Assembly: GCF_002872335.1 (NCBI RefSeq)
Contig: NZ_NJAG01000014.1
Location: 1-64,000 of the forward strand
Reading direction: 5' to 3'
DNA: 64,000 nt
DNA from: Siphonobacter sp. BAB-5405
Lineage (GTDB): Bacteria > Bacteroidota > Bacteroidia > Cytophagales > Spirosomataceae
Shown: one piece after another, positions 1-64,000 of the stretch
Layout of the letters: every line of letters starts with the position of its first letter
Position numbering within the stretch: position 1 is the stretch's first letter
Program-made: the position numbers and the translations under genes
Notes under the pieces: generated by a model
Database searches by the model: none
What the model saw: only the letters and a program-made list of their open reading frames with translations
What the model was told of the DNA's origin: nothing

Positions 1-61
1 GAAAGCAGGCGATCGCTTTGAATTTGCTGATCAACATTATACCATTTCAGAAGTATTTTAA
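1..61 (+). CDS. C-terminal tail of an unidentified protein (partial)
   Basis: One frame is open from the window edge to a TAA at 59-61 and reads KAGDRFEFADQHYTISEVF, a plausible protein end. The neighbouring plus-strand frame 1 meets a stop within the first 21 bases. A strong hairpin terminator follows at 87-120 and the next gene is convergent, so a plus-strand gene ending here fits the layout. Nothing in the 19 residues identifies a family. Confidence 0.5.
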   Translation, partial: KAGDRFEFADQHYTISEVF

Positions 62-86
62 GTGATATAGCGTTCTATTAAAAAAT

Positions 87-126
87 AAACCCTGAGCAGG
101 AAGTCCTTCGCTCAGGGTTTAGTTAT
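87..126. terminator. bidirectional hairpin terminator
   Basis: AAACCCTGAGC (87-97) pairs with GCTCAGGGTTT (110-120) around a 12-base loop. A T-rich stretch follows on the plus strand and an A-rich one precedes it. It sits between the convergent partial gene and the outer-membrane protein gene. Confidence 0.8.
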
Positions 127-136
127 TTTTAATAGG

Positions 137-1036
137 TCACAGAAGTACCGTAACGTGCAGTTGTAGCCGCTGTTTAGCCCGACTGTCACCTCCGGAAAGC
201 TCTTGAACCAGCGGTTGCTGAACATTCGCACCTGCTACAAAACGACCGAAGTAAGCCTCCACACCTGCTGTAGCAAGCGTCGCGTAGCCACCCGTCTGGG
301 AGTTACGCACGCCATCTTTCAGGTCGCGACTGGAATACTCAGCCGTAATACCTGCATTGGGCATCAGCGTCAGTTTCTTTCCGGCACTGGTTACGTAAAA
401 GACCGACGTTGAGCCACTGAGCCGATTCCCAAAGCGATAGTGCTGAGCGTTAGTCGTCGTCATTCGATAACTAACGTCCGAGTTCCAGCCCCAGGAACGG
501 TACCGAAGCGTGTAAATTGCATTCAGCAGGAAATCCGTACTGCCCGTGCCCAGTTGAAAATTAGCATTGGCTCCCAAAGATCCATCATTTACGAAATTCG
601 AGCGACCTGTAGCCAGCTTCACGCCACCACCCAGAAGCAGGGTATGGTTCACGGCACGGTCTATTGTGTCCATGTTTGTATTGAAAACGTTGTAATTGGC
701 CAGTACTGTAATATCACCCAGTCCATTCAGCCGTGAAGAAGTCGCGGCGTCGGACTGGTAATTGAAATTATAGGGTACAAAGGCCAGCATCTGGATTCGC
801 TGGGTCGGATAAAAACGCCCCCAAAGCTCCGTCGTTTGAAAGGTCTCTTTTGTACGCAGGAGCTGGGAATTCAGGTGCGAATCGTAGGTACGGTAGCGAT
901 ACCGAACTCCTACAAAATTGCGGTACGACTGCGGCATGATGCCGTAATAGGCATTGCCTACGCCACAGCCGCAGATATCGCAGGCCCATGCGGGCAGCGA
1001 CAGGCTCCAGAATAGAAGCAGTAGTATTTTTTTCAT
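137..1036 (-). CDS. outer-membrane beta-barrel-like protein with CDICGCG motif
   Basis: Predicted 299-residue exported protein with a signal peptide at residues 1-18 (MKKILLLLFWSLSLPAWA). Directly after the cleavage site comes a cysteine cluster, CDICGCGVGN (residues 19-28). The remainder has alternating aromatic and polar strands (for example FVGVRYRYRTYD and LLLGGGVKLATGRS) and ends in a hydrophobic strand (LQLHVTVLL), as expected of an outer-membrane barrel. It is the last gene of the operon, 26 bases after a di-heme protein gene. The mature N-terminal cysteine cluster would face the periplasm and could bind copper or another soft metal; this is inference from composition and context. I know similar proteins only as uncharacterised Bacteroidota transporter-like or hypothetical proteins. 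Confidence 0.75.
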   Translation of the reverse strand: MKKILLLLFWSLSLPAWACDICGCGVGNAYYGIMPQSYRNFVGVRYRYRTYDSHLNSQLLRTKETFQTTELWGRFYPTQRIQMLAFVPYNFNYQSDAATSSRLNGLGDITVLANYNVFNTNMDTIDRAVNHTLLLGGGVKLATGRSNFVNDGSLGANANFQLGTGSTDFLLNAIYTLRYRSWGWNSDVSYRMTTTNAQHYRFGNRLSGSTSVFYVTSAGKKLTLMPNAGITAEYSSRDLKDGVRNSQTGGYATLATAGVEAYFGRFVAGANVQQPLVQELSGGDSRAKQRLQLHVTVLL

Positions 1037-1062
1037 GAAAAGTAAAGCGGAAAACTGGTGGA

Positions 1063-2106
1063 TCAGGGAACCGCCAGTTGCTTGTTCGTAAGAAATTCTT
1101 CGTCGGTCAGTGTTTTCAGGAAGGCAATGATTTGCTGTCGTTCCTGTTGCGTAAGAGCGATGCCTCGTTGGCCGGTACTGGCTTTCAGAATTGGGTCCAG
1201 ATTGGGCGTATCGTGTACGTTTTCGGCGTAATGATCCAGTACCGCTTCCAGGGTATAGAACCGACCATCGTGCATGTACGGGCCCGTAACCGCGACATTC
1301 CGTAAGCTGGGTACGCGGAAGGTATAGCGATCTTTCTCCTGATTCGTGATCCGAAACCGACCTTCATCGGCATCGCTGGTGAGAAAAAGTCCGTTGTTGC
1401 GATAGCTACGATCCGTAAACAATTCGCCCGTATGGCAGGAGGAGCATTTCTGACGAAAGAGTTGAAGACCAGTTTGTTCGTCGTTCGTCAGCGTAATGCC
1501 TTCTTTACGCACAAAATGATCGTAACGGGCGTTCGCGGAAACCAGTGTCAGCATAAACTGAGACAGTGATTGCAGAAACCGGGCCGTTGTAATTTCTTCC
1601 GTACCAAAAGCCTTTTTGAAGAGCAATGGATACTTTTTGGTAGCCCGCAGTTTATCAATCACATTCGTCATGGTTTCACCCATTTCTACCTCACTGATGA
1701 TTGGAGCAATCGGTACCAGATCCAGATCCGGTACACCACCATCCCAGAAAAACTCCGATTCCCAGGCCAGATTCTGTAGCGGCAGGGAATTCCGGGTTCC
1801 TTTCAGGTTGTGGATACCGTGACTGACGTCGTGCCCGTGGTGCGTAAATCCGTACGGTTGCGAATGACATTCGGCACAGGAAATGGTGTTATCCTTCGAA
1901 AGCAAGGTTTCATTGAAGAGAGCTTTTCCCAGTTCTACGCCAGAGGTCGTCAGCGGATTCCGTTCGAACGCATACAGCGGCTTCGGAAAGTTGGCGGGTA
2001 CGGTAAATGAGACTTCCGGCCCGGTCCGTTCGGGTGACGAACAGGACCAGACCAGCAGTACTACCCACACACCAGCCCAGAGCCTAGTCATTGTGAATGT
2101 GGTCAA
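1063..2106 (-). CDS. di-heme cytochrome c peroxidase / MauG-MbnH family lipoprotein (first copy)
   Basis: Periplasmic di-heme protein of the bacterial cytochrome c peroxidase/MauG superfamily. It has a lipobox around VWSC (cysteine 22), heme sites CAECH (77-81) and CSSCH (221-225), the inter-heme tryptophan region FFWDGG (119-124) and the family motif YMHDGRF (277-283). Ten residues after that motif is DHY. By eye, its tyrosine aligns with the axial methionine of classical peroxidases and with the axial tyrosine of MauG, which points to an oxidising maturation enzyme rather than an H2O2-detoxifying peroxidase. The start at 2106 overlaps the end of the MbnP-like gene by 23 bases, and an in-frame ATG at 2091 would shorten the protein by five residues. 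The overlap implies translational coupling with MbnP. Confidence 0.9.
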   Translation of the reverse strand: MTTFTMTRLWAGVWVVLLVWSCSSPERTGPEVSFTVPANFPKPLYAFERNPLTTSGVELGKALFNETLLSKDNTISCAECHSQPYGFTHHGHDVSHGIHNLKGTRNSLPLQNLAWESEFFWDGGVPDLDLVPIAPIISEVEMGETMTNVIDKLRATKKYPLLFKKAFGTEEITTARFLQSLSQFMLTLVSANARYDHFVRKEGITLTNDEQTGLQLFRQKCSSCHTGELFTDRSYRNNGLFLTSDADEGRFRITNQEKDRYTFRVPSLRNVAVTGPYMHDGRFYTLEAVLDHYAENVHDTPNLDPILKASTGQRGIALTQQERQQIIAFLKTLTDEEFLTNKQLAVP

Positions 2107-2893
2107 CCGTAAACATATTCACGTAGTTGTTGGCCAGCGGAGCCGCTGCGGAAGGATCATGTACCGATTTTGTTTCCTGAAGTTTCAGGGCCGTCGTACT
2201 GTTGAAGAACTTCTGAAGATTGACTACAAAATGAATCGTCGGACTGATGGATTTACGTACGGTAGCCGTTCCGTTCAGGGGCAAGGTTACGGTACGGATG
2301 TTATTGGGGGCTCGGTTCGTATAGCCACCATATCCGCCTACGTGGTACTGAAAGGGTCGTAACCCCGCTCCATTAGCCGGCACGACTGGGGAGGTTCCTT
2401 CAAATTTGAAGAAGATATAGCCGGAATTCCATCCCCACCACATATTGTCCTCCCCGTACGCATAAGTATCCAGTACTCCCGTCCGTCCAGCAATGGGCGA
2501 GGCACTTCTCAGGCTATCCACACCAACCATAAATGAGACTTCGCTGTAATCACCAGCCGGGACATTTTTCAGTTCGGGTTCCCAGGTGTTGGAGTCAACC
2601 TGACGAATGAGGAAGTACTGATCCGGAAATTTTACGACAGTACCATCCGTTTTTTTCAGCGAAACATTGCTGATGAAGTAATTCAGCGTGGTTACTGAAA
2701 ACTCCTCGCCGAAGTCATTTTTGTACGGCGTAGTGCCGAGTACCAGTTTTTGTGCACCTACCCGGTTATCAAACTCAAGCGTCAGATTGTTGGTATCGCC
2801 GTCGCCAGCAGGTTCGGGTTCTTCGTTTTTACAGGACGTGAAAACGGTGGTGCAAAAAGCAAATAGAAGTAAGAAAAAGGGATTGATTTTCAT
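2084..2893 (-). CDS. MbnP-like copper-binding lipoprotein
   Basis: 269-residue lipoprotein with signal peptide and lipobox FTSC (cysteine 21). It carries the hallmark of the MbnP-like family: an N-terminal sandwich with NYFISNVSL (71-79), then the conserved block DNMWWGWNSGYIFFKFEG (149-166). Late histidines in FQYHVGG, TIHFVVN and the C-terminal DHIHND are candidate copper ligands. In methanobactin gene clusters MbnP is oxidised on a tryptophan, to kynurenine, by its partner MbnH, a MauG-like di-heme enzyme, and then binds copper. Here the gene lies between two such di-heme genes, 23 bases after one and overlapping the other. No methanobactin precursor is seen, so the role is probably general periplasmic copper handling. 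Confidence 0.85.
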   Translation of the reverse strand: MKINPFFLLLFAFCTTVFTSCKNEEPEPAGDGDTNNLTLEFDNRVGAQKLVLGTTPYKNDFGEEFSVTTLNYFISNVSLKKTDGTVVKFPDQYFLIRQVDSNTWEPELKNVPAGDYSEVSFMVGVDSLRSASPIAGRTGVLDTYAYGEDNMWWGWNSGYIFFKFEGTSPVVPANGAGLRPFQYHVGGYGGYTNRAPNNIRTVTLPLNGTATVRKSISPTIHFVVNLQKFFNSTTALKLQETKSVHDPSAAAPLANNYVNMFTVDHIHND

Positions 2894-2916
2894 TGAAAAA
2901 AGTATCTTGAATTTGC

Positions 2917-4014
2917 CTACCGGACGGGGAATCCTGCCGGTTCGGCAAAGCGTTGGTCTTTTAAAAATTCAGTATCCGTCAGCGTATTCAGAAAAGCGAT
3001 GATCTTCCGTTTTTCGTCGGCGGTCATGGGTATGCCCAAGCGTCCGTTTTGCTTCAGCAGCGGATCAAGGTTGGGCGTATCCTGTACGCCTGAAGCGTAA
3101 TGATCAAGCATTTCCTGCAACTTGGTAAAGCGGCCGTCGTGCGTATAGGGCAGACTTTCGGCAATATTCCGCAGACTGGGGACCTTAAACTTAAAGCGGT
3201 CCGATTCCTGTTTGGTCACGTTATAGCGGCCTTCGTCCACCACCACTTGTAGGGTAGGTTTCCCATTGACGTATACCACTTTGGTACGCTCAAACTTCGG
3301 CAAGCCGTTATTGCGGAAGCTACCGTCCGTGAATAATTCTCCGGCGTGACAGCTTTTACAACCTTTCGATTCGAAGAGTTTCATTCCTTCCAGCTCATCC
3401 GCCGATAGGGTTTCGCCTTCCTTACGGACGTATTTGTCGTACCGTGAATTGGCTGAAACCAGCGTCAGCATAAACTGGGTGAGGGCATGAAGCGTCCGGT
3501 CTGCCGTAATGTCTTCCGTACCGTACGCGGCTTTGAACAGGGGCGGGTAGCCCTTCGTCCGCTGGAGTTTCTTCACTACGTTTTCCATCGTATCATCCAT
3601 CTCATCGGGATGAGTAATCGGTACAATGGATTGTAGATCAAGGTTTTCTACGGCACCGTCCCACATGTAATGTTTTTGCCAGGCCAGATTCTGAAGGGCC
3701 AGCGAGTTACGAAGGCCCGTCCGGTTCTCAATACCGTGACTCAAATCGTGCATGTGGTGGGTAAAAGCATAGTATTGACGGTGGCATTCGCCGCAGGCAA
3801 TGGTACTGTCCCGCGAGAGGATGCCGTCGTAAAACAACTGTTTACCCAGGGCAAAACCCGCTTCAGTCACCGGCTTTTGGGCGACGGGGTAATCGGGTTG
3901 TGGAAAGTTCTTAGGTACACTGAACAAGGGCACGGGTGCCGAGGGAGCGGGGTCTTTCGAGCACGCCAGACTGATCAGAAAAATCAGGAATGGGTATACT
4001 TTTCTCATAAGCAA
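2917..4014 (-). CDS. di-heme cytochrome c peroxidase / MauG-MbnH family lipoprotein (second copy)
   Basis: 365-residue paralogue of the protein at 1063-2106. Lipobox SLAC (cysteine 18), heme sites CGECH (74-78) and CKSCH (219-223), inter-heme tryptophan in MWDGAVENL (W118). The family motif reads YTHDGRF instead of YMHDGRF, followed by LDHY with the same MauG-like tyrosine position. It differs by a roughly 17-residue insertion around KFERTKVVYVNGKPTLQ (240-256) before the DEGRYN segment. The gene ends 23 bases before the MbnP-like gene. Two di-heme partners for one MbnP may mean different electron donors or substrates, or one acting on another protein of the operon. Assignment to the superfamily is firm; the substrate is inferred. 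Confidence 0.9.
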   Translation of the reverse strand: MLMRKVYPFLIFLISLACSKDPAPSAPVPLFSVPKNFPQPDYPVAQKPVTEAGFALGKQLFYDGILSRDSTIACGECHRQYYAFTHHMHDLSHGIENRTGLRNSLALQNLAWQKHYMWDGAVENLDLQSIVPITHPDEMDDTMENVVKKLQRTKGYPPLFKAAYGTEDITADRTLHALTQFMLTLVSANSRYDKYVRKEGETLSADELEGMKLFESKGCKSCHAGELFTDGSFRNNGLPKFERTKVVYVNGKPTLQVVVDEGRYNVTKQESDRFKFKVPSLRNIAESLPYTHDGRFTKLQEMLDHYASGVQDTPNLDPLLKQNGRLGIPMTADEKRKIIAFLNTLTDTEFLKDQRFAEPAGFPVR

Positions 4015-4093
4015 AGCCTTGCCGGCGGCACACAGCCGTACAATTCATTTATACGTCGAGAAAGGTGTAAAAGTGTCTGTTAGTACCTAAAAA

Positions 4094-4495
4094 CTAGGAA
4101 AAGATCACCTGGGGCGGGCGAAAACAGTCACTTAAGGAGTCATGCACATAGACTGGAGCCAGGAAAGGCGTGGGCTCCAGCTCACGTTCGGCCCATGAAA
4201 AAAGGCCAAACGTAAAGGTCGTCAGCAGATGTTCATGCGGCAGTTCCAGCAGCTGCGTTACCAGACGCTGACTGGCCTCGCGTTCATCGTGTTCCTGAGC
4301 GGCTTTGAGTTTTTTCGCCAGGTAACATTTTCCGTCGCAGTGCAGCTCGGGATGCAAACGATTTTCGCAAAGGTACTGAGCAATGTAATCGTGCCGAAGC
4401 TCGAAGTCAACCAGAATGACCGGGACTACGAGCGTGCGTAACATCAGAAGCGATGTCAGCACATACACGCCGAAAGTCCGCAGAGTTGCATTCAT
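4094..4495 (-). CDS. small membrane protein with CENRLHP/CDGKC cysteine motif
   Basis: 133 residues from the ATG at 4495; a start at 4534 would add 13 poorly supported residues. One hydrophobic N-terminal helix (residues 8-29, VYVLTSLLMLRTLVVPVILVD) is followed by a conserved-looking cysteine segment, LCENRLHPELHCDGKCYL (C43, C53, C57), then a charged helical stretch (KKLKAAQEHDEREASQ) and a hydrophobic segment near FTFGLFSW. Bacteroidota encode a family of such short proteins, with a CENK-like plus CxGKC pattern, often near metal or TonB genes; I know no demonstrated function. It opens the operon with the MauG-like and MbnP-like genes. The cysteines could carry a metal or undergo thiol redox exchange. 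Confidence 0.75.
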   Translation of the reverse strand: MNATLRTFGVYVLTSLLMLRTLVVPVILVDFELRHDYIAQYLCENRLHPELHCDGKCYLAKKLKAAQEHDEREASQRLVTQLLELPHEHLLTTFTFGLFSWAERELEPTPFLAPVYVHDSLSDCFRPPQVIFS

Positions 4496-4562
4496 GGGTG
4501 CAAAGCTAAAGCCGGAAAGGAAATCACGGACCATTTATTTCACAAAAATCCGGGGAGAACAA

Positions 4563-5444
4563 TTAATCCAGTCGCGAGGAAGTCAAAACATGCTGTTTGG
4601 GAAGCTTACGTAATTCCTGGATCATCAGCGGTTTGATGATGGGACGGGCCGTCCACATGATACCATGTCGCTGACGGGCGAGGTAAATGACATCAACGCT
4701 CGGAGCATTTACGAGTTGTTTCGCTGCCCAAAGTGGATTGACTGGATACAATAGTCGATCTTCCAGACCATGCACCATCGTCACGGGCATGTGAATGTTT
4801 TTCCAGAGTGGTACCATCGCGATCAGGTGCGGGTAGTGATTCTGTTTTTCATCGTCGGCCACGTGTATAAACCCCGGAATCCAGGCGGAAAATATCGGTA
4901 CGAGTTTTGAAATGGGGTAGATTTTCTCGGCTCCGGGTTTGTAAGAGCCGCACACGAGGAGCAGTCGGTCAAAGGCATCCGGATTGTCCATCGCCAGCCG
5001 GGAAGCTACCGTAGCTCCGTAGGAAGTGCCGAAAAGTAGGGTCGGGCGATGATCCCGCGTTTGCCAGAGCATTTTCGTCAGTACTGCCGATTGCCGGGAA
5101 ATGAACTTTTCTCCCCAACCGTAATCCGACTCGCCGTACCCCGGTCGGTCGGGAGCAATAAGCTGAGCCTGTTTTTGTAAATCCGGATCGTTCAGGTAAA
5201 AGCGTAAACCTTCCAGCGAACTCGGCGATCCGTGCAGCAGTACCATTTTTCTAGGCAGTGTATCGGAACCGATTTTCAGGTATCGAATGGTACGACCCAG
5301 TGTATCGTAATAAACAATTTTAACCGGAATGCCTTTGTCAATCAGATCTTTACGGATTTCCCGTCGGGAATACCGCCGGTGCTCGAAACAGCCCGAAAGT
5401 AGCGTGGTTAGTAGCAGGCCAATAAAAGTCAATCGTATAGGCAT
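4563..5444 (-). CDS. alpha/beta hydrolase lipoprotein
   Basis: 293-residue protein with a signal peptide and lipobox LLSGC (cysteine 19), so likely membrane-anchored. The alpha/beta hydrolase fold is shown by the oxyanion strand VLLHGSPSS, the DRPGYGESD turn, the nucleophile elbow GTSYGAT and a late catalytic aspartate (VHGLEDRLLYP) and histidine (RQRHGIMW). The substrate is unknown. It lies on the same strand downstream of the GH29 gene but is separated from it by a hairpin terminator, so it is probably its own transcription unit. 50 bases separate it from the metal/redox operon start. Confidence 0.85.
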   Translation of the reverse strand: MPIRLTFIGLLLTTLLSGCFEHRRYSRREIRKDLIDKGIPVKIVYYDTLGRTIRYLKIGSDTLPRKMVLLHGSPSSLEGLRFYLNDPDLQKQAQLIAPDRPGYGESDYGWGEKFISRQSAVLTKMLWQTRDHRPTLLFGTSYGATVASRLAMDNPDAFDRLLLVCGSYKPGAEKIYPISKLVPIFSAWIPGFIHVADDEKQNHYPHLIAMVPLWKNIHMPVTMVHGLEDRLLYPVNPLWAAKQLVNAPSVDVIYLARQRHGIMWTARPIIKPLMIQELRKLPKQHVLTSSRLD

Positions 5445-5455
5445 GGGCTGGCATT

Positions 5456-5490
5456 AAAAAAGGTGACACGTTTGTTGTATCACCTTTTTT
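5456..5490. terminator. hairpin terminator after GH29 fucosidase gene
   Basis: AAAAAAGGTGA (5456-5466) pairs with TCACCTTTTTT (5480-5490). Read on the minus strand it ends the fucosidase transcript and gives a run of U. Confidence 0.75.
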
Positions 5491-5526
5491 AACGCCAAAA
5501 AGCAAGTTTCGGTTGTCCGAAATCAA

Positions 5527-6939
5527 TTACTTTTTAGTTAATTTAAAGACATACACGGGCGAATCACCCGCTTGTTTACGAAGATATTCCGACAGTTTTA
5601 CGGTTTTATCCTGAGCTTTTACTGCTCCTTTCGTCCCCAACAACTGGACATTCTGTCCTTTTTCCAGAATCGGAATTTCCAGTGAAGTGGGTAACGTTTC
5701 ACCTTCTGCTGCCCGGTACAGAGCGTAGAGCGTATTTCCTTTCTTCGTATACGCCCATTTGCCGGACTGGTACGGAGCTACGGCGGTCGTTTCGTAAATG
5801 GCTTCCCCGTTTACGTTCATCCATTTACCAATGTCAGCCAGTCGCTGGTAAGCTTCTTCGTGCCATTCGCCGTCGGGACCGGGAGCCACGTTCAGCAACA
5901 GGTTACCGCCTTTCGACACAATGTCCGCCAGCATATGAATCAGCTTCCGCGTGGATTTGAAGTTTTCCTTGGGAATGTAGCTCCAGGAATCACCCATGGT
6001 CATGCAGCTTTCCCAGGGGAAGGGAAGGGCTTCGCTGGGTACCGATTGTTCGGGGGTAACATAGTTTTCGTACTCGCCCGCCACCGTGCGATCCACCACG
6101 AGTAAACCGGGCTGATGCTCGCGGGCCATTTTGGCAATCTTCGGCATGTCAATGTCCTGATCGAACGGAATGGCTTTCTGCCAGCTCACCGTTGAGTCGA
6201 TGGTACTGAACGGACGAACCCAACCGCCGTCGAGCCAGAGGATATCCATTTTACCGTAATCCGTCATCAATTCCTGAATCTGGTTGTAGGTAAACTGCTT
6301 GAACTGATTCCACTTTTCGGGGTACTTGCTCGGTACGTAACTGGAATTTCGGTCCTTAGGGGGGAAGTACGACCACCAGTAACTATCGGTGTGCCAGTCG
6401 GGCTTGGAGAAATACGCTCCAACCATAAAACCCTGATCCCGAAACGACTTGAATACTTCCTTGGCTACGTTGGCCTTTGGATTGGTTTTAAAAGGCGTAT
6501 TGGTGATTTTATAATCCGTCTGCTTGGTATCAAACATACAGAAACCGTCGTGGTGCTTCGTCGTAAAAACTACATACTTCATCCCCGCTTCTTTGGCGGC
6601 TTTCGCCCAGCGGTCGGGGTTGAATTTGACGGGATTGAACGTTTGGGGAATTTTTTCGTAGGCTTGTCTATACTCGTACCAGTTCGCCGCGTAAGGACCT
6701 TTCCGCTCACACCAGCCTTCATCCTCGGGGCACAAGGACCAGGATTCAACGATGCCCCACTGGCTGTAGGTTCCCCAGTGCATCAGCAGGCCAAACTTGA
6801 TGCCCTGCCACTGATCCAGTTTTGCTTTAACCGCGGGATCTTTGGGCGTTACGTACCCTACGTGGTGTTGTTCGGAATGTTGCTGAGCCCGAACGAAAAG
6901 ACTCGTCAAAACGAGAACACTAATAAAAAATGACTTCAT
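5527..6939 (-). CDS. alpha-L-fucosidase, GH29 family (exported)
   Basis: Removes terminal or core alpha-L-fucose from glycans. I place the start at the ATG at 6939 because the next residues (MKSFFISVLVLTSLFVRAQ) form a clear signal peptide; an upstream ATG at 7020 would bury it behind 27 residues. About 470 residues. GH29 hallmarks are FGLLMHWGTYSQWG near the N-terminus, VVFTTKHHDGFCMFD, the nucleophile motif KMDILWLDGGW, and GGNLLLNVAPGPDGEW, with a short beta-sandwich C-terminus. It is transcribed just after the ROK regulator, which ends 90 bases upstream of this start, and is divergent from glycosylasparaginase and a GH20 enzyme. This suggests N-glycan breakdown. Confidence 0.92.
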   Translation of the reverse strand: MKSFFISVLVLTSLFVRAQQHSEQHHVGYVTPKDPAVKAKLDQWQGIKFGLLMHWGTYSQWGIVESWSLCPEDEGWCERKGPYAANWYEYRQAYEKIPQTFNPVKFNPDRWAKAAKEAGMKYVVFTTKHHDGFCMFDTKQTDYKITNTPFKTNPKANVAKEVFKSFRDQGFMVGAYFSKPDWHTDSYWWSYFPPKDRNSSYVPSKYPEKWNQFKQFTYNQIQELMTDYGKMDILWLDGGWVRPFSTIDSTVSWQKAIPFDQDIDMPKIAKMAREHQPGLLVVDRTVAGEYENYVTPEQSVPSEALPFPWESCMTMGDSWSYIPKENFKSTRKLIHMLADIVSKGGNLLLNVAPGPDGEWHEEAYQRLADIGKWMNVNGEAIYETTAVAPYQSGKWAYTKKGNTLYALYRAAEGETLPTSLEIPILEKGQNVQLLGTKGAVKAQDKTVKLSEYLRKQAGDSPVYVFKLTKK

Positions 6940-7029
6940 AACAGGAGAAAGAAAGAAACGAAAAACCGTGTTCAGCGACCTGATCCGGTACGCGGATTTT
7001 GGTGGCAGGGCACGGTTCAAAAAAGAATT

Positions 7030-8265
7030 CTAAACGGTGGCAAAGAGCTGGTCCATCACGTAAATGTGAATGCCGACCCATTTGGCCCGCTCGCCCAATT
7101 GAGAGATTTCAATGCTGAGTTCGTTCCGGAAGTCGCTCAAACAATATTTATTGATGGCCTGTCCGATGGGATTGGTGATAAAGGCATCGGCTTTTACGAC
7201 AATACCATCCACAATCACAATTTCCGGATTGAATAGGTGTACTGCCATCGAAAGCCCTTTGCCCAATTCCGTACCTACGTCAAAAAGAATATCAATGGCG
7301 AAAGCGTCGCCTTCCAAAGCGGCTTCGATTACTTTTTCAATATCGATTTCTTCGATATGGTCGAGATAAACGGATAGTTTCGAAGCACGACCTTCTTTCA
7401 GTCCCCGCTGTACCCGTCGACCCAGTGAACGGGCAGAGGTAATGGTATCGAGGCAGCCTACTTTGCCGCAATGGCATAATTCGCCGTCGGGATCAATCTG
7501 AATGTGACCCAGCTCCCCGGCAAAACCGGCGGCTCCCTGAAAGATTTCGCCGTTCAGGATGATACCGAGACCTACGCCCCAGTCAATATTGATGGCCAGT
7601 ACGTGTTTTTTTCCGCGAGCCAGTCCAAACCGATGCTCGCCGAGTACCGTGGCTTTGGTATCGTTGATGACGTAAACAGGTAAACCAAATTGTTCAGAGA
7701 TAAGGGTACTGAGTGATTTATCTTCCTGATTGATTCGCCGATAGGTCATGTTCGTACCGTTCTGGTAATGAATCAGACCCGGCATGGAAATTCCGATCGC
7801 CACCAGATCAGCGGTTTGCATGCCTGATTCACTCAGTACTTCCTGCGTAGTTGTCAGTAATGATTTCGTAAACTCCGCACTGTCTTCCAGGCCCAGCAGA
7901 ACATCCCGGCGGAAAATCACTTCCCGTTGCATGTTCATGATCAGTACTTTCGTGTCGTGCGTACTAATATCGAGGGCGAGGATGTATTTATCCTGCGGAT
8001 TCAGGCCAAATAAAACCGGACGGCGTCCGTGATTACCAACCGCTGTACCAAAAGTGGTCACCCATTTCTCTTCGACCAGCTCTTCAACAATATTAGTAAT
8101 CGATGGAACGCTACTGTGTAAATTCTTCGCCAGTTGAGCGAGTGTACCCACTTCGGCCTGGTATAACTCAGCCAAAACGCCCCTGCGGGAGACGCTCTTT
8201 TTGTAGTCAACAACACTTTTCTTGGGTAGTACTTCTTCGTCGGCTGGAGCTGAATGCATTATCAA
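7030..8265 (-). CDS. ROK-family transcriptional regulator (NagC/XylR type)
   Basis: 411 residues: an N-terminal winged helix-turn-helix (about 25-75, with TLAQLAKNLHSSVPSITNIV) and a ROK sugar-binding domain. The ROK zinc signature is present, with GHIQIDPDG followed by CHCGKVGCLD (H254, C264, C266, C271), and the sugar-contact GELGH precedes it. The kinase-like NDTKATVLGE is also retained, although such regulators are normally not kinases. NagC-type members respond to GlcNAc derivatives. Location between a fucosidase gene and divergent glycosylasparaginase/GH20 genes suggests it controls both arms from the 8266-8602 region. Which sugar it senses is inferred. Confidence 0.85.
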   Translation of the reverse strand: MIMHSAPADEEVLPKKSVVDYKKSVSRRGVLAELYQAEVGTLAQLAKNLHSSVPSITNIVEELVEEKWVTTFGTAVGNHGRRPVLFGLNPQDKYILALDISTHDTKVLIMNMQREVIFRRDVLLGLEDSAEFTKSLLTTTQEVLSESGMQTADLVAIGISMPGLIHYQNGTNMTYRRINQEDKSLSTLISEQFGLPVYVINDTKATVLGEHRFGLARGKKHVLAINIDWGVGLGIILNGEIFQGAAGFAGELGHIQIDPDGELCHCGKVGCLDTITSARSLGRRVQRGLKEGRASKLSVYLDHIEEIDIEKVIEAALEGDAFAIDILFDVGTELGKGLSMAVHLFNPEIVIVDGIVVKADAFITNPIGQAINKYCLSDFRNELSIEISQLGERAKWVGIHIYVMDQLFATV

Positions 8266-8602
8266 GAGGGTTAGGCGTATGCAATAAAAATCAGATTATT
8301 TGGTTGGAAGGTATTATATCGATAGATGATTGTACTTTTGAAATTTTATTGTAAATAAACACCTGTTTCTTAAAAATATTAACAAATTATTTAAAAATCC
8401 AGTCTGTTTTATAAAGAAGGTACGCCAATGATTTGGCATCTTCACCATTAAATTGAGCGATTTTGGTAAAATCAGGAAAACTACCCTGTTCGCAGGCACG
8501 CTCGTATCAAAAATAAAAAACAACGTCGAAAATGAGTTACTACTTCAGTAATTCGTTGATAACGTCAGTAAGACCCTTTCATTTATTGATCACACTTCAC
8601 AC
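8266..8602. promoter_or_regulatory. divergent control region between ROK regulator and glycosylasparaginase
   Basis: 337 bases without a credible gene, markedly A+T-rich. A plus-strand TACTTTTG at 8333-8340 matches the Bacteroidota -7 pattern TAnnTTTG but lacks a well-spaced -33 TTG, so it is only a candidate. No convincing long palindrome for ROK binding was found by eye. Confidence 0.5.
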
Positions 8603-9646
8603 ATGACAACGCGTCGATCCTTCCTTCGCTGGTCCACACTGGCAGTAACCTTCGCTCCGGTACGCTCACTAATCGCTGGCCCGCAGGCTGCGGTGGCCAA
8701 ACCACTGGTCGTTTCCACCTGGGATAGCGGCCTGGCCGTAAATGCAGCCGCCTGGAAAGTACTCAAACCCGGTGGGTATGCTTTGGATGCGGTCGAGGAA
8801 GCCGCTAAATCCATTGAAAAAGAAATTAGCTGCTGCGTAGGTTTGGGTGGCTATCCCGACCGCGAAGGCCACGTATCGCTGGATGCGTGTATCATGAATG
8901 AAAAATACGATTGTGGCTCGGTAGCGGGGCTTGAACGCATTTTGCATCCCATTTCCGTAGCTCGTAAAGTAATGGAAACCACGCCTCACGTTATGCTGGT
9001 CGGCGAAGGAGCCCAGCAGTTTGCCGTGGCCAATGGCTTTAAACTGGAATCTGCCGAGCTTTCCGCTGACGCCGCCAAAGCGTACAAGGAGTGGCTTAAA
9101 AAATCTGAGTACAAACCCCTGATGAACATCGAACAGCAGCAGGGTAAAACGCCTAAGCGGGCAGCGGGCGGACCGTTTGCTCCCAATCAGTTCGAGGACG
9201 GTTCGTTTAACCACGATACCATGGGTACGATTGCTCTGGATGGCAAAGGTCGTCTGGCCGGAGCCTGCACCACCAGCGGTATGGCTTTCAAAATGCGGGG
9301 CCGTATTGGCGACTCTCCTTTAATCGGCTCTGGTTTATATGTAGACGGCGAAATTGGAGCAGCCACCTCATCGGGCCAAGGAGAAGAAGTGATTCGTTTG
9401 GGCGGAACACACCTCGTCGTTGAGTTTATGCGAAATGGAGCTACGCCGATGGAAGCCTGCAAAAAAGCCGTGGAGCGGCTGGTAAAAATCAATCCTACAA
9501 AAGCGAAAGAATTTCAGGTGGGCTTCATTGCCATCAACCTAAAGGGTGAAGTGGGAGCTTACTCCGTTAATAAAGGCTTTAGCTACTCCGTTACCCAGGG
9601 CGACGATGGTGGAAAAGTCTTCATGGCTGAGAGTTACTACAAATAA
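8603..9646 (+). CDS. N4-(beta-N-acetylglucosaminyl)-L-asparaginase (glycosylasparaginase)
   Basis: Ntn-hydrolase that cleaves the GlcNAc-asparagine bond left after N-glycan trimming. Residues 1-30 contain a twin-arginine-like signal (TRRSFLRWSTLAVTFAPV), implying folded export. The autoproteolysis site is HDTMGTIALD, with the new N-terminal nucleophile at Thr206, followed by the substrate loops KMRGRIGDSPLIGSGLYVD and GAATSSGQGEE. Before the cut site is a lysine- and proline-rich linker (GKTPKRAAGGPFAPNQFEDG), the expected end of the alpha subunit. 347 residues is normal for the family. It probably works with the GH20 gene 207 bases downstream and the divergent GH29 gene. Confidence 0.93.
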   Translation: MTTRRSFLRWSTLAVTFAPVRSLIAGPQAAVAKPLVVSTWDSGLAVNAAAWKVLKPGGYALDAVEEAAKSIEKEISCCVGLGGYPDREGHVSLDACIMNEKYDCGSVAGLERILHPISVARKVMETTPHVMLVGEGAQQFAVANGFKLESAELSADAAKAYKEWLKKSEYKPLMNIEQQQGKTPKRAAGGPFAPNQFEDGSFNHDTMGTIALDGKGRLAGACTTSGMAFKMRGRIGDSPLIGSGLYVDGEIGAATSSGQGEEVIRLGGTHLVVEFMRNGATPMEACKKAVERLVKINPTKAKEFQVGFIAINLKGEVGAYSVNKGFSYSVTQGDDGGKVFMAESYYK

Positions 9647-9762
9647 AATGGATTCAAAATTGTGCATTCGTTTGCAGGCCTCTGTGCACACGTTTGTTCA
9701 TCTCCGGTACAACAAGTCTACTGCCATCGCAAAAGTAAAGGCTCGTATCTTGCCGTACTCCG

Positions 9763-9798
9763 AAGCGAGTTTCTACCTGATAAGACTCGCTTTATTTA
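9763..9798 (+). terminator. hairpin terminator between glycosylasparaginase and GH20
   Basis: AAGCGAGT (9763-9770) pairs with ACTCGCTT (9784-9791), followed by TATTTAATT. The weak T tract may allow read-through into the GH20 gene. Confidence 0.5.
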
Positions 9799-9853
9799 AT
9801 TCCGTTTACGCCAAAAATGAAGTCTGACCGCTCATTTTTGAAACCTATTGTAC

Positions 9854-11701
9854 ATGAAACGTTTCGTACTTTCCGCTTTTCTGGCGGCGGCCAGCTTATC
9901 CGTTTTCGGGCAGTCGCTCATTCCTCAGCCGGTATCCATGCAACAGGGTTCCGGAGCTTTCCGTTTTAATGCTCAGACCCAACTGGTGGGGTCTACGCCC
10001 GAAGCAAAGCGACTGGCGGCTTTACTCAACCAGTACCTGAAAAAACAGGCGGGTTATGAATTGAAAGTAGTAGCCAAAGCTCCCGCCTCGAATTTTGTTG
10101 CTTTTAACGAAAAAACGGGTTTACCCGCTGAAGGCTACGAGCTAAAAGCCACCGCTCAAAGTATTCAAATTGCGGGCAAAGACGCGGGCTTGTTCTACGG
10201 CTTACAGTCGTTATTGCAATTGTTTCCGGAAGGAAAAGCGGAAATCGCCGCTGTTACCATCGAAGATCATCCGCGGTTTGGTTATCGGGGCCTAATGCTG
10301 GATGTAGGTCGGCATTACATGCCTATATCGTTCATCAAACAGATGATTGACGAAATGGCCCGGTTGAAATTCAATCGTTTCCACTGGCATTTAACCGAAG
10401 ATCAGGGCTGGCGGCTGGAAATTAAAAAGTATCCCAAACTAACCCAGGTAGGGGCTTTTCGTGATGAAACGCTAATCGGAGGGTACGGTGACCGGATGCC
10501 ACAACAGTTCGATGGCATCAAATACGGCGGGTTTTACACGCAGGATGAAGCCCGTGATATTGTTAAGTACGCGGCCGACCGGCACATTGTCGTTATTCCT
10601 GAAATTGAACTCCCCGGCCATTCCTCGGCGGCGTTGGCAGCATACCCGGAGCTGGGCTGTACGCCAGGACCTTTCAAAGTGCAAACCACCTGGGGCGTGC
10701 ATAAAGACGTATTCTGTCCGAAAGAAGAAACCTTTACTTTTCTGGAAAACGTATTGACGGAAGTAATGGCCATTTTCCCCTCGCCATACATCCACATTGG
10801 AGGCGATGAATGCCCGAAGGATCGCTGGAAGGAATCAGAATTTTGTCAGAATCTAATCAAAAAGGAAAACCTGAAAGACGAGCACGGCCTGCAAAGCTAT
10901 TTTATTCGACGCATCGAAAAATTCCTGAACTCAAAAGGCCGTAACATCATTGGCTGGGACGAAATTCTGGAAGGTGGCCTGGCTCCCAACGCTACCGTGA
11001 TGAGCTGGCGGGGTGAACAAGGGGGGATTGCTGCGGCGAAGGAAAATCATGACGTCATCATGACGCCCAACAGTCACCTGTACATCGACCATTACCAGGG
11101 AAAAGACCGCAAACAGGAGCCGCTGGCCATCGGCGGATTCTTGACGCTGGAGAAAGTTTATTCTTACGACCCAACGCCGAAAGAGCTGACGGCCGAACAG
11201 CAAAAACATATCAAAGGAGTACAGGCCAACTTGTGGACGGAGTATATTCCCACCCCGGCGAAAGCTTCCTTCATGTTGTTTCCCCGGGCGTTGGCTCTGG
11301 CGGAAGTAGCCTGGTCGCCGGTGAACCGGAAGGAGTATACCGAGTTTTCGGAGAAACGGGTACCCGATTATTTACGGAGTATGGAAAAGCGTAACTGGGT
11401 GTACCGCGTACCGACCGCCATTGGTATGCCTAAGGAAGATACGCTACGGGGAAATCAGTTTACGATTCATTTGAAATCACCCGTTGAAGGGGCTAAAATT
11501 TATTACAGCATCGACGGATACGTTCCCAATGAAACGACGCATCTGTACGCCAAACCCATTGCGTTAACCATTCCCGAGAATCGTCGCGTGGATTTAAAAA
11601 CCATTGTAATTACGCCCGAGGGTTTACGGAGTGTGGTGGCTACGACTACGCTGGTGAACGGCACACCAATGCCCGATAAACAGCCCAGAAAGAAAAATTA
11701 A
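9854..11701 (+). CDS. beta-N-acetylhexosaminidase, GH20 family
   Basis: Exo-enzyme releasing GlcNAc or GalNAc by substrate-assisted catalysis. The ATG at 9854 is preferred over the TTG at 9848 because it begins a clean signal peptide (MKRFVLSAFLAAASLSVFGQ). A GH20b-like N-domain (about 20-140) precedes the catalytic barrel, which starts HPRFGYRGLMLDVGRHYMP. It includes NRFHWHLTEDQGWRLEIKKYP and the catalytic Asp-Glu pair in HIGGDECPKDRW (D318-E319). C-terminal residues 520-615 form a chitobiase-type sandwich (YYSIDGYVPNETTHLYAKPI). It ends 73 bases before the convergent glycogen synthase gene and shares a terminator with it. Confidence 0.95.
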   Translation: MKRFVLSAFLAAASLSVFGQSLIPQPVSMQQGSGAFRFNAQTQLVGSTPEAKRLAALLNQYLKKQAGYELKVVAKAPASNFVAFNEKTGLPAEGYELKATAQSIQIAGKDAGLFYGLQSLLQLFPEGKAEIAAVTIEDHPRFGYRGLMLDVGRHYMPISFIKQMIDEMARLKFNRFHWHLTEDQGWRLEIKKYPKLTQVGAFRDETLIGGYGDRMPQQFDGIKYGGFYTQDEARDIVKYAADRHIVVIPEIELPGHSSAALAAYPELGCTPGPFKVQTTWGVHKDVFCPKEETFTFLENVLTEVMAIFPSPYIHIGGDECPKDRWKESEFCQNLIKKENLKDEHGLQSYFIRRIEKFLNSKGRNIIGWDEILEGGLAPNATVMSWRGEQGGIAAAKENHDVIMTPNSHLYIDHYQGKDRKQEPLAIGGFLTLEKVYSYDPTPKELTAEQQKHIKGVQANLWTEYIPTPAKASFMLFPRALALAEVAWSPVNRKEYTEFSEKRVPDYLRSMEKRNWVYRVPTAIGMPKEDTLRGNQFTIHLKSPVEGAKIYYSIDGYVPNETTHLYAKPIALTIPENRRVDLKTIVITPEGLRSVVATTTLVNGTPMPDKQPRKKN

Positions 11702-11720
11702 ACGGAAACATACTGGTATA

Positions 11721-11760
11721 AAAAAGCCCTTCGTAGCAAGTGGTACGACGGGCTTTTTTA
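11721..11760. terminator. bidirectional terminator between GH20 and glycogen synthase
   Basis: AAAAAGCCC (11721-11729) with inner CGTA pairs with TACG and GGGCTTTTT (to 11758). U runs would be produced on both strands, serving two convergent genes. Confidence 0.85.
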
Positions 11761-11774
11761 TGGGTATAAAGCAC

Positions 11775-13610
11775 TTAACTGTATTTCCGACGCTTCAGAG
11801 CCAGATCATGGGCCGTGTCGTAATAGCTACGAAGGTTTTTCCAGTCGAACACTTCGGAAATACTCTCAGTACGGTTCCGCTGCATGATCCGATCCCGGCG
11901 GGAAGCCCGTACGAATTTAAACAGCAGCTCCGAAAGCGTCTCGGCGGCCTGATGGAAGTCCTGCTCGCTGCGATTCAGTACGTAAACACCCCAGTTTTCC
12001 GGATCAGCCATGATCTGATTCATGTAATCACCGAAACCCGAAAGGTCGCTCGTCACGGTCGGTACACCCCGAACCACGCATTCCAGCGGCGTATAGCCCC
12101 AAGGCTCGTAGTAACTCGGGAAAATACCCAGGTGACAACCCCGTACGAAATGACTGTAATCCATACCGAACAGCGGGTTCGTTGACGCGATGAAATCCGG
12201 GTGATACACAATCTTCACGCGGTCGGTCTCGTGGTTCTGCATGTTGGACTTCCGCAGAAAGTCCACGATAGCATCCTCCTGCTTGAGGTAGTGCGTAACC
12301 GTTTTAGGTAGCTGATGCGTCTTCCAGGATTGAATGGTACGGCGAAGGCGAAGCTGCCAGTATTCATCCACAAACTGATTGAGATCCGGCATTTTTAGAT
12401 CGTTGCTCGTAGCTGAAGCCATGAACAATTGCTCGCCGATCTGCCGCTCGATCGCTTCACAGGTTTGCCGGATTTCGGCCATTACGGCCCGGGTTTGCAG
12501 CACATCCGCGTCCATTGAGTATACCGGATTTTTCGTGACAATAAACATCACCACCGTCATATCCGAATTGCTGGCCTGTAGCTTGGCATTAAGTCGGTGC
12601 AGGGCTTCCAGCGTCAGGTCGTAGCCTTTGTTGGAATACTCAAAACGACCCGAGGTAAAGAAGTACAGGGTACGGTCCAGATCAAAAGAATAGTTCTGGA
12701 AGAAGTGACCCATCACAAACTGATGAATCTTCTGTTTGTACTGAACGTGCAGGTTCTGAAACTCGTGCGTAGCTGTAAAACGGGTAACATTAAGACCATT
12801 GGGCAGAGTCAGGTCACACTTACGACCCAGCAGAAATTCGCATTCCCGGGCTGTAACGTCAGAAACCGTCGTCATGACGTGGCAATTCTGAGCAGCCAGG
12901 TATTCAATCGTTGCCTGGGTTTCAATGCCAAAGTGCTTGGCCTGTTCGAGCCAGTTAAACGAGGGTAAATTCTCGTAAAAATTAGGCACGTTTGGAGCCA
13001 TATACCGACCCAGCATGGTGGCGTGGGTGGTAAAAACGGTTGCCAGTTTAGGAGCCTCTTGAGCCAGATCGGGCAGAGCCGTAGCGGCCATCCACTCGTG
13101 AAAGTGAGCCGTAATATCGTAACGTCCACTATGATCTTTTGACAATTCGTTCAGGAAAACCCGAACACATTCACCAAAAGCCACTACCTGATTCACCAGA
13201 TCCTCCGCATTAAGCGTGGAGAGCTGGTGATGATTCCAGAGGTCGTACTTGAGCTGGTCGAGCCGATCATACAGCGTATTGAAATTGAACAGCACCAGGC
13301 GGGGTTTACCCGTCACGAGCCAGTATCCATACTGTACGTCGAAGCCCATTTCCCGCATTTTTCGTACGGTTTTACCCAGGATCGAATCATCCAGATCGGT
13401 AATCGGTTCAAACTCAGCCAAGGCTTTGTCTGGGAAGTAAGGCCCAAGCAGGAAATAATCGTCGCCCCATTTTTCGACCATTGCCGGAACCTTAGAGCGG
13501 ATTACCGTATAAATACCCCCTACCTGATTGCATACTTCCCAGGCAATTTCAATCAGGAGTCGAGGCCGTATTTTGGGCTTAATGGGTTCTACTTCGAAAG
13601 CCATAGCCAA
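11775..13610 (-). CDS. glycogen synthase, GT3 (eukaryote-type)
   Basis: Transfers glucose from a sugar nucleotide to the non-reducing end of glycogen. 611 residues beginning near IEIAWEVCNQVGGIYTVIRSK, the GT3 glycogen synthase signature (glycine loop), then YFLLGPYFPD and TAHFHEWMA. The C-terminal Rossmann domain includes FFTSGRFEYSNKGYD and the acceptor/donor region CHLGIFPSYYEPWGYTPLE with the GT-B glutamate. GT3 enzymes are typical of Bacteroidota and fungi/animals, unlike the GT5 GlgA of most bacteria. ATG alternatives at codons 1 and 3 differ by two residues. Upstream, a minus-strand TATATTTG (13669-13676) matches a -7 element but lacks a good -33. Confidence 0.93.
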   Translation of the reverse strand: MAMAFEVEPIKPKIRPRLLIEIAWEVCNQVGGIYTVIRSKVPAMVEKWGDDYFLLGPYFPDKALAEFEPITDLDDSILGKTVRKMREMGFDVQYGYWLVTGKPRLVLFNFNTLYDRLDQLKYDLWNHHQLSTLNAEDLVNQVVAFGECVRVFLNELSKDHSGRYDITAHFHEWMAATALPDLAQEAPKLATVFTTHATMLGRYMAPNVPNFYENLPSFNWLEQAKHFGIETQATIEYLAAQNCHVMTTVSDVTARECEFLLGRKCDLTLPNGLNVTRFTATHEFQNLHVQYKQKIHQFVMGHFFQNYSFDLDRTLYFFTSGRFEYSNKGYDLTLEALHRLNAKLQASNSDMTVVMFIVTKNPVYSMDADVLQTRAVMAEIRQTCEAIERQIGEQLFMASATSNDLKMPDLNQFVDEYWQLRLRRTIQSWKTHQLPKTVTHYLKQEDAIVDFLRKSNMQNHETDRVKIVYHPDFIASTNPLFGMDYSHFVRGCHLGIFPSYYEPWGYTPLECVVRGVPTVTSDLSGFGDYMNQIMADPENWGVYVLNRSEQDFHQAAETLSELLFKFVRASRRDRIMQRNRTESISEVFDWKNLRSYYDTAHDLALKRRKYS

Positions 13611-13900
13611 GCATAAATGTAAATGTTGTGAATGTAAACCGCGTTTTTCCTAAATCTTCTTGAACTGCCAAATATAGAATGGTATTTTTCAAGGGAATTA
13701 TTCGTCTAAAATAATTCTAAAGTTTTATGCCAAGCTCGGCCAATCTTTCTACAATTGACCGACTTTTCCACTACGTTCACCTACCCTATGCGGGAATCCT
13801 TAGCGAATTTTAATGTGTAGTGAAAAGAAAACCTGTTTCCACCTTAGAATGTTATAGACGCTTAAAGCTGGCGGCCTTTCGTGTCTTAATGTATAGTTGT

Positions 13901-14317
13901 TTATACCCGGCGAGTTTCTAAATAGGATTGTAAAATAATCGTTGCTGATACCCGATCTACTACGCCCTTATCGCGGCGGTCTTTCTTGGTTGTACCCATT
14001 GAAATCAACGCCTGCAATGCCATGACGGAAGTAAACCGCTCATCGTGTTCGTGTACGGGCGTGTCCGGGAAGTTCTTGCGGAGCAGGCGAACAAACCCCC
14101 TGACGTGCGGCGTATTGGATGTATCCGTGCCGTCGAGGTTTGTGGGCATGCCTACCACAAAGGCTTCTACGGATTCCCGCTGACAGTATGCTTTCAAAAA
14201 GTTCATTACGTCTTTGGAGTGAACCGTTTCCAAAGCCGTTGCAATCAACTGCAAAGGATCCGTTACTGCGAGTCCCACGCGTTTGGTACCATAATCTATA
14301 GCAAGAATTCGTGCCAA
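13901..14317 (-). CDS. ruvX: YqgF/RuvX RNase H-fold nuclease
   Basis: 138-residue member of the YqgF/RuvX family, a putative Holliday junction resolvase also linked to rRNA 5' end processing. The RNase H-like acidic residues are visible in LAIDYGTKRVGLAVTD (first Asp), VVGMPTNLDGTD, HDERFTSVMA and the final DRVSATIILQSYL. Length is normal. It sits on the minus strand between pnuC and the glycogen synthase gene, about 115 bases after pnuC, and may form a unit with it. Confidence 0.92.
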   Translation of the reverse strand: MARILAIDYGTKRVGLAVTDPLQLIATALETVHSKDVMNFLKAYCQRESVEAFVVGMPTNLDGTDTSNTPHVRGFVRLLRKNFPDTPVHEHDERFTSVMALQALISMGTTKKDRRDKGVVDRVSATIILQSYLETRRV

Positions 14318-14432
14318 TGGTTTAAATAATTAGAAGATTAATTTCCCAGACGTAAGGTCTGCAGAAAAAAGCAAAAGAAGCTTTCACCCGAAACCCATTC
14401 ACCACTAGGAACTTAACCCATACAAGTTTACA

Positions 14433-15029
14433 CTAGGCCAGTGAAACGGGGGATAAATCTTTTTTCCAGTCCCGATAACCTACTACGCAAAGTATTAGAT
14501 AAACGCCATAAAGAAAGGCCGTCCAATACAAATTTTTATAAACGTATATGCCGACATAAATCAGATCGACGAAAAGCCAGAGGTACCAGTTCTCAATAAA
14601 CTTGCGTCCAAGCATCCACTGGGCGATCAGACTCACCGTAGTCGTGAACGAATCCAGCAAGGGTAGGCTGGCATCCGTTAGACGGGTTAAGATCCAGTTT
14701 AGCAGAGCCGTTCCGGTTAATGTCAGAGCCAGTAACCAGCCAATGAAATGCCGGGGAAGTTTTCGGACGTGAAGCTGGGTATGTCCGACCCCACCATAGA
14801 GCCATTGATACAGACCATAGATGCTTAACAGAGCAAAGACAATTTGTAATCCCATATCTCCGTAGAGGCGGGCTTCCCAGAAAATGACGGTGTACAGCCC
14901 CACGCTGATCAGTCCCCAGAAGAAACCCCAGACGTTTTGCCGCGTATTGAGCCAGACGCAGATGATCCCCGTACTAACGCCGCTTAACTCGAGCCAGTTG
15001 CTTTGGAGGTAGCTCAGAAATACGTTCAT
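14433..15029 (-). CDS. pnuC: PnuC-type nicotinamide riboside transporter
   Basis: Inner-membrane facilitator for nicotinamide riboside (or another vitamin) uptake. 198 residues with about seven hydrophobic helices. Family motifs seen are LSGVSTGIICVWLNTRQNVWGFFWGLISVG, the GDMGLQIVFALLSIYGLYQWLYGG block and the C-terminal ENWYLWLFVDLIYVGIYVYK. The PnuT subgroup carries thiamine and sits behind TPP riboswitches, but I see no TPP riboswitch in the 265-base upstream region, so nicotinamide riboside is preferred. It is divergent from mfd. Confidence 0.88.
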   Translation of the reverse strand: MNVFLSYLQSNWLELSGVSTGIICVWLNTRQNVWGFFWGLISVGLYTVIFWEARLYGDMGLQIVFALLSIYGLYQWLYGGVGHTQLHVRKLPRHFIGWLLALTLTGTALLNWILTRLTDASLPLLDSFTTTVSLIAQWMLGRKFIENWYLWLFVDLIYVGIYVYKNLYWTAFLYGVYLILCVVGYRDWKKDLSPVSLA

Positions 15030-15294
15030 TTAGAGTGGTTAAATTGATAAAATACTGAACTTTGCCCCGGTTCTGGTCGTTTTTATAAAGCCCCTCGTCG
15101 GTACCGAAATAGTCGGCATACGGCGGGGATTACTGCGTTCGGTGCAATCAGATCAACCTTGCAGGAACGCGACTAAAGGCCTGGTTTTGCTGGTACAGAA
15201 TTAGCTAGAATTCGTAGGTAAAGCCCTTTGGTTTTTACGAACAAATTTCATCGAAAAGCGAATAGCCCAGAGCGAAAGCTACAAAATAAACCGT

Positions 15295-18200
15295 ATGCTG
15301 ATTAAAGATTTGTTGACGTTGTATCGGAATGACGCTTTTATCCGGCTCATGGGCGAACGACTGCAAAGTAAACAACCCGACGATTATCACTTACAGATTA
15401 AAGGAATTACGGGTAGCCTGGATGCCGTACTTGTAGCGGCCCACTATCAAAATCATCCGGCGGCTTCGCTGGTGGTCTTGTCCGATAAGGAAGAAGCGGC
15501 TTACTTCTACAATGACCTGCAAAATCTACTGGGCGAAGATCACGTGTTGCTCTTCCCCATGTCGTACAAAAAGCCGTATGAGTACGAGGAGATCGACAAC
15601 GCCAACGTACTGATGCGGTCGGAAGTACTGAACCGAATTAACGATAAAAGTAATAAAACTCTAATTGTTACGTATCCCGAAGCTCTGAGCGAGAAAGTAA
15701 TCAATCGCCGCTCGCTGGTGAAGAATACCTTTACCATTTCAGTGGGAGAAAAACTGGATACGGAATTCCTAACCGAATTTCTGCTGAGTCAGGATTTCGA
15801 GGGAACCGATTTCGTATACGAAGCCGGGCAGTTTGCCGTTCGGGGGGGAATTATCGACGTATACAGTTATGCCAATGAATTTCCGTACCGGATCGACCTC
15901 TTTGGTGATGAAGTTGAATCCATCCGTACCTTCGATCCCGATACGCAGCTGTCCAAGGAATCCGTTTCCCGGATTAATATTATCCCGGATGTACAGACAA
16001 AACTGATTCAGGAAAGCCGGGATTCGTTTCTGAGCTTCTTTCCAGAGACGACCCGTATCTGGTTCAAAGACGTAGAATTAACGCTGGAGCTGATCGGCAT
16101 CTGTTTTGAAAACGTAGAGAAGAGTTTTCAGTCGATTCTCGAACGGAGTGGGGGAATCAAAGTCATTCACGAACCCTCGCAATTGTTTGAAACCCGGCGG
16201 GGTTTCCTGAACCAGATCAAGGAATTTCCGAGCGTTGAATTTGGGAAGCGATTTTACTTCAAACCCGCCGACGGAAGTACGCTTCCGGCCAGCGAACTTC
16301 GCATCAATTACGCTTCGAAACCCCAACCCAGTTTCAATAAAGATTTCAACCGACTGATCGAAACCCTGCACGAACAGCAATACCGGGGCTATACCAATGT
16401 GGTGGTTTCAGAAACACAGAAGCAACTGGAGCGACTGTCTTCGATTGTGGGAGAAGCCAATGATACCGTCCGTTTTCAGGGCGTGAACGTATCCTTGCGG
16501 GAAGGCTTCATTGACGATACGCTCAAGATTGCCTGCTTTACGGATCACCAGATTTTTGATCGCTTTTATCGCTATCGGATCAAAGACAAGTTTAGTAAAT
16601 CCAAGGCTCTTACCTTACGGGAACTCAAAACGCTGGCTCCCGGTGATTACGTAACGCATATTGACCACGGCATTGGCCGCTTCGCCGGATTGGTAAAGAT
16701 TGACATAGGCGATCACCAGCAGGAGGGAATCCGGCTGGTGTTCCGCGATAACGATACGGTGGTGGTCAACGTACAGAGCTTGCACAAAATCGCCAAATAC
16801 ACGGGGAAGGAAGGTACGCAACCTTCGTTGAGCAAGCTGGGTTCGCCGGAGTGGGAGAACAAGAAAGCAAAAGTCAGACGGCAGGTGAAAGACATCGCTG
16901 CCGAGTTGATTGAGCTGTATGCCAAACGCCGACTAGCTCCCGGCTACCCCTATTCCCGCGATACATTTTTACAGGTAGAACTGGAATCGTCCTTCCTCTA
17001 CGAAGATACGCCCGATCAGGCTAAGGCTACGTCGGCGGTGAAAGAGGATATGGAAAAACCCCACCCGATGGACCGTCTGGTCTGTGGGGACGTAGGTTTT
17101 GGAAAGACGGAAGTGGCCATGCGGGCCGCCTTTAAAGCCGCTTCGGATAACAAACAGGTGGCCGTACTGGTGCCTACAACGGTACTGGCCATGCAACATT
17201 ACCGCACCTTCCGGGATCGCTTCGAGCGTTTTCCAGTAAAAGTGGAGTACATCAACCGATTCAAAACGACGCAGCAGATCAAGGAAACGCTCAAACGTGT
17301 GGAGTCGGGGGAAACGAGTATTCTCATCGGTACGCACCGGATTGTGGGCAAAGACGTCAAATTCAAGGATTTAGGCTTACTGATTGTGGATGAGGAGCAG
17401 AAATTTGGCGTGAAAGTGAAGGATCGGCTCAAGGAATTCAAGCTTAACGTCGATGTACTTACGTTAACGGCGACACCCATTCCGCGTACCCTTCATTTCT
17501 CGTTAATGGGAGCCCGCGATTTGTCAGTGATCGCTACGCCGCCGCCGAACCGCCAGCCGGTTACGACGGAATTGATGGTGTTCGACGAACTTAAAATCCG
17601 GGATGCGGTGATGCGGGAAATGAAGCGGGGTGGACAGGTCTTCTTCGTTCACAACCGCATTGGCGATCTGGAGTCGCTGGGTAATATGATTCTGAAGCTC
17701 GTACCCGACGCGAAAATCGGTATTGCTCACGGGCAGATGGACGGGGACCGGCTGGAGAAAGTCATGATGAAATTCATTGAAGGCGAATACGACGTTCTGA
17801 TTTCAACGAACATCATTGAAGCGGGTCTGGACATTCCGAATGCCAATACCATCCTGATTAATCAGGCTCAGTTGTTCGGTTTGAGCGATTTGCACCAGAT
17901 GCGGGGTCGCGTCGGGCGTTCCAATAAAAAGGCGTACTGTTATTTGTTGACGCCTGCTTTGTCGTTGCTGAGTACGGATTCCCGGAAGCGGTTACAGGCC
18001 CTGGAAGAATTCACCGAATTGGGGGACGGATTCAAGGTTGCCATGCGGGATTTGGACATTCGCGGAGCAGGAAATTTATTGGGAGCTGAACAAAGTGGCT
18101 TCATTAACGATTTAGGCTTTGAGACGTATCATAAAATTCTGGACGAAACCGTTCGGGAGCTGAAAGAAACGCAATTTAAAGACCTGTTTGCCGATGAATT

Positions 18201-18699
18201 GGCCCGAGCCGCGAACAATCTGCGGGTAGAGTGCCAGATTGAGACGGATTTACCTGTCCTGATTCCCGAGAATTACGTATCTAACATCTCGGAGCGACTC
18301 AGTTTATACAACCGCCTCGACCACATGAAAAACGAGGCCGAATTGCAGGCTTTTCTTTCGGAAGTAACCGACCGATTTGGTCCAGCCCCCGAAGAAGTAC
18401 GCGATTTGGTTGATCTGGTACGGGTTCGTTGGAAAGCGGAACAAATTGGTTTTGAAAAATTAACGCTCAAACAAAATACATTGAAAGGAACGTTCGTTTC
18501 TGGTGAGAATGAGGCGTATTTCCAGTCTGAGCGTTTTGGCAAAGTTCTTGATTTTGTGAAAGCTAACCCACGCAAAGTGGTGCTCAAGGACGTCAAAGGC
18601 AAACTTCAGCTACTGGCTGAAAACTTACGTCAGGTTACCGAGTTAGATCAATTACTGGGTCAAATGGTAAGTTCGGGCGAGAAAGTTTCAGTAGCGTAA
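15295..18699 (+). CDS. mfd: transcription-repair coupling factor Mfd
   Basis: Removes RNA polymerase stalled at DNA lesions and recruits UvrA. At 1134 residues it is full-length. Domain order: UvrB-like N-terminal region, RNA-polymerase interaction region starting GDYVTHIDHGIGRFAG (about residue 455), superfamily 2 helicase with Walker A GDVGFGKTEVAMRAA (about 598) and the DEEQ box VDEEQKFG, motif III LTATPIPRTLHFS, motif VI QMRGRVGRSNKKAYCYLL, and a C-terminal TRCF domain. uvrA lies in the same window at 35471. It is followed by a 200-base gap before gldJ. Confidence 0.97.
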   Translation: MLIKDLLTLYRNDAFIRLMGERLQSKQPDDYHLQIKGITGSLDAVLVAAHYQNHPAASLVVLSDKEEAAYFYNDLQNLLGEDHVLLFPMSYKKPYEYEEIDNANVLMRSEVLNRINDKSNKTLIVTYPEALSEKVINRRSLVKNTFTISVGEKLDTEFLTEFLLSQDFEGTDFVYEAGQFAVRGGIIDVYSYANEFPYRIDLFGDEVESIRTFDPDTQLSKESVSRINIIPDVQTKLIQESRDSFLSFFPETTRIWFKDVELTLELIGICFENVEKSFQSILERSGGIKVIHEPSQLFETRRGFLNQIKEFPSVEFGKRFYFKPADGSTLPASELRINYASKPQPSFNKDFNRLIETLHEQQYRGYTNVVVSETQKQLERLSSIVGEANDTVRFQGVNVSLREGFIDDTLKIACFTDHQIFDRFYRYRIKDKFSKSKALTLRELKTLAPGDYVTHIDHGIGRFAGLVKIDIGDHQQEGIRLVFRDNDTVVVNVQSLHKIAKYTGKEGTQPSLSKLGSPEWENKKAKVRRQVKDIAAELIELYAKRRLAPGYPYSRDTFLQVELESSFLYEDTPDQAKATSAVKEDMEKPHPMDRLVCGDVGFGKTEVAMRAAFKAASDNKQVAVLVPTTVLAMQHYRTFRDRFERFPVKVEYINRFKTTQQIKETLKRVESGETSILIGTHRIVGKDVKFKDLGLLIVDEEQKFGVKVKDRLKEFKLNVDVLTLTATPIPRTLHFSLMGARDLSVIATPPPNRQPVTTELMVFDELKIRDAVMREMKRGGQVFFVHNRIGDLESLGNMILKLVPDAKIGIAHGQMDGDRLEKVMMKFIEGEYDVLISTNIIEAGLDIPNANTILINQAQLFGLSDLHQMRGRVGRSNKKAYCYLLTPALSLLSTDSRKRLQALEEFTELGDGFKVAMRDLDIRGAGNLLGAEQSGFINDLGFETYHKILDETVRELKETQFKDLFADELARAANNLRVECQIETDLPVLIPENYVSNISERLSLYNRLDHMKNEAELQAFLSEVTDRFGPAPEEVRDLVDLVRVRWKAEQIGFEKLTLKQNTLKGTFVSGENEAYFQSERFGKVLDFVKANPRKVVLKDVKGKLQLLAENLRQVTELDQLLGQMVSSGEKVSVA

Positions 18700-18899
18700 C
18701 GAATGAGATTCATCTAGTAATGCGTATTTTAAGGAGAAAGCCTTTAGGAATGAACGAACGGTTATCAAGTAATTCCCGCTAATCTTCTATTTTTGTGAGA
18801 TACTGAATGAGCTTTCAAGGCGTTGTTTTTGGAAATTAGGAAACAACGCCCTGAAATACTAAACACGTAAAAAGCGATATTCCAAACCATATACCTGCA

Positions 18900-20153
18900 A
18901 TGATGAGAATTGCGTCAGTTTATTTGTTAGGGGCCTTAGTGTTACTAACAACAGCCTGTAAGAAGAATAAGAGACCCGATAGTGGTCACATTGGGAAAAA
19001 TAGTACGGCCACAGGCATTGCTTACAACGCAAAAGAAGGATTCTCGACGCCGAAAAGCTTTAAAGGTCAGCCTACCGGACCGAACCTGGTGTATATCGAA
19101 GGCGGTCGTTTTGTGATGGGCTCGCTGGAAGAGGATGTTGCGGGGGTGCACGATAACGTAGAGCGTACGGTAACGGTACAATCCTTTTTTATGGATGAAA
19201 CCGAAATTGCCAACGTTCACTACTTGGAATACCTTTACGCGGTTCAGAAAGATTCTTCGCAGGAGTTTTACGAATCGGCTCTGCCTGATACCACGGTTTG
19301 GGCCGGTGAAATGGCATTCAATGATACCTACGTAGATCAATACCTACGGTACCCCGGTTTCCGGATGTATCCAGTCGTAGGCGTATCGTGGGTACAGGCT
19401 CAGGATTACTCGGCCTGGCGTACGGGAGCTGTTAATAACGATCTGGCTCGCAAAGCAACCAGCGGTGGTAAAAAAGCCGGACGAAAGAAAAAAGGTGAAG
19501 AAGCGGCAACGGATGCTACGGCAGAAGCAGCTTCTAAACAATACTCAGGGGGTCGTGCCGCTATCGAAACGGGTTACGTACTACCCAACTATCGTCTGCC
19601 AACGGAAGCCGAATGGGAGTATGCGGCTAAAGCTTTGATCGGAACGCAGTATCTGGACGAAAACCAATCGAATCAGCGGATTTACCCCTGGGATGGTTCT
19701 TCGATGCGGAAAAGCTCAGGCAAGAAGAAAGGAACGATGCTAGCAAACTACAAACGCGGTCGCGGGGATTATGCTGGTATTGCGGGTAAAACCAATGACG
19801 GTGCTATCATTACGGATGAAGTCTACTCGTATCCTCCGAATGACTTTGGTTTGTATAATATGGCCGGTAACGTCAACGAATGGGTATGGGATGTGTACCG
19901 TCCAACCACGTTCCAGACGTTTAATGACCTGAACCCTGTTCGTCGCGATGGCTATCTGGATGACGAAAAGAACTACGGTAAAAAAGATAACAACTCGCTG
20001 CTCGATAACCGTACGCGGGTGTACAAAGGAGGCTCCTGGGCGGACATCGCTTACTGGCTGGCTCCGGGTACCCGTCGCTACATGGATCAGGATTCGGCTA
20101 CGGCTACCATTGGTTTCCGTTGCTCGATGATCGCTTCGGGTCGCAAACGATAA
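18900..20153 (+). CDS. gldJ: gliding motility lipoprotein GldJ-like (FGE/SUMF1 fold)
   Basis: 417-residue lipoprotein (lipobox LTTAC, cysteine 20) with a formylglycine-generating-enzyme-like domain. Motifs include GPNLVYIEGGRFVMGS, MDETEIANVHYLEYL, YPVVGVSWVQAQDYSAWRT, YRLPTEAEWEYAAKA, YNMAGNVNEWVWDVYRP, and GGSWADIAYWLAPGTRRYMD at the end. The SALPDTTVW and RYPGFRMYPVVGV phrases match GldJ rather than GldK. GldJ is an outer-membrane lipoprotein needed for gliding and type IX secretion, and the porT-like gene at 55031 supports the presence of that system. An Ala/Lys-rich insertion (about residues 184-215) interrupts the domain. A -7-like TATTTTTG lies at 18788-18795. It has its own terminator at 20183. 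Confidence 0.75.
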   Translation: MMRIASVYLLGALVLLTTACKKNKRPDSGHIGKNSTATGIAYNAKEGFSTPKSFKGQPTGPNLVYIEGGRFVMGSLEEDVAGVHDNVERTVTVQSFFMDETEIANVHYLEYLYAVQKDSSQEFYESALPDTTVWAGEMAFNDTYVDQYLRYPGFRMYPVVGVSWVQAQDYSAWRTGAVNNDLARKATSGGKKAGRKKKGEEAATDATAEAASKQYSGGRAAIETGYVLPNYRLPTEAEWEYAAKALIGTQYLDENQSNQRIYPWDGSSMRKSSGKKKGTMLANYKRGRGDYAGIAGKTNDGAIITDEVYSYPPNDFGLYNMAGNVNEWVWDVYRPTTFQTFNDLNPVRRDGYLDDEKNYGKKDNNSLLDNRTRVYKGGSWADIAYWLAPGTRRYMDQDSATATIGFRCSMIASGRKR

Positions 20154-20182
20154 TAAGTTTAATTTCCAGTTTAGTTGAAAAG

Positions 20183-20211
20183 AAGCTGCCCGCCTGGGTG
20201 GCTTTTTTTTT
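20183..20211 (+). terminator. terminator of gldJ-like gene
   Basis: AAGCTGCCC pairs with GGGTGGCTT around GCCT and is followed by a run of T, 30 bases after the stop codon. Confidence 0.85.
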
Positions 20212-20242
20212 GTGGGGTTTGGGGAGAGGGATTTTGAAAAGT

Positions 20243-20478
20243 GTTTAAGGTTTGAATTGGGTTGAGGGTTTAAAGGGGGGATAGCGTGGAGTAAGAGTCG
20301 GGTGTGTTCGCCGCAATCTTCCCAGGGTTGTACCCTGGGCTATTCAAAGTGAACTCCTTCGGAGTTACATACTGCATAAAGAAGCTTTTGCTTTATGTAG
20401 CCAAGCCTTCAATAGACCTTTAGCCTCTAATCAAACCTATAAGTCTACGAAAGACTCCTCCAACTTCACACCTTAAAC
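20243..20478. repeat. REP/MITE-like element bounded by imperfect inverted repeats
   Basis: GTTTAAGGTTTGAATTGG (20243-20260) recurs inverted as CCAACTTCACACCTTAAAC (20460-20478), with one substitution and one gap. Inside lie CCCAGGGTTGTACCCTGGG (20321-20339), AACTCCTTCGGAGTT (20352-20366) and CATAAAG...CTTTATG (20375-20397). The first two hairpins with their linker are the same 46-base repeat that flanks the transposase gene at 42392. Confidence 0.65.
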
Positions 20479-20502
20479 TCACTCTCCAACCTCCTGAAAC
20501 CA

Positions 20503-20540
20503 AAAAGAGCCGCAAACCGGAGTTTGCAGCTCTTTTCTGG
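20503..20540 (-). terminator. terminator of the rpsL-rpsG unit
   Basis: AAAAGAGC and GCAAAC (20503-20517) pair with GTTTGC and GCTCTTTT (20522-20536). On the minus strand it lies 20 bases after the rpsG stop. Confidence 0.85.
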
Positions 20541-20558
20541 AAATATATTTCCTCCGTA

Positions 20559-21026
20559 CTAAACGCGGAAGTGAGAGAAAGCCTTGTTGGCTTCTGCCAT
20601 CCGGTGCGTATCGTCTTTCTTCTTCACAGCGGCACCTTCGCCTTTGGAAGCAGCAACGATTTCGCCAGCCAGACGTTCTACCATGGTCTTTTCGTTACGG
20701 CCACGAGCGTATTTAATCAGCCATTTCATGCCTACGGACTGTTTACGATCGGGACGAACTTCAGTAGGAACCTGGAAGGTAGCACCACCAACCCGGCGGC
20801 TTTTCACTTCTACTGTAGGCATTACGTTGTTCAACGCTTTTTTGAAAATCTCCAGACCACTTTCTTTGGTACGGTTCTCTACTAATTCCAGAGCACCGTA
20901 GAAGATGGAATACGCGGTAGATTTCTTGCCCTCGTACATGAGGTTGTTAACAAATTTCGTTACGAGCGTCTCCTTGAATTTAGGATCCGGTAATACGTAG
21001 CGTTTTTTTGGTTTTGCCTTACGCAT
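20559..21026 (-). CDS. rpsG: 30S ribosomal protein S7
   Basis: Primary 16S rRNA-binding protein that nucleates the head of the small subunit. 155 residues with classic S7 blocks: [17 protein letters not shown] at the start, [46 protein letters not shown], and the C-terminal [17 protein letters not shown]. It follows rpsL by 117 bases and ends at a strong terminator, so fusA is not the next gene as it is in many str operons. Confidence 0.97.
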
Positions 21027-21143
21027 GACTAAGTTACGTTTGAATGGTGGTGAGAACGCGTCGCTTCTGCCCGTAACAGTGGCTTACTGCATTCTCGATG
21101 AATTTAAGCACTCAGCCGTTCCGACTGAATGATGCGAAGAAAA

Positions 21144-21557
21144 TTACTTCTTCTTACCTTTTGCGGGAGCGGCAGCTGCTTGTCCGGGTTTCGGGCGTTT
21201 GGCACCGTATTTCGAACGAGCTTGCATACGACCTTTAACACCAGCCGTATCCAATGCACCACGGATGATGTGGTAACGTACCCCTGGAAGATCTTTCACC
21301 CGGCCACCACGGATCAATACGATCGAGTGTTCCTGAAGGTTGTGTCCTTCACCTGGGATATAGGCGTTCACCTCTTTACCATGTGACAAACGTACACGAG
21401 CTACTTTACGAAGAGCAGAGTTAGGCTTCTTCGGCGTCGTGGTGTACACCCGCGTACACACACCGCGTTTTTGAGGGCAAGCGTCCAAAGCAGGAGACTT
21501 TGATTTCCAAGTCACTCGCTCACGACCCTTACGTACTAATTGTGAAATAGTAGGCAT
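21144..21557 (-). CDS. rpsL: 30S ribosomal protein S12
   Basis: Decoding-centre protein of the small subunit. Translation starts at the ATG at 21557 ([15 protein letters not shown]), which gives the normal 137-residue length; longer readings would add 33 residues across the promoter. Conserved blocks are [52 protein letters not shown] and the C-terminal YGAKRPK followed by an Ala/Pro/Lys tail. The residues around KKPNSALRK, where streptomycin-resistance changes map, are wild-type. It is first gene of the rpsL-rpsG unit. Confidence 0.97.
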
Positions 21558-21599
21558 GATATAAAAAATAAAAAATGGTTCGTCTTGAAAAACGGACTG

Positions 21600-21631
21600 C
21601 AAAAGTAGCCACTTTTCAGAACAAAGACAAA
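21600..21631 (-). promoter_or_regulatory. rpsL promoter (Bacteroidota -33/-7 type)
   Basis: On the minus strand, TTTG (21628-21631) is followed after 20 bases by TACTTTTG (21600-21607). This matches the TTTG-N19/20-TAnnTTTG consensus of the Bacteroidota primary sigma factor. It would start transcription about 35 bases before the rpsL ATG. Confidence 0.75.
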
Positions 21632-21695
21632 CCAAAACACGTTTTTTTAGTTCCAATCAGGCATAAAGTAGCCAGAGTACCAAGCGATTACTCCA

Positions 21696-23801
21696 TCAAG
21701 GTAAGGCAAAAGCCAGATAACTGTCACCGGGTTTAGTACCCACTTTATTGCCGCCTGCCGCAATGACTACATACTGTTTGCCATCGACCTGATAGACGCA
21801 GGGCGTCGCATAACCGGCAGCGGGAAGGGAGGTTTCCCACAGCAGTCGGCCTGTCTTTTTGTCGAAGGCCCGGAATTTCTCGTCTTTCGTAGCCGCAATG
21901 AAGAGTACGCCACCCGCCGTAACCGCAGGGCCTCCGTAGTTTTCCGTCCCCGTAGCAGGTATACCCTTCACTTTCAAGGCCGCGTACTCACCCAGTGGTA
22001 CTTTCCAGGCAATCTTTCCCGTATTGAGATCAATGGCATTCAGGGTTCCCCAGGGCGGTTTGATGCCCGGATAACCGTCTTTCGTAGTAAAGCGACTGTA
22101 TCCCGTCATTAGATAAGGTGGGGTCAAAGCCGAGGTTTTTGCTTCCACTTCCTTCTTCTCGGAGCCTTTCTTCAGAAGGAAAGCCACTAATTCGCTTCGA
22201 TTGCTTTCGGAGAGGTGATTAAACGAAGGCATACTGCCCCGTCCCGTTTTTAGTAAAGTCGCCAGGTCGCTGGGTTTGTACTTCGCCTCGACCTGATCAA
22301 TCGCTGGAATCGAGCCATTGCCCTTACGATCCAGCCCGTGGCAGTTGGCACAGTTGCTGGCGTAGAGTTGTTGTCCGGCGTTGCCCGTGGGTTTATTTTC
22401 CACCATGGTGACCGTCCAGGGCATTTCGTTGGCATTCACGTAGAGATACTGACTTTCCGGATCGAAAGCCGCTCCGCCCCATTCACCCCCGCCATCGAAG
22501 CCGGGGAACAAGATTCCCCCCTGCCGACTCGGCGGCTCCCACATCGTATTCGCTCCGTTTTTCAGCGTACGAAAACGTTGCAGAATTTCCGTATGGTGTT
22601 CGTTCGAAAGATCGATGATGTCTTTTTCGTGAAACGCCTGTCGCATGAAGGGTTCGGGCCAGCTGGGCATGGGCTGCGTAGGCCAGGTCTGTTCACCCGC
22701 CAGTTCGGAGGCCATTGGTACCGACTTCTCCGGAATGGGATAAACGGGTTTTCCCGTAGCCCGATCCAGTACAAACACAAACCCGTGCTTGGTAATCTGA
22801 GCTACGGCCTCTACGAGCTGACCGTCCTTCTGGAAGGTTACCAAGTTTGGATTGGCTGGCAAGTCCCGATCCCAGAGATCATGGTGTACCGTTTGGTAAT
22901 GCCAGATGCGTTTACCCGTTGCGGCATCCAAAGCAAGGATGCAGTTGGCAAAGAGGTTTTTCCCTTTCCGGTAGCCGCCGTAAAAATCATACGTAGCCGA
23001 GCCGGTAGGGACGTAAACGATGCCCCGCTTTTCGTCCAGACTCATGCCCGCCCAGTTGTTAACGCCCCCGATGAAGGGAAGTTTTCGCTTGTCCTGCCAG
23101 GTATCGTAGCCGAATTCACCGGGTTTAGGAATGGTATGGAAAATCCAGCGACGTTTGCCCGTACGTACATCATACGCCCGTACGTGACCAGGAGCCGCGT
23201 CTAATCCTTCCGACAGCCGCATCCCCATGATGATCACATCCTTGTAAATAATACCGGGTGTATTGGAAACGATAAAGAATGATTTTTGATCGTAGTCCAG
23301 ATCTTCCTGCAAGTCAATCTTGCCCTGCGAGCCAAAGCTTTCTACGGGTTTGCCAGTACGGGCATCCAGACAAAACAGATTCGGTCCGGCAGAAACAAAA
23401 ATGCGTTGTTCCTCACCCTCTTTCCAATACGTAACACCCCGGTTGGTTCCCGCCCAGGCATTTTCTCCCTTCCAGTAGTCCGAAAGATCGGTTCGCCAAC
23501 GTTCTTTACCCGTCGCCCCAGCTACCGCCACGACATTGATATTCGCTGTGGTGAAGTAAAGCGTACCGTTAATGGCAATGGGCTGGCATTGCATCTGTCC
23601 GGGCTGTCCCGTATGGTATTCCCAGGCTAATTGAAGCTTGGAGACGTTTTCGGGCGTAATCTGGGTGAGGGACGAATACCGGGAAGCGTCAGCGTGACCG
23701 CCGTAGGTGTTCCATTCCGAATAGTCAGTACCAGGGTCGGTATGGTTAAAAAAAGGAATAGCCAGGCCGAGCAACAGCAACCAGCGAGGAAAGCGATTCA
23801 T
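21696..23801 (-). CDS. PQQ-dependent dehydrogenase with inserted cytochrome c domain
   Basis: Periplasmic quinoprotein oxidising a sugar or alcohol, probably of the glucose/quinate/shikimate type. 701 residues: signal peptide 1-20; eight-bladed propeller with repeated GKERWRTD, GKRIWHYQ and GKIAWKVP-type tryptophan docking motifs; the cofactor/catalytic segment HHDLWDRDLPANP (306-318). A single c-type heme domain (about 474-545, CANCH at 484-488, methionine candidate in RGSMPSF) is inserted before the last blades. Glucose/quinate-type members usually carry N-terminal membrane helices; this one has only a signal peptide. No PQQ biosynthesis gene is nearby, so the cofactor may be made elsewhere or taken from outside. 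The exact substrate is not visible. Confidence 0.9.
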   Translation of the reverse strand: MNRFPRWLLLLGLAIPFFNHTDPGTDYSEWNTYGGHADASRYSSLTQITPENVSKLQLAWEYHTGQPGQMQCQPIAINGTLYFTTANINVVAVAGATGKERWRTDLSDYWKGENAWAGTNRGVTYWKEGEEQRIFVSAGPNLFCLDARTGKPVESFGSQGKIDLQEDLDYDQKSFFIVSNTPGIIYKDVIIMGMRLSEGLDAAPGHVRAYDVRTGKRRWIFHTIPKPGEFGYDTWQDKRKLPFIGGVNNWAGMSLDEKRGIVYVPTGSATYDFYGGYRKGKNLFANCILALDAATGKRIWHYQTVHHDLWDRDLPANPNLVTFQKDGQLVEAVAQITKHGFVFVLDRATGKPVYPIPEKSVPMASELAGEQTWPTQPMPSWPEPFMRQAFHEKDIIDLSNEHHTEILQRFRTLKNGANTMWEPPSRQGGILFPGFDGGGEWGGAAFDPESQYLYVNANEMPWTVTMVENKPTGNAGQQLYASNCANCHGLDRKGNGSIPAIDQVEAKYKPSDLATLLKTGRGSMPSFNHLSESNRSELVAFLLKKGSEKKEVEAKTSALTPPYLMTGYSRFTTKDGYPGIKPPWGTLNAIDLNTGKIAWKVPLGEYAALKVKGIPATGTENYGGPAVTAGGVLFIAATKDEKFRAFDKKTGRLLWETSLPAAGYATPCVYQVDGKQYVVIAAGGNKVGTKPGDSYLAFALP

Positions 23802-24107
23802 ACGCGTGTAGAGGCGGTGATAATTTGATAAGTGACTTCGAAGATACGCGTATTTTGAAAAATAGTTTGATGATTTAAAGTTTGAGAGCCTCTATTAAAA
23901 AACGAGGGTGTATAGATGCGTTCACCCATAATCTGGTAGAAAGCAAGTGGGACATCGCAAACGCTCATTTCATCCTAAACCCAAGTGGAATCATCCCCTC
24001 ACAAAGACTACCATTCCCCGAATAAAAAGCCCTTACCGCTTGTGGAAAGGATTTTTGCCTGTAAACTTCGGAAGTTTAACGCGACTACGGATCTAAACAT
24101 AAAATCG
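23802..24107. other. divergent intergenic region
   Basis: 306 bases between the PQQ dehydrogenase gene (minus) and the epimerase-like gene (plus). An open frame begins at 23985 but its first 41 codons do not resemble the epimerase family. No clear promoter, hairpin or RNA gene was recognised. Confidence 0.5.
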
Positions 24108-24980
24108 ATGACTTTTTTCCTGGAAAATGAATCAGTGAAAGTATCCGTTCGGCAGAAAGGGGCCGAGCTGGTAAGCATATATAATAAGTCTACGCATCTG
24201 GAATATCTGTGGAGCGGCGATCCGGCGTACTGGGCCAAGCATTCGCCCATCCTGTTCCCGATTGTAGGAGCGTTGAAAGACAATCAGTATCTCTACGACG
24301 GAAAGTCGTATACGCTAAGTCGGCACGGATTTGCCCGGGACATGGATTTTGAACTGGAACAGGAAAGCGAACATTCGCTAACCTTTCTGCTGAAAAGCAA
24401 CGCTGATACCCAGGCCGTTTATCCCTTTGAGTTTCGTTTACGAATCAAGTATACGTTGCTGGAGAATGAACTCAGCGTACAGTATCAGGTGAGTAATCAC
24501 GACTCAAAAGAAATGCTGTTTTCAGTAGGAGGACACCCGGCTTTCCGCGTACCACTCACGCCCGAAACGCAGTATACGGACTACTATCTGGAATTCAACG
24601 AAATCGAAGATTTCAACCGCTGGCCGCTGGCTGAGGGTGGACTGATCGATCAGGAACCCACGCCAGTGGCCGAGAACACCAATCGGATTGCCTTATCGCA
24701 CGAACTGTTTGCTCAGGATGCTCTGGTTTTCAAACATCTGAAATCGACGTCGGTAATCTTGAAGTCTGATCATACGCCCTATCAGTTGTCGTTTGACTTT
24801 GGCGAGTTTCCGTACCTGGGCATCTGGGCAGCTCCGCAGGCTCCTTTTGTCTGTATCGAACCCTGGTGCGGTATTGCCGACAGCGTCGATCACGATCAGC
24901 AACTGGCTACGAAAGAAGGGATTACCCGACTGGCGGCGGGGGAAGAATGCAAACGAACCTGGAGCGTAACCGTTTCCTAA
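24108..24980 (+). CDS. aldose 1-epimerase (galactose mutarotase-like) family protein
   Basis: About 290 residues from the ATG at 24108 (MTFFLENESVKVSV), chosen because the family starts with this first strand. Mutarotase-like features are GAELVSIYNKSTHLEYLWSGDPAYWAKHSPILFPIVGAL, the catalytic histidine in YTLSRHGFARDMDFEL, VGGHPAFRVPL, and the acid-base region near FVCIEPWCGIADSVDHDQQLATKEG. This subgroup (YeaD/LacX-like) acts on hexoses or hexose phosphates in the cytoplasm; no signal peptide is present. It ends at a terminator shared with the convergent phytase gene. Confidence 0.88.
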   Translation: MTFFLENESVKVSVRQKGAELVSIYNKSTHLEYLWSGDPAYWAKHSPILFPIVGALKDNQYLYDGKSYTLSRHGFARDMDFELEQESEHSLTFLLKSNADTQAVYPFEFRLRIKYTLLENELSVQYQVSNHDSKEMLFSVGGHPAFRVPLTPETQYTDYYLEFNEIEDFNRWPLAEGGLIDQEPTPVAENTNRIALSHELFAQDALVFKHLKSTSVILKSDHTPYQLSFDFGEFPYLGIWAAPQAPFVCIEPWCGIADSVDHDQQLATKEGITRLAAGEECKRTWSVTVS

Positions 24981-24992
24981 AGCAGAAACCAA

Positions 24993-25024
24993 AAGATGCC
25001 GACCCTGAGGTCGGCATCTTGTTT
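24993..25024. terminator. bidirectional terminator between epimerase and phytase genes
   Basis: AAGATGCCGACC (24993-25004) and GGTCGGCATCTT (25009-25020) form a perfect 12-bp stem with loop CTGA, between convergent genes. Confidence 0.88.
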
Positions 25025-25025
25025 A

Positions 25026-26084
25026 TTACGGACGAAGCTTCAACTCTGGTCCCGCGATGTCCTCCCAGCGGTACAGGTGAAACGTTCGATCTGTACTCAT
25101 GACCACGAACAGACCGTGTTTGAAATCCTGGTTGAGTGGAACCGAAACCATGTCCGACCCATCGCTTTCCATGGCCCGCACGTCAACGGTTTTCAGGAGT
25201 TTGTGCTCGAAGGGGCGTTCCGGCGTTCCTTCCCGGCTGAAAATCTGGAAACGATTCGCTCCCTGATCGGACACGAGAATGTAGCCCGTACTGTCCGTTA
25301 ACTCATAAATCGAAATACCTTCGTGATCCTGTTTGAAGTTCTCGGTGGCGAACAACGCCAGTTCTTCGTTCCCTTTTTCCGGATCGGCGTAGTACTGGCG
25401 AACGCCCTTGCCTTCGTCGGAATAGTACACGTAGCCCAGCTTATCATCTACGGCAATGGATTCAATTTCTTTCAATCCACTGTATGTTCCGAATTTTCGG
25501 ACCAGGGTGGCTTTGATGTGCCCCGTTCCATCGTCGTCGAGGCGATATTGCCAGAGGTAACCGCCCGTCGTCGGACCCGTTTTTCGGCCTACAATGGCAT
25601 AAATTACGCCCTGCTTGTTTTTGTACATCGAAATACCCATCAAATCGCGGTAATCCGGTTGCATTTCGCCTTCGAAAACGGGAATGCCGCCGTTGTCTAA
25701 GGGTTTCATTTCCGGTAAGGAAAAAATCCGCAGTTTGTGCGTCATGCGTTCGGTGGTGACGGCAATATCCGTAGCCTTTCCGTTCAGCATTAGTCCATAC
25801 TCGATATCAACGTTATTGGGACGTTGCAGACCGCCAACTTTCTGCTGAATTTTTCCCTGAAGATTGAATACGTACAGGCCACCATCGGCGTCTTTGTCCG
25901 TACCAATGATCAGACTTTTCGCCGGGTCCTGCGGGTTAATCCATACCGCCGGATCATCGGAATCGTGGGCTACTTTTTCCGTTACATATAAGGGCTTTAC
26001 CGCCTGACGGGAGGTTTTGGGCCGTTGACAGCTCGCCAGCAAGGCCAGGCTCGCCACTAGTAGACTACTCGTTTTCAGAAACAT
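25026..26084 (-). CDS. beta-propeller phytase lipoprotein (3-phytase)
   Basis: Hydrolyses phosphate from phytate (inositol hexakisphosphate) in a calcium-dependent manner. 352 residues with signal peptide and lipobox LLASC (cysteine 19), so cell-envelope anchored. Family motifs: HDSDDPAVWINPQDP, GTDKDADGGLYVFNLQGK, RPNNVDIEYG, the acidic calcium/substrate segment EIESIAVDDKLGYVYYSDEGKGV, and KQDHEGISIYELTDSTGYILVSDQGANRFQIF. It follows a beta-helix lipoprotein gene and a TonB-dependent receptor gene on the same strand, suggesting phytate capture and phosphate acquisition. A hairpin lies between it and the preceding gene. Confidence 0.92.
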   Translation of the reverse strand: MFLKTSSLLVASLALLASCQRPKTSRQAVKPLYVTEKVAHDSDDPAVWINPQDPAKSLIIGTDKDADGGLYVFNLQGKIQQKVGGLQRPNNVDIEYGLMLNGKATDIAVTTERMTHKLRIFSLPEMKPLDNGGIPVFEGEMQPDYRDLMGISMYKNKQGVIYAIVGRKTGPTTGGYLWQYRLDDDGTGHIKATLVRKFGTYSGLKEIESIAVDDKLGYVYYSDEGKGVRQYYADPEKGNEELALFATENFKQDHEGISIYELTDSTGYILVSDQGANRFQIFSREGTPERPFEHKLLKTVDVRAMESDGSDMVSVPLNQDFKHGLFVVMSTDRTFHLYRWEDIAGPELKLRP

Positions 26085-26105
26085 ACGCGATGAATGGATA
26101 CAAAA

Positions 26106-26139
26106 AGTCCCCAGAAAAGACGAGGCTAACCTGGGGACT
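26106..26139 (-). terminator. hairpin between beta-helix and phytase genes
   Basis: AGTCCCCAG (26106-26114) pairs with CTGGGGACT (26131-26139), followed on the minus strand by TTTTTG. It may partly terminate transcripts before phytase. Confidence 0.65.
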
Positions 26140-26148
26140 GGTAAAAAC

Positions 26149-27405
26149 TTACTTCGTACCGAAGGCTCCGATGTAAGAAGCCGGTTCGGGAGATGTGTAG
26201 GTAACGCCGTTGACGCTTAGACCGCTTTTGTACAGCCGAGTAAAGTCCGTTTTGCCTTTGCCCAGGGCCGGAGAACCTGCCTGCAGGTGGAAATCCCAGG
26301 AGGTACTGTAGGTAGCATTCAGGCTAGCCGTGGAGAGCGGATAGTTCACGAGCTTCGGATCGTTATCCCCCGCTTTGGTACCCAGAATGTCGTTCGTACC
26401 TTTTACAATTTCCGTCGAAGGCTGGAATTGATCGACACCCGTTTGCGTGTAGCCGTAGTAGTAATTGTTGGCAATCACCGAACGCGTATCTTCCGGAGCC
26501 CCTTTGTCGCGTTTGATGCCGAAACGGTCATTCACAAGCAGGTTATTGTACACGTCGGCCCGAACCGTTTTTTCCAGCCAGATTGAACCGCCTTTAATCG
26601 TGGGTCGTCTCCAGCCCGCGTTCACGATGGTGTTGTTGTAGGCGATTACGTATGCTTGCGGTGTTTTATCGCCCCCGTTGGAAAGTTTCAGGGCATTGGT
26701 GTTGGGACTGTAAATCAGGTTAAACGCGATTTCTGCCTGTACACCCGATTTGATGTTGATGGCTTCGCCGCCCGAAACGCCCGTCGTGTGGAACGTGTTG
26801 TTGGTGATGAGTACCTTACCACCTTCCAGGTAAAAGCCGTCTTCGTTGAAGTTACGAATGATGCTATTCGTGACGACCACTTTGGAGGCCGTGTTCGACG
26901 TGTACAGTACGGGGACGTGTTCGCCCGCTGCCGCTTTGTACAACTGGGCTTTCACCGAAGGCGACTCTTCGGTAGTCACGGCTCCACCGTATTCCAGAAT
27001 TGTATTTTTCAGTACCAGTTCCGTATTCGCAGGGCCAGCGATCAGTCCGCCCCAGAGGTTACCGAACAGATTGGCGGAGGTTTTCCAGGCATCGGGAACG
27101 GTGAATTTTACCGGGTTTTCGGCAGTACCTAAGCTGTACAGATTGCCGCGAATCAGAATCTCGGGTTTCACGATGGAATCGCTCATCAGAACGGTAACGC
27201 CTTCTTCAATCGTCAGGGATTTGCCTTCGGGAACTTGCAGGTGACCCGTCACTTTATAGGTGTTCCCTTTTTTCCAGATTCCTTCTACGTTACCCGTTAC
27301 GCTGGTTTCAGTAGGAGCGGGCGTAACCTGCGTGTCTTCTGAATTTTTACTACAACTGGTTAACAGAGCCATGGCGAGGCCAGCGGCCATACACAGTTTG
27401 TTCAT
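26149..27405 (-). CDS. right-handed parallel beta-helix lipoprotein
   Basis: 418 residues with lipobox LLTSC (cysteine 18). The sequence repeats short Asn-rich strands typical of right-handed beta-helices: KNTILEYGGAV, TNSIIRNFNEDGFYLEGG, ITNNTFHTTGVSGG, IAFNLIYSPNTNALKLSNGG, AYNNTIVNAG, VYNNLLVNDRFG. An N-terminal domain (SVTGNVEGIWKKGNTYKVTGHLQVPEGKSLTIEEG) resembles surface-exposed capping regions. No pectate-lyase catalytic signature is evident. It is encoded between the TonB-dependent receptor and phytase genes, 38 bases after the former, so it is probably a surface substrate-binding or scaffold lipoprotein for that receptor. Confidence 0.82.
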   Translation of the reverse strand: MNKLCMAAGLAMALLTSCSKNSEDTQVTPAPTETSVTGNVEGIWKKGNTYKVTGHLQVPEGKSLTIEEGVTVLMSDSIVKPEILIRGNLYSLGTAENPVKFTVPDAWKTSANLFGNLWGGLIAGPANTELVLKNTILEYGGAVTTEESPSVKAQLYKAAAGEHVPVLYTSNTASKVVVTNSIIRNFNEDGFYLEGGKVLITNNTFHTTGVSGGEAINIKSGVQAEIAFNLIYSPNTNALKLSNGGDKTPQAYVIAYNNTIVNAGWRRPTIKGGSIWLEKTVRADVYNNLLVNDRFGIKRDKGAPEDTRSVIANNYYYGYTQTGVDQFQPSTEIVKGTNDILGTKAGDNDPKLVNYPLSTASLNATYSTSWDFHLQAGSPALGKGKTDFTRLYKSGLSVNGVTYTSPEPASYIGAFGTK

Positions 27406-27443
27406 GATGGTTTTGATTTGAAAGATTTTGGAAAGACTGAATG

Positions 27444-30185
27444 CTAGAGTTTGAAGCGTAATCCGAGTAAATAGCTGCGTTGATAGTAATCCCGCCGGAT
27501 GAGGGTTTTACCCGCTTCGGTTTGATGCGGCAAGCCCTGATTAACTGCTTCGGCGTTTTTGATATATACTTCCAGCGGCGTGTTGAGCAGGTTATTCGCT
27601 TTAGCGAACAGGACCAGTTTCGATCCGATGGCTTTTTCGAGCGAAGCATCCATTTGCAGAAAGCCCTTTTGCCAGAGATCATTATCCAGGAATTGCGAAA
27701 CGGTATTGATTCGCTCACCCGTGTAGCTTCCTGCCAGCTGAGCATCCCAGCCGCGATTTTTGTACAGGACGGTCAGGTTAGCAATGTGAGCCGACTGGCC
27801 GTAGAGGGGACGCGTCTGATCGACGTACCGAGGTTCTAAATCGCCGCTTTCATTTCGAATACGCATGAATTTGGCCGAGGTAATCTGGGAAAGCGTGTAG
27901 GTATAGTTCGCTTTAATACCAAACTGGCGGAAATACCGGATGTAATCGAGTTCAAGTCCGGTATTATGAGCATTGCCAAAGTTACCCGGCGTATAAATGA
28001 TCGACTGGCCACGAACCGGATCCCGCTGAAGGGTGTATTCAATAGGGTTTTGGATGTACTTGTAAAACAGGCCCACCATGAACTGATCCGTTGCATTCGG
28101 GAAATGCTCGTACCGCACGTCGATGTTGTCGGCAATGGCCCGTTTCAAATCCGGATTTCCGCGTTCCTGATATTCTTCCAGAACCACGTTATAGGGAACA
28201 ATTTCGAAATAGCCCGGACGGTTGAGGGAGCGGAAGTACGAAGCCCGCCAGTTCGTTTGGGCGTTCGATTTGTACTTCACATGCAGACTGGGAAGTACGT
28301 CCGTGTACACCTGATTTCCCGTTGGACGATCTTCGCCGATCTGGTTTTTCAGCTCGTAGCCCTGATTGGTATGTTCCACCCGTACTCCGCCCAGAATTTC
28401 CCAGTTCAGGGGTGTTACTTTAGCCTGTACATAACCGGAAGAGGTATTTTCGGAAGCATCATACGTCAGGGCACTGCCTACGGAACCGCGGGGGTTCTGA
28501 ATGGTCCAGTTGATCTGGTCGTAGGATGTGAAATCTTCTCCGTACACGCCCAGCAAGTTGCTGGGACGAAGCTGGTAGTTATTGTAAAAATTACTACGGT
28601 CTTTCGTGCGGTATAAACCGCCCGCTTTCCACTCGACGGGCGTATTTCCGAAACGGGAGCGATACGTAAGGTTGAGATACCCCGCCAGATCCGTATCCGA
28701 GTTATGTTCCCAGCGGCGGTAGGCATCCTGCACGGTCGTGCGTCTTTCCGTAAAATTTTTCCGTTCACCCAGTAAAGGAATCTGCGTTTGATCGGGCTGT
28801 TGATTTTGGGCGGTGGAGTATACGGCGGACCAGTCGATGTCGAACGAGTCACTTAACTGATGTTTTCCCTGTAGGGTATTTGTGAAAATCTGTTGACGCG
28901 TAACCCGGCTTCGGGTCGAATAGCCAAGCGTGGCATTACCCGCTTCCGGATCGTAACCGCCAATGGTGAGCTGCGTGGATTTTACATCCCGAATCTGACT
29001 GTTTGTTAAATGAATCAGGGCCGTATAAAGCGAAACCTTATTCCGCCCATTCAGGCGATAGTCCACCTTGGTATGCAAACCGTACCGCTGCTGTTGTTCG
29101 GAATACTGCCGCTCGTTCAGCTTGGTGAGCGTCACGCCGCGTTGCGTATCCACCGTTTCGGAATCGAAGAACAAGCTGTTACTACCCCGATACGTATTCT
29201 GGTAACTTCCGGCGATGATGATACCCAGCTTTTGATTCAGAAACCGATCGCCCCAGGAGAACCCGCCGAGCAAATTCGGCGGCGGTGACTGCCTGGTATA
29301 CGTCGAGGTCACTTTTGAAAAGTCTGCGGCAGTGGCGTTGTACTGATTGCCTTTTAATTCATAGGGCGATTTCAGGTTTACCGATTTCCAGTCGTAACTC
29401 AGGAAGGGTCGATTCATGAATAACTCGCTGTAACCCGTCGAAACATGGGCCGTCAGCACCCGCTGGCTGGGAGCGTCTTTCATGACCAGATTAACCGCCC
29501 CGCCAATCGCATCACCTTCCATACTCGGTGTAAGGGCTTTGTAGACTTCCAGACGGTCAAGCAGATCTGAAGGAAAAATATCCAGGGGTACGTAGCGGTA
29601 GCGGTTATCCGGACTCGGAATCTTCACGCCATTCACCAGCGTATAGTTATACCGCTTGTCCATGCCCCGGACAATGGCGTATTGCCCGTCGCCGTTGCTG
29701 TTCCGCTCCACCGATACGCCCGAAACCCGCTGGATGACGTTCGCAACCGTGAGGTCGGGGGAGAGCTGAATGGCTCGCCCGGAGACGATATTCATCACCT
29801 GATCCGCGGAGCGTTCGAGATGACGGGCCGTTTGGTCGCTCGCTCCTTCGCGTCCCGTTCGAACAATTACTTCCTGTAAATTCTGTTTTTCCGAAGGTGT
29901 TAAAACGGTATCAAAAGTGATGGTTTCGTTTTCGGAAATACGAATTTCTTTGGTAATGGTTTGATAGGTGATAAAACTAATAGTAATCTGATACGTTCCG
30001 GCGGGAATATTTTTAAGCGTATAACTTCCATCCAGGCCCGATACGTCATGAAAAGAAGTATTTACTAAGCGAACAACGGCTCCGGTTACGGGTTCGCCGG
30101 AAGCCAGTTCCGTAACCTTTCCCCGAATCGTTCCTGCCCAGGAAGAAAACGAACAAAGCGTAATAAAAAATAGAAAACGATACAT
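27444..30185 (-). CDS. TonB-dependent outer-membrane receptor
   Basis: About 913 residues from the ATG at 30185, which gives a signal peptide (MYRFLFFITLCSFSSWAG); an upstream in-frame start at 30227 adds 14 residues. Order: carboxypeptidase-D regulatory-like domain (IRGKVTELASGEPVTGAVVRLVNT, about 20-100), plug domain with VANVIQRVSGVSVERNSNG and GDAIGGAVNLVMKDAP (about 130-260), then a long barrel with aromatic strands ending YLLGLRFKL. It lacks a SusC-specific signature and no SusD follows. Lying upstream of the beta-helix and phytase genes, it likely imports a phosphate-containing compound or phytate-derived product. Confidence 0.93.
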   Translation of the reverse strand: MYRFLFFITLCSFSSWAGTIRGKVTELASGEPVTGAVVRLVNTSFHDVSGLDGSYTLKNIPAGTYQITISFITYQTITKEIRISENETITFDTVLTPSEKQNLQEVIVRTGREGASDQTARHLERSADQVMNIVSGRAIQLSPDLTVANVIQRVSGVSVERNSNGDGQYAIVRGMDKRYNYTLVNGVKIPSPDNRYRYVPLDIFPSDLLDRLEVYKALTPSMEGDAIGGAVNLVMKDAPSQRVLTAHVSTGYSELFMNRPFLSYDWKSVNLKSPYELKGNQYNATAADFSKVTSTYTRQSPPPNLLGGFSWGDRFLNQKLGIIIAGSYQNTYRGSNSLFFDSETVDTQRGVTLTKLNERQYSEQQQRYGLHTKVDYRLNGRNKVSLYTALIHLTNSQIRDVKSTQLTIGGYDPEAGNATLGYSTRSRVTRQQIFTNTLQGKHQLSDSFDIDWSAVYSTAQNQQPDQTQIPLLGERKNFTERRTTVQDAYRRWEHNSDTDLAGYLNLTYRSRFGNTPVEWKAGGLYRTKDRSNFYNNYQLRPSNLLGVYGEDFTSYDQINWTIQNPRGSVGSALTYDASENTSSGYVQAKVTPLNWEILGGVRVEHTNQGYELKNQIGEDRPTGNQVYTDVLPSLHVKYKSNAQTNWRASYFRSLNRPGYFEIVPYNVVLEEYQERGNPDLKRAIADNIDVRYEHFPNATDQFMVGLFYKYIQNPIEYTLQRDPVRGQSIIYTPGNFGNAHNTGLELDYIRYFRQFGIKANYTYTLSQITSAKFMRIRNESGDLEPRYVDQTRPLYGQSAHIANLTVLYKNRGWDAQLAGSYTGERINTVSQFLDNDLWQKGFLQMDASLEKAIGSKLVLFAKANNLLNTPLEVYIKNAEAVNQGLPHQTEAGKTLIRRDYYQRSYLLGLRFKL

Positions 30186-30466
30186 CTGTCCCATCGAATG
30201 CCTGCTGAATAACGAAGCGAAAACCAACCGGAGAATACGAAGCCTGAAAGACCCGTTTTTCGGTTGGCGATACGAAGGTGGACGATGAAAAATCCATAGT
30301 CAAGCAATGGAGCAAGGGCTGAAGTCAAGGCAGAATATCAGGCCGTTAGCACAAAAGCAACAGTGTTAACAAAGTGATCATAATTTATTGAAATTCAATG
30401 GTTTAATGCGTTACAAAACCGCCATTAAGTTTCTATTACGCCAATATTACCAAACTGTTAAGCCAC

Positions 30467-32071
30467 TTAAAGAGACTGAACGAAGGCCGTCAGGCTCTCG
30501 CCCGCCTCCAGATTGAGTTTTTTGCGTAACCGATACCGCGTCACCCGAAGGCTATCCGGCGAAATGCCCAGTAAGGTTGAAATGTCGGCGGAGGTCAAAT
30601 TCATTTTTAATAATGCAATCAATCGTAGATCCGAGGTCGATAATTGATCCGAATACGTTCGTAATTTTTCAAAAAAGGAGTGATGAACCTGTTCAAACGT
30701 ACTGCTAAATTCCAGCCAGTATTGATCATGACTAAAACTGTCATTGATCTGCTGAACAATTTTCTTGATTTGCTTTTTATGATCTCGTTTATCGTCTTTG
30801 ATTAATTTTTCAAGACTGGTTTTTAGCTGTTCTAAAGATTCATTTTTCTGAATAATGTGTAGAATATGAGTCGATAATTCTTTCGAACGCGTCGCTAATT
30901 CATGCTTTAATTGTTCTTCTTCCAGTTGCTTATTGCGTAGTTCCGAAAGCATGAGTTCGTGCTGGGTTTCGTAGACCAGCTGATTCTGTCGGCTCAGGGT
31001 TTGTTCATTGCGAACCTTTAGCTTCTGCCGGTTATAAGCGAGTGTAACGATGCCCACCAGCAGGAGTAGTACCAGTACAGCTGCTGCCGTTACGAGCTGG
31101 TTGAATTGCCGTTCGTCGGTCAGCTTCTCGATTTCCCGGTTCTTTTTTTCCGTATCGAAAAGGGCCTGCGTCAGTACCAGTTGCTGACTGCTTTCCTGCG
31201 AATAAATCTCCGCTTCAAACGCCCGGCTCAGAGCGACGTAGTGGTAGGCACTGTCATGCTGCCCCATCAGTTGATAGGCCTTACCGATGTCGTTGCTGGT
31301 GCCGCTGAGGAAATGCCGTTCGTGGGTTGTCAGGGCTAGCTCGTACGCCTGCCGACTGTACATGAGGCTTGCTTTCGGGTGACCGGTTTTTCGTAACACA
31401 TCACCCAGATTATTAAGAATTTCAATACGCAGTAGCGAATCTTTCGTTTGCAGATTAACCTTCAGGGCTCGCTGGAAGTATACCTGGGCCGAATCGTACC
31501 GGGCCAGATCTTCAAAAATGCTACCCATGTTTTCGTAGATTTTCGCTGTTCCTTCCTGATTGTTGGCGGCTACGTACTGCTGCAAAGCTTTTCGCTGAAA
31601 GTAAAAGGCACTGTCATACCGTTGCCGTTTTTCGTACAGATGGCCGATGTTGCCGTAGGTTTGGGCTACTCCCGAAGCGTGCGAGGTCTTTCGGAATAGA
31701 GCCAGAGCCTGTTCGTACTCCTGCCGGGCCTGATTGGGCTGCTTGCTGTAATAGTACAGCTCGCCCAGGGCGTTGTGCGTTTCTGCCAGTAGGGTTTGCT
31801 CGCCGAGTTGTTCAAATTTCTTAGCCGCTTCCGAGTAATATTCCAGGGCTTGCGGATACTGTCCGGCGTGAAAAAACAGACGACCAAGCGTCTGCAAAGC
31901 CTGGGCCGCAAGCAGGGGCTGATTGGACTCGAGTGCCAAGGCGTATTGTTGTTTGGTACGGTAAACCAGCGAAGCGGAATCACTGGCTGGCGGCGGAAGG
32001 CTTTCGCCCGTATGGGGAAGTAAAGTCCAGAAAATCAGCAGCAGGCAGGCTCGAAATACAGTCAGAATCAT
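30467..32071 (-). CDS. TPR-repeat sensor-regulator with LuxR-like HTH
   Basis: 534 residues: signal peptide or N-terminal helix (MILTVFRACLLLIFWTLLP), about six to seven tetratricopeptide repeats (residues 35-300, for example AQALQTLGRLFFHAGQYPQALEYYSEAAKKFEQ), one transmembrane helix (AAAVLVLLLLVGIVTLAY), a coiled-coil (RNKQLEEEQLKHELATRSKEL) and a C-terminal helix-turn-helix (SADISTLLGISPDSLRVTRYRLRKKLNL). This one-protein layout, with periplasmic TPRs and a cytoplasmic HTH, is common in Bacteroidota. Being on the same strand 281 bases upstream of the TonB-dependent receptor gene, it may control that locus. The signal is unknown. Confidence 0.85.
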   Translation of the reverse strand: MILTVFRACLLLIFWTLLPHTGESLPPPASDSASLVYRTKQQYALALESNQPLLAAQALQTLGRLFFHAGQYPQALEYYSEAAKKFEQLGEQTLLAETHNALGELYYYSKQPNQARQEYEQALALFRKTSHASGVAQTYGNIGHLYEKRQRYDSAFYFQRKALQQYVAANNQEGTAKIYENMGSIFEDLARYDSAQVYFQRALKVNLQTKDSLLRIEILNNLGDVLRKTGHPKASLMYSRQAYELALTTHERHFLSGTSNDIGKAYQLMGQHDSAYHYVALSRAFEAEIYSQESSQQLVLTQALFDTEKKNREIEKLTDERQFNQLVTAAAVLVLLLLVGIVTLAYNRQKLKVRNEQTLSRQNQLVYETQHELMLSELRNKQLEEEQLKHELATRSKELSTHILHIIQKNESLEQLKTSLEKLIKDDKRDHKKQIKKIVQQINDSFSHDQYWLEFSSTFEQVHHSFFEKLRTYSDQLSTSDLRLIALLKMNLTSADISTLLGISPDSLRVTRYRLRKKLNLEAGESLTAFVQSL

Positions 32072-32325
32072 CAGATTTCAGCTCGTTTGAACCTGGAAGT
32101 TAGGACTTTTTCAAACGTTGATCGTATTATGAAATTGTTAACAACCTAGTAACAGGTAAATCAGGAAGCTGGTAATGAAAAGAGAGCAACTCAGGATTTT
32201 TGAATAAATAATAAAGAATTTGTCTATTTAATTTGTTTTATATTGGAATATTGCTCACTTTTGGTTCAGGATTTGAATAAAAAAACAAAACATCTGGTTC
32301 CGCCTTTATCCAAACACGAACGCGT

Positions 32326-32556
32326 ATGCAAAAGATTTTGGTTCGTACCAAGGAAGATTACCTCCGCCACATCTTAGCGACCAGTCTTCAGCACGAGGAA
32401 GAAAGCCCAGGGTGTTCGGTCCCGGAATGGCTGCCCATTCCCAAGCCGGAACATTACCCGTGCATCGCCATTACGTCTGATCCGGTACGGGAGGGTACGG
32501 CTCTGTTCTTTGAAGTAGAGCTGATTTATTTTACGGATTTTTTACATCAAAACTGA
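32326..32556 (+). CDS. small uncharacterised protein (76 aa)
   Basis: ATG-started 76-residue frame beginning MQKILVRTKEDYLRHILATS, with a PEWLPIPKPEHYPCIAI middle and an acidic/hydrophobic end. No signal peptide, membrane helix or known motif. Support comes from its position in an otherwise empty gap and a hairpin terminator 49 bases after its stop (32605-32650). I do not recognise the family. Confidence 0.5.
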   Translation: MQKILVRTKEDYLRHILATSLQHEEESPGCSVPEWLPIPKPEHYPCIAITSDPVREGTALFFEVELIYFTDFLHQN

Positions 32557-32604
32557 TGGATGAACAATTACCTGAGTGTTTCTCGTTGGGATGCCATGAA
32601 AACG

Positions 32605-32650
32605 AAACGTACTGATTTGCCCCGGAAGCATCGGTACGTTTTACTTTTTT
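32605..32650 (+). terminator. hairpin terminator after the 76-residue gene
   Basis: AAACGTACTGAT (32605-32616) pairs with ATCGGTACGTTT (32630-32641) with one wobble, followed by TTACTTTTTT. Confidence 0.7.
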
Positions 32651-32724
32651 ACCCCCAGGAGTAGGAAGAATGAGCCGGAAGCCCGTAGGTTTACCCCTGA
32701 AACCTAGTAATCCATCTGACTTCC

Positions 32725-33252
32725 ATGGACGAATTACGTTATCCCATCGGTCCTTTTACTTACGAAGGCCCCTACACGCCCGAACAGCGTACGCAACTGA
32801 TCAACAATCTGGCTCTGATTCCGGGTCAATATCAACAAGCCGTCGAAGGATTATCCGAAGATTTACTGGAGATTCCCTATCGTGAAGGGGGATGGACCAT
32901 CCGTCAGGTCGTACATCACGTAGCCGATAGTCACATGAACGGGTATATCCGTACGAAACTTGCCCTGACGGAAGCTAATCCGACGATTAAACCTTACGAA
33001 GAAGCCCGCTGGGCGGAGCTGGGCGATACCTTTCATACGCCCATTCAGGAATCGCTGAATTTACTACAACATCTACACGTTCGCTGGACGAATGTCTTCC
33101 GGGCCATGCAGGAAGCCGATTACCAGAAAACTTTTTTCCATCCGGGTTCACAACAATCCGTGACGCTGGACTACCAGTTAGGTAACTACGACTGGCATAG
33201 TCGGCATCATCTGGCTCATATTACAAGTCTGCGGGAGCGGATGGGTTGGTGA
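32725..33252 (+). CDS. YfiT/BstA-like DinB-family metal-dependent protein
   Basis: 175-residue cytoplasmic four-helix-bundle protein of the DinB/YfiT family, whose Bacillus member BstA is a bacillithiol S-transferase. It starts MDELRYPIGPFTYEG, matching YfiT proteins. Metal-binding histidines are visible in WTIRQVVHHVADSH (H64/H65) and YDWHSRHHLAHITSLRERMGW (H158, H161/H162). Bacteroidota commonly encode this protein and several make bacillithiol. A hairpin terminator lies 92 bases downstream. Confidence 0.88.
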   Translation: MDELRYPIGPFTYEGPYTPEQRTQLINNLALIPGQYQQAVEGLSEDLLEIPYREGGWTIRQVVHHVADSHMNGYIRTKLALTEANPTIKPYEEARWAELGDTFHTPIQESLNLLQHLHVRWTNVFRAMQEADYQKTFFHPGSQQSVTLDYQLGNYDWHSRHHLAHITSLRERMGW

Positions 33253-33590
33253 AATACAAAAACTTTTCAACATTAAAAACCTTTGTATCGTATAGGAAGA
33301 GTATTGAAGAATTCCCTACCAGGATCGCATGTGAACGGTTAAGAACACCATACGTTAGGTGACGTATGGTGTTTTGATACCTGAGATCAATGATGGTATA
33401 TATTCATATCAAATTTGTCCCTTTAATATTCATAAAAAAAGTAGATTTAATACGAATTCAAATTCTTGCTTTTAATACGCTCTGGTTGTAGGAAATAATT
33501 TGTTTTAAATAAATAAAGGAAACCTTAGTTCAATACGCTTTTAGCTATAAATAAAGTTTTTATCAGCAAACCGAGAGGTAGTATAAGGGA
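33253..33590. other. AT-rich convergent gap with a terminator hairpin
   Basis: 338 bases between convergent genes. The only structure seen is the hairpin at 33344-33373; the rest is A+T-rich without a credible frame or RNA gene. Confidence 0.6.
33344..33378. terminator. hairpin terminator
   Basis: AACACCATACGT (33344-33355) and ACGTATGGTGTT (33362-33373) form a perfect 12-bp stem with loop TAGGTG, then TTG. It is placed to end the bstA-like transcript. Confidence 0.75.
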
Positions 33591-34379
33591 TTAGATACGA
33601 TCGGCAATTGATATAGGTATAATCTGGTTAGTAACGCCACCCTTATCTACCAGAATTGCTTCACCGCTTTTAATACCATTCGCTCCCGTGAAAAGTCCCA
33701 GTACCGCATCTGCAATTTCCGAAGCAGGTACGATCGCACCGCTTGGATTAATACTTGCTCCAAAGGCGGCTTTAGCTTCGGCGTCATGGCCATTAAGACG
33801 ATCAGCCATAGGCGTATCCGTCACCCAGGGACATACCGCATACACCTGAACGTTCTTGTCTGCACACGAGGCTGCAACGGATTGTGTAATACTCAACACC
33901 GCCGATTTACTGGCTCCGTAAACCACTGCCACGGGTAAAGGCATGGTAGTGCCTACAAACGAGGCGGTGTTTACCACTACACCGCTTCCCTGCTTTACCA
34001 TTTCAGGCAAAACATGCTTGATACACAGGATGACGCCTTTTATATTCGCTGAAAGAACTTCGTCAATTACTTCCTCGGTATTGATTTCCAACGGACCTAA
34101 TACTCCTTCTGTACCGGCATTGTTGAACAGGAAATCGACTCTTCCGTAGGCCTGCAACGTGCTGTCGACTAGATTTTTTACATCTTTTTCCAGACCTACA
34201 TCGGTTGACACAAAGAGTGCCTCGCCTCCAGAGCTATGGATTTGTTTTACTACCTCAGCTCCGCGTTCCGTATTACGACCCGCCACCACGACTTTTACGC
34301 CTTTGCTTGCTACTAACAGGCAAACTTCTCTGCCTATGCCGGCGGTACCTCCAGTGATAATCGCTACTTTTTTGTTCAT
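33591..34379 (-). CDS. short-chain dehydrogenase/reductase (SDR)
   Basis: 262 residues from the ATG at 34379 (MNKKVAIITGGTAGIG); an upstream start at 34409 adds ten atypical residues. Classical SDR: cofactor loop TGGTAGIG (9-16), NNAG (86-89), catalytic Ser140 in NTASFVG, Tyr154 and Lys158 in VVYGASKSAV. Aspartate 60 in STDVG and the arginine in AGRNTERG suggest NADP preference. The substrate cannot be told from sequence. It is isolated between A+T-rich gaps of 338 and 578 bases, consistent with a stand-alone or acquired gene. Confidence 0.92.
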   Translation of the reverse strand: MNKKVAIITGGTAGIGREVCLLVASKGVKVVVAGRNTERGAEVVKQIHSSGGEALFVSTDVGLEKDVKNLVDSTLQAYGRVDFLFNNAGTEGVLGPLEINTEEVIDEVLSANIKGVILCIKHVLPEMVKQGSGVVVNTASFVGTTMPLPVAVVYGASKSAVLSITQSVAASCADKNVQVYAVCPWVTDTPMADRLNGHDAEAKAAFGASINPSGAIVPASEIADAVLGLFTGANGIKSGEAILVDKGGVTNQIIPISIADRI

Positions 34380-34957
34380 AATTTTATGATTGTTTTCAGT
34401 AGCAAACATAAAAAATAACTCGACATAGGGAATACAATGAAAGACAATAAGATAAAATAAAAGACAGCGTATATACCGTTGAGTATTGGGATATTAGTAA
34501 TGAACATGGCTTGTTTTTATGAATTAAAATTGATTATTGATAAGTGTTTTATTTCTCTCTTTAAACGGCAGGTTTAGTGAGCAGGTTATACTAAAATATA
34601 TCCCGGCAAATGCATTAGTGGTTTAAAAGGGATCAATTGGGTTTGAGTTTAACCGCAAAGAAGTTATTTAAAAGTAGCGGAACTAGAATAAACCTTTTGA
34701 AAAGTCGATTAGACGTATTCGCTTGTGATACACTTCCGGATGAGAATGAAGGTAGGATGTTTTTAAATTATGGAATCCTTTTGTAAACTACAGGAAGAGA
34801 GTACCCTAGTTAATGAAGGATAAGGTTAAACAGATTTACTGGCTGGGAAGAATTTGGTCTATTTCGTTAGTCACTTGAAATAAATACGTAAAGAAATCCC
34901 TCATGCAACCCTGTCAGAGAGTCTGGCATCTGCGAACAAACGAACGACTTAACAAAC
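34380..34957. other. A+T-rich gene-free stretch
   Basis: 578 bases with frequent stops in all frames, clearly more A+T-rich than the flanking genes. I see no tRNA-like fold, hairpin terminator, repeat or ORF worth naming. It presumably contains the promoters of the SDR gene and the secreted protein gene. Confidence 0.6.
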
Positions 34958-35347
34958 ATGAAACTCCTCACCTGTCTCTTACTTATGGTGAGTCTGGCAA
35001 CGGTTGAAAGCCTGGCTCAGAGTAAAACCCCGGAAAGCGTGATTCGTATGCAAACCTTGCTCAGGCAAGCCTCCGATACGGCAAATATCCAATTGCCCGA
35101 AAAGCAGTATGCGGTGCAGATTAACCAGTGGATCATTCCTCTGGATGAAACGACGTTAATGGACTGGAAAAAGCAGGATGGAGTGTATGCCGTACAGTTT
35201 TTTCTGCAAAAAGGAACAGCCATTACCTCGCAACACGACCCAAGCTTTCGCCGGGCTTATGGCGAAGTGAAGTTGTCTTCCAAACAAGCCTGTCAGGAGT
35301 TCATCCGTCTGTTTGATGGGTTACGGGTGGAGAGAAAACGATCCTAA
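34958..35347 (+). CDS. small secreted protein of unknown function
   Basis: 129 residues with a clear signal peptide (MKLLTCLLLMVSLATVESLAQ). The mature part is soluble with alternating strands (YAVQINQWIIPLDETTLMDW, GVYAVQFFLQKGTAI) and one late cysteine. No lipobox, metal motif or recognised domain. It shares a convergent terminator with uvrA at 35421-35454. Function not assigned. Confidence 0.7.
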   Translation: MKLLTCLLLMVSLATVESLAQSKTPESVIRMQTLLRQASDTANIQLPEKQYAVQINQWIIPLDETTLMDWKKQDGVYAVQFFLQKGTAITSQHDPSFRRAYGEVKLSSKQACQEFIRLFDGLRVERKRS

Positions 35348-35420
35348 TAACGTTCAGGAAATACGATTTTATCCACGCAGATGCTTCTTAACTTTTTCAG
35401 AAAGTGAGCAAAGCATTATC

Positions 35421-35454
35421 AAAAAAAGCTCTTCGGTATGAAGAGCTTTTTTTT
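35421..35454. terminator. bidirectional terminator between secreted protein gene and uvrA
   Basis: AAAAAAAGCTCTTC (35421-35434) pairs with GAAGAGCTTTTTTTT (35440-35454) around GGTAT, with U runs on both strands. Confidence 0.88.
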
Positions 35455-35470
35455 GATGCAATAGAAGTGA

Positions 35471-38320
35471 TTAAGCCAACTCCATCTTCAAAAACTTCGC
35501 CGTGTGGCTGCCTTTTACCTGGGCAACCACTTCGGGTGTACCTTCGGCAATGATCTTGCCACCGCCGTTACCGCCTTCAGGACCCAGGTCAATTACCCAG
35601 TCGGAGACTTTAATCACGTCAAGATTATGCTCGATGATGAGTACCGTATTACCCTTGTCCACGAGCTTTTGCAGAACGTTCAACAGGTGTTCAATATCCT
35701 GGAAATGCAAACCCGTGGTTGGTTCGTCGAGGATATACAGCGTCTTGCCCGTATCTTTTTTCGAGAGCTCTTCGGCCAGTTTCACTCGCTGGGCTTCGCC
35801 ACCCGACAGCGTCGTCGCCTGCTGGCCGAGCGTCAAGTAACCCAGGCCTACTTCTTTCAACGTCTGTACTTTGCGTAGAATTTTAGGCTGATTTTCAAAA
35901 AAATCAACGGCCTGCTCGACGGTCATATCCAGCACGTCCGAAATGGATTTTCCCTTGAAGCGTACCTCCAGCGTTTCGCGGTTGAAGCGTTTGCCCTTAC
36001 ACACTTCGCAGGGGACGTACACATCCGGCAAAAATTCCATTTCAATTTTCTTCATCCCGGCCCCTTCGCACCCTTCGCAGCGACCGCCCTTGACGTTGAA
36101 GCTGAAGCGACCCGCCTTGTACCCGCGAATTTTTGCTTCGGGTAATTCTGAAAACAGGGTACGGATGTCGCTGAACATCCCCGTGTAAGTTGCCGGGTTC
36201 GAACGCGGCGTCCGACCAATCGGTGACTGATCGACTTCAATCACTTTATCCAGATGCTCCAGACCTTCGACGGCCTTGTAAGGCATCGGCTCGCGTTTGG
36301 AGCGATAAAAGTGGTGATTCAGAATCGGGAACAAGGTTTCATGAATGAGCGTGCTCTTGCCCGAACCCGATACCCCCGTAATCGAAACCATGGTGCCGAG
36401 CGGCAGCTTCAGGGTTACGTTTTTCAGGTTGTTGCCATTGGCTCCCGCAATTTTCAGCGTTTTGCCATTGCCTTTGCGACGTTCGGCGGGAATCTGAATG
36501 GTACGACGACCGCTGAGGTAATCGGAAGTCGTCGATCGGTTTTCGAGAAATTGCTGGGGTGTCCCGTGACCCACGACCGAACCGCCGTGACGACCCGCTC
36601 CCGGACCAATGTCCACCAGAAAATCCGATTCGAGCATCATGTCTTTATCGTGCTCAACGACCAGAACCGTATTACCCAAATCCCGTAAATCTTTGAGCGA
36701 CTGAATCAGTTTGACGTTATCACGCTGGTGCAGACCGATGCTCGGTTCGTCCATGATATACAGAACGCCGACCAGCTGCGTACCAATCTGGGTGGCCAGA
36801 CGAATCCGCTGGGCTTCACCACCCGACAGACTCCGCAGGGGCCGATTGAGCGTCAGATAATCCAGACCAATATTGAGCAGAAAGCCAATCCGCTTCCGGA
36901 TTTCTTTCAGTACTTCTTTTCCAATCACCCGTTGCCGATCGCTCAGGCGATCTTCCAGACCCATCGTCCAGGAAGCCAGCTCCGAAATCTGCATGTTCGC
37001 CAGCTCGGCAATATTTTTATCATCAATCTTGAACCAGAGGGCTTCTTTTTTCAGACGGGCTCCCTGACATTCCGGACAGGCTTTGATGACCATGAAATCC
37101 TTCAGCCAGTCCTGAATCTTATCCGATCCGCTTTCCTGTTGACGTTTCAGGAAGTTGATGATGCCTTCGTACTTGGTATTCCACTCCGTACCCTCGTATT
37201 TTTTCGACGGTACTGGAACGGGTTCGTCCGAGCCGTACATCATCATTTCCATCGCTTCGGGCGGAAACTTTTCAATCGGCGTCGTCAGACTCACCTTGAA
37301 GGGTTTGAGCAGAACTTCCAGTTGCTTGAAAATCCAGAGTTCGCGGTACTCGCCAATGGGTGCAATAGCCCCCCGGCTGATACTCAATTTCTTATCCGGA
37401 ATGATAGAATCAATCGTAATCTCTTCAATGACACCCAAACCTTGACAGGTGGGGCACCAGCCGTAGGGCGAGTTGAACGAAAACGCATTGGGGGCGGGCT
37501 CGTCGTAACTGATTCCTGACACGGGGTCCATCAGGTTTTTGGAAAACCAGCGGGTCTGGTCCTGATCGTCCTGCAACAGCATTAGGCCTTTACCCATTTG
37601 CAGGGCTTTCCCGACGGACTGACTCAGGCGGAAACGATCGTCGTTTTTAGGAATGAGCCGATCGATTACTACTTCGATGTCGTGAATTTTGAAGCGGTCG
37701 AGCTGCATCTTCGGAACAATGTCCTGAATCTCACCATCGACCCGAACTTTCGTATAGCCCTGTTTGGCGATCTGTACGAAGAGTTCGCGGTAATGTCCTT
37801 TCCGGCCCCGTACAATGGGAGCCAATAAAATCGTTTTCCGGTTGTCGTAATCCTTCAGAATCTGATCAATGACCTGATCCTGCGAAAACTGAACCATTTT
37901 ATCACCCGTTACGTAGCTGTAGGCCTCACTCGCCCGGGCGTAAAGCAAACGCAAAAAGTCATAGATTTCGGTAGTGGTTCCTACCGTAGAACGGGGGTTC
38001 TTGGACGTCGTTTTCTGCTCAATGGAAATGACGGGCGAAAGACCTTCAATTTTATCGACATCCGGCCGTTCCATTGAACCAATGAAGCCCCGGGCGTAGG
38101 CCGAAAAGCTTTCCATGTAGCGTCGCTGCCCTTCAGCATAAATGGTATCAAACGCCAGCGACGATTTTCCCGAACCGCTGATGCCAGTAATGACGACCAG
38201 CTTGTTGCGGGGAATGGTTAAATCAACGTTTTTGAGATTGTGCTCACGGGCACCTAAAATTTCAATGAGTTCCTGACCGGCGGGCTCGGTGGATATGGTG
38301 GGAAGCTTAGTTTCTGCCAT
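35471..38320 (-). CDS. uvrA: excinuclease ABC subunit A
   Basis: DNA damage-recognition ATPase of nucleotide excision repair, acting with UvrB. 949 residues from the ATG at 38320 (MAETKLPTI); a start at 38344 adds eight residues. Two ABC ATPase halves are visible: Walker [15 protein letters not shown] and [15 protein letters not shown], signatures [16 protein letters not shown] and [15 protein letters not shown], Walker [12 protein letters not shown] and [11 protein letters not shown]. Zinc-binding cysteine pairs appear as CPTCQG, CPECQG, CEGCEG and CEVCKG. mfd in the same window is its transcription-coupled partner. Confidence 0.97.
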
Positions 38321-38525
38321 GAGTTTGTAACAACGTAAAAACAAGTAAAGTTACCGCTTTTGACTTTTTTTTCAGTGGATAAAAAGAAACCGATGCCATG
38401 AAACGAATACCTTCGTAGGTTCTTAAAATTTTTTATTATCTAAACGAGTCTAAGTCGCTGTTTTTTCGCTTAGCTACGTAAGGATAAGCCGTTAACGAAC
38501 AGAACCGCTGCATCTATAGGCTACT

Positions 38526-40604
38526 ATGAAACACCTCTTTGTACCCATTTTGGGCTGCTTTTTAAGTCTGTCTAGTCTTGCTCAACAAGCCCCCAAGCCC
38601 TACGGAGCCTTACCTTCCGCTCGCCAGTTGAAGTGGCACGATACAGAAATGTACTGCATTGTACACTTTACGCCTACAACGTTTGAAGACAAGGAGTGGG
38701 GGTACGGTGATGCCGATCCGAAGACGTTTAATCCCTCGAATTTTAGTGCGGAACAAATCGTAAAATCGGCCAAAGCAGGCGGATTTCGGGGCATTGTATT
38801 CGTCGCCAAACACCACGATGGTTTCTGCCTCTGGCCGACCAAAACCACTGACTACAACATCAGTAAAAGTCCCTTCCGCAACGGAAAAGGCGATATGGTG
38901 AAGGAAATGGTGGACGCCTGCCGGAAAAACGGTATGAAAATTGGCCTGTACTGCTCGCCCTGGGACCGTAACAGTGCAGCCTATGGAACCGATAAATACC
39001 TGCCCATTTATCAGGCCCAGCTCAAGGAATTGTACACGCAATACGGTGAGTTGTTTATGTCCTGGCATGATGGTGCCAACGGCGGCGATGGCTACTACGG
39101 TGGGGCCCGCGAATCCCGGAAAATCAATAATCTGACGTATTACGACTGGGACAACACCTGGCAGATTACCCGGAAACTACAACCCAATGCCAACATTTTC
39201 AGTGATATAGGCTGGGACGTCCGCTGGGTAGGCAATGAAAAGGGTTTTGCTAACGAAACGTCCTGGGCAACTTTTACGCCTACGGCGGCGGATGGGAAAA
39301 GCAAAGGCGTACCCGGCAACGCCAATGACTACGACGCTCCGACGGGTACACGAAACGGAGAGAAATGGATTCCGGCGGAGTGTGACGTACCCCTGCGACC
39401 GGGCTGGTTTTATCACGCGAGTCAGGATGGGAAGTCTAAATCTCCGCAGCAGTTGCTGGAACTGTACTATAAAAGTGTGGGTCGCGGAGCCGCGTTTGAT
39501 CTGGGTCTCTCGCCTGATAAACGCGGTCAGTTACACGGAGACGACGTGGCCATTCTGAAAAGTTTCGGTGAAATTCTGAAGAAGACTTTTAGCAAAAACT
39601 GGGCCAATACGGCTCAGGTAACGGCTACGGGTGGCCGGGGCTTTGCGGTAAAAACCATGCTCGACAACAACCGCCAAACCTATTGGGCCAGCAAAGACGA
39701 CGTAACGACGCCGGAACTGGTCCTGAGCTGGTCGAAGCCCGTTTCATTCAATGTGCTGAGTATTCGGGAGGCCATCGCTTTAGGCCAGCGAATCGAGGAG
39801 TTTGCTCTGGACGTCTGGGAAAACGGGGATTGGAAAGAAATCCACCGGGGCACCAGCGTAGGAGCCTTGCGGCTGGTACGCTTGCCGAAGTATCATACCA
39901 CGGAAAAAATCCGCGTTCGGATTACGAAATCGCCCGTAGCAGTAACCATCAGCGAGTTGGGTGTCTATACGGAACCCGAGCAATTACTCGCTCCGACGGT
40001 TCGCCGGGATCAGAAAGGAACCGTGACGATCAGTTCGCCCGTATCCGTTCGGGAAATTCGGTATACGCTGGATGGGTCGGAGCCGAAAGCGACTTCGCCC
40101 TTGTATAGTGAAGCGTTTGCGTTACCCCAGGCAGCTACGGTGAAAGCACGGGCGTTCGGCGAGGCCCAGAGCGGTCCGGTAACGACGGTAGATTTTGATA
40201 TGCCTTCCACCAAATGGAACATTGATCAGAAAGCGGATAAGGCTATCGATGGGGATCCAACGACCGTATGGACTTCGGCCAAGGATGCTTCTTACCCGCA
40301 TACGCTCACGCTTGATTTAGGTGAAACGCTCGGACTGAAAGGCTTTACGTACACTCCCGACGCTTCGGATCACCGCAGTGGCACGGTTTACAAATACCGG
40401 GTGTACGTATCGACCGATGGTGAAAACTGGGGCCAGCCCGTTGCGGAGGGACAATTCGACAACATTCAGAATAACCCGCTCGAACAACGCGTACGCTTTA
40501 AGCAAACAGTGCCGGGACAATTCCTGCGGTTTGTAGCGGTAGAGTCTACGAACGGAAAGGAAACCTGGGCTCGCGTGGCCGAGCTGGGCGTGATTACCAA
40601 ATAA
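38526..40604 (+). CDS. multidomain alpha-L-fucosidase, GH29 with discoidin-like modules
   Basis: 692-residue exported enzyme (signal peptide MKHLFVPILGCFLSLSSLAQ). The catalytic GH29 barrel (about 20-345) has YCIVHFTPTTFEDKEWG, GIVFVAKHHDGFCLWPT and a nucleophile region LFMSWHDGANGGDGYYGG, different in detail from the first GH29 (5527). It is followed by an F5/8 type C-like module (about 350-475), a chitobiase-type module (EIRYTLDGSEPKATSPLYSE, about 490-560) and a second F5/8-like module (about 565-690). The modules likely bind carbohydrate. It precedes the GH125 gene by 96 bases, a probable operon. Confidence 0.92.
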   Translation: MKHLFVPILGCFLSLSSLAQQAPKPYGALPSARQLKWHDTEMYCIVHFTPTTFEDKEWGYGDADPKTFNPSNFSAEQIVKSAKAGGFRGIVFVAKHHDGFCLWPTKTTDYNISKSPFRNGKGDMVKEMVDACRKNGMKIGLYCSPWDRNSAAYGTDKYLPIYQAQLKELYTQYGELFMSWHDGANGGDGYYGGARESRKINNLTYYDWDNTWQITRKLQPNANIFSDIGWDVRWVGNEKGFANETSWATFTPTAADGKSKGVPGNANDYDAPTGTRNGEKWIPAECDVPLRPGWFYHASQDGKSKSPQQLLELYYKSVGRGAAFDLGLSPDKRGQLHGDDVAILKSFGEILKKTFSKNWANTAQVTATGGRGFAVKTMLDNNRQTYWASKDDVTTPELVLSWSKPVSFNVLSIREAIALGQRIEEFALDVWENGDWKEIHRGTSVGALRLVRLPKYHTTEKIRVRITKSPVAVTISELGVYTEPEQLLAPTVRRDQKGTVTISSPVSVREIRYTLDGSEPKATSPLYSEAFALPQAATVKARAFGEAQSGPVTTVDFDMPSTKWNIDQKADKAIDGDPTTVWTSAKDASYPHTLTLDLGETLGLKGFTYTPDASDHRSGTVYKYRVYVSTDGENWGQPVAEGQFDNIQNNPLEQRVRFKQTVPGQFLRFVAVESTNGKETWARVAELGVITK

Positions 40605-40700
40605 GTCATCCGGACAAATCCGTTGCGGCTTCGAGTTAAAATCGAAGTTTCCGCACTATATCAACTGAAAACGCTACACTGAAAAATAGTCAAGAAACAC

Positions 40701-42116
40701 ATGAATCGTAGAGATTTTATTCAACAGTCGGCCCTGGCGGGTGCGGGAATGATGCTTCCGTTTACGGGTAAGGCGGCGGCGGCTTTCCCGGAAGTACGGA
40801 TTGCGGCCAACAAACGCAATTTTACCAGCAAAGCCGTAGAAGCTACTATCCAGCGAGTACAGAAAATGATCGGGGATGAGGAGCTGGCCTGGCTGTTTGG
40901 CAACTGCTTCCCCAATACCCTCGATACCACGGTTCATTACAGCGAAAAAGGCGGCAAACCCGATACCTTCGTGATTACGGGCGACATCGACGCCATGTGG
41001 TTACGCGACAGTACGGCTCAGGTATGGCCGTATCTCTCGCTGGTGAAAGACGATGAGCCGCTGCGGAAACTGATTGAAGGAGTGGTTCGTCGTCAGACCA
41101 AATGTATCCTGATTGATCCGTATGCGAATGCCTTCTACAACGGCCCTGGCCACAGCGAGTGGTATTCGGATAATACGAAGATGAAGCCTGAACTGCACGA
41201 ACGGAAGTGGGAAATCGATTCCCTGTGCTACCCGGTTCGTCTGGCGTATGGCTACTGGAAAACGACGGGGGATACGAGTCCGTTTGATGCAGATTGGAAA
41301 CAGTCCATCCGCATGATTATCCAGACGTTCCGTGAACAGCAGCGGAAAGAAAATCGCGGTCCGTATACTTTTACCCGTAAAACGGCCTGGGCTACGGATA
41401 CCGTTCCCGGCAATGGCTATGGCAACCCGACCAAACCCGTAGGTTTGATCACGAGTATTTTCCGTCCTTCGGATGATGCCACGATTTATCCGTTTCTGGT
41501 ACCGTCGAATTTCTTTGCCGTAGCGATTTTGAAACAGGCAGCGGAAATCAGTCAGAAAATTGGTGACTCGGCTTTGGCAACGGAGTGTAAAACGCTGGCG
41601 ACGGAAGTCGAGCAGGCGTTGAAGAAATACGCCATTGTAGAGCACCCGAAGTTTGGCAAAGTATTTCCGTTTGAAGTAGACGGCTTTGGCAATGCTCTGT
41701 TTATGGACGATGCCAATGTACCGAGTCTGCTGGCTCTGCCGTACCTGGATTCTGTATCGGTGAAAGATCCGATTTATCAGAATACGCGAAAACTGATTTT
41801 AAGCGATTCCAACCCGTATTTCTCGAAAGGAAAAGCGGGCGAGGGAATCGGTAGTCCGCACACGCTGGTGGACAGTATCTGGCCGATTGCGGTTACCATG
41901 CGGGCGTTGACTTCCCAAAGCGACGCGGAAATCCGGGCTCAGCTGAAGCAGCAGAAAATGACGCACGCGGGTACGGGCTTCATGCACGAATCGTTCAACA
42001 AAGACGACGCGAATAACTTCACCCGTAAATGGTTTGCCTGGTCAAATACGCTCTTCGGTGAATTGGTACTGAAGGTGGCGAATGAACGTCCCGCGATTTT
42101 GAAGGGGGCTTTGTAG
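40701..42116 (+). CDS. GH125 exo-alpha-1,6-mannosidase
   Basis: 471 residues with a twin-arginine-like signal (MNRRDFIQQSALAGAGMMLPF). GH125 signatures are FPNTLDTTVHY, GDIDAMWLRDSTAQVWPYL (acid residue in this block), YANAFYNGP, KWEIDSLCYPVRLAYGYW, SIFRPSDDATIYPFLVPSNFFAV, and the late MTHAGTGFMHESFNKDD with the catalytic base glutamate, then FAWSNTLFGELV. Known members remove alpha-1,6-linked mannose from N-glycans. Paired with a GH29 fucosidase upstream, it suggests a second N-glycan or yeast mannan-directed unit. Confidence 0.93.
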   Translation: MNRRDFIQQSALAGAGMMLPFTGKAAAAFPEVRIAANKRNFTSKAVEATIQRVQKMIGDEELAWLFGNCFPNTLDTTVHYSEKGGKPDTFVITGDIDAMWLRDSTAQVWPYLSLVKDDEPLRKLIEGVVRRQTKCILIDPYANAFYNGPGHSEWYSDNTKMKPELHERKWEIDSLCYPVRLAYGYWKTTGDTSPFDADWKQSIRMIIQTFREQQRKENRGPYTFTRKTAWATDTVPGNGYGNPTKPVGLITSIFRPSDDATIYPFLVPSNFFAVAILKQAAEISQKIGDSALATECKTLATEVEQALKKYAIVEHPKFGKVFPFEVDGFGNALFMDDANVPSLLALPYLDSVSVKDPIYQNTRKLILSDSNPYFSKGKAGEGIGSPHTLVDSIWPIAVTMRALTSQSDAEIRAQLKQQKMTHAGTGFMHESFNKDDANNFTRKWFAWSNTLFGELVLKVANERPAILKGAL

Positions 42117-42139
42117 GCTTTTGTGGGTAGGGCCGGGCC

Positions 42140-42315
42140 ATGGGTTGCACCCATAGTTAATCACAGTAAACCCCTTCGTGGGTTGGGAATCCCCAACCCC
42201 GAAGGGGTTTACTACGAATAGCCCCGTATGAAATGCGGGGAATTAACCCGGTTTCGTTGGGGCACTCCTCCCCGGGTTGCACCCGGGGCTATTTATATTG
42301 AACTCCTTCGGAGTT
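42140..42315. repeat. five tandem hairpins (REP-like cluster) upstream of the transposase gene
   Basis: In order: ATGGG/CCCAT (42140-42154); a long stem AGTAAACCCCTTCG-T-GGGTTGGG pairing with its complement (42165-42213); CCCCG/CGGGG (42222-42240); CCCCGGGT-TGC-ACCCGGGG (42270-42288); AACTCC-TTC-GGAGTT (42301-42315). The last two with their linker form the 46-base repeat that recurs inverted at 42837-42882 and directly at 20321-20366. Confidence 0.8.
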
Positions 42316-42391
42316 TTTTCTAGTTATTCAACGGTGGTCAAGACGGATAAGAATCCTCTTAACATTGCTCTTATGGATCATTCTTCTGTAT

Positions 42392-42838
42392 ATGAGCACC
42401 TTTACCCAGATTTTATATCAGATTGTCTTCAGTACCAAACATCGTGAACCGACGCTGACGCGGGAGAATCGACCGTTGCTATTCCGCTATTTCTGGGGCG
42501 TTCTTCAACGGAAGAATTGTCGTTTATACCGAATCAACGGAGTAGAGGATCATGTGCATATCCTGACGCATATTCATCCTTCCGTAGCTCTGGCCGATTT
42601 GGTTAAAAGTCTCAAGCTGGCTAGTTCGGAGTACATCAAAGAGCAAAACCTGTTTAGAGACTTCCGGGGCTGGCAGGTTGGATACGGAGCATTTACGTAT
42701 TCGCAAAAAGAGAAAGAGGTGTTGATCGCCTACGTGAAGAATCAGGAGGAGCACCACCGCTTGAAGACCTTTCCCGATGAACTCCGGGACTTACTCCAGG
42801 AACACGGCATTGCATTCGACGAAAGATACTTGTTATAA
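42392..42838 (+). CDS. REP-associated tyrosine transposase (TnpA-REP/RAYT, IS200-like)
   Basis: 148 residues from the ATG at 42392 (MSTFTQILYQIVFSTKHREP). HUH nuclease motif DHVHIL (H54, H56) and catalytic tyrosine Y114 in LIAYVKNQEEHH, with the typical GWQVGYGAFTYS. Such Y1-transposase relatives act on palindromic REP sequences. Here 46-base hairpin repeats lie on both sides in inverted orientation, at 42270-42315 and 42837-42882. No TnpB or accessory gene is present. The intact catalytic residues suggest it could be active. Bacteroidota carry many IS200-like stand-alone copies, so assignment as RAYT rests mainly on the flanking repeats. Confidence 0.88.
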   Translation: MSTFTQILYQIVFSTKHREPTLTRENRPLLFRYFWGVLQRKNCRLYRINGVEDHVHILTHIHPSVALADLVKSLKLASSEYIKEQNLFRDFRGWQVGYGAFTYSQKEKEVLIAYVKNQEEHHRLKTFPDELRDLLQEHGIAFDERYLL

Positions 42839-42882
42839 CTCCGGAGGAGTTCAACATCCTTAGCCCCGGGTACAACCCGGGG
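42837..42882. repeat. inverted REP-like repeat downstream of the transposase gene
   Basis: AACTCC-GGA-GGAGTT (42837-42851) and CCCCGGGT-ACA-ACCCGGGG (42864-42882). This is the reverse complement of the 42270-42315 unit with several changes, mostly in the linker. It overlaps the last two bases of the transposase gene and lies 13 bases from the end of the frameshifted lipoprotein gene. Confidence 0.85.
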
Positions 42883-42895
42883 AATCGGGCAAGAT

Positions 42896-43503
42896 TTAAT
42901 ACTTAATCCGCACCCGAATCGTATGCGGAGCGGGCTGATTCCCACCAAAGTACAATCCCGTTTTGTAAGCAAACTTCTTGTTGTGATTGAATCGTACGGG
43001 CTCACCGTCCATGACCCGATATTCCTTTCGACCGTAATCAATTTTAATACTCAGTCGAGTGGGTTGATTAATGGACGTTTCGCCGACTTTGAAGGCCGTG
43101 CGTTGGCCGTCCACGTACGCATAACAACCCAGATCAATTTTCTGCGTTTCCGGATTCCACCGCCAGGCTACCCGAGCCCCGTCTACCTGATGCGGTGCTG
43201 AACCTAAATCCTGATTTTTGGATCCGACAAAGCCCAGCCCAATCACCTTATTCCAGTCATGCTGATCGACACTCTGTAAATCATAAATACAGGTACTGTC
43301 GAAAGTAACGGTGGCCGCCACTTCCCGAGGCTGATCAAAATGCCCGTTTTGCGTTTAAAAATCGGTTCATGACTAAACGCTTCAATCACCACCCACTCCG
43401 GATCAGAAAACAGAAAGTCGGGGACACAACCCTGAAAAAACAGTCCTACCCATAACAGGCTCACGTAACAGAAGAAACGACTGGCGTACGAACGAAGAAG
43501 CAT
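42896..43503 (-). pseudogene. frameshifted lipoprotein gene of unknown function
   Basis: Two frames together read as one protein of about 202 residues. The first part from ATG 43503 has a signal peptide and lipobox (LLWVGLFFQGC) then DPEWVVIEAFSHEPIFKRKTG. The second continues HFDQPREVAATVTFDSTCIYD and runs to 42896 (HTIRVRIKY). The shift falls near 43333-43355, in a stretch with short homopolymers, and equals loss of one base. The downstream part has alternating strands (DLGCYAYVDGQRTAFKVGE, LSIKIDYGRKEYRVMDGEPV) as in a beta-sandwich; I do not recognise the family. Either a decayed gene or a sequencing error. It is adjacent to the transposase element and divergent from the DUF4450-like gene. 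Confidence 0.7.
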
Positions 43504-43609
43504 ACGGGATAATTTGTAAAAGCTTAACGGTATGGGGTTACAAAGTTGGTATACAGTACAGGCAATAATTCGGAGGAAAGCGATCATTCGAAACGAAAAC
43601 GTACGTAGA

Positions 43610-46600
43610 ATGACTCAGCAAAGTAAGTCAATCCCCCATATACTTTTGATAGGGGGATTTTTTTTCTTAACCCATTTCATCTTCGTATATGAGCTTCAGG
43701 CTCAGGAATTGTATCCCGTTTCCCTGCCCGATCGTTCTTGGCACGGCGAGCAACGGGCTTTACGGTACCGCCCCGACGGTAAAGATTTCGTCATAGTCAA
43801 TGGCAAGCGAAGGTTTACCCGAGCCCTATACGGAACCAACACGGCTTTTCGGGCCGAAGCGGGCGATCTGCCCGAGTTTGCTCTGTATATGCCAGGGATG
43901 GGCGGGAATCTGAAATTTGGCCTGGTGAAAGGCTCAGTCAGTAAATGGATGAATGACGCAGACACCATCACGGCCCGGTACCGACCCGGCTCGATGTTGT
44001 ATGAAATCAAGGATGCACTTTTAGGACCGGGAACGCTCGAACTAACCATCTTGCCCTTAGCCGACGCAGAAGGAATCATCGTCAAGGCTCAGTTCAAGAA
44101 CGTATCGGATGATCTGGAACTAGGCTGGACTTTCGGCGGAGCCAGCGGGAAAAAATTCAGTCGCAACGGCGATATGGGTCCCGATCCGGAATCAAGCTTT
44201 TACCTGAAGCCGGAATATTGTACCGATAATCGCTTCACCATTCAGAAAAATACCTTCGCCCTCCGGTACGGTTCCGGACTGCCCGTACAATCTACTTCTA
44301 CTGAAACAGCCAAACTCAAAAAAGAACAGACTCTACTCGGCTTCGTGCCGGCGGCTTCTACGGTTCAACTATCCGATGCTACGCAACAAGAGTCTCCGTT
44401 GCAACTGGCTAAATCCCAGGCGGCGGCCTCACCCGTACTGACGGGTCGAGTGAAAGGAAATGAGCCGCTGTACTTTGCTTTGCAGAATCCGGAAAGTAAA
44501 GCAGAACTGGTATATGCAAATGCCGCGACTCTTTTTGCCGAAGCCGAGATCGCCCGAAAAAAAGTAGCGAATCGCATTCAGGTCAAAACGCCTGATCATT
44601 ACCTCAATACCGTTGGCGGTGCCCTCAGTATCGCTTCGGATGCCCTCTGGGAAACGCCTTCGTATTTGCACGGAGCCATCGGCTGGCGGATTCGCCTGAA
44701 TGGCTGGCGGGGAGCGTATACGGCCGACCCCCTGGGCTGGCATGACCGGGCACGAACGCATTTTCGGGCCTACGCTCAATCGCAAATGACTGCACCCGCT
44801 TCCGGACCGAGCGTACCGGATACGGCCAATCATCTGGCTCGCCAGCAGGAGAAACTGGGGAATGCGGTGTTTACAAGCGGCTATATCAGTCGTGATCCGG
44901 AGGGGAAATCCATTCGTCCGCACCATTACGACATGAATCTGGTGTACATCGACGCTCTGCTCTGGCACCTGAACTGGACGGGTGATCTAACCCTCGCCCG
45001 GGAGTTATGGCCCGTCATCCAGCGGCATCTGGCCTGGGAAAAACGCAACTTCGATCCCGATGGTGACGGTCTCTACGATGCCTACGCGGCCATTTGGGCC
45101 AGTGATGCCCTGCAATACAGCGGTGGAGCCGTTACGCATACCTCGGCGTACAACTACCGGGCGAATCGGATGGCCGCCACGCTGGCGAAGCTATTGGGCG
45201 AAGATGCGAAACCCTACGAACGGGAAGCTGAAACCATTCATCGGGCCATTAACCACGTTCTGTGGATTCCCGAAAAGGGTGTATACGCTGAATTCCAGGA
45301 TGCCATGGGCCTGAAGAAACGCCACGATGTTCCGGCCTTATGGACGATCTACCACACCATCGATTCCGACGTGCCCGATGCTTTTCAGGCCTACCAGAAC
45401 TTACGCTACATCGATACCCAGATTCCGCACATTCCAGTACGGGCCAAAGGGCTCAGCGACGAAGGCTTCTATACGATTTCAACCAGCAACTGGATGCCGT
45501 ATGAGTGGTCCATTAATAATGTAGCTTTAGCCGAATCGGCTCATACGGCTCTGGCAAACTGGGAGGCGGGGCGTACGGAAGAAGCCTTCAAACTCTGGAA
45601 AAGCGAATTGCTGGCATCGATGTATCTGGGGGGAAGTCCCGGAAACTTTGTTCAGATTTCCCATTACGATGCCAATCGTGGGGAAGCCTATCGGGATTTT
45701 GGGGACCCGGTCGGTATCAATTCCCGAACACTTGTGGAAGGCTTGTTCGGTATCGTACCGGATGCCTTGAATAACCGGCTCCTGATTCGTCCGGGCTTAC
45801 CCAAAGCCTGGCCGTACGCATCCCTGGAAATCCCGGATTTATCGTACGACTTCAAGCGAAACGGCCTGACGGACGTATACACCCTGAAACCCCGGTTTTC
45901 GAAAAAACTGGATTTGTGTGTACGGGTAAACGCCTTACGGGACGGGATCAAACAAATCACCATCAACGGAAAGAAAGTAACCTGGAAGATGGTACCCGAC
46001 GCCATTGGTCAGCCCGTAATCGAAATCAACAGTCCTGCACAGGACTCGTATGAAATACGCATAGAGTGGACGGGAAATGATTTTAAGTCCATTCCATTAC
46101 GCGATACCTACGCTCAGGGTACCGCCCAGACCATTCTATTTCCCGGAACTCTCATTCAAAAGATTTTTGACCCGCAGGGAGTCTGGCAGAATGTACAAAC
46201 GAAGGGACATACCCTGCGTGCAACGATTACTTCCAAATCCGGTTCGCGAACGGCCTTTGTCCAGTTAAAACAGGGACAGCTGACCTGGTGGCATCCGGTT
46301 TGTTTTGAGGTACAGGAACGGCTATTACTCGTGACTCAGTCGGCACAGACAGCCTTTCAGCTAAAAAATCACACGGATCAAGCCATGGAGCTGCAGTACA
46401 CCGTTCGGGGTATATCCGCGGAAGTAAAACTGGAACCCAGAGGATTGTCTGAACCAATCCGGATTCCGATAGGCCAGCTTCGTCCCGGTACCAATCCGAT
46501 AACGATTCAAACCAATTCAGGCGAGCGTTTCTCCCTGACACTAACTAACTGGGAGGCAGCCTTGCCGGAATCTTCTCAGGAACCGGTATCGCTCACACCG

Positions 46601-47284
46601 TACTTCAACGACCGGGTAACGCAGATTTTCAGGAATCAGTACCTGTCGCCCCGACCGCAAACGCCTACGCTGCAACTGCCCACGCAGGGCATTGGCGAAT
46701 GGACGCACCCGCTGTTGATGGCAGAGATCGACGACTCGGGTTTACGTCAGCACCTCGCTCAGCACCAACACACGCTTACCTTGCCGCAGGGAATTCGGTT
46801 TCAGTCGCCGGGGGAGGGGAAAAACATACTTTTCGTTTCCCGCTGGGACAATTACCCAACGGAGGCTCGACTGCCTGTCACCGGCCGGGCTTCGCATGCG
46901 TACCTGCTTCTGGCGGGTTCGACCAATCCCATGCAGAGCCGGATTGAAAATGGTTTGCTGGAAATCAGTTATACGGACGGTACTGCGGAGCGACTAGTAC
47001 TACGCAATCCTGAAAACTGGTGGCCCATCGAAAAAGACTATCTGGACGATGGCTTTGCCTTCTCAACCGGGGCCGTACATCCACCCCGCGTACACCTGAA
47101 AACGGGCGAAGTCGTCTACGGTGAAAAACTCGACAAGTACAACGGCAAGGAAATCGAAGGCGGAGCGGCTACGGTACTGGACTTGCCGCTCAATCCTTCC
47201 AAAACGTTGAAAGAACTCAAACTTACGGCCTTAGCTAACGATGTAGTGATTGGATTGATGAGTGTAACTTTGGTACGGCCCTGA
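43610..47284 (+). CDS. large exported glycosidase-like protein (DUF4450 / alpha-alpha-six barrel)
   Basis: About 1225 residues from the ATG at 43610 (MTQQSKSIPHILLIGGFFFL begins the signal sequence); a start at 43532 would put 26 residues before it. The N-terminal portion (RSWHGEQRALRYRPDGKDFVIVNGKRRFTRALYGTN) resembles DUF4450. The middle (about 340-740) has glycosidase-like helices with GWRIRLNGWRGAYTADPLGWHDRA, LWPVIQRHLAWEKRNFDPDGDGLYDAYAAIW, YKLW-type segments and GINSRTLVEGLFGIVPDALNNRLLIRPGLP, as in alpha-L-rhamnosidase-like catalytic domains. The C-terminal 450 residues are beta-rich modules. It is probably a polysaccharide-active periplasmic enzyme with unknown specificity. Confidence 0.75.
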   Translation: MTQQSKSIPHILLIGGFFFLTHFIFVYELQAQELYPVSLPDRSWHGEQRALRYRPDGKDFVIVNGKRRFTRALYGTNTAFRAEAGDLPEFALYMPGMGGNLKFGLVKGSVSKWMNDADTITARYRPGSMLYEIKDALLGPGTLELTILPLADAEGIIVKAQFKNVSDDLELGWTFGGASGKKFSRNGDMGPDPESSFYLKPEYCTDNRFTIQKNTFALRYGSGLPVQSTSTETAKLKKEQTLLGFVPAASTVQLSDATQQESPLQLAKSQAAASPVLTGRVKGNEPLYFALQNPESKAELVYANAATLFAEAEIARKKVANRIQVKTPDHYLNTVGGALSIASDALWETPSYLHGAIGWRIRLNGWRGAYTADPLGWHDRARTHFRAYAQSQMTAPASGPSVPDTANHLARQQEKLGNAVFTSGYISRDPEGKSIRPHHYDMNLVYIDALLWHLNWTGDLTLARELWPVIQRHLAWEKRNFDPDGDGLYDAYAAIWASDALQYSGGAVTHTSAYNYRANRMAATLAKLLGEDAKPYEREAETIHRAINHVLWIPEKGVYAEFQDAMGLKKRHDVPALWTIYHTIDSDVPDAFQAYQNLRYIDTQIPHIPVRAKGLSDEGFYTISTSNWMPYEWSINNVALAESAHTALANWEAGRTEEAFKLWKSELLASMYLGGSPGNFVQISHYDANRGEAYRDFGDPVGINSRTLVEGLFGIVPDALNNRLLIRPGLPKAWPYASLEIPDLSYDFKRNGLTDVYTLKPRFSKKLDLCVRVNALRDGIKQITINGKKVTWKMVPDAIGQPVIEINSPAQDSYEIRIEWTGNDFKSIPLRDTYAQGTAQTILFPGTLIQKIFDPQGVWQNVQTKGHTLRATITSKSGSRTAFVQLKQGQLTWWHPVCFEVQERLLLVTQSAQTAFQLKNHTDQAMELQYTVRGISAEVKLEPRGLSEPIRIPIGQLRPGTNPITIQTNSGERFSLTLTNWEAALPESSQEPVSLTPYFNDRVTQIFRNQYLSPRPQTPTLQLPTQGIGEWTHPLLMAEIDDSGLRQHLAQHQHTLTLPQGIRFQSPGEGKNILFVSRWDNYPTEARLPVTGRASHAYLLLAGSTNPMQSRIENGLLEISYTDGTAERLVLRNPENWWPIEKDYLDDGFAFSTGAVHPPRVHLKTGEVVYGEKLDKYNGKEIEGGAATVLDLPLNPSKTLKELKLTALANDVVIGLMSVTLVRP

Positions 47285-47342
47285 TAGGTGCAGCGTACGG
47301 TTCGTTTCTCAAACGTTTATAACCGTTCGAAGAGTAGTTGAA

Positions 47343-48062
47343 TCAGAACGGGAAACACTGTTCCGACCATTGCAGAGGTTCGGGTAAGGGTTCATTACTG
47401 AATTCCAGATGAATCACCCGGCGTCGCTGCTGATTGGTAGTACGATTGGACGCGTGCAGTAAGAGCGGTTTCATAAGCATCACGGCCCCCGATGTTACCG
47501 GACAGATTTCTTCCATTTCCTGCTGCCAGTCAATGGCTTCGGGTCGGTACACACCTCTGCGATGCGATCCCGGAATTACTTTCAGGGCTCCATTCGATTC
47601 AGTCGTATCATCCAGGTGAATACGAATCGTTAGGTTATTTTCCAGGATTGTCAGCGGAGGCTGTACGGCAAACTGATTTTGCTTCACCGTCCAGGGACCG
47701 AAGCCTTCCCGATCTATTTTCTGATCCACAGAAATGGTTAAGTCCTGATGATAGGCAACAAACCAGTTCGACTGTTCGGGTTTATCAAAATAGATGGACT
47801 TGACGAGGAAAGCATTTTTGCCCAATAGTTCCTGTACTAAAGCATTGAAAGCGGGCTTGAACAACAGAGGCTGTAAGTCAGGTATTTCCTTTAGAAACTG
47901 CCGGATGGCAAACAGATCAGCCGTTTTGCGGAAGGTTGGTTTCGCCGGATCTACTTCCGATACGTGCCGCAGAATCGCATCGATTTCCGCGGCGTTGAAA
48001 AGAGGCTTGGTAATGGCGTATCCCTTATTTGCCAGTTGCTGTTTCAGCGAGGTGTATTCCAT
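47343..48062 (-). CDS. phytanoyl-CoA dioxygenase (PhyH)-family Fe(II)/2-oxoglutarate oxygenase
   Basis: 239 residues from the ATG at 48062 (MEYTSLKQQLANKGYAITKP), five bases after the end of the GH3-hydrolase gene, indicating co-transcription. Double-stranded beta-helix iron ligands appear as YHQDLT (H105, D107) and LLLHASNRT (H203), with the 2-oxoglutarate arginine in RRRVIHLEFS (R214). The IRIHLDDTTESNGALKVIPGSHRRGV block is characteristic of PhyH. The substrate is unknown; family members hydroxylate lipids, amino acids and natural products. An upstream in-frame start would overlap the preceding gene. Confidence 0.9.
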   Translation of the reverse strand: MEYTSLKQQLANKGYAITKPLFNAAEIDAILRHVSEVDPAKPTFRKTADLFAIRQFLKEIPDLQPLLFKPAFNALVQELLGKNAFLVKSIYFDKPEQSNWFVAYHQDLTISVDQKIDREGFGPWTVKQNQFAVQPPLTILENNLTIRIHLDDTTESNGALKVIPGSHRRGVYRPEAIDWQQEMEEICPVTSGAVMLMKPLLLHASNRTTNQQRRRVIHLEFSNEPLPEPLQWSEQCFPF

Positions 48063-48066
48063 TGGT

Positions 48067-51000
48067 TTACTTCTGCGAAATAATAGACGTTTCAATCGCC
48101 TCATACGCCGCATCCATCACTCGACGCCTGATTCGCAGGCTGGTAATCAGGTTATTGTTCGCGTTCGGATGGACGCGGTTGGAAAGAAAGATGAGTACTA
48201 GATCAGTAGCCGGATCAGCCCAGACCAGCGTTCCCGTGAAGCCCGAATGTCCAAAAGCCCGGGGCGAAGCAAAAGAAGAGATGTACGCATTGCCATTGGC
48301 ATCGGGTTGCCGATCCCAGCCCAGTCCCCGATGGCTACGGAGCGTATAATTGTGTGAAAACATAGGAACGGTAGAGGGCAAGAAATACCGCCGTCCGCCG
48401 TAATACCCGTTCTGTAGATTCATCTGCATCAGAATCGCCAGATCGTTGGCTGTACTGAACAAACCCGCGTGACCCGATACACCGCCCTGAATAGCCGCAT
48501 TCTGGTCGTGAACGGTGCCGCGAAGCAGGACTTCCCGAAAGACCCGGTCGTCTTCCGTTGGAGCAATTTTCCAGTCGCTTACCCCATTCCAGAGTGGACT
48601 GAAGAGCGTATTGTACATGCCCAGTGGTTCGTAAAAGGCATCCTGTACCAACTCTTCCAAGGGCTGATTGGAAACCTGCTCGACGAGGCGACGCAACATA
48701 ATCAGGCCCAGATCGGAATAGATAAACTTGTACTGACCCCGACGATCACGTTGCCCGGTCATCGGACTATTCACCACCCATTTCCAGACGGAATCAATGG
48801 TAGCAGGTTTGGTCCACAGGTCGCGGGCCACCAGTAACGTATAGTTCAGGGTATCTACCCGTAAATCGAAATCGGGACTGAAAATGCCTTGGGGTTTGGT
48901 ACGTTCCCAGAAGGGTTGATATGCCAGCAGACCCGACTGGTGCATCAATACGTCGCGAATGACCAGGTGTTCTTTCGACGTTCCTATCAGTTCAGGCAGG
49001 TAATACGATACTTTCTGATTGAGATCCAGAAGCCCGTTTTCGTTGAGTAACATTACGGCCTGTAGCGTAGCGGCTACTTTCGTTACCGAGGCCAGGTCGT
49101 ACAGGGTGGTGTCCCGAACGGGTTCGAACGGAGTGAGGTTGTACGTAAGTTTTCCGTAATTTTTCTGCCAGACTACGCGGCCTTTGTGAGCGACGAGTAC
49201 CTGTCCACCGGGGAAAGCTCCCTTCCGGATCGACTCGTCCATAATGGCATCAATGCGTTGCAGCTTGCCTGAATTCATCCCCACCGTTTCGGGCTGACCG
49301 TAACTCAGTCGGCCAATGGCTTGGGTAGGCAAGCCGTGTCCTACTGGAAACAAACCTTCGACGGATACGGGCAATTTACCCAGAGCCGGAATGGCTCCGA
49401 AGAGTACTTCCGCCACGGCCGTTTGAGCATAGGGATCGCCTTCGTAACCGCATACTAACGTCGGTACTGTCGGGAAATATTTGAGGCTATACGGATTGCC
49501 AAAGGCACAAACTACCACGCGGTTACCCCGCTTCACCAACTGCTTGATGAATTCTACCGACGCCCAGGAAACCCCGTAGTTCTGAGCTACCTTCTGCCGC
49601 ATTTCGTGCAGACTCACAATAACCACCTGACTGGAATCAACCTTGCCCAGCATTTCCGCAAAAAAACGCTCGTCGGTTTTGGTACCGTTGGCGTAACACG
49701 TTACGTTGGCGTATTTGCGTAAGGTGTTCTGGAAAACGTTACCATCGCTCTCGCCAATGGCAATGGCACTCAGTTTCAGGGTATCTAGTTGGACGAATGG
49801 AATTAGTGACTGGTCATTCTTGACGACCGTTACCGCATTTTCGTACAGTTGCTGCCGCAAGGCTTCCGACTGCGGCGTTTTCAATTCTTTAACCAGCGTC
49901 TTACTCACCGGAACCGCCTGATACGGCACCAGTCCGACCCGATGTTTCGCATACAGAATTTTCTGGACGCGGCGGTTAATTTCCTCTTCGCTAATCTGGC
50001 CGCTTTCGATGGCCTGCTTGATTTTTTGTACGGAAGCTCCCACGCTTTCGGGTTGCAGTAATAGATCATTACCCGCCAGTAAGGCCTGTAAGTTGGCTTC
50101 CGGAGCGAGTTTTCCCTTCGTCACGCCCCGCATATTCATGGCATCCGTCACCACCAGTCCATTGAACTTGAGCTGATTCTTTAGCAAATCCGTAACGATG
50201 GGGGCCGAAAGGGTAGACGCAATGGGTCGGGATTCGTAGGCCGGTACTTCCAGGTGAGCGACCAGAATACTCGCCACACTGTCTTCGATTAAGGCCCGAA
50301 AGGGCGGCAGCTCAAACTGATTGAGACGGGCCAGATCGTGCGTGATTTTGGGTAAGGTACGGTGTGAATCGGTATGGGTATCGCCGTGGCCGGGAAAATG
50401 CTTGGCACAGGCTAGTACGCCCGCTTCCTGTAAGCCTCGGGCGTAGGCCTTTCCTTTTTCGGCTACGTTTACGGGATCTTCGCCGAACGAACGGTACCCA
50501 ATAATCGGATTGAGCGGATTGGAGTTAACATCTACGACCGGGGCAAAATTCATCTGTACACCAATGCGTTTACACTGACGACCAATTTCCCGCCCCATTT
50601 CGTAAATCAACTGATTGTTTTGAATGGCTCCCAGGGTCATCTGATGCGGAAAGGACGTACCCAACGCCAGCCGCATCCCTAAACCGTTTTCAGCATCCAA
50701 TGAAACGATGAGGGGAATCCGCGACTGCCGCTGATAGCGATTGCTCAGTTCAGCCTGTGAATACGGGTCTCCCTGAAAAAAGATTACCCCTCCAACATGA
50801 TACGCTTTGATGAGTCGATCAATGGTCGCGTAGTACGATTCATACCGATTGGAGTACGTGCCAATGACAAAAAACTGGCCGATCTTCTCGTCCAGTGTCA
50901 TGCTCGAAAGGGTACTGTCTACCCATAGCTGAGCGGCCGAAACTCTGGTAGAATCCAGCATCGGGTTCGTCAGTACAAGGGAAGAAACCGGTTGACTTTC

Positions 51001-51105
51001 CGTACTTACACGTTCAATAGATTTCGGGGATTTCCAAGCCGTCAGAGCCCACAGAACACTTAATCCCAGATAAACTAACTTATTCTTCAACATCCTGATC
51101 ATCAA
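48067..51105 (-). CDS. GH3 beta-N-acetylglucosaminidase fused to a beta-lactamase-type serine hydrolase
   Basis: 1012 residues. A signal/anchor (residues 1-25) is followed by a NagZ-like GH3 domain (about 60-400) with the acid-base dyad segment KHFPGHGDTHTDSHRTLP and nucleophile D321 in VVTDAMNMRGV. Next is a GH3 C-terminal-like domain (about 420-600), then a class C beta-lactamase/PBP4-like domain (about 630-1000) with SVTK (S673, K676), a YSDLG motif, and HSGFTGT near the C-terminus. Both halves keep catalytic residues. Predicted roles are trimming GlcNAc-anhydroMurNAc or amino sugars plus cleavage of a D-amino acid peptide or ester, possibly in murein recycling. Such GH3-serine hydrolase fusions occur in Bacteroidota. 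Confidence 0.9.
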   Translation of the reverse strand: MMIRMLKNKLVYLGLSVLWALTAWKSPKSIERVSTESQPVSSLVLTNPMLDSTRVSAAQLWVDSTLSSMTLDEKIGQFFVIGTYSNRYESYYATIDRLIKAYHVGGVIFFQGDPYSQAELSNRYQRQSRIPLIVSLDAENGLGMRLALGTSFPHQMTLGAIQNNQLIYEMGREIGRQCKRIGVQMNFAPVVDVNSNPLNPIIGYRSFGEDPVNVAEKGKAYARGLQEAGVLACAKHFPGHGDTHTDSHRTLPKITHDLARLNQFELPPFRALIEDSVASILVAHLEVPAYESRPIASTLSAPIVTDLLKNQLKFNGLVVTDAMNMRGVTKGKLAPEANLQALLAGNDLLLQPESVGASVQKIKQAIESGQISEEEINRRVQKILYAKHRVGLVPYQAVPVSKTLVKELKTPQSEALRQQLYENAVTVVKNDQSLIPFVQLDTLKLSAIAIGESDGNVFQNTLRKYANVTCYANGTKTDERFFAEMLGKVDSSQVVIVSLHEMRQKVAQNYGVSWASVEFIKQLVKRGNRVVVCAFGNPYSLKYFPTVPTLVCGYEGDPYAQTAVAEVLFGAIPALGKLPVSVEGLFPVGHGLPTQAIGRLSYGQPETVGMNSGKLQRIDAIMDESIRKGAFPGGQVLVAHKGRVVWQKNYGKLTYNLTPFEPVRDTTLYDLASVTKVAATLQAVMLLNENGLLDLNQKVSYYLPELIGTSKEHLVIRDVLMHQSGLLAYQPFWERTKPQGIFSPDFDLRVDTLNYTLLVARDLWTKPATIDSVWKWVVNSPMTGQRDRRGQYKFIYSDLGLIMLRRLVEQVSNQPLEELVQDAFYEPLGMYNTLFSPLWNGVSDWKIAPTEDDRVFREVLLRGTVHDQNAAIQGGVSGHAGLFSTANDLAILMQMNLQNGYYGGRRYFLPSTVPMFSHNYTLRSHRGLGWDRQPDANGNAYISSFASPRAFGHSGFTGTLVWADPATDLVLIFLSNRVHPNANNNLITSLRIRRRVMDAAYEAIETSIISQK

Positions 51106-51306
51106 TACGTACTACGAGAACGCGAAAATATCTCTAAAGTATGAGTTCAAAACATACATATTTCAAAAATTCGGTTCGCTTTTACGAGGGATTTGGACGA
51201 AATTCGCGTTTCTACAGTATCCAACACACCCGATTAGGAATTCATTCAGAGTCTTTTTCGGAATCATACATTCATTCGGAAGACCCATTATAAGCCGATT
51301 TTTTTC

Positions 51307-53373
51307 ATGCAAGATATAATTCAACTCCTGCCCGATTCTATTGCGAACCAGATTGCGGCGGGCGAGGTCGTACAACGACCCGCATCGGTAGTGAAGGAGT
51401 TGCTTGAAAATTCCATCGATGCACGGGCTACGCAAATTCAGTTGCTGGTCAAAGACGCAGGTCGTACGCTGATTCAGGTCATTGACAATGGCATCGGCAT
51501 GTCTGAAACTGACGCCCGAATGTGTTTTGAACGTCATGCTACCTCTAAAATCCGTACGGCAGAAGATTTGTTTAAAATCCGTACCATGGGTTTCCGGGGT
51601 GAGGCGATGGCTTCCATTGCGGCGGTAGCTCAGGTTGAATTACGGACCCGCCGGGAATCAGATGAACTGGGTACGCACCTGAAAATTGACGCTTCCGAAC
51701 TGAAAACGCACGAGCCTTGCCAGACGCCCGTTGGCACGAACATCTGCGTAAAAAACTTATTTTTCAACGTTCCGGCTCGTCGGAACTTTCTGAAATCCAA
51801 TCCCGTAGAAATGCGTCATATTCTGGACGAATTTCAGCGGGTTGCTCTCTCGTATCCCGAAGTGGGCTTTACATTACACCACGGCGAAACGGAAGTATAT
51901 AATTTGCCGGGGGGCAAAATGTCCCGCCGGATTGTCGATTTATTCGGGAAAAATTACCGGGAGCAACTCGCGGATACGCGGGAGGAAACCCCATTTGTGA
52001 AAGTATCAGGTTTCATTGGGAAACCGGAATTCGCCAAGAAAGTACGGGGGGAGCAATTCTTTTTCGTCAATCAGCGATTCATTCGCCATCCGTACCTGCA
52101 TCACGCCGTACTGAGTGGTTTTGAAGGGCTTATTCCCGAAGGCAATCATCCCTTTTACGTACTCAATATTGAGATCGATCCGGCTCATATCGACATCAAC
52201 GTCCATCCGACCAAAACGGAAATTAAGTTTGATGACGAACGCTCCGTATACGCCATTGTACGGGCGGCAGTGAAACGGGCGACGGGTGTATACGGACTAG
52301 CTCCGGCCATCGACTTTGAGATGGACGTCAATCTGCTCAATCCCGCTCAATCGCTGTCGTTTCAGCAGAAAGACTACGCCAGTCACTTCGACGCCTCCGT
52401 TCACGAAAACCGAAAAGTTACCGACGAGGAATCTGCTACTCCCAGTCGCGAATCCTATGCTTCGCAAGCTTCCCGGTCTTCGGTCCCTAAACGAAATATC
52501 AGTAGCTGGGAAAAGTTGTTCGAGGGACTGGAAGGTCCGGCCCAGGAGGAGCGTCACAGTATCTTTGCCATTCCTCCCGATATTATTCCCAGCGTAAAGC
52601 CTTTCACGCCACCCATGCCTGAAGTCGGTCCGGAAGAAGAATCGATTTCGGTTGGGGCCAGTATTACCTTTCAAAGTAAGGCCAACCGGTTGCCGATGGA
52701 GGAGTCACCTACGGAACCTATTGGAGAAATTCCGCAAGAGCCTGCCCACGAGCAAACGTTCAGTTCGAAAGCGACCCCCCGCCCAGCGGCTAAAGCTCCC
52801 TTACTGGATTATGAACGGATGCTGTTTCAGGTGCATAATCGCTATGTACTCTCGCAGGTGAAATCGGGGCTTATGGTGATTGATCAAAAGGCGGCTTACG
52901 AACGCATTCTTTACGATAAATACCGGGGTTCCCTGGAAAAGCGTAATGCCGCTTCCCAGCAATTATTATTTCCGAAAACGGTTTCCCTGAACCCGATTGA
53001 TTTTCAGTTGGTGATCGAAATTCAACAGGAAATACGGGCTTTAGGCTTCGATTTCGCTGAAATTGGAAAAGATGCGTTCATCCTGTACGGTATACCCGCC
53101 GAAGTGATGGACGAAAATGAAGAGGATTTGTTCGAAGGCTTACTGGCTCAGTTTCGGCAACATTACGCCGAGCTAAAACTGGATCGGCCTGAGGCTTTGG
53201 CCCGTTCGTTTGCCAAGCGTTCGGCGGCTCGCTACCTGACGCGTTTATCTGCGGAGGAAATGAGTGCCCTGGTCGATCAGTTATTTGCTTCAAGTAACCC
53301 TTCGTACACACCCGGAGGCGATCCGACCTTCACTATTCTGGGACTCGAAAAACTTGCGGGTTTATTACGGTAA
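51307..53373 (+). CDS. mutL: DNA mismatch repair protein MutL
   Basis: 688 residues. GHKL ATPase motifs are intact: ELLENSIDARATQIQL, DNGIGMSETDA, TRTMGFRGEA-type loop (FKIRTMGFRGEAMAS) and HPTKTEIKFDDE. A long acidic linker (about 340-500) leads to the dimerisation domain beginning YERMLFQVHNRYVLSQVKSGL. The endonuclease motif is degenerate: D526 QKAAYERILYD stands where DQHAxxExxxxE is expected, and the last zinc-site block reads NPSYTPGGDPT rather than CPHGRPT-like. It probably relies on other nucleases for strand incision, although Bacteroidota MutL proteins are known to vary here. Confidence 0.95.
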   Translation: MQDIIQLLPDSIANQIAAGEVVQRPASVVKELLENSIDARATQIQLLVKDAGRTLIQVIDNGIGMSETDARMCFERHATSKIRTAEDLFKIRTMGFRGEAMASIAAVAQVELRTRRESDELGTHLKIDASELKTHEPCQTPVGTNICVKNLFFNVPARRNFLKSNPVEMRHILDEFQRVALSYPEVGFTLHHGETEVYNLPGGKMSRRIVDLFGKNYREQLADTREETPFVKVSGFIGKPEFAKKVRGEQFFFVNQRFIRHPYLHHAVLSGFEGLIPEGNHPFYVLNIEIDPAHIDINVHPTKTEIKFDDERSVYAIVRAAVKRATGVYGLAPAIDFEMDVNLLNPAQSLSFQQKDYASHFDASVHENRKVTDEESATPSRESYASQASRSSVPKRNISSWEKLFEGLEGPAQEERHSIFAIPPDIIPSVKPFTPPMPEVGPEEESISVGASITFQSKANRLPMEESPTEPIGEIPQEPAHEQTFSSKATPRPAAKAPLLDYERMLFQVHNRYVLSQVKSGLMVIDQKAAYERILYDKYRGSLEKRNAASQQLLFPKTVSLNPIDFQLVIEIQQEIRALGFDFAEIGKDAFILYGIPAEVMDENEEDLFEGLLAQFRQHYAELKLDRPEALARSFAKRSAARYLTRLSAEEMSALVDQLFASSNPSYTPGGDPTFTILGLEKLAGLLR

Positions 53374-53398
53374 TCATACATTGGTACCAGTCATTCGT

Positions 53399-53432
53399 AG
53401 CTCAGGTCTGTTGATGGCCTGAGCTTTTTTTA
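53399..53432 (+). terminator. mutL terminator
   Basis: AGCTCAGG (53399-53406) pairs with CCTGAGCT (53418-53425), then a run of T, 26 bases after the mutL stop. Confidence 0.85.
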
Positions 53433-53461
53433 TAATCAGCAACAAAAGTTTATACCGTTTA

Positions 53462-53492
53462 TGCAACAATGTTGCAAAGTATGTTACTTTTG
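53462..53492 (+). promoter_or_regulatory. palindromic operator candidate and -7 box of the small lipoprotein gene
   Basis: TGCAAC-AAT-GTTGCA (53462-53476) is a perfect 6-bp dyad. TACTTTTG (53485-53492) fits TAnnTTTG and lies 63 bases before the ATG. The dyad occupies the expected -33 region, so a repressor bound there would block the promoter. The -33 itself is not a TTG. Confidence 0.6.
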
Positions 53493-53554
53493 TGAAGAAT
53501 TTGTTCCACGTTTAACGAAAGGAAAGTATTTCCATTCGCAAACTTCAACGTTTT

Positions 53555-54091
53555 ATGCAAAAGAAATTCTGGCTGTATGTGCCGCTCCTTGCTCTAGTTG
53601 CTCTCTCCTCCTGTAAGAAAGAAAATGATCCGGAACCGGACGAGAATGAATTAATCACAACAGTGCAATTAACGCTGACGGCTAATGGTAGCTCAAAAGT
53701 GTATACCTGGAAAGATGTCGATGGAGAAGGCGGACAAGCTCCGGTAATTGATTCCATCGTGCTGGCTAAAAATCAGGCGTATACGTATTCAGTTCGCTTT
53801 CTGGACGAATCCAAATCGCCCGTGGAGGATGTAACAGAAGAAATTCGGGAAGAAAGTGACGAGCACCTGGTCGTGATGACGCCTAGTCCGACTGGCTCGC
53901 TAACCGTTACTACTACGGATAAAGATCGCAATAACCGACCCATTGGTTTAGTCGGAGAGATTAAAACTTCGGCTACGGCAGTGAAGGGCAAATTGAAAGT
54001 ACAGCTTCGGCATCAGCCTGGCGTGAAGGATGGCTCTCCCATTCCCGGCGATGACGACGCGAATGTCGATTTTGATGTGGAAATCAAATAA
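53555..54091 (+). CDS. small beta-rich lipoprotein
   Basis: 178 residues, signal peptide and lipobox LSSC (cysteine 20), then an acidic linker (KKENDPEPDENE) and a beta-sandwich-like body. Sequence phrases ELITTVQLTLTA, ITEEIREESDEHLVVM-like acidic/histidine segment, VTTTDKDRNNRPIGLVGEI and KVQLRHQPGVKDG resemble a Bacteroidota family usually annotated type 1 periplasmic-binding-fold or hypothetical, often near TonB-dependent receptors. No receptor is adjacent here. A palindrome overlaps its promoter, suggesting regulation by a dimeric repressor. Function unknown; metal-related roles are speculation. Confidence 0.75.
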   Translation: MQKKFWLYVPLLALVALSSCKKENDPEPDENELITTVQLTLTANGSSKVYTWKDVDGEGGQAPVIDSIVLAKNQAYTYSVRFLDESKSPVEDVTEEIREESDEHLVVMTPSPTGSLTVTTTDKDRNNRPIGLVGEIKTSATAVKGKLKVQLRHQPGVKDGSPIPGDDDANVDFDVEIK

Positions 54092-54149
54092 AACGTTTCG
54101 GTACGGCTGATCGTTTTGTACGATGGTCTTCCGAAAACGTTTGCTCGGA

Positions 54150-54182
54150 AACAGCGGCTTCTTTGGAGTCGCTGTTTTTTTG
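54150..54182 (+). terminator. terminator after the small lipoprotein gene
   Basis: AACAGCG (54150-54156) pairs with CGCTGTT (54170-54176), with extra inner pairing and a run of T to 54181. Confidence 0.75.
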
Positions 54183-54301
54183 TTTTCCGTAAAAATGATT
54201 CGTGCGAAGTCGCGTACCTTTGCCGAACTTTCCCGGGCAAACCAGCGTATAACAGTATACAGCAAGCCTGTGATTTTCAGGTCATTTAAATTCTAGCAGA
54301 C

Positions 54302-55024
54302 GTGGTCGTACCTTATAAAGAAGAGCAGGACAGCAGCAAAAAGGAGCAGGTTGCAAAAATGTTCGATAACATTTCGCACCGATATGACTTCCTGAATCAC
54401 TTTCTGAGCCTGGGGATTGACATTCTCTGGCGGAAAAAAGCCATTCGTTTACTCAAGCCCGAAAAGCCCCAGACCATTCTTGATATTGCTACGGGTACGG
54501 GCGATTTTGCTTTGGAAGCTCTTGCTCTGAAGCCGAAGAAAATCGTAGGCGTAGATATTTCAGCGGGTATGCTGGCTCACGGTCGGGAGAAAATCAAAAA
54601 GCTGGGTCATGACGACATCATCGAATTACAACTGGGGGATTCAGAAAAGCTGCCCTTCCCGGACAATTCTTTTGATGCAGTGATCGTTTCTTTCGGCGTA
54701 CGGAATTTCGAGAATCTGGGTAAAGGTCTGGCCGACATGAACCGGGTCCTGAAGCCGGGCGGAACCTGTGTTGTACTAGAGTTTTCCAAGCCGAAAGGTT
54801 TTCTTTTCAAGCATCTGTACAACTTTTATTTTAAGTACATTACGCCAACGATTGGAGAGTTCTTTTCAAAAGATCGGGCAGCGTATAGTTATTTGCCCGA
54901 ATCCGTTCAGGCATTTCCGGATGGTAAGGATTTTCTGGCGATATACGAACAATCTGGTTTTCGCCAAACCCGGGCTATCTCTTTGACCTTTGGTATCAGT
55001 TCTATTTATATAGGAAAGAAATAA
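54302..55024 (+). CDS. menG: demethylmenaquinone methyltransferase
   Basis: SAM-dependent C-methyltransferase for the last step of menaquinone synthesis (UbiE/MenG). 240 residues beginning VVPYKEEQDSSKKEQVAKMFDNISHRYDFLNHFLSLG, a family N-terminus. The start is a GTG at 54302: an in-frame stop at 54287 excludes a longer form, and the next ATG would cut off the conserved PYKE segment. SAM-binding residues are ILDIATGTGDFALEA (motif I), VGVDISAGML and GDSEKLPFPDNSFDAVIVSFGVRNF. It is followed after six bases by the porT-like gene. A possible -7 box TACCTTTG lies at 54215-54222. Confidence 0.95.
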   Translation: MVVPYKEEQDSSKKEQVAKMFDNISHRYDFLNHFLSLGIDILWRKKAIRLLKPEKPQTILDIATGTGDFALEALALKPKKIVGVDISAGMLAHGREKIKKLGHDDIIELQLGDSEKLPFPDNSFDAVIVSFGVRNFENLGKGLADMNRVLKPGGTCVVLEFSKPKGFLFKHLYNFYFKYITPTIGEFFSKDRAAYSYLPESVQAFPDGKDFLAIYEQSGFRQTRAISLTFGISSIYIGKK

Positions 55025-55030
55025 TCATTT

Positions 55031-55810
55031 ATGGCGATTGCGTTTCGAGCTATTAAAGTACAGACTTCCGCGGATCGTATTTCCGGCTCTTCTTCTTTTC
55101 AACGCTCAACGCTTACGGGCCTGATTTTTATTTTTATGGTGTTGGGTATACCCGCCGTAAAAGCTCAGAATACGATTTATCAGCGAAAACACCTGGAGTT
55201 TTACGATGATAAAACGGTTCATTACGGGTTTTTCTTTGGCCTACCCAATACGCGTTTTCAGGTCAAACACTCTGACCAATACAATACGCAGGATTCGGTC
55301 CGTTCGATGCATTCACCGAATTCCATGGGTTTCCGGATGGGTTTTTTGATGAACGTGTACCTGAGTCCACGGCTGGATTTCCGATTTTCACCGCTAACGC
55401 TTTCGATTTACAGTCGTCCCGTAGATTTAACGTACACCAACGGTACTGAACAACGATTGACTCGCGAGTCGACCTGGGTAGAATTTCCCTTCATGCTCAA
55501 GTATAAATCCGAGCGGCGGGGTAATACGCGGATGTACGCCGTGGCTGGTTTCCGGGCCGGACTAGAAGCGAACGTACGGAGAAAACAGAACATTAACCGG
55601 GGCGTAGGACAGCTGGCGACCCGCTCGGCCGATTTTAGTGTGGAATACGGGGTCGGTCTTGAACGGTTTTTCGAGTACTTCAAGTTTACCCCAGAGTTGC
55701 ACTTTTCGCACGGAATCGCAAATATGATCCAACCTAATAACTCGGTAGCGAACCGGGGAATCAGTCGATTGACTTCACACACGGTAACCATTTATCTGAT
55801 GTTTGAATAA
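55031..55810 (+). CDS. porT: PorT-family type IX secretion outer-membrane protein
   Basis: 259 residues. After a longish N-terminal extension and hydrophobic export segment (LTGLIFIFMVLGIPAVKAQ) come blocks typical of PorT: YQRKHLEFYDDKTVHYGFFFGLPNTRFQVKHS, SPRLDFRFSPLTLSIYSRPVDLTY, STWVEFPFMLKYKSERRGN, RSADFSVEYGVGLERFFEYFKFTPELHFSHGIANM. PorT is an outer-membrane beta-barrel needed for the type IX secretion system and gliding, and its gene commonly follows ubiE/menG in Bacteroidota. Here the two are six bases apart. GldJ at 18900 is another marker of that system. Confidence 0.85.
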   Translation: MAIAFRAIKVQTSADRISGSSSFQRSTLTGLIFIFMVLGIPAVKAQNTIYQRKHLEFYDDKTVHYGFFFGLPNTRFQVKHSDQYNTQDSVRSMHSPNSMGFRMGFLMNVYLSPRLDFRFSPLTLSIYSRPVDLTYTNGTEQRLTRESTWVEFPFMLKYKSERRGNTRMYAVAGFRAGLEANVRRKQNINRGVGQLATRSADFSVEYGVGLERFFEYFKFTPELHFSHGIANMIQPNNSVANRGISRLTSHTVTIYLMFE

Positions 55811-55840
55811 AAGGAACTGTCTATCTATTGTCTATACAGT

Positions 55841-55880
55841 AAAAAGCCCGGCAGACTTCTATCTGCCGGGCTTTTTATGG
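55841..55880. terminator. bidirectional terminator between porT and ftsZ
   Basis: AAAAAGCCCGGCAGA (55841-55855) and TCTGCCGGGCTTTTT (55862-55876) form a perfect 15-bp stem. It ends both the menG-porT unit and the division cluster. Confidence 0.92.
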
Positions 55881-55890
55881 TATAGCAAGT

Positions 55891-57408
55891 TTAGTCGTTC
55901 AGATTGTAATGATTGACTTTTTCGCCATTCAGAATGACCATTAAATCAGCTAAAGGAATATTCTGACGAATATACGCGGGCGTTTCCAGATCCGCTTCCC
56001 AACCCTGATCGGGGTGGTTGAGCTTATGGACAAACTCCTGAATCATTCGGGCATTGGACGAACTGAGATCTTCTTCCCGCCAGATTTCCTGCTCAATGTG
56101 TTTAACCTTATCTTCCTCATTCAGCGTAGGAGCAGGAGCCGTAAACGAAGGAGCCATGATCGGCGTTTCTACCACTGCTTCCGGTATTACGGACGAAACT
56201 TCGGGCGTAAATGAAGTTTCCGGTGTAAATGAAGCCGAAGGCTCTGGGGTATCGCGACGATATTCGTTGAATCCGTAATTAGCTACTGGCGAAGGGGCCG
56301 CTTCAACCACGGGAACGGGAGGGGCTACTACGGGAGCCGCAACCGGCTGGTTCTGATACGAGGGCAACTTCGGAGCCTGACTTACGGGCTCATCCATCGG
56401 ACGTTGATATACGGAGTTACCGGGCAGATCAAAACCTGCGGCAATAATCGTAAATCGCATGGCTTTGCCCAGGCTATCGTCTGGGATGGGGCTAATTTTG
56501 AGTAAGCGAGCCTTGCCACCGATCCGGTCTTCGATGAACTTGGTGATGGCTTTCTGTTCCATCATTCGCATCGGGCAATCCTTGCTGTACGAGATGGTAA
56601 TCAGGATACGCTTGGCACCTTTAATATCACGATTATCGAGCAAGGGTGAGCTCAAAGCTTCTTCAACGCAGGTGACGGCACGATCATCGCCTTCAGCCGT
56701 GTACAAGCCAATTACGGCCTGTCCAGCACCTTTCAGGATGGTCTTGACGTCATTCATATCGGAGTTGATCTTACCGGACTTGGTAACGATCTCGGAAATA
56801 CAGCGGGCGGCATTGGCCAGGACATCGTCGGCTTTGGCGTAAGCCTCGTCGACGGTCATGTCCGGATAAAGCTCCAGCAGTTTTTCGTTTAGAATAACGA
56901 CAACCGTATCGCAGTATTTCTGTAATTCCCGGATCCCTTCGCGGGCCTGTGCAATTTTATCTTCGCCTTCGTCATCAAAAGGAGCCGTGACAATTGCTAC
57001 GGTCAGAATGTTCAGGTCATTGGCAATACGGGCGATAACTGGAGCCGCACCCGTACCCGTTCCTCCGCCCATACCGGCCGTGATGAACAGCATTTCCGTA
57101 TTGTCTTCAAGGACTTTCCGGATTTCTGCTTCACTTTCTTCGGCAGCAGCCCGACCCTGAGCCGCGTCCATTCCTGCTCCAATCCCTTTCTGGTTGACGG
57201 TCTGGTTGCCTAACTGAATCTTGTAATCAATGGGGCTTTCGTCAAGGGACTGGCGATCCGTGTTACAAACGATGAAGTCTACGTCCTCAATGGTTTGGTT
57301 AAACATGTGACGGACGGCATTACAACCTCCACCGCCTACACCGAATACTTTAATGTACGAGCGGAAGTGCTTGACGGAGCTAAAGGAATAATTATGATCA
57401 AGAAGCAT
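55891..57408 (-). CDS. ftsZ: cell division protein FtsZ
   Basis: Tubulin-like GTPase forming the division ring. 505 residues from the ATG at 57408 (MLLDHNYSFSSVKHF); a start at 57447 adds 13 residues. GTP-binding landmarks: IKVFGVGGGGCNAVRHM, the tubulin signature GMGGGTGTGAAPVIARIA, and NLNDVKT-type T7 region SDMNDVKTILKGAGQAVIGL. A long Pro/Ala/Ser-rich linker (about 315-440) precedes the C-terminal peptide region DLETPAYIRQNIPLADL, which probably binds FtsA. It is the last gene of the dcw cluster, 134 bases after ftsA, probably with its own promoter. Confidence 0.97.
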   Translation of the reverse strand: MLLDHNYSFSSVKHFRSYIKVFGVGGGGCNAVRHMFNQTIEDVDFIVCNTDRQSLDESPIDYKIQLGNQTVNQKGIGAGMDAAQGRAAAEESEAEIRKVLEDNTEMLFITAGMGGGTGTGAAPVIARIANDLNILTVAIVTAPFDDEGEDKIAQAREGIRELQKYCDTVVVILNEKLLELYPDMTVDEAYAKADDVLANAARCISEIVTKSGKINSDMNDVKTILKGAGQAVIGLYTAEGDDRAVTCVEEALSSPLLDNRDIKGAKRILITISYSKDCPMRMMEQKAITKFIEDRIGGKARLLKISPIPDDSLGKAMRFTIIAAGFDLPGNSVYQRPMDEPVSQAPKLPSYQNQPVAAPVVAPPVPVVEAAPSPVANYGFNEYRRDTPEPSASFTPETSFTPEVSSVIPEAVVETPIMAPSFTAPAPTLNEEDKVKHIEQEIWREEDLSSSNARMIQEFVHKLNHPDQGWEADLETPAYIRQNIPLADLMVILNGEKVNHYNLND

Positions 57409-57542
57409 ACTATTGAGGTTGGTTACATAAAGGCTTGTTGCCTTCACGCAATGAGTTTAGTCCGGAGGTAAAACTAAAAAGACAAGTTAGTCAATTCGGG
57501 GGATAAACAGAAAATCAAACGGCCGAGACCGTTTGATTTCCA

Positions 57543-59099
57543 TTATACAGTTTTGGGTTCCCAACCGTCGGGACGTTGACCATTTCGTGATTCAAATTCA
57601 TCTCGGAAGATGGCTTTGTACCAGGAGTTTAAATCCATGCGTAATCGCCACCATTTCCATTCCTGCTCAGGCTCAGTCTGTGGTTCAGGTTCTTTGGTTG
57701 GCTCTTTCGTTTCCGGATTCCGGGGAGGTTCGGGTGGTCGGGGGGTATGGCCGTTGTTGCCATTGGTATAGCTACCATTACTACCGTTCGATCCATTGCT
57801 CGGCATCGGACTGTGATGTTGACTGGTCGTATACGTATGCGGACGCGTGGGTACGGGTGCCTGAATAGGCGAAGGTACCGATACGAGCGATTCGTACAGC
57901 TCATCGCGGGGATCGAGTGAACGGAAGCCTAAACGGACCAGGCCCAACGCCGTTGCGTACGAAAGGTTGTTCGTCGTTTCCGGTTTCTGTTTATTGAAAC
58001 CCTGATTCGGACGACCTACCTGCACGTGCATGCCCGTTACGGATCGGAATACCTCCTGAATGCTATCCAGGCGAGCTCCACCACCCGTCAGTACAATACC
58101 CGTCTTGATTTTCCGCTCATACCCGGCGTGGCGTACCACAGCTGCTACGAACGTAGCAATATCTTTCACACGAGCCTCAATAATAACGGCTACGTTTTTC
58201 AGTGATACATTTTTCGGGGGTAGACTTTCCAGTACGTTCGGTACGGCTACTACTTCATTCAGGCGAACTTCCTTGTGCGTAGCCGTACCAAAACGGAGTT
58301 TCAGGTCTTCAGCTACGTTTTCGGATACGTCACAACCAATTTCAATGTCCTTGGTGATGGCTTTTCCGCCCACGGGGAATGAAGCTACGTAGCGTACCAG
58401 CTCACCCTGTACGATTACCACATCCGTTTTTCCTGCTCCAATATCAACCAGTATGGCTCCGTGCTCTTTTTCTTCGTCACTTAGTACGGCCATTGTTGAA
58501 GCTAATGAAGCCAAATACACATGCTTGGGTGGAATGTTACTAAGACCAGCCCAATCCAAGCTTTTCAGAAGAGTACTTAAAGGCTTCAAAGGCATGGTTA
58601 TTACCTGAAACTTCCCCCGTAGGTGAGTTCCGGTAACGCCCACTATATGATAATGTTCTTCAGAATCTCCGTCAACGCTATACTCCTGAGGTAATACGTG
58701 TAATATGGCAGAACCGTCAATTTTCGTACGGCCTACGCTACCTAATAAGCGTTGTAAGTCATCGTGACGTACTTCATCACCCTCAGATACGTAATCCCGC
58801 GAGATGTCACTAATTTTTGGTATACAGGCAACCTGATGACTGGCTACACTGATAAAATACTGATTTGGGGTAACGCCTGCCTGTTCAATGGCTTCTGCCA
58901 ATGCTTTTTTAATGAATTTGCTGACAAAATCAGGGTTGAGAATAGCTCCTTTGGTGACAAGATTTTTAAATTTCTTATCTTTAAATTCAACCCGACTAAC
59001 GCCACGCACGTCCAGTTTTTCGTCGTGATCCTGTTGACCGATCACGACGCAGACTTTGGTCGTTCCTACATCAATCCCGCAAACAATCTTTTTCTCCAT
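57543..59099 (-). CDS. ftsA: cell division protein FtsA
   Basis: Actin-like ATPase that tethers FtsZ to the membrane. 518 residues, longer than the usual 420 or so. ATP-binding motifs: CGIDVGTTKVCVVIGQ, GAILVDIGAGKTDVVIVQG, and GIVLTGGGARLDSIQEVF. Residues 407-480 are a low-complexity Ser/Asn/Gly then Pro/Glu linker. The C-terminus (from 481, WKWWRLRMDLNSWYKAIF) is an amphipathic, Trp-rich candidate membrane-targeting helix. A 254-base gap precedes it in the cluster after ftsQ. Confidence 0.96.
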   Translation of the reverse strand: MEKKIVCGIDVGTTKVCVVIGQQDHDEKLDVRGVSRVEFKDKKFKNLVTKGAILNPDFVSKFIKKALAEAIEQAGVTPNQYFISVASHQVACIPKISDISRDYVSEGDEVRHDDLQRLLGSVGRTKIDGSAILHVLPQEYSVDGDSEEHYHIVGVTGTHLRGKFQVITMPLKPLSTLLKSLDWAGLSNIPPKHVYLASLASTMAVLSDEEKEHGAILVDIGAGKTDVVIVQGELVRYVASFPVGGKAITKDIEIGCDVSENVAEDLKLRFGTATHKEVRLNEVVAVPNVLESLPPKNVSLKNVAVIIEARVKDIATFVAAVVRHAGYERKIKTGIVLTGGGARLDSIQEVFRSVTGMHVQVGRPNQGFNKQKPETTNNLSYATALGLVRLGFRSLDPRDELYESLVSVPSPIQAPVPTRPHTYTTSQHHSPMPSNGSNGSNGSYTNGNNGHTPRPPEPPRNPETKEPTKEPEPQTEPEQEWKWWRLRMDLNSWYKAIFRDEFESRNGQRPDGWEPKTV

Positions 59100-59353
59100 A
59101 CGGCACAGCTTTAGGGTTGATTGGTGTTATTGCTCATCAATTTAGTCTAGTAATTATGGCGGTTAATTACAGGAATCCTATTGTGGTTTAAAGTAATGAA
59201 AAAAATAGGATTTTGACTAGGATATTTTTTTGTGTTTTTCACTTAAAATTCTCAGTATGACTGCTTTCCGGATAATTTAAGCTCTAGCTCGTTCATGTAA
59301 AACTTGAGTATAGGATGTCTTGTAAGCTGACATTCTTCCTTTTAAAAAAACCT

Positions 59354-60160
59354 TTACGGACGAAGAGCCAGTAAGGTATCCGTTTTCGTGCAAACCAACT
59401 GGTTTTTATAACGAACGCTTACTTTCGAAAAACTTTTCCAACCCCTCAAGGGTAAAATTTCCCGGAAGAATAAGTTTATCTTCTGAAACTTTACATCGCG
59501 GGCAATGGCCGGACCGTATTCAATAGCCGTATCGCCTACCTGAGGCCAGAGGATAATATTTCCCGCCGCATCTACTTCCATCCATTCGAGCTGAGCCCGC
59601 CAGAGCGAGTCCGTTTGAATCGCCTCAATTAAATGAAATAAAGACGTATCCTGTCGGGCTCTCAGATGATTTTTCCGTTCAAAATACGGGCCCGAAAGCA
59701 GCATTACCCGAGCCGTATACCGCTCCGAAAGCGGCATAAACCGGCCTTCTTCGTTTAAATATCGATCTAACCCGTTATCAGGTAAATCGGTTTGAATAAG
59801 CCGGGCAATGGGACGATGGGTCTGTACATGTACTTCCAGCCAACCCCGTAAATTCCGGGCAATCTGACAATCTTTTACCAGGGGACTCGACTTCACCCGA
59901 CTTTCCAGAAAGCTCAGATCAATCGTTTCAAACGACTTTCCTTCCAGAGGCTTTCTGCCGAATTCCGATAGCAGATTCTTAATGTCCTGTGACGACAACA
60001 AAGGCGTTTCCTTGCTGCCTTCATTGAGCGTAATCGTTACTTTTTCACAGGGCTGGGAAGCGTACCAGTTCTCGGCAAAAGCTACCAAAAGGCCGACTAC
60101 CAGGACTCCCAGGACGACCTTTACCCAGTTTCTTAACCGAAAGATAGAAAACTTCTCCAA
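59354..60160 (-). CDS. ftsQ: cell division protein FtsQ
   Basis: 268-residue bitopic membrane protein of the divisome. Short cytoplasmic N-terminus (MEKFSIFRLRNWVK), one transmembrane helix (VVLGVLVVGLLVAFAENWY), then a POTRA-like region (VTITLNEGSKETPLLSSQDIKNLLSEFG...) and the FtsQ beta domain ending VSVRYKNQLVC. The family is weakly conserved; assignment rests on topology and on position between murC and ftsA. It starts 86 bases after murC. Confidence 0.88.
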   Translation of the reverse strand: MEKFSIFRLRNWVKVVLGVLVVGLLVAFAENWYASQPCEKVTITLNEGSKETPLLSSQDIKNLLSEFGRKPLEGKSFETIDLSFLESRVKSSPLVKDCQIARNLRGWLEVHVQTHRPIARLIQTDLPDNGLDRYLNEEGRFMPLSERYTARVMLLSGPYFERKNHLRARQDTSLFHLIEAIQTDSLWRAQLEWMEVDAAGNIILWPQVGDTAIEYGPAIARDVKFQKINLFFREILPLRGWKSFSKVSVRYKNQLVCTKTDTLLALRP

Positions 60161-60246
60161 GTCCTTAGGGCCTGAGTTTCAAAATTTATTCTATGGTAAT
60201 TAGGAAAGTCTATACTGATTTTTCCTAATCTATTTCACAAAGAAAA

Positions 60247-61656
60247 CTATAGTTTCCTTCCTACTTTCACTTGGACTAACTCCCGCAATGGAGTGATCAA
60301 CGTATCAATGTCACCGGCTCCAATGGTTACGACGATATCGAGTGGCAGGCCGTTCACCAAATTCAGTACTTCATCCTTGGTACACTGAATTTTGTCTTCA
60401 CTAGTGACCTTATCAAAAATCACAGCAGCAGTAATACCGGGAATCGGTAACTCGCGGGCTGGATAAATATCAAGTACAATAGCCCGATCTGCCAGCGACA
60501 GCGATTCGGCAAAACCTTCCTGAAAATCGCGGGTTCGCGTGAACAGGTGAGGCTGGAAAATAGCCGTTACATGCCGATTCGGATACAACGCTTTTACCGA
60601 TTTGAGAAAAGCCTCGATCTCCGTTGGGTGATGGGCATAGTCATCAATATAGACCGTTTCCGGAAGTTCCAGATGATATTCAAACCGACGTTTTACGCCT
60701 CGATACGAATTCAATCCGGCCCGAATTTCCTGCGGTGAAAGACCTGCCTGCAGACAAACTGCAAAGGCCGCAACCGCATTTTCAGCATTATGAAAACCAG
60801 GGACTACCAGCGTAATATCCTCGCAAAATCCACTCGGATAAACCAGATCAAATTTAAAACGGGCGTCAGCAATGCGGCAGTTTTCAACGTGATACATCCC
60901 TGACTCAAAACCATACGTACGAACTTCAGCTCTGGTCTGATTGTTTAAAGACAAACCATTTTTAAGAAACAGTACGCCTTCCGTCCTAATCTGACTAACA
61001 AAATCCCCGAATGACTTGAGTACTTCGTCGCCCGAACCATAGATATCCAGGTGATCGGCATCGGTCGAAGTGACAATAGCCAGGTCGGGATGCAGAGTCA
61101 GAAAACTACGGTCAAATTCGTCGGCTTCTACCACACATAATACTTCGTGCAGGTTTTCAGCAGGTTCATTGAGCAGAAAATTCGTTTGATAGTTCTGCGT
61201 GATACCACCCAGAAAGGCCGCTACATTCCGTCCACTGTGTTTAAGGATATGAGCAACCATAGACGAAGTGGTCGTTTTGCCGTGCGTACCCGCTACGGCA
61301 ATCAGAAACATTTCTTCCGTGAGTAAACCCAGTACCTGCGAGCGTTTCAGAATGCGAAACCCTTTTTCCCGAAAATAAGCCCATTCCGTATGGTCTTTCG
61401 GAATAGCTGGAGTCAGTACGACTAATGTTTCTTCAGGGTTCTGATAGGCTTCTGGAATCTCTTCCAGAGCATCGGTAAAATGAATCGCAATTCCTTCGGC
61501 CTGTAACGCATTGGTTAGCGTGGTAGCCGTTTTATCATAACCCGCCACTGCGTACCCGTTGACGTGAAACCAACGAGCAATGGCACTCATTCCTATTCCT
61601 CCAATACCCAGGAAATAAACAGACTTATACGAACGAATGGGTTTGACTGGTACCAT
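60247..61656 (-). CDS. murC: UDP-N-acetylmuramate--L-alanine ligase
   Basis: Adds L-alanine to UDP-MurNAc in peptidoglycan precursor synthesis. 469 residues: N-terminal nucleotide-binding loop YFLGIGGIGMSAIARWFHVNG, ATP loop AVAGTHGKTTTSSMVAHIL, central VEADEFDRSFLTLHPDLAIVTSTDADHLDIYG, and C-terminal YIDDYAHHPTEIEAFLKSVKALYP. It is part of the dcw cluster between murG and ftsQ, about 119 bases after murG. Confidence 0.97.
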   Translation of the reverse strand: MVPVKPIRSYKSVYFLGIGGIGMSAIARWFHVNGYAVAGYDKTATTLTNALQAEGIAIHFTDALEEIPEAYQNPEETLVVLTPAIPKDHTEWAYFREKGFRILKRSQVLGLLTEEMFLIAVAGTHGKTTTSSMVAHILKHSGRNVAAFLGGITQNYQTNFLLNEPAENLHEVLCVVEADEFDRSFLTLHPDLAIVTSTDADHLDIYGSGDEVLKSFGDFVSQIRTEGVLFLKNGLSLNNQTRAEVRTYGFESGMYHVENCRIADARFKFDLVYPSGFCEDITLVVPGFHNAENAVAAFAVCLQAGLSPQEIRAGLNSYRGVKRRFEYHLELPETVYIDDYAHHPTEIEAFLKSVKALYPNRHVTAIFQPHLFTRTRDFQEGFAESLSLADRAIVLDIYPARELPIPGITAAVIFDKVTSEDKIQCTKDEVLNLVNGLPLDIVVTIGAGDIDTLITPLRELVQVKVGRKL

Positions 61657-61775
61657 GCAATAAACAGAATAGAAAGCTTTTAAAAAGAGACTACAAGCGT
61701 TGCGTTTTGTTTTCGGAAATCCGTGACTAAACGTATAAACTACTGATAATCAAAAGAAAAAAATAATAAATATGA

Positions 61776-62876
61776 TTATTGCGTCAGCTTCCATACTTCC
61801 TCGGCAATCTGTTGAGCGGCCTGAGGCTTAGCGAGTTGCCTGATTTGTTGGCCCATGCTATGCTGTACTTCCTTACTCTTGAATAATTCCAGCGTAGTCG
61901 GGATCAGCTTTTCCCGGGCTTCGGTATCTTTTACCAGTAATCCGGCCTCTTCGCGTACCAGAGCCAATGCATTTTTGGTTTGATGGTCTTCAGCCGCCGT
62001 AGGTAGCGGTACAAAGATGGAGGGCTTACCCACCAGACACAGTTCTGAAATCGATAAAGCACCGGCTCGGGAAATCACCACAGTGGCTGCTGCGTACGCA
62101 TAAGGCATCTGGTTGATGAAATCCGATACCCAGATCCGATTCGAATGCAGGGCAGCTACCCGTTGACGAGCCTTGTCGATGTATAGCTTACCGGTTTGCC
62201 AGATAATCTGATAACCCGATGCAAGCAGTTGTTCGAGTCCGGCATCGATACTTTCGTTGATGGTACGGGCTCCCTGACTACCTCCAATAACGAGTAACGT
62301 AGGTACATCGGGCGATAAGCCTTTAAAATATTCCCAAACGTTGGGATCAGTTGCTGAAACACTTCCGATGTCACTCCGGACGGGATTGCCCGTCATGACT
62401 ACTTTTTCGGTGGGAAAAAACGCCTGCATATCCGGATAGGCTACGCAGATTTTCCGGGCATTCTGAGCTAAAAACTTATTGGTAATGCCAGCGTAGGAAT
62501 TTTGTTCCTGAATGAGATACGGTACGCCGTTCATCCCGGCCATAAGTAACAGTGGACCGCTGGCGTATCCACCGACACCGACGGCTGCGTCGGGTTTGAA
62601 ATCCCGAATTACTTTCCGAGCGGCCCAGAGGCTTTTCGTTAGTTTGACGGGAAAACTAAGATTCGCTAAAAGATTAGATCGATTGATCCCCGCAATATCG
62701 AGTCCGAAAATGGGATAACCCGCCTGAGGGACTTTTTCCATTTCCATACGGCCGTTTGCCCCGACAAAAAGAATCTCCGTTTGAGGATCTTTCGCCTTGA
62801 GAGCATTGGCAATGGCAATAGCCGGAAAAATATGTCCGCCTGTTCCACCGCCGCTTATGATAATGCGTTTTGACAC
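61776..62876 (-). CDS. murG: UDP-GlcNAc:undecaprenyl-PP-MurNAc-pentapeptide GlcNAc transferase
   Basis: Makes lipid II at the inner face of the membrane (GT28). I choose the GTG at 62876, giving (M)SKRIIISGGGTGGHIFPA, because MurG proteins start directly with this loop; an ATG at 62954 would prepend 26 unrelated residues. Motifs: ISGGGTGGHIFPAIAIANAL, VGVGGYASGPLL, QEQNSYAGITNK, LLVIGGSQGARTINESI, and the UDP-GlcNAc site SRAGALSISELCLVGKPSIFVPLPTAAEDHQTKNA. About 366 residues, normal length. It follows ftsW in the dcw order. Confidence 0.95.
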   Translation of the reverse strand: MSKRIIISGGGTGGHIFPAIAIANALKAKDPQTEILFVGANGRMEMEKVPQAGYPIFGLDIAGINRSNLLANLSFPVKLTKSLWAARKVIRDFKPDAAVGVGGYASGPLLLMAGMNGVPYLIQEQNSYAGITNKFLAQNARKICVAYPDMQAFFPTEKVVMTGNPVRSDIGSVSATDPNVWEYFKGLSPDVPTLLVIGGSQGARTINESIDAGLEQLLASGYQIIWQTGKLYIDKARQRVAALHSNRIWVSDFINQMPYAYAAATVVISRAGALSISELCLVGKPSIFVPLPTAAEDHQTKNALALVREEAGLLVKDTEAREKLIPTTLELFKSKEVQHSMGQQIRQLAKPQAAQQIAEEVWKLTQ

Positions 62877-62988
62877 GTCGTTTAAAAGCTTTTTAACGTA
62901 ATAGAATCCGTATTCAGCGATTTCTTTCCCAGATTCTGGAAAATAATTTCGCAAAAAAACAACGTGGCGGCTGAGAAGTCAATAAAAA

Positions 62989-64000
62989 TTATGCAGCCAT
63001 GGCAGCTTCTTCCCGTGGTTCAGCAGGTTGAGTTTCAGCGGCTTCCCGACTAACGCTTAAAATGGCTCCAATCGAAACTCCCGTAAAGAGGAGTGAAGAA
63101 CCACCCCAACTGATGAGCGGAAGCGTCTGACCCGTTACGGGAATGAGTTGTACCGAAACCGCCATGTGAACCAAGGCTTGCAGTACCAGACTAAAAGCCA
63201 GTCCTGCTGCCAGGAAATAACCAAAAGCCTGACCACTCTGAATTTCAGCCTTTTTCAGTCGCCGGAAGGCTACGAAACGAACGCTACGGTACAGCAACCA
63301 AAGGTATAGAACCAGGGTAAAGACGCCTCCAACGAAACCCCACTCTTCAATCAGAATAGCGTAGGCAAAATCGGAATAAGCTTGGGTCATGAAATTTCGC
63401 TGTAAACTATTTCCGGGGCCCCGACCAATCCAGTCGCCGGAAGCTACGGCTACTAAACTGTACTCTTCCTGCGAATCAATCCGACGATCTTCCGGCGTCA
63501 GACGCTCGGGGGGACGTACTTTCTGAATGACTTGTGAGATAACATTGGTCGGACGGCTAAAGCGACCTTCCCAAGTGGTTCCCCGTGACCCAAAGGCATA
63601 CGCAATCGCAAAGGCCAGCGAGCCTGCCAGCGTCAGATATACCAGATAGCGAATGGGCACCTGACCAATAAACATCAGTAACCAGCACGGAGCCATTAGT
63701 AGTAAAGCCGCACTTCCGGAGTTTAAAGCCAGCAGAAAACCCAGAAAACCGCACCAGAAAATGGGCGGTACGAAAACCAGTGGATCACTGTAATTAGCCT
63801 TGAGCCGTTTCGCCAACATGGCAGCCAGGTTCGCAATCAATGCAAACTTGGCCAAATCAGAAGGCATAAAACCGGAAAAGAATGGAATCGGTAAAGCCCG
63901 TTTCGCTCCGCCACTTTCTACGCCTAGTACCTGAACCAGAATCAGCAGCAGTACCGACAGCATGAGCAAATACCGGGATAAACTGGCATAACTCTTAAAA
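62989..64000 (-). CDS. ftsW: FtsW/RodA-family lipid II polymerase (partial, runs off window)
   Basis: SEDS-family peptidoglycan glycosyltransferase of division. The frame stays open to the window edge (reading FKSYASLSRYLLMLSVLL), so the N-terminus lies beyond base 64000 and the apparent starts inside are not real. The 337 residues seen include several hydrophobic helices, GAKRALPIPFFSGFMPSDLAKFALI, the extracellular region with GRGPGNSLQRNFMTQAYSDFAYAILIEEWGFVGG, and the C-terminal IPVTGQTLPLISWGGSSLLFTGVSIGAILSVSRE. Position before murG in a dcw cluster identifies it as ftsW rather than rodA. Confidence 0.93.
   Translation of the reverse strand, partial: FKSYASLSRYLLMLSVLLLILVQVLGVESGGAKRALPIPFFSGFMPSDLAKFALIANLAAMLAKRLKANYSDPLVFVPPIFWCGFLGFLLALNSGSAALLLMAPCWLLMFIGQVPIRYLVYLTLAGSLAFAIAYAFGSRGTTWEGRFSRPTNVISQVIQKVRPPERLTPEDRRIDSQEEYSLVAVASGDWIGRGPGNSLQRNFMTQAYSDFAYAILIEEWGFVGGVFTLVLYLWLLYRSVRFVAFRRLKKAEIQSGQAFGYFLAAGLAFSLVLQALVHMAVSVQLIPVTGQTLPLISWGGSSLLFTGVSIGAILSVSREAAETQPAEPREEAAMAA

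Follow-up and report, generated by a model that had tools for sequence, protein, structure and literature searches.

A five-gene Siphonobacter locus with an MbnP-like lipoprotein, two non-equivalent di-heme enzymes and a proposed role in copper handling

Five adjacent genes of Siphonobacter sp. BAB-5405 probably make and use a copper-binding protein in which a tryptophan is altered by two haem enzymes, an extension of a known system. They lie in a 64,000-nucleotide stretch of contig NZ_NJAG01000014.1, which we call the window. The features are as follows.

87-120, minus strand: probable intrinsic terminator, a long GC-rich hairpin and then a T run
137-1036, minus strand: OMP gene, predicted beta-barrel of the FapF/COG4313 type
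1063-2106, minus strand: MbnH2 gene, second di-heme enzyme, TTG start
2084-2893, minus strand: MbnP gene, PF20243 lipoprotein
2087-2104, minus strand: DHIHND, residues 264-269, the His tail that closes MbnP, where its gene overlaps the MbnH2 start region
2917-4014, minus strand: MbnH1 gene, first di-heme MauG/MbnH-type enzyme, likely a lipoprotein
4094-4495, minus strand: CGKC protein gene, ATG start; the listed ORF begins at 4534
4563-5444, minus strand: alpha/beta hydrolase gene, directly upstream of the CGKC gene

In the order CGKC-MbnH1-MbnP-MbnH2-OMP, the intergenic spacings are 79, 23, -23 and 26 bases. Positions, order and spacings are exactly those that an earlier note on this DNA had stated, and on re-reading the motifs it named, WWGWNSGY, CDGKC and CDICGCG, are all present. 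The overlap of 23 bases between MbnP and MbnH2 depends on the TTG at 2106; were translation to begin at the in-frame ATG at 2091, the overlap would be 8, and the start codons, having come from a simple ORF picker, are uncertain. The operon likely ends at the terminator at 87-120, whose hairpin has a folding energy of -22.3 kcal/mol (z -6.7) that is equaled in 0 of 200 shuffles; it is absent from the list of a terminator scan limited to loops of 3-8. At the other end, the alpha/beta hydrolase belongs to the same gene run in the loci of all six genomes of the genus examined, and no such label appears beside the module in other genera. Bacteroidota promoters are of a type other than sigma-70. A promoter scan returned one sigma-70-like site versus 5.0 expected, a result that carries no information for such a host.

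Judged by its MbnB marker, the locus is not a methanobactin operon. PF05114, the family of MbnB/TglH/ChrH, has no match in the whole 6.49-Mb genome, and the earlier description of a MauG/MbnH-MbnP locus lacking a methanobactin synthesis gene and accompanied by cysteine-rich membrane partners was right. This lack is already known and not novel, since MbnP/MbnH pairs occur far beyond methanobactin producers, according to a portion of PMC3621798.

What does appear to be new is the recurrence of CGKC-MbnP-MbnH-OMP as a module in Bacteroidota. Of the 24 family genera with neighborhoods fetched, 7 (own genus included) have the full five-gene order, as does a Cytophagales MAG (L082), which argues that the gene set did not come together by chance. 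The earlier note had counted a lack of conserved order among relatives against its proposal; the neighborhood comparison found conservation. Among strong OMP matches in the order sample, at least 32 of 39 are preceded on their own strand by MbnP and CGKC, a count that uses the 150 MbnP matches listed, so that MbnP absences are upper bounds. Among the genomes sampled, MbnP itself is present in 146 of 200 from the family, 107 of 148 from the order and 78 of 296 from the phylum. The first 40 neighborhoods were picked from the listed matches, mostly one per genus; MbnP genera g3, g15, g19, g21 and g33 lie outside the fetched set, and L043 and L044 were excluded from trees and counts as duplicates. 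The MbnP of S. aquaeclarae has no tail and neither CGKC nor OMP beside it. No relative was found in the viral contigs searched.

The window MbnP matches PF20243 with an E value of 8.8e-54 and 182.7 bits (curated cut-off 27) and scores 36.3 bits against TIGR04052, the MbnP_like_WxW equivalog, below its cut-off of 140. The four-Cys motif that figures in the name of 7l6g is missing: the protein has only two Cys, C14 in its signal and the lipobox residue C21. The WxW motif is W153-G-W155, with the W153 codon at 2435-2437. W153, W155, M151 and H184 are invariant in 11/11 MbnPs of two-enzyme loci and in 39/39 others, a count of 50/50 that excludes S. aquaeclarae and four deep copies. At E<0.001 the MbnP model finds nothing in the PDB but six chains of MbnP 7l6g (E 7.5e-8); the fit is loose (TM 0.44-0.51, rmsd 7-8), and the model is weak around W153, with pLDDT <50 at residues 150-154. 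In characterised MbnP the first Trp of WxW is converted to kynurenine, and the protein binds Cu(I). Kynurenine formation and copper binding are likely for the window protein as well, judging from the four invariant residues, the axial Tyr of the enzymes and the SCO1 and YHS neighbors in related loci. SCO1-like ORFs occur at 17 of 127 MbnP loci, or 11.6 per Mb, against a background of ~0.33 strong matches per Mb in 29 relatives, obtained by a different method with sizes summed by hand. YHS proteins occur at 6 of the 127, two of them adjoining five-gene operons. In the neighborhood of the operon described here (L038), neither of the two turned up.

Each enzyme carries two CXXCH motifs and a PF03150 domain, matched at 4e-50 in MbnH1 and at 2e-49 in MbnH2. 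Their scores against TIGR04039 (MbnH), 237.3 and 223.1 bits respectively, are under the cut-off of 362.85, although this model is nonetheless the top NCBIfam match of both, and MbnH1 matches the MbnH structure 6e1c at 1.6e-40. Heme-binding, axial Tyr (MauG Tyr294) and distal Glu sites are present in each. Judged by their residues, the two are not equivalent, as only MbnH1 keeps the distal Gln of MauG. MbnH1 has Q128 in the place of MauG Gln103 (codon 3631-3633), along with axial Tyr306, W118, P132 and E138; MbnH2 keeps axial Tyr293, W121 and E141, but V131 replaces the distal Gln (codon 1714-1716). Within the distal Gln-Pro-Glu triad, Gln at MauG 103 is thus found in MbnH1 only, with MauG positions matched by alignment ranges and the spacing W-10-Q-4-P-6-E rather than residue by residue. 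Canonical bCCP uses Met as the axial ligand of the second heme. That Met is absent here, and with Tyr in both enzymes and MbnP adjacent, plain peroxide detoxification of the bCCP kind was rejected as the main role. The non-equivalence of the enzymes was missed by the earlier note, as was the coupling of the MbnP His tail to the OMP Cys motif.

The same asymmetry runs through other two-enzyme loci. The distal Gln is present in the upstream enzyme of 18/20 and the downstream enzyme of 2/20, with 12 of the 20 loci belonging to one lineage; outside the family, Gln upstream with non-Gln downstream is seen in 4 of 7. One-enzyme loci are far commoner (99 versus 20), and 66 of their 99 enzymes have no Gln, so the Gln type is not required. 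MbnH1 forms one pure clade in the tree (12 rows, support 100/99) with a constant operon position, and the tree rejects a recent tandem duplication of MbnH. The second enzyme is an old orthologous group, and two-enzyme loci also turn up in other families, built there with different enzymes, a pattern that looks new. Residues after the lipobox gave no clear difference that would place the enzymes on different membrane sides; L041 and L042 are among the rows for which the simple lipobox finder put the Cys in the wrong place.

The expected mature N-terminus of the OMP is CDICGCG, at 962-982. Pfam matches are lacking in 16/16 members, the window OMP matches no Pfam or NCBIfam model, and the OMP profile gives no match of value against PDB sequences. 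Foldseek with the OMP model finds FapF 5o67 (E 9.5e-11) and the COG4313 channel 4rl8 (6.1e-9) at TM 0.6-0.7; the Cys stretch falls in a region with pLDDT <50. All 58 CxxCGC OMPs having MbnP upstream have an MbnP with the His tail (DHxHND), versus 1 of 6 degenerate OMPs, a tail being counted when the final 22 residues contain H.H or two His. The tail seems to go with the third Cys of the OMP motif and not merely with the barrel, as far as six degenerate OMPs can indicate, and this association is apparently new. The coupling is in part shared ancestry, since well-supported branches offer only 7-9 independent pairs, of which ~5 agree, ~0.1 disagree and the rest show no difference (median p 0.06). 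That test kept 134 MbnPs and refined an earlier one on 146 of 147, from which one low-scoring sequence had been dropped, by removing 12 more; both used a stricter tail pattern, which missed one tail (L110). When a CxxCGC ORF on either flank is counted, the MbnPs divide into 56 with and 11 without the tail; nine of those 11 are listed with an OMP upstream, seven of these nine being second MbnPs of their locus. Seven tailed MbnPs have no Cys-type OMP within reach. Because the OMP profile was built on CxxCGC members, divergent OMPs may escape it, a bias toward the tail-motif rule.

The CGKC protein is small and probably membrane-anchored, having an N-terminal hydrophobic stretch as judged by eye. 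Its three invariant Cys follow the pattern C-x9-C-x-G-x-C (CDGKC at 4325-4339) and are retained in 43/43 members, all gathered via BLAST similarity. The window protein matched no Pfam or NCBIfam model, and the family profile gave no match of value against PDB sequences.

We propose that MbnH1 and MbnH2 would oxidise W153 of MbnP, probably to kynurenine, and that a Cu(I) site would be completed with H184. The Gln-type MbnH1 may carry out a peroxide-driven first oxidation, and the Gln-less MbnH2 a later or different one. Cu(I) on MbnP would be exchanged between the His tail and the CDICGC Cys cluster, placed where the OMP barrel opens to the periplasm, and CGKC, anchored in the inner membrane, would pass the metal toward cuproenzymes, e.g., cytochrome oxidase. 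The inward direction of flow is a guess. With all steps taken together, we give about even credence to an outer-membrane copper-handling module built on MbnP/MbnH chemistry. Its most specific form, a two-enzyme relay in which the Gln-less MbnH performs a different step, joined to DHxHND docking on a three-Cys ring of a FapF-like barrel as a metal gate outside the TonB-receptor paradigm, is doubtful.

The two enzymes might instead be redundant, or they might have separate substrates: one would modify MbnP, and the other would modify another envelope protein or remove peroxide, with no joint chemistry. A second Trp target explaining MbnH1 was sought in MbnP, OMP and CGKC, and none is visible, since no Trp, Tyr or His in them is confined to two-enzyme loci (11 versus 39 MbnPs); W104 of MbnP is only a partial case, Trp in 8/11 two-enzyme loci yet also in 1/39 others. 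That result favors redundancy, as does MbnH2 looking less constrained in S. aquaeclarae, where Leu replaces the inter-heme Trp, and in SORGH_AS_0500, where it reads as two overlapping frames. So does the MbnP tree, in which MbnPs of two-enzyme loci are not a single clade and three one-enzyme loci are nested inside, so that either these three lost MbnH1 or its gain happened twice. Redundancy accords poorly with the pure MbnH1 clade in its fixed operon place and with the Gln/non-Gln order in two-enzyme loci outside the family, and we consider it somewhat unlikely.

Another reading makes the OMP a surface exporter of MbnP or of its copper form, DHxHND being a docking or export tag and not a metal relay. 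The best match of the OMP model, FapF, is a polypeptide transporter; the lipobox C21 of MbnP is followed by KNEEP, and CKNEEP resembles the Bacteroidota lipoprotein surface-export signal K-(D/E)2 (part of PMC5080379); and the methanotroph kynurenine copper proteins MopE and CorA sit at the cell surface, according to portions of PMC3912023 and PMC3621798. However, the tail tracks the third Cys and not the barrel alone, with the six degenerate OMPs as the comparison, and the COG4313 channel matches the OMP model as well. Export is, in our judgment, unlikely. A module for iron, haem or redox stress instead of copper would suit the TonB receptors at 17/127 and PepSY_TM proteins at 11/127 MbnP loci, raw counts, uncorrected for background, that would fit iron equally, and the CGKC paralogue in the window's own genome, which has TonB-receptor and PepSY genes beside it. 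The SCO1 and YHS neighbors at MbnP loci and the copper bound by characterised MbnP make this very unlikely.

MbnH/MbnP chemistry was worked out in methanotrophs. Two families lacking a Pfam or NCBIfam name, CGKC and OMP, accompany MbnP, which is widespread in Bacteroidota. If the copper-handling reading is true, it supplies a general route of outer-membrane copper handling for this phylum, and di-heme peroxidases with and without the distal Gln flank one substrate, a natural experiment on that residue.

The nearest known system is the MbnH/MbnP pair (TIGR04039/TIGR04052, GenProp0940; Methylosinus trichosporium 6e1c, 7l6g). The window shares with it PF03150 and PF20243 in adjacent genes, the WxW, the axial Tyr and, by model, the MbnP fold. 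It differs in that its genome has no MbnB, both proteins fall under the TIGR cut-offs, MbnP is without the four-Cys set, MbnH2 is without the distal Gln, and there are two enzymes together with CGKC and a CxxCGC OMP. MopE/SACCP and CorA/CorB of methanotrophs likewise place a di-heme enzyme gene beside a copper protein with Trp converted to kynurenine, and the portions of PMC3912023 and PMC3621798 consulted describe no CGKC/OMP set there. With MauG and BthA the locus shares an axial Tyr on the six-coordinate heme as well as the distal Pro and Glu; the inter-heme Trp is shared with MauG only. Gln-Pro-Glu is conserved across bCCPs, MauG and BthA according to part of PMC6405878, and MbnH2 departs from them in breaking the Gln of this triad. 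The OMP is like the FapF and COG4313 channels in its predicted beta-barrel and unlike them in its ~12-16% identity and in the Cys cluster at its expected mature N-terminus.

The window covers the first 64 kb of a 116 kb contig in a 6.49 Mb genome. The earlier note had described five genes with particular spacings near its start, and these match exactly, all on the minus strand with gaps of 79, 23, −23 and 26 bases from first gene to last:

4094–4495, minus strand, gene 1: CGKC, a small three-cysteine, probably membrane-anchored protein
2917–4014, minus strand, gene 2: MbnH1, the upstream MauG/MbnH-type di-heme enzyme
2084–2893, minus strand, gene 3: MbnP, a WxW lipoprotein
1063–2106, minus strand, gene 4: MbnH2, the downstream di-heme enzyme
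137–1036, minus strand, gene 5: OMP, a predicted beta-barrel outer-membrane protein whose mature form would start CDICGCG
87–120: strong terminator-like hairpin (−22.3 kcal/mol, z −6.7)

The operon is real, was correctly seen and is conserved, with the same order in 7 of the 24 Spirosomataceae genera inspected (e.g., Pseudarcicella, Rhabdobacter, Arundinibacter and Persicitalea).

MbnP scores 182.7 bits against PF20243 (cut-off 27) and 36.3 bits against TIGR04052, below the cut-off of 140. The AlphaFold model of this protein, which averages pLDDT 75.4 with a weak stretch at residues 150–154, has six PDB matches at E < 0.001, every one a chain of Methylosinus MbnP 7l6g (best E 7.5e-8, TM 0.44–0.51). 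Both enzymes match PF03150, and TIGR04039 (MbnH) is the highest-scoring NCBIfam model for each, with 237 and 223 bits, below the cut-off of 363. In the PDB search, the MbnH structure 6e1c ranks second for one enzyme and fifth for the other. With an E limit of 1, the OMP and CGKC of the window have no Pfam or NCBIfam match. A Pfam search with 16 OMPs and an E limit of 0.1 gave no match for any of them (NCBIfam was run on the window OMP), and 18 CGKC members yielded nothing beyond scattered, isolated weak matches. The OMP model (pLDDT 79.8, below 50 at residues 11–37, where the cysteines lie) lists 14 strand elements and best matches FapF 5o67 (9.5e-11), followed by the COG4313 channel 4rl8 (6.1e-9).

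MbnP is present in 146/200 family, 107/148 Cytophagales and 78/296 Bacteroidota genomes. The neighbourhoods inspected were 40 in the family, 18 named loci that mostly duplicate those 40, and 88 further loci. The full order is found in five of six genomes of the window genus and in one Cytophagales MAG, and a shorter CGKC-MbnP-MbnH-OMP order is common to many others, including Runella, Dyadobacter and Hymenobacter. Of the 39 strong OMP matches in the order sample, 32 are preceded on their own strand by MbnP as well as CGKC (MbnP only 1, CGKC only 2, neither 4); for the 22 weaker matches the counts are 8 with both, 5 with CGKC only and 9 with neither.

Several loci depart from this layout. In SORGH_AS_0500, one of the five genus genomes with the full order, the locus (L043, L044, L078, L094) occurs twice on one contig in opposite orientation. 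The copies are 100% identical over 14,492 bases, which points to an assembly artefact; MbnH2 is split over two overlapping frames in both. Siphonobacter aquaeclarae (L040/L091) is cut down to MbnH1-MbnP-MbnH2. L072 (8.1–18.3 kb, G110) is a single run with three CGKC and four MbnP genes of differing MbnP and MbnH classes. L097 (G320) and L098 (G333) hold CGKC-OMP pairs with no MbnP either in the stretch inspected or among the matches listed, and their OMP motifs are CDMCGG, instead of CxxCGC, and CPYCGCG, respectively. In L102, a divergent, low-scoring MbnP without WxW (7896–8681) and an adjoining small protein with CGIPGCHYG (7487–7903) lie between CGKC and a normal MbnP. The window genome also carries, where contig C143 begins, an OMP fragment of 64 residues (C143:5-193), perhaps a second copy cut by assembly.

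The 12 MbnH1 included in a 65-enzyme tree group as a single pure clade (support 100/99) and 11 of 12 MbnH2 as a separate one (89/86), so the duplication is old. The S. aquaeclarae MbnH2 falls off its clade on a long branch. On the MbnP tree the two-enzyme state needs two changes, with three one-enzyme loci nested inside. Outside the family, L100 has the exact five-gene order, and L101 shows it up to where the contig stops; the CGKC relative there has no CxGxC. Both enzymes of L100 and of L101 fall outside the window's two clades in a quick tree with some long branches, so the two-enzyme arrangement probably arose more than once.

The two enzymes differ at the position of MauG Gln103. In an alignment of 11 + 11 enzymes excluding S. 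aquaeclarae, in whose MbnH2 Leu replaces the inter-heme Trp, all members of both classes keep the residues that align to MauG Tyr294, Trp93, Pro107 and Glu113; at Gln103 there is Gln in 11/11 MbnH1 and Val in 11/11 MbnH2. According to PMC6405878, bCCPs, MauG and BthA share conserved distal Gln, Pro and Glu residues, and PMC10094543 reports that Gln and Glu variants of a bCCP lacked activity. Among 20 MbnPs flanked by enzymes on both sides (12 of the window lineage, 7 outside the family, plus L061, whose upstream enzyme belongs to an adjacent pair), Gln occurs in 18 upstream and 2 downstream enzymes. One-enzyme loci have it in 24/88 downstream and 9/11 upstream enzymes. Outside the family, L100, L109, L148 and L180 have upstream Gln and a downstream hydrophobic residue, L101 and L145 (MbnH-CGKC-MbnP-MbnH-OMP) have Gln in both, and L159 in neither; neither CGKC nor OMP was detected in L109, L148, L159 and L180.

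The C-terminal His motif of MbnP (DHIHND in the window), here called the tail, tracks the OMP. It is present in 58/67 MbnPs with an OMP downstream and 7/80 without (n = 147; Fisher 3e-23, uncorrected for relatedness). For OMPs with MbnP upstream, the tail accompanies 58/58 with CxxCGC and 1/6 with degenerate motifs (Fisher 8e-7, likewise uncorrected). S. aquaeclarae MbnP has no tail, and CGKC and OMP are both absent within the stretch inspected. The tail state needs 18 changes on the MbnP tree. A refined test, dropping 12 rows that are contig ends or second MbnPs with an OMP that goes with a different MbnP, gives 7–9 independent pairs on well-supported branches, of which on average ~5 agree, ~0.1 oppose and the others show no difference (median p 0.06). 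The remaining exceptions are six MbnPs with an OMP and no tail under a stricter pattern (L110 among them has GHVHND) and five with a tail and no downstream OMP, including L167, with its OMP upstream. A predicted relay, in which the Gln-type MbnH1 would first oxidize an MbnP Trp, the Gln-less MbnH2 would perform a different step and the tail would dock on the OMP cysteines, strikes us as rather improbable.

Of 127 MbnP loci, 17 contain SCO1-like ORFs (19 ORFs in 1.63 Mb), against 48 strong PF02630 matches (65 including weak) in 29 genomes of ~144 Mb, a comparison of differing methods with genome sizes summed by hand and some loci sharing a genome. YHS proteins occur in 6/127 loci, two directly after five-gene operons (L045, L048). 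The window's own copy has no SCO1-like or YHS gene nearby. In L067, TonB receptor and PepSY_TM genes sit between CGKC and MbnP. A CGKC paralogue in the window genome (C163:30763-31140; L096 6746-7153) also adjoins a TonB receptor and PepSY_TM gene, which suggests that the use of CGKC proteins extends beyond a single metal-uptake locus. The TonB and PepSY_TM neighbours would fit iron too. We regard the predicted outer-membrane copper-handling mechanism as evenly balanced.

MbnH is reportedly treated in a 2019 J Biol Chem paper and kynurenine in MbnP in a 2021 PNAS paper. Searches by protein and family names, with most subscription journals outside their coverage, returned no description of a two-enzyme MbnP operon or of CGKC/OMP partners. 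The features for which we found no description are the two extra membrane partners, the second enzyme class and the tail–Cys association. The locus is a Bacteroidota form of the MbnP/MbnH kind. According to PMC3621798, this pair, defined by TIGR04039 and TIGR04052, is conserved far beyond methanobactin producers, and MopE/SACCP and CorA/CorB make up a pair that resembles it to some extent.
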